Below, piece by piece: positions 1-8,086 of a stretch of DNA of 8,086 bases (within the stretch, counting starts at the first letter, position 1; the number at the start of each line of letters is the position of its first letter). The stretch is taken from the NCBI GenBank assembly GCA_025464735.1, contig JAODMX010000427.1:1-8086 (forward strand). The letters are read 5' to 3'. The notes under the pieces were generated by a model that saw only the letters and a program-made list of their open reading frames with translations, was not told the origin of the DNA and did not search any database. Made by a program: the position numbers and the translations under genes. This DNA is from Frondihabitans sp. Lineage in GTDB: Bacteria > Actinomycetota > Actinomycetes > Actinomycetales > Microbacteriaceae.

Positions 1-76
1 GGGCGCGCCCCATGATGTAGATCAGACCGAGGCAGACGACCAAGAGAGTGACGGCCACGATCGTTGCGGTACTCAT
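1..76 (-). CDS. Small membrane peptide, 5' part only
   Basis: Twenty-five codons are visible before the window ends. The peptide starts MSTATIVAVTLLVVCLGL and continues IYIMGRA, which is one hydrophobic membrane-spanning stretch (about residues 5-22) followed by a positive charge. The ATG at 76-74 overlaps the TGA of the translocase gene (ATGA) and has a strong AGGAGGT ribosome site at 83-89 with 6 bases of spacing, so the start is well supported and translation is probably coupled. Small membrane proteins next to translocase genes in actinomycete plasmids often belong to the spread (Spd) group, but nothing here is specific enough to name one. The 3' end lies outside the window, or at its right end if the molecule is circular. 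Confidence 0.72.
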   Translation of the reverse strand, partial: MSTATIVAVTLLVVCLGLIYIMGRA

Positions 77-1380
77 CGTGCGACCTCCTGTCGGTGGTGG
101 GTGTCGAGTGCGGTGCGGTCGCCGTCGACGAGCGCCTCCCAGCTCACCCGCCGCCCGGCGTGCGCGGCGGACAGGGCGCGGATCTCCGGCGTCGTGAGGT
201 AAGAGCAGCGGGCGTAGTGCCAGTCCTGGCCCGTCGGAACGATCGCCATTCCCGGCCGGGCGAGCCCGAGTGCCCGGCGCTGGACCTCCGCGTCCAGGCC
301 GCCAAGCACCATCTCCGCGGTCTGGGTGTCGTTGACCTGGAGGCAGATCCGGCCCGACACCTGCGCCCGGATGCTGGTGACGTGCTTGCCCAGGTCGGAG
401 CCGAAGCGCTGGCCGCAGAGGATCACATGGATGCCCATCGCCCGGACGAGCTGCACGACCCGCAGCAGCTCCCGGAGGATCTTCTCGGCCGACTTCTCCC
501 CGTCGTGGTCGTGCGTCAGCTCGGCCACCTCGTCGACGAGCACGAACACGCGGCGCAGCCGAACGCCGGCCTCGTCCGCTTCGGCCACGTTGCGCACACC
601 GAGCGCGCGCAGGATCGCGGCCCGCTGCTCGGCCAGCGCGAGAACGCGCCCGCAGGACGTCAGTACCTCGGCCTGCGTCGTGCAGACCTCCGTGTACCGG
701 GCGCGCCACGCCTCGGCCTCCAGCCCGAACTTGAGGTCCCAGAAGACGAGCGCGGCGTCCGTCGGTGCGATGGCTGCTTGCAGGCAGGACAGCAGCATCG
801 ACTTGCCCGAGCCGGTGGCGCCGCACACGAGCACGTGGGGGTGCTCGGTGAAGTCGACGACCATCGGGTCGCCGTTCTCGGCCGCGCCGCACGCCAGCCG
901 GCCGGGCTCCAGCTCTCGCGGTCGCTCCGTGACGCGGGTGAGCGGATCGCGGCGCAGGACGCGGAGCTCGAGGAAGCCGGGCTGCCCGTCGAGCTCCACG
1001 ACCTTGACCGCCTGGACGCGGGCGGTGTGCCGCAGCGGCGTGCAGGCCTCGGCGTACTGGGCGAGGTGCTGTCCCGGCCGCAAGTGGATGCGCGCCGACC
1101 AGCCGTGCGGCGCCACGCGGTAGCGGTCGAGCCGGGGAACGGCGAATACGTCGATGCGCAGCCGGCCCCCGTTCTCGTCGGAGCGGGTCCGCTGGATCGC
1201 CAGGCCGGTGTTCCCGCAGAAGGCCTTCCATCGAAGACCGAGACGGAGTAGCGCGGCGACCGTCCACACGTAGCGCCAGCACGCGACGATCCACCGGGCC
1301 ATCGCCGCGCCGGTGCCGATGACCTGGGCGCGAACATGGCCCACCCGATCCGCCGTCGTCGGGAGCGTCGGAGCGGTCAT
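73..1380 (-). CDS. FtsK/SpoIIIE-type DNA translocase (conjugative transfer)
   Basis: This is a 435-aa P-loop ATPase of the FtsK/SpoIIIE/TraB family. In actinomycete elements this single protein moves double-stranded DNA between mycelial cells. Walker A is GATGSGKS at residues 187-194. LVFWDLKFG (211-219) follows, as is typical for the family. Walker B is VFVLVDEVAEL (278-288, acidic pair D283/E284), and VILCGQR (319-325) fits the sensor strand. Residues ~21-50 are hydrophobic and Trp-rich and may anchor the protein to the membrane. The frame is open further upstream to 1512, but that stretch is Arg/Gly-rich and overlaps the 52-aa gene. I chose the ATG at 1380 because it overlaps that gene's stop (ATGA) and has GGAGG at 1391-1395. 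The length is between pSAM2 TraSA (about 300 aa) and the larger TraB proteins. It sits fourth in an overlapping operon. The translocase assignment is firm; the conjugation role is inferred from context. Confidence 0.9.
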   Translation of the reverse strand: MTAPTLPTTADRVGHVRAQVIGTGAAMARWIVACWRYVWTVAALLRLGLRWKAFCGNTGLAIQRTRSDENGGRLRIDVFAVPRLDRYRVAPHGWSARIHLRPGQHLAQYAEACTPLRHTARVQAVKVVELDGQPGFLELRVLRRDPLTRVTERPRELEPGRLACGAAENGDPMVVDFTEHPHVLVCGATGSGKSMLLSCLQAAIAPTDAALVFWDLKFGLEAEAWRARYTEVCTTQAEVLTSCGRVLALAEQRAAILRALGVRNVAEADEAGVRLRRVFVLVDEVAELTHDHDGEKSAEKILRELLRVVQLVRAMGIHVILCGQRFGSDLGKHVTSIRAQVSGRICLQVNDTQTAEMVLGGLDAEVQRRALGLARPGMAIVPTGQDWHYARCSYLTTPEIRALSAAHAGRRVSWEALVDGDRTALDTHHRQEVAR

Positions 1381-1535
1381 GATGCGACCACCTCCACCAG
1401 CTCGCCGAGCCACACCCAGCCACCGCACGAGGGGCAGCCGTCGGCCGCGAGGCCAGCGAACTCCTCCAGACCGACCGTCACCGGCTCCCACGTGTTGCGG
1501 CATGACGAGCACACGAGGACGGCCACCTCATACAT
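1377..1535 (-). CDS. 52-aa CxxC/CxxC zinc-ribbon-like protein
   Basis: The protein starts MYEVAVLVCSSCRNTWEPVT, carries a second pair GCPSCGGW at residues 33-40, and ends in VEVVAS. The pairs C9/C12 and C34/C37 are the spacing of a zinc ribbon, with aromatic residues around the knuckles. The ATG at 1535-1533 overlaps the stop of the preceding gene by 8 bases and its own TGA overlaps the translocase ATG by 4, so it sits between two coupled genes. GGTGAG five bases upstream is a weak ribosome site, in line with coupling. It is too short for most gene callers. Function is unknown: it could bind DNA or help load the translocase, but only the metal-site pattern is seen. Confidence 0.72.
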   Translation of the reverse strand: MYEVAVLVCSSCRNTWEPVTVGLEEFAGLAADGCPSCGGWVWLGELVEVVAS

Positions 1536-1953
1536 GTGTGCTCACCGCCCGGTGCTCCACGAGCGCACGCAGCGCCCCGAGCGGAAGGGCGTGCTCCTCG
1601 TCGTCGGGGGGCAGTCCGAGGAAGCATCCGGTGTCGACGAGGTGCTCGCCCGACAGGTGGGTCCACACCTCCAGCTGCACGCCGTCGAGCACTCCCGTGA
1701 CCGCCAGCCGGATGTACTCCTCCCGCTCGATGCCGTAGGCGGCCCGATCCGGCAGGACGTCGGCCCAGGCGAGGAGGGCTGACACGCGGTCGCCGTCCTC
1801 GGTGCCCGAGAACTGCAGCAGCAGGCGCGTCGGCGCGGTGTTCCGGACCTGCACCGCCGCGATGGAGGGCAGATCGGCCAGTGGCAGAGCAAGCAGCCCG
1901 ACGCCGACCTTCGCGATCGCGCCGGCCATGTCCACCGTGCACCAGCGCATCAC
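1528..1953 (-). CDS. Hypothetical protein, 141 aa (transfer operon)
   Basis: I do not recognise this family. The 141-aa product has no membrane segment or clear catalytic motif. It contains a β-rich middle (AVQVRNTAPTRLLLQFSG, residues ~33-50) and an acidic loop GLPPDDEEHALP near residue 115. Two adjacent starts are possible, GTG at 1953-1951 and ATG at 1950-1948. The GTG gives the usual 4-base overlap (GTGA) with the upstream gene, and GAGG lies about 7 bases ahead. The gene is clearly real: its frame has GC-rich third positions and is locked between overlapping neighbours. Operon position suggests an accessory role in transfer or its control, which is inference only. Confidence 0.75.
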   Translation of the reverse strand: MMRWCTVDMAGAIAKVGVGLLALPLADLPSIAAVQVRNTAPTRLLLQFSGTEDGDRVSALLAWADVLPDRAAYGIEREEYIRLAVTGVLDGVQLEVWTHLSGEHLVDTGCFLGLPPDDEEHALPLGALRALVEHRAVSTHV

Positions 1954-2342
1954 GCCACCGCCTCGGCGGCAGGACGCGGCTTGCTGCCCGCGCTGAGCGG
2001 ACGCAGCCCGCCGGCCCGGTACCAGACCTGCACGCCGACCACCTGACCCTCACGGTTCTTCTTCTCCATCACGCCGATCTCGAAGTCGCTGACCTCCACC
2101 GGAGTGCCGGGGGCGAGGTTGTCGCCCGGGTTCTTGTCGCTGACCAACCCGACATTGATCAGTTCGCGCTGCGGGCGACCGAAGGCGACGAACTCCGCCG
2201 CGATCTGGGCCGTCCACTTGGGCGTGCCGTCCTTGCTGACCTCCTGGCGGAACGGGTCGCCGAACGCCGTCTTGGCGTCGACACCGAGCAGGAGGAGGGA
2301 GACGAACGTACGAGCCTGGTCGACCTTGAAGTTCTGAAGCAC
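1950..2342 (-). CDS. First gene of transfer operon, ~130 aa, possibly Pra-like activator
   Basis: The product is 130 aa and soluble. It starts MLQNFKVDQARTFVSLLLLG. A middle segment with GTPKWTAQIAAEF is followed by APGTPVEVSDFEIGV and VQVWYRAGGLRPL, and the tail is Ala/Pro-rich and disordered-looking. The alternation of short β-strands (…PVW/KW… then …GTPVEV… then …YRAGGLR…) recalls the small proteins annotated as plasmid replication, integration and excision activators (Pra of pSAM2) that also lie beside GntR and Nudix genes. I have no alignment, so this is a weak suggestion. The start is the GTG at 2342-2340, supported by AGGAGA at 2351-2356 with 8 bases of spacing. It heads the operon and is preceded by the operator-like repeats at 2377-2431. 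Confidence 0.75.
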   Translation of the reverse strand: MLQNFKVDQARTFVSLLLLGVDAKTAFGDPFRQEVSKDGTPKWTAQIAAEFVAFGRPQRELINVGLVSDKNPGDNLAPGTPVEVSDFEIGVMEKKNREGQVVGVQVWYRAGGLRPLSAGSKPRPAAEAVA

Positions 2343-2350
2343 TGGACTGC

Positions 2351-2356
2351 TCTCCT
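2351..2356 (-). promoter_or_regulatory. Ribosome binding site for the first transfer-operon gene
   Basis: AGGAGA on the minus strand lies 8 bases before the GTG at 2342. It decides the start of the 130-aa protein, because the overlapping alternative frame in this region lacks such a site at its first codon. Confidence 0.65.
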
Positions 2357-2376
2357 GGATGAGGCGACACCCGAGG

Positions 2377-2431
2377 AACTCCTCTAGGCATGTTCAAGGT
2401 ATCACGATTCAACTAGGTACCTAGAGGAGTT
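2377..2431. promoter_or_regulatory. Operator-like inverted repeat and palindrome before the transfer operon
   Basis: AACTCCTCTAGG at 2377-2388 is repeated exactly as its reverse complement at 2420-2431, with 31 bases between the arms. The right arm overlaps a perfect 12-bp palindrome, CTAGGTACCTAG (2413-2424). The stretch is AT-rich compared with its surroundings and lies just upstream of the operon start at 2342. These are the features expected of a promoter with a dimeric repressor site. The adjacent GntR protein is the obvious candidate ligand. A minus-strand promoter must lie here, but I could not settle on a single -35/-10 pair. No other gene is seen in 2343-2469. Confidence 0.6.
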
Positions 2432-2469
2432 GGAACGAGCAGAGACGGTCCCGGCCTGTGCGGGCCAGC

Positions 2470-3246
2470 TCAGCGAGCGGGGAAGTCGTACTCCAGCACG
2501 TAGGCCGGTGCTGCCTTCACGGTGTCGCACACCTCGACGGCGCGGCCGTCGGTGTCGTACGCGGTGCGGAGCACGGTCAGCACAGGCGTTCCCGGTCCGA
2601 GCTTCAGCCGGCGCCGCTCGTCGGCCGTCGGCATCCGCGCCGTGATCTCCTCGGTGAACCGGTCGAGCATGTGGCCGCTCTCCTCCAGGCGGGCGTAGAT
2701 GCCGCCCGGCCCGGTGTCCTGCTCGGCGATGCGCGTGCCCTCGGCCAGGTCCACGGGGATGTAGGAGACGGCGGTCTCCACCGGCTGCCCCTCGGCGAGG
2801 TAGCGCCGCGACCGAATCACCACGTCGGCGGCCTCGTCGAGCTTGAGCCGCTCCCGGACGAGGTCGGGCGCCGGCCCCCGACCGACGTGGATCTCGTCGA
2901 CGCCCGGAGTCACGCCGGCCTTCTCGGCCTCGGCGAGGAACGCGGCCTGCCCGGCGTCGCGGTGGCGCCGCGCGAACCGGTCGGAGGCGAGCCGGCGCAC
3001 GGGTGCCGGTAGACGGACGAACACGCCGCGGCCCTGCTCGGCAACGACCCGGCCCTCGGCGCGGAGTTCCTGAATCGCCTGCCGCGCGGTCATGCGGGCC
3101 ACGTCGTAGTGCCGCATCAGCTCGGCCTCGGAAGGGAGCTTGTCGCCGGCCGCCAGGTCCCCGCGGTCGATCGCGGTGCGCAGCTGGTCGGCGATCTGGC
3201 GATAGGGCGCGCGGTCATCGCTCCTGTCGAGCGACCCGAGTGCCAC
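2470..3246 (-). CDS. GntR-family repressor with UTRA domain (KorSA-like)
   Basis: The 258-aa regulator has an N-terminal GntR winged helix (residues ~14-78). Its start PYRQIADQLRTAIDRGDL, the helix-turn-helix region LPSEAELMRHYDVARMTARQ and the wing GRVVAEQGRGVFV are typical of the family. A C-terminal UTRA ligand-sensing domain follows (~100-252, with the family-like strand PVLTVLRTAYDTDGRAVE). The frame runs on upstream to 3774, but that part is the antisense of the Nudix gene. I take the GTG at 3246-3244 as the start, so the protein begins MALGSLDRSDDRAPYRQIAD. GGAGG lies 4 bases ahead, which is close. In pSAM2 the GntR protein KorSA represses the replication/transfer activator and itself. 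The same role here is supported by the position between the operon and a divergent Nudix gene and by the shared motifs in both promoter regions. Confidence 0.88.
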   Translation of the reverse strand: MALGSLDRSDDRAPYRQIADQLRTAIDRGDLAAGDKLPSEAELMRHYDVARMTARQAIQELRAEGRVVAEQGRGVFVRLPAPVRRLASDRFARRHRDAGQAAFLAEAEKAGVTPGVDEIHVGRGPAPDLVRERLKLDEAADVVIRSRRYLAEGQPVETAVSYIPVDLAEGTRIAEQDTGPGGIYARLEESGHMLDRFTEEITARMPTADERRRLKLGPGTPVLTVLRTAYDTDGRAVEVCDTVKAAPAYVLEYDFPAR

Positions 3247-3324
3247 AACTCCTCCAGACGTGTAGGTAGCTGTAGCGTACGGCCACCACAGGCAACAGGA
3301 GCAACTAGAGGCGCTGGAGGTTCG
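3247..3324. promoter_or_regulatory. Divergent promoter/operator region between gntR and the Nudix gene
   Basis: This 78-base spacer holds AACTCCTCCAG (3247-3257) followed by TAGGTAGCT (3263-3271). The operon promoter carries both elements in the same relative order on its minus strand (AACTCCTCTAG joined to TAGGTACCT). The first element coincides with the GGAGGAG ribosome site of gntR, so a bound repressor would also cover its own translation start region. CTGGAGG at 3314-3320 is the ribosome site of the Nudix gene. The interval is the only AT-richer stretch between the two genes, so both promoters must be here. Exact -10 and -35 boxes are not clear to me. Confidence 0.55.
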
Positions 3325-3747
3325 GTGGCGGACACCCCGAAGCACTCCGTGAGCGTTGCCGGCATCGTCATCCGCGACGACGGCCGCATCCTCGCGATCC
3401 AGCGTCGCGACAACCAGCACTGGGAGCCTCCGGGCGGCGTGCTGGAGCTGGACGAGACGTTCGAGGCCGGCGTCCGCCGCGAGGTTCGCGAGGAGACCGG
3501 CGTCGAGGTCGAGGTCGAGCGCCTCAGCGGGGTCTACAAGAACCTGCCGCGCGGAATCGTCGCGATGGTGTTCCGATGCCACCCTCGCAGCGAGGCCGTC
3601 AGCAGCACCGACGAAGCGAGCCGAATCGGCTGGCTGACCGTCGACGAGATCACCAAGCACATGGACCCCGCCTACGCAGTCCGTGTTACGGATGCTTTTG
3701 AGTACACCCCTGCGAGTCGCACTCATGACGGTGTCAGAATCGTATGA
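3325..3747 (+). CDS. Nudix hydrolase-like protein (Pif-like candidate)
   Basis: The 140-aa protein has a complete Nudix box, G(x5)E(x7)REVxEExGV, from G38 to V60, including E53, E56 and E57 for metal binding. It begins MADTPKHSVSVAGIVIRDDG, and QRRDNQHWEPPGG precedes the box. The family cleaves nucleoside diphosphates linked to another group. The substrate cannot be predicted here. In pSAM2 the immunity factor Pif carries a Nudix motif and blocks entry of a second copy, and elements of this type commonly pair a Nudix gene with a GntR gene, so an immunity role is plausible. The GTG at 3325 is preceded by GGAGG with 4 bases of spacing; a longer frame from 3109 is antisense to gntR and was refused. 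Oddly, the last ~22 codons (from 3681) switch to AT-ending codons like those of the cargo block downstream. Confidence 0.88.
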   Translation: MADTPKHSVSVAGIVIRDDGRILAIQRRDNQHWEPPGGVLELDETFEAGVRREVREETGVEVEVERLSGVYKNLPRGIVAMVFRCHPRSEAVSSTDEASRIGWLTVDEITKHMDPAYAVRVTDAFEYTPASRTHDGVRIV

Positions 3748-3781
3748 ATGCACGAAGTATCGCGACGGCGCCAACCATCAA

Positions 3782-5158
3782 CTACCAGTACATCGCAATT
3801 ACGTCTGTGTCGATATAGCGCTGGTCACTCGAGTTCTGAGGCGGTGTAGCTGCCGCCCCCGGCAGAAGAGCACCATTCGGGTCTAGCCCTGCTTCTGCAA
3901 GGCACTCCACCCGAAACGTAGCAGCCAGCGTCGGATCTATCGCCGGTGATGGCAGATTGACGCTAGCTTCGACTGCATTGAACGCCGCCCTCCGATCATC
4001 GATTGAGTCGAAGTTTTCAGCGCCAGCATCGGTCGCGATATCGACCGCGATACGCGCCGATTCCGTTAGGGTATGACCGCGACTTTCGGCGATCCTGCCC
4101 GCGTATGCCACCAATGCAATCTTTCGCCTATGCCTTGCTTGACTACCTGCACCGATTGCCGCTGCGCCAGCCATCGCCTCCAGAACGCCTTGACCCATCA
4201 CCTCCATCTGGACGGTTAAGTCAGGTACGGCCACTTCGAGCACTTCGGCAAGCTTAACCGGAGTCCACGATCTACGAATGCCGAGTCGATTTATTCGACA
4301 AAGTACAGTAAATCTTGAGTCCGAGAACAAGATGCGGCGCAGATCTTTCCAGTACAACTGCTCATCTGTCACGCCAACAACGAAGACTTCCTTTGAAGGT
4401 GGTCGTTCAACATCCGGGAGTCCATCTATCGCGCGTTGGTGGACGAGATACTCTTTCCCGTCAATATCGACGCATCGATAATCAACCATCTTGCATTTGA
4501 TCGGAACTAGGCCAACCATGAACTTGCCCAGGACGCGATTCATGATGCGTGCTTGCTCGAATTGTGACCGGACCTCCGGTGTCACCATAGCCGGGTGCTC
4601 ATCAAGCAGCTCCGACATGGCATCAATAATCGAACTTACTCGATACACTGGATCGACTGATACCTCAACAACAGCCTCGACAAGTTCCCCACGACTGAGC
4701 TTCTCAGATGCGAGGACCCAAGGCTCAGCTTTCCCACGCATAGCACCTGCTTTGAGGTCCACCCAAGATGCATAAGGTGCTGAATCTGCCGATGGGGGCG
4801 GCAGAATCAATCGACTCTCCACCTCCAGCAGCTTTTTGAAGGTCGACTGAACCGTCGCCTTCCTCAGAACTTGGGTGCTACTGCCCCTAGTTCCCTGAAT
4901 CTTCGTCGCAGCCTTAGCCTTCGCTACAGGACTGAGGCCCAACTCTATGTCCGCACTGCTCTCTGTCATGAGAGATGCTGTCTGACCCTCGGTCAATTCA
5001 GAGGTTACTTCCCCTAATCGGGATGCGATGAGGCTATATACGCTTACCTCGTCTAGGTAAACGAATTCACGGCGGTCAGTGCCTCGCGAATTCGTCAAGG
5101 CTCGCTGCACTCGATACCTGGAACGCCAAGCGACAAATCTCTCGCGTAAACTGGCCAC
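3782..5158 (-). CDS. 458-aa protein, DUF6414-like; partner of AAA+ ATPase
   Basis: After a basic, Arg-rich leader comes REFVYLDEVSVYSLIASR (residues 30-47), then TQVLRKATVQSTFKKLLE (95-112). Later conserved-looking blocks are FMVGLVPIKCKMVDYRCVDI, EVFVVGVTDEQLYWKDLRR and FTVLCRINRLGIRRSWTPVK. From memory this pattern belongs to the uncharacterised DUF6414 group found in actinobacteria. I could not confirm that by search. A small-residue, Ala/Gly-rich stretch (MGQGVLEAMAGAAAIGAGSQ) near residues 324-343 may be a short amphipathic or membrane-touching helix. No nuclease, protease or kinase signature is visible. The GTG start at 5158 lies 2 bases after the ATPase stop and uses an AGGAGA site inside the end of the ATPase gene, so the pair is co-translated. 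Its end faces the Nudix gene tail-to-tail with 34 bases between and no clear terminator. Codon use is lower in GC than in the element backbone. Confidence 0.82.
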   Translation of the reverse strand: MASLRERFVAWRSRYRVQRALTNSRGTDRREFVYLDEVSVYSLIASRLGEVTSELTEGQTASLMTESSADIELGLSPVAKAKAATKIQGTRGSSTQVLRKATVQSTFKKLLEVESRLILPPPSADSAPYASWVDLKAGAMRGKAEPWVLASEKLSRGELVEAVVEVSVDPVYRVSSIIDAMSELLDEHPAMVTPEVRSQFEQARIMNRVLGKFMVGLVPIKCKMVDYRCVDIDGKEYLVHQRAIDGLPDVERPPSKEVFVVGVTDEQLYWKDLRRILFSDSRFTVLCRINRLGIRRSWTPVKLAEVLEVAVPDLTVQMEVMGQGVLEAMAGAAAIGAGSQARHRRKIALVAYAGRIAESRGHTLTESARIAVDIATDAGAENFDSIDDRRAAFNAVEASVNLPSPAIDPTLAATFRVECLAEAGLDPNGALLPGAAATPPQNSSDQRYIDTDVIAMYW

Positions 5159-5160
5159 TA

Positions 5161-6384
5161 CTATTCTCCTATGGTTGTATTTAGGAGAGCCCGCTTATCG
5201 CGGACGCGCTCGAACGCTCCCCAATAGTCTTCCTCATGTATAGCTGAGCGGCCACTCTTAACCGCGAGCAATGCGGCTTCAGTCCACATGGCGGTCAGTT
5301 CTGCGCCTGACCACCCGTCCGTTATTTCTGCCATCCGACGGTGCGAAAGCGCTCCCTCGGTTTTCAGTTTCCGTGACGACACCTCCAAGATTGCTTCACG
5401 ATCTTGCAATGATGGCAGTCCAAAATGGATCTGCCAGTCTAGTCTCCCTGGGCGGCGGAGTGCCACGTCAATATCTTGTGGTCTGTTGGTTGTGCCGATG
5501 ACTATCACATTCTGCTCCTGCCTGAAGCCATCGAGTGCAGTAAGGAGCTGTGCGACGACGCGACGAGAGTGCTCGTTAGAGTCCGTGTCACGGCGAGTGG
5601 CGATACTGTCAAGCTCGTCGAAGAACACAATAGCGCGCTTCTTGGTCGCAGCGTCGTCGAAGATCATTCGGATGATCTGCTCGCTCTGGCCAACCCACTT
5701 GTTGATAACCTCTGGCCCGCTAATTTCATAGAAGGTGGCCTTGCATACATCCGCGATTATCCTTGCCAGCATTGTCTTACCAGTTCCAGGTTCCCCCGTG
5801 AAGAGCACGCCCTTCACTGGGCGCGCATTGATCTCCTTCAGCTCTTCATGATGCGAAAGCGGAAGCTCGATCAACTCCTTGGCCCGCGCAACAACATCTG
5901 ACAGGCCGCCAAAGTCTGCAAACGAAGCGCGGCTCTCGGTGTCGGGTTCAACCCTGTACCTGTCGATAGCGCTTGGACCTATCTCACCTATGGAATCTAG
6001 GGCGCTTACCGACGTCTCCGACAGCACTCCGAGAACGCCGTCGTTATCTTCGTACTCTACTGTATTGCCGACTGCACAAACGACATCGGTGCTGGGTGGT
6101 AGTAGAACCAGTCGACCGCCATTATCCACCACAGTTCGCTCGTCAGACACCAATCGGACTACTCCGACTGACGTCGAGGTTGGCCACAGGTCATGCGGAA
6201 CCTTCGTGATTCGGCTTTGCGTCTGGTCGTAGAGCAACACGTCCCCGACGTTCAGGTCGAGCGACCCATCGTTGTCCGCAGTGCCAGTTAGCCCGTTCCG
6301 AAACTCCACATAAATGACGGACTCGTCATTACTGAAGGAGCGGACACGGAGTAGTTGCTGGCCCGCGCTTAGTCTGGTCTGCAT
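5161..6384 (-). CDS. AAA+ ATPase with proteasome-ATPase-like layout
   Basis: This 407-aa AAA+ protein is complete. Residues 1-130 are β-rich and look like one or two small OB-type barrels. ADFGGL (156-161) opens the ATPase module. It contains Walker A GEPGTGKT (197-204), pore loop NKWVG (228-232), Walker B AIVFFDELDS (251-260), sensor 1 GTTN (297-300), the arginine-finger segment ALRRPGRLD (308-316) and the lid motif GWSGAEL (357-363). All key residues are present, so it should hydrolyse ATP and thread or remodel protein substrates as a hexamer. The layout resembles Mpa/ARC and CDC48/VPS4 relatives, but there is no N-terminal coiled coil and no C-terminal Tyr motif for docking a proteasome core (it ends LLNTTIGE). 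The ATG at 6384 follows an in-frame TAG four codons upstream. No ribosome site is seen; a TAGCCT box at 6394-6399 makes a leaderless or near-leaderless transcript possible. It forms an operon with the 458-aa gene. Confidence 0.9.
   Translation of the reverse strand: MQTRLSAGQQLLRVRSFSNDESVIYVEFRNGLTGTADNDGSLDLNVGDVLLYDQTQSRITKVPHDLWPTSTSVGVVRLVSDERTVVDNGGRLVLLPPSTDVVCAVGNTVEYEDNDGVLGVLSETSVSALDSIGEIGPSAIDRYRVEPDTESRASFADFGGLSDVVARAKELIELPLSHHEELKEINARPVKGVLFTGEPGTGKTMLARIIADVCKATFYEISGPEVINKWVGQSEQIIRMIFDDAATKKRAIVFFDELDSIATRRDTDSNEHSRRVVAQLLTALDGFRQEQNVIVIGTTNRPQDIDVALRRPGRLDWQIHFGLPSLQDREAILEVSSRKLKTEGALSHRRMAEITDGWSGAELTAMWTEAALLAVKSGRSAIHEEDYWGAFERVRDKRALLNTTIGE
5165..5170 (-). promoter_or_regulatory. 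Ribosome binding site coupling the ATPase and its partner
   Basis: AGGAGA lies within the last three codons of the ATPase gene, 6 bases ahead of the partner's GTG at 5158. It fixes that start and implies that both proteins are made from one transcript. Confidence 0.65.
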
Positions 6385-6405
6385 GGTGACGGAAGGCTAC
6401 TTCGA

Positions 6406-6444
6406 GACCCCGACAACCCAGGGCTCCGCCCTGGACCCGACACC
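6406..6444. repeat. Hairpin flanked by short direct repeats upstream of the ATPase gene
   Basis: CCAGGGC (6418-6424) and GCCCTGG (6428-6434) form a perfect 7-bp stem with a 3-base loop. On each side lies a near-identical direct repeat, GACCCCGACAACC (from 6406) and GACCCGACACC (6434-6444). A hairpin between direct repeats can be a protein-binding site, such as a rolling-circle origin or an operator for the ATPase cassette. As an RNA on the minus strand it would fold in the leader of the ATPase mRNA if transcription begins upstream of it. No T-run follows, so it is not a standard terminator. Confidence 0.5.
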
Positions 6445-6461
6445 GCTCGGGAGAGTGGGCC

Positions 6462-6597
6462 GGGCTCTCCCACGCGGCGCACCTGCGGCTATCAGGTGCG
6501 GTGCCGGGGGCATCGGTCGTTCGTCCGGTTGGGCGCTCCACCGATGCCCCCGACCCCGCTCCTGATCGGGTTTCACCTGCGCCGCGAGGGAGAGCCC
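6462..6597. repeat. Large multi-arm dyad structure downstream of rep
   Basis: The outer arms 6462-6481 and 6578-6597 are complementary at 19 of 20 positions. Inside lie a perfect 13-bp pair, CGGGGGCATCGGT (6505-6517) with ACCGATGCCCCCG (6540-6552, 22-base loop), and a competing 8-bp hairpin CGCACCTG/CAGGTGCG (6478-6485 with 6493-6500). ATCAGG at 6491-6496 can also pair with CCTGAT at 6561-6566. The whole region folds into a long branched hairpin on either strand. It lies directly after rep, which fits a single-strand origin, a double-strand origin or a structured RNA. The 228-base gap 6385-6612 holds this, the smaller hairpin and a terminator-like stem, and no convincing gene. Confidence 0.65.
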
Positions 6598-6607
6598 AAA
6601 CTTGGGC
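6594..6607 (-). terminator. Possible terminator stem after rep
   Basis: GCCCAA and TTGGGC form a 6-bp stem with a 2-base loop, 5 bases beyond the rep stop codon at 6613. It overlaps the right arm of the large dyad, so the two folds compete. No U-tract follows, as is common for GC-rich actinobacterial terminators. The small loop and short stem keep confidence low. Confidence 0.35.
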
Positions 6608-6612
6608 GGTGG

Positions 6613-7854
6613 TCATGAAGAACGCGTGGTCAAGTCCGCGAGGTAGCGCGCGAGCTGGGAGGCGAACTCTGACCCATCGTTGACGCAGATGAACCCGCGC
6701 CCGTGCTTGAACAGCGCCTTCCGCACGGTGCTGCGCCGGTAGGTCACGCGGCCGGTCGACTGCTCGACGCGCTGCACGCTGATCGTCTTCGTGAGGCGCT
6801 TCGCCCGGTACCAGCGGCGCGCGATCCGGCCGGCCGCGATCCCGACCTCCGGCGTCACCTGTCGGATGGCCAGCTCGCGGTGCAGACCGCGGTAGCCCCA
6901 GAACCTTCCGACGCTGCCCTCCTCGGTGACATCCGCATCCGGGCCGGCGCAGTCGGGGCACTCGTCGCGATCCTGGTCGTAGCCCGCTCCGCAGTCCGTG
7001 CACACGAGAACCGTCGTCAGCCACTCGCGCGGCACCTGGTGCTGGTACTCCTTGCTCCCGCCCGTGCCGTACTTCGCGAAGTACACCGCCATCCGTCGCG
7101 GGTCGGTCAGCTTGATGCCCTGCGCATAGTCGACGCCCGTGCCGGCGAGAAGGTGGCGTCGACGCTGTTCAGGGTCGGGGTGGCCGACGATGTCAGCCCA
7201 GGTGATCGAGAGCCAGCGCTTGAAGTCGACGCGGATCGACTGGCCGGTGGCCGGGTCGGGGACGGCCGTGGTGCCCATCGGTGGCGTGGTCGACAGGTGG
7301 AAGTGCGGCGCCCCGCGCCCCTGGAACTCCTTCTTCCACGGCCCGCGCAACGGCTCGCCCCAGGTCCGCGCGTAGCGCTTGCACAGCGCCTGGAAGTGCT
7401 GCGTGACCGTGCCGGCGTCCGGGGCGACGGTCAGCCAGTCGCCGGGGTAGGTCAACGTCAGCATGGCCGGCAACCGGCCCCGCCGGTCCTCCGTGGTGCG
7501 TTCCGCGGAACGGCAGCGCGGGCAGTAGCCGAGGTGCTCGTCGTACTCCCTGCGGCAACCGGTGCAGATGTGGAACCGACCGTAGAGGTAGGTGTAGTCC
7601 AGGTCCGAGAGCCGCTCGACGAGTCGGGCACGGGACTTGCGCGTCCAGGCGGTGATCGTGCCTCGGGTTGGCAGGGCGTCGGGCATGTCGCCCTCCCAGG
7701 TGGCGGCGATGTCGATGTGCTTGCGGTGCCGCTCGACGGCGCGCTCGTGGGTGCGCTCCGCGCGGGCGTAGTCGCGGGTACGGACGCGGAACACGCCTGG
7801 GCTGACGACGATCTCCCACCATGGCCCCTCGCTCAGGATTCCCTGCTCGCCCAC
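6613..7854 (-). CDS. Rolling-circle replication initiator (HUH endonuclease) with two zinc ribbons
   Basis: From the GTG at 7854 the protein has 413 aa. Motif 1 is MLTLTYPGDW (131-140), the HUH metal site is APHFHL (182-187, H184 and H186), and the Tyr motif is AVYFAKY with the likely nicking residue Y258 and K261. These are the three hallmarks of a one-tyrosine HUH Rep that nicks the origin and stays joined to the DNA 5' end. GRFWGYRGL (317-325) is also typical of actinobacterial Reps of this type. Two zinc-ribbon-like sites are present: CTGC…CPRC (97-114), before motif 1, and CTDC…CPDC (285-302), between the Tyr motif and GRFWGYRGL. The start is uncertain. No ribosome site precedes the GTG, the frame stays open to the window's right end without ATG, GTG or TTG, and codons back to about 7965 still look coding. 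The true protein may therefore be ~35 or more residues longer. It does not resemble RepSA of pSAM2 in the part I can compare. Confidence 0.88.
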   Translation of the reverse strand: MGEQGILSEGPWWEIVVSPGVFRVRTRDYARAERTHERAVERHRKHIDIAATWEGDMPDALPTRGTITAWTRKSRARLVERLSDLDYTYLYGRFHICTGCRREYDEHLGYCPRCRSAERTTEDRRGRLPAMLTLTYPGDWLTVAPDAGTVTQHFQALCKRYARTWGEPLRGPWKKEFQGRGAPHFHLSTTPPMGTTAVPDPATGQSIRVDFKRWLSITWADIVGHPDPEQRRRHLLAGTGVDYAQGIKLTDPRRMAVYFAKYGTGGSKEYQHQVPREWLTTVLVCTDCGAGYDQDRDECPDCAGPDADVTEEGSVGRFWGYRGLHRELAIRQVTPEVGIAAGRIARRWYRAKRLTKTISVQRVEQSTGRVTYRRSTVRKALFKHGRGFICVNDGSEFASQLARYLADLTTRSS

Positions 7855-7877
7855 CGCGCCGGCCGTGATGTGCGGAA

Positions 7878-8086
7878 TCAGGTCGGCGGCGTGCTGGACC
7901 AGCTCAGCGCTCGGGAACCACGGCTGCCACAGCGGGGTCGGCTCGACGTCGACGTCGGTCCGTTCCGGTGCTCGGACAGATATGGCACATGGGACAAGCC
8001 CAGCCGGGCCGCCGGGCTCGGCCTGGTCACGGCCACGGCCGTGGCGGCGCTCGGCCAGGCCGGGGCTCCAGCCTCCGGCGCGCCCC
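7878..8086 (-). CDS. Possible 3' part of a small Ala/Pro-rich protein upstream of rep
   Basis: This frame is open from the right edge to a TGA at 7878-7880. From ~7980 to 8086 it has strongly GC-ending codons and reads …GAPAWPSAATAVAVTRPSPA…, an Ala/Pro-rich low-complexity stretch. Below ~7960 its codons become poor (CGA, TGT, CGT, GGT) while the rep frame becomes good. It could be the tail of a gene entering from outside. If the window is circular and the last base joins the first, it is in frame with the membrane peptide at 1-76. Evidence is codon preference and frame only. Confidence 0.3.
   Translation of the reverse strand, partial: GAPEAGAPAWPSAATAVAVTRPSPAARLGLSHVPYLSEHRNGPTSTSSRPRCGSRGSRALSWSSTPPT
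7997..8060. repeat. GC-rich nested dyads upstream of rep
   Basis: The near-palindrome at 7997-8018 (AGCCC…GGGCT, inner GC/GC) is followed by GCCTGG (8021-8026) pairing with CCAGGC (8055-8060). A perfect 12-bp palindrome CCACGGCCGTGG (8033-8044) lies inside that second stem. Such stems before a rep gene may regulate its expression or be part of an origin. They may also be a by-product of Ala/Pro/Arg-rich GC-rich coding sequence, since the same bases sit in an open frame. Confidence 0.35.

Follow-up and report, generated by a model that had tools for sequence, protein, structure and literature searches.

A strictly paired AAA ATPase and long-form DUF6414 gene, a candidate two-gene defense cassette carried on a conjugative element

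A gene for an AAA ATPase and a gene for a long-form DUF6414 protein were found to constitute a strictly paired two-gene unit. The two products almost certainly have a joint function. Based on the genes that lie beside the pair in other genomes, a role in defense or conflict is rather likely, and the best overall reading, to which we give about an even chance of being correct, is an undescribed two-gene defense system in which the ATPase would remodel a DUF6414 sensor or effector. The pair was found on the minus strand of the window, that is, the whole 8,086-nt stretch of DNA that was analyzed, which contains the following genes and gene junction.

73..1512, minus strand: FtsK/SpoIIIE-type transfer ATPase of the host element (PF01580)
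2470..3243, minus strand: GntR/UTRA regulator of the host element, same family as KorSA (PF00392, PF07702)
3325..3747, plus strand: Nudix hydrolase of the host element (PF00293), Pif-like by analogy with pSAM2 alone
3782..5158, minus strand: long-form DUF6414 gene, 458 aa (ORF, PF19952, AF2 model)
5156..5170, minus strand: gene junction with AGGAG, AAA stop codon TAG, 2 nt and GTG start codon of DUF6414 (sequence)
5161..6384, minus strand: AAA ATPase gene, 407 aa (ORF, PF00004)
6613..7854, minus strand: replication initiator (rep) of the host element (PF23343 above cut-off, RepSA below cut-off)

The first-pass annotation had described an intact and translationally coupled gene pair that differs in GC content from a conjugative element and occupies a cargo slot between a Nudix gene and rep. 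Both reading frames are uninterrupted, as described. Translational coupling stands as plausible, given the 2-nt spacing between the AAA stop codon (5161-5163) and the DUF6414 GTG start codon (5156-5158) and the AGGAG at 5166-5170; in 64 of 65 relatives, the DUF6414 frame is already open when the AAA stop codon is reached. The difference in composition was confirmed, with a GC content of 54.9% for the pair vs. 70.5% for the rest of the window, and GC3 values of 0.545 (DUF6414) and 0.615 (AAA) vs. 0.84-0.92 in six other genes measured. The presence of FtsK/SpoIIIE-type, GntR and Nudix genes likewise supports a conjugative element, which also carries two small genes beside the GntR/UTRA regulator and the FtsK/SpoIIIE-type gene, and the cassette does lie between the Nudix gene and rep. 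The rep reading frame is open on its upstream side as far as the window end. A scan of eight window ORFs revealed no integrase domain, and the window may hold the element incompletely.

A pattern-based scan of genome contigs, seeded by an alignment of long forms, showed that an AAA frame related to that of the window is located directly upstream and on the same strand in all 65 long-DUF6414 loci. A few of the genes at these loci are broken or truncated where the contig stops. According to the record titles, the hosts include Actinomycetota, Chloroflexi, Acidobacteria, alphaproteobacteria (Devosia, Rhizobium, Brevundimonas and Thioclava), an Ignavibacterium MAG and haloarchaea, with many MAGs among them. 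For plasmids, a tblastn search with DUF6414 returned 21 records, and all eight of those examined have the AAA gene immediately upstream in the same orientation. Together, the genome and plasmid loci support the proposal of a mobile two-gene unit.

Since the pattern-based scan leans towards the window protein, surveys with the Pfam profile only were added for 242 Halobacteria, 398 genomes of the phylum of a Thioclava host and 396 of the phylum of a Streptomyces host, in which PF19952 matches were found in 31, 7 and 24, respectively. All 16 intact long forms in these surveys (11, 2 and 3) have an intact AAA gene upstream; eight are in genomes of the 65-locus set, three of these genomes being the survey centers, and eight are new. 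One further long form has a frame-broken AAA gene, and two broken long-form remnants (G084 and G905) have none. None of the 44 short forms (20, 4 and 20) has an adjacent AAA gene, with less than 0.5 kb of upstream contig available for three of them (G182, G707 and G841). The long and short counts exclude G084 and G905 as well as G036, G512 and G830, which scored below the cut-off, and the split genes G182, G689 and G807 were each counted once. Therefore, PF19952 as a whole is mostly ATPase-free and the long subfamily is paired; the first-pass annotation had named homologues without such an ATPase as evidence against a two-gene system, and these do predominate in the family overall, but not in the long subfamily.

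The converse search used a profile of the ATPase N-terminal domain, built from 55 paired ATPases, which found 11 of the 242 haloarchaeal genomes. The pair is present in all ten with E <= 1.1e-7, three of which had contributed rows to the profile. The remaining match is weak (2.9e-5), and the genome in question has no match to DUF6414. The profile misses G142, one of the 11 haloarchaeal genomes with an intact pair. Tree distances of the AAA and DUF6414 proteins were correlated with an r of 0.91 (n = 61) that is inflated by shared host phylogeny, compared with 0.24 for the best of 2000 permutations. For these 61-sequence alignments, 14 of 74 loci were dropped (3 duplicates and 11 that were broken, split, cut by contig ends or odd, including L007) and the window was added. 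The pair has no conserved third gene; in a comparison of 71 loci, each further neighbor family was present in three at most. A search for related loci in viral contigs gave none, and tblastn with the window DUF6414 found none in phage records at E <= 0.01. A short form does have a match, with 31.6% identity, in one unannotated phage-labeled record.

The ATPase carries PF00004 (E 1.9e-42) with AAA_lid_3, and its architecture consists of a predicted N-terminal tandem beta-barrel (OB-like, residues ~1-125) followed by a PAN/Cdc48-like AAA domain (residues ~150-390).

6010..6384, minus strand: N-terminal domain of the ATPase, residues ~1-125 (AF2 model, pLDDT 89.6)

The AF2 model of this domain has ten strands in two barrels (residues 9-62 and 72-122), and its first strand starts at residue 9 without a helix ahead, i.e., the model lacks an N-terminal coiled coil. 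The predicted fold resembles the Mpa/ARC interdomain and other tandem OB proteins, and in a Foldseek search two tandem OB proteins unrelated to proteasomes outrank Mpa/ARC. Across the 61 aligned pairs, the Walker A/B and arginine finger motif columns are conserved, the Walker A pattern being found in 61 of 61 ATPases and a K[WYF]xG pore loop in 53, and a C-terminal HbYX motif is found in none. The best NCBIfam models for the AAA domain are PAN (235.8 of 500 bits) and CDC48 (225.6 bits), both of them, like pup_AAA (151.1 of 504.75 bits), below cut-off. IetA profiles match the AAA domain only (2e-32), with an NCBIfam IetA score of 98.6 of 510 bits. At E <= 1e-20, 29 phage records contain a match to the window ATPase. 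Not one of these matches extends over 80% of the protein, and the 10 listed lie entirely at residue 142 or beyond, which corresponds to the AAA domain.

The first-pass annotation had guessed that the partner belongs to PF19952/DUF6414, and a Pfam search bears this out (139.3 bits vs. a cut-off of 25, E 2.7e-40, residues 30-339). Profile searches found no other family in this protein and no PADLOC model at E <= 0.01. The AF2 model has a mean pLDDT of 85.3, and no solved structure matched the predicted fold at E <= 0.001. Its core comprises an N-terminal strand (residues 32-35) and a C-terminal strand (446-457), with helices between residues 302 and 422. Four parts of the protein can be distinguished.

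5072..5158, minus strand: Arg/Trp-rich N-terminal helix, residues 1-29 (AF2 model)
4880..4978, minus strand: Gly/Ala/Ser-rich segment, residues 61-93 (composition, beta-type alternation)
3824..4228, minus strand: mostly helical insertion largely specific to AAA-paired long forms, residues ~311-445 (AF2 model, alignment)
3785..3823, minus strand: C-terminal strand with A-x-Y-W at the free C-terminus (AF2 model, alignment)

The N-terminal 29 residues carry a net positive charge in 58 of the 61 aligned pairs. Residues 61-93 have the highest Gly/Ala/Ser content, include the lowest-confidence stretch of the model and are of low hydrophobicity; their beta moment is 0.35-0.41 vs. an alpha moment of 0.16-0.23, and the beta-type alternation is modest compared with shuffled sequences (mean z of 1.15 in 58 long and 0.57 in 39 short forms). 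The short forms, with a median length of 301 aa (39 aligned), share with the window protein a core that extends from an (F/Y)xYLD N-terminal strand to a PIA(I/V)Y-type end. Unlike the paired long form, solo short forms have no adjacent ATPase and lack most of the insertions; when 61 long forms are aligned with 39 short ones, the latter are missing the greater part of residues ~121-150, ~221-250 and 311-445, although many of them do have an equivalent of residues ~341-370. Around solo DUF6414 genes, no neighbor family was found in more than 4 of 46 loci, based on crude gene calls and with a few broken or non-short genes included. One solo relative, L112, has two strongly hydrophobic stretches ahead of the DUF6414 core, and three metagenome proteins fuse an XRE-type HTH to a short DUF6414. 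The charge of the N-terminal helix, residues 61-93 and the stretches in L112 are at most hints of a membrane.

The C-terminal strand is modeled as the last strand of the fold (pLDDT ~96). The C-terminus reads [AG]xYW in each of the 61 aligned pairs, and L007, a plasmid pair outside of this set, ends differently. Many short forms share the tail strand, with PIA[IV]Y[WR] and similar ends; the exact YW end, fixed in the aligned pairs, is variable in the short forms. A search of 20 host assemblies for the proteasome family PF00227 gave no match in seven, which include several draft MAGs as well as the isolates Nonomuraea zeae and a Leucobacter. The same profile was positive in 10 of 14 control genomes; E. 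coli is among these, so bacterial HslV also counts as a PF00227 match.

The first-pass annotation had also noted that coupled genes in such slots often serve defense or competition, and the neighborhoods are indeed rich in matches to defense models, including those for restriction, Gabija, CBASS, Druantia, Septu and AbiE. Neighbors were called crudely, with up to two per side at the 65 loci, and 227 of the 228 were used, the omitted one being the tail of a split DUF6414. The neighbor sets of 133 and 94 proteins matched 129 and 146 PADLOC models, respectively, at E <= 1e-15, compared with 72 models for 133 control proteins, where counts refer to models and not to proteins and size limits differ (test set A7 holds five proteins longer than 1100 aa and the control none). 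For the control, 133 of 226 called proteins were used, hand-picked by position from 20 regions in 17 genomes, of which 13 host the pair and 4 have short forms. The 25 of 72 control models listed are mostly GajB models of the UvrD-helicase type, the others being the helicase model RTasHel, ShosA and PDC-S68; each is matched by one protein, and they are read as mostly housekeeping helicases. Resting on model counts against a hand-picked control rather than on a per-gene count, the enrichment of defense genes around the pair is suggestive.

Among individual loci, type III restriction and methylation genes lie upstream of the pair on the same strand in L056, and a type I restriction enzyme lies near the pair in L050, with relatives in L036 and L044 by clustering. 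GajA is found near the pair in L038, GajA- and GajB-like genes in L060, AbiEii in L042 and a PDC-M23B/HamB-like helicase in L024; the matches in these four loci, L050 and L056 fall within two genes of the pair. L033 has a partial Dsr1-like match nearby. Matches at the family level only involve at least DruA, CBASS cyclase and effectors, PtuA and PDC-M01A among the 25 models listed per set, and family-level matches also include GajA. When 39 neighbors, picked by size and position, were scanned singly, 10 gave matches and 29 gave none at the thresholds used.

Defense or conflict is the best reading because the pair is a minimal two-gene unit, inherited jointly and without a recurrent third partner, that is found on plasmids and elements, beside defense genes, and in both bacteria and archaea. 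Most likely, it would represent a self-contained module for defense against phages or mobile elements that is carried as cargo. Like Mpa/ARC, the ATPase would form a hexamer with a collar of OB barrels, and its pore loop would pull on DUF6414, which would be a dedicated client acting as sensor or effector, with a core that occurs solo elsewhere and mostly helical insertions where it is paired. Infection would then trigger ATP-driven remodeling, by which the DUF6414 effector is released or assembled. This mechanism is hypothetical, and the assignment of DUF6414 as a remodeled effector, which draws on predicted structures, is tentative. The Arg/Trp-rich N-terminal helix and the Gly-rich segment could suggest a membrane target, although we consider it doubtful that the membrane is what DUF6414 acts on. 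The most detailed version, in which bacteria and haloarchaea would use an orphan proteasome-type unfoldase, freed from proteolysis, to operate DUF6414 as a new effector fold whose Gly-rich segment and basic helix enter the membrane on remodeling, with solo DUF6414 proteins as ATPase-free versions with their own triggers, is improbable as a whole. As a counterpoint to the best reading, the DUF6414 core does not need the ATPase, as short genes live without any AAA gene.

A different division of labor, for which the chances are perhaps one in a few, would make DUF6414 a substrate adaptor on the OB collar that feeds phage or plasmid proteins to the unfolding ATPase, acting either alone or for a host peptidase. 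The resemblance of the ATPase to proteasomal unfoldases fits this role, as does the way in which the long form adds to the core, through separate insertions that could serve for docking; the restriction of profile matches to PF19952 also counts in its favor. However, no peptidase gene recurs with the pair, the HbYX motif is missing from all 61 ATPases and PF00227 from the seven host assemblies mentioned above (several of them draft MAGs), and the core exists without the ATPase.

Less probable still is an addiction module, in which DUF6414 would be a toxin, the ATPase its antitoxin or disaggregase, and the cassette would stabilize the element. Toxins often adjoin XRE-type regulators, and both the fusions of XRE-type HTH domains to short DUF6414 and the occurrence of two coupled genes on plasmids and elements are consistent with this explanation. 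On the other hand, the absence of an adjacent ATPase from all 44 short forms, even with three lacking upstream room, indicates that cells tolerate the core alone, and many pairs are located on large contigs, some of them beside defense genes.

That the cassette serves the element itself, in replication, transfer or their control, is very improbable. While its position in a transfer element, flanked by rep and the Nudix gene, would agree with such a service, relatives of Rep were found on 11 plasmid records and none of these is among the 20 of 21 DUF6414 plasmid records listed; the pair also resides on other plasmids and on large contigs, with hosts from several phyla and the archaea, and differs sharply from the element in GC content. 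The Rep protein has matches in 2 of 296 actinomycete genomes. Finally, the idea that the A-x-Y-W end is an HbYX-type tail docking the module on a 20S proteasome, which fits the hydrophobic-Tyr-X pattern of [AG]xYW and the PAN/Mpa-like ATPase, is hardly credible and was rejected as a general mechanism because the tail, a confidently modeled terminal strand that L007 does not share, also occurs in many solo forms, and because proteasome-family matches are absent from 7 of 20 host assemblies, isolates among them.

If the pair is a defense system, it would add a widespread module with a partner that has no model in the PADLOC library used, provide a first functional handle on PF19952, and represent a case in which a proteasome-type unfoldase has a dedicated protein, and not a peptidase, to work with. 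The strict rule that links the long form to the ATPase makes this idea directly testable. The earlier remark that no described system with this pair is known is in agreement with the profile libraries and literature searched, in which no such system and no mention of DUF6414 or PF19952 were found.

Among known systems, the carrier resembles pSAM2-type elements and small plasmids in its FtsK-type Tra, its GntR regulator (KorSA family), its Nudix protein (Pif family) and its Rep; in pSAM2, KorSA is described as a GntR regulator and the Nudix protein Pif as acting in conjugal immunity (PMC3218068). Tra and Rep are both present in the window, Rep scoring below cut-off with the RepSA profile. As differences, no integrase was found in the eight ORFs scanned of a window that may be incomplete, and the cassette was not seen on related plasmids (20 of 21 DUF6414 records listed). 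The ATPase is similar to Mpa/ARC/PAN in that its AAA domain scores best with PAN and CDC48, is preceded by a predicted OB collar and has the Walker A/B motifs and arginine finger, but it has neither the N-terminal coiled coil nor the C-terminal HbYX, its family scores are below cut-off, and it is linked to DUF6414 rather than to a proteasome. IetAS consists of the AAA ATPase IetA and the peptidase IetS. While the partner here is DUF6414 and not a peptidase, and the IetA score is far below cut-off, IetAS and the pair described here are both two-gene cassettes with an AAA ATPase, and IetA profiles match the AAA domain.

Among the genomes searched with the Pfam profile for DUF6414 (surveys of 242, 398 and 396 genomes), the long form of the gene, the type that is paired with an AAA ATPase gene, was found unpaired only at L137 and L184, and both of these loci carry broken remnants without an AAA gene. 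Among the paired forms, the DUF6414 protein encoded on Halobacterium salinarum plasmid PHS3 (L007, 5821-7074) stands out as exceptional: it does not have the A-x-Y-W end of the window protein, and its frame is closed by other sequence. The Rubrobacter plasmid copy (L001, 15271-17389) lies approximately 6 kb from two annotated genes, one of the SIR2 family and the other for a serine/threonine kinase.

A 10-base sequence, GGCGCGCCCC, is common to both window ends (2-11 and 8077-8086) and the rep frame is still open where one of these ends cuts off; the record may therefore represent a small circular plasmid, or else have been cut at a repeat.

Among forms without an adjacent AAA gene, a solo haloarchaeal DUF6414 protein (L112, 5963-7186) has two segments of strong hydrophobicity at its start, putative membrane anchors by their appearance. 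In three metagenome proteins of 520 aa each (P0221, P0222 and P0223), a short DUF6414 shares the chain with an XRE-type HTH domain; these proteins probably represent in-frame fusions of a neighbouring regulator gene to the short DUF6414 gene.
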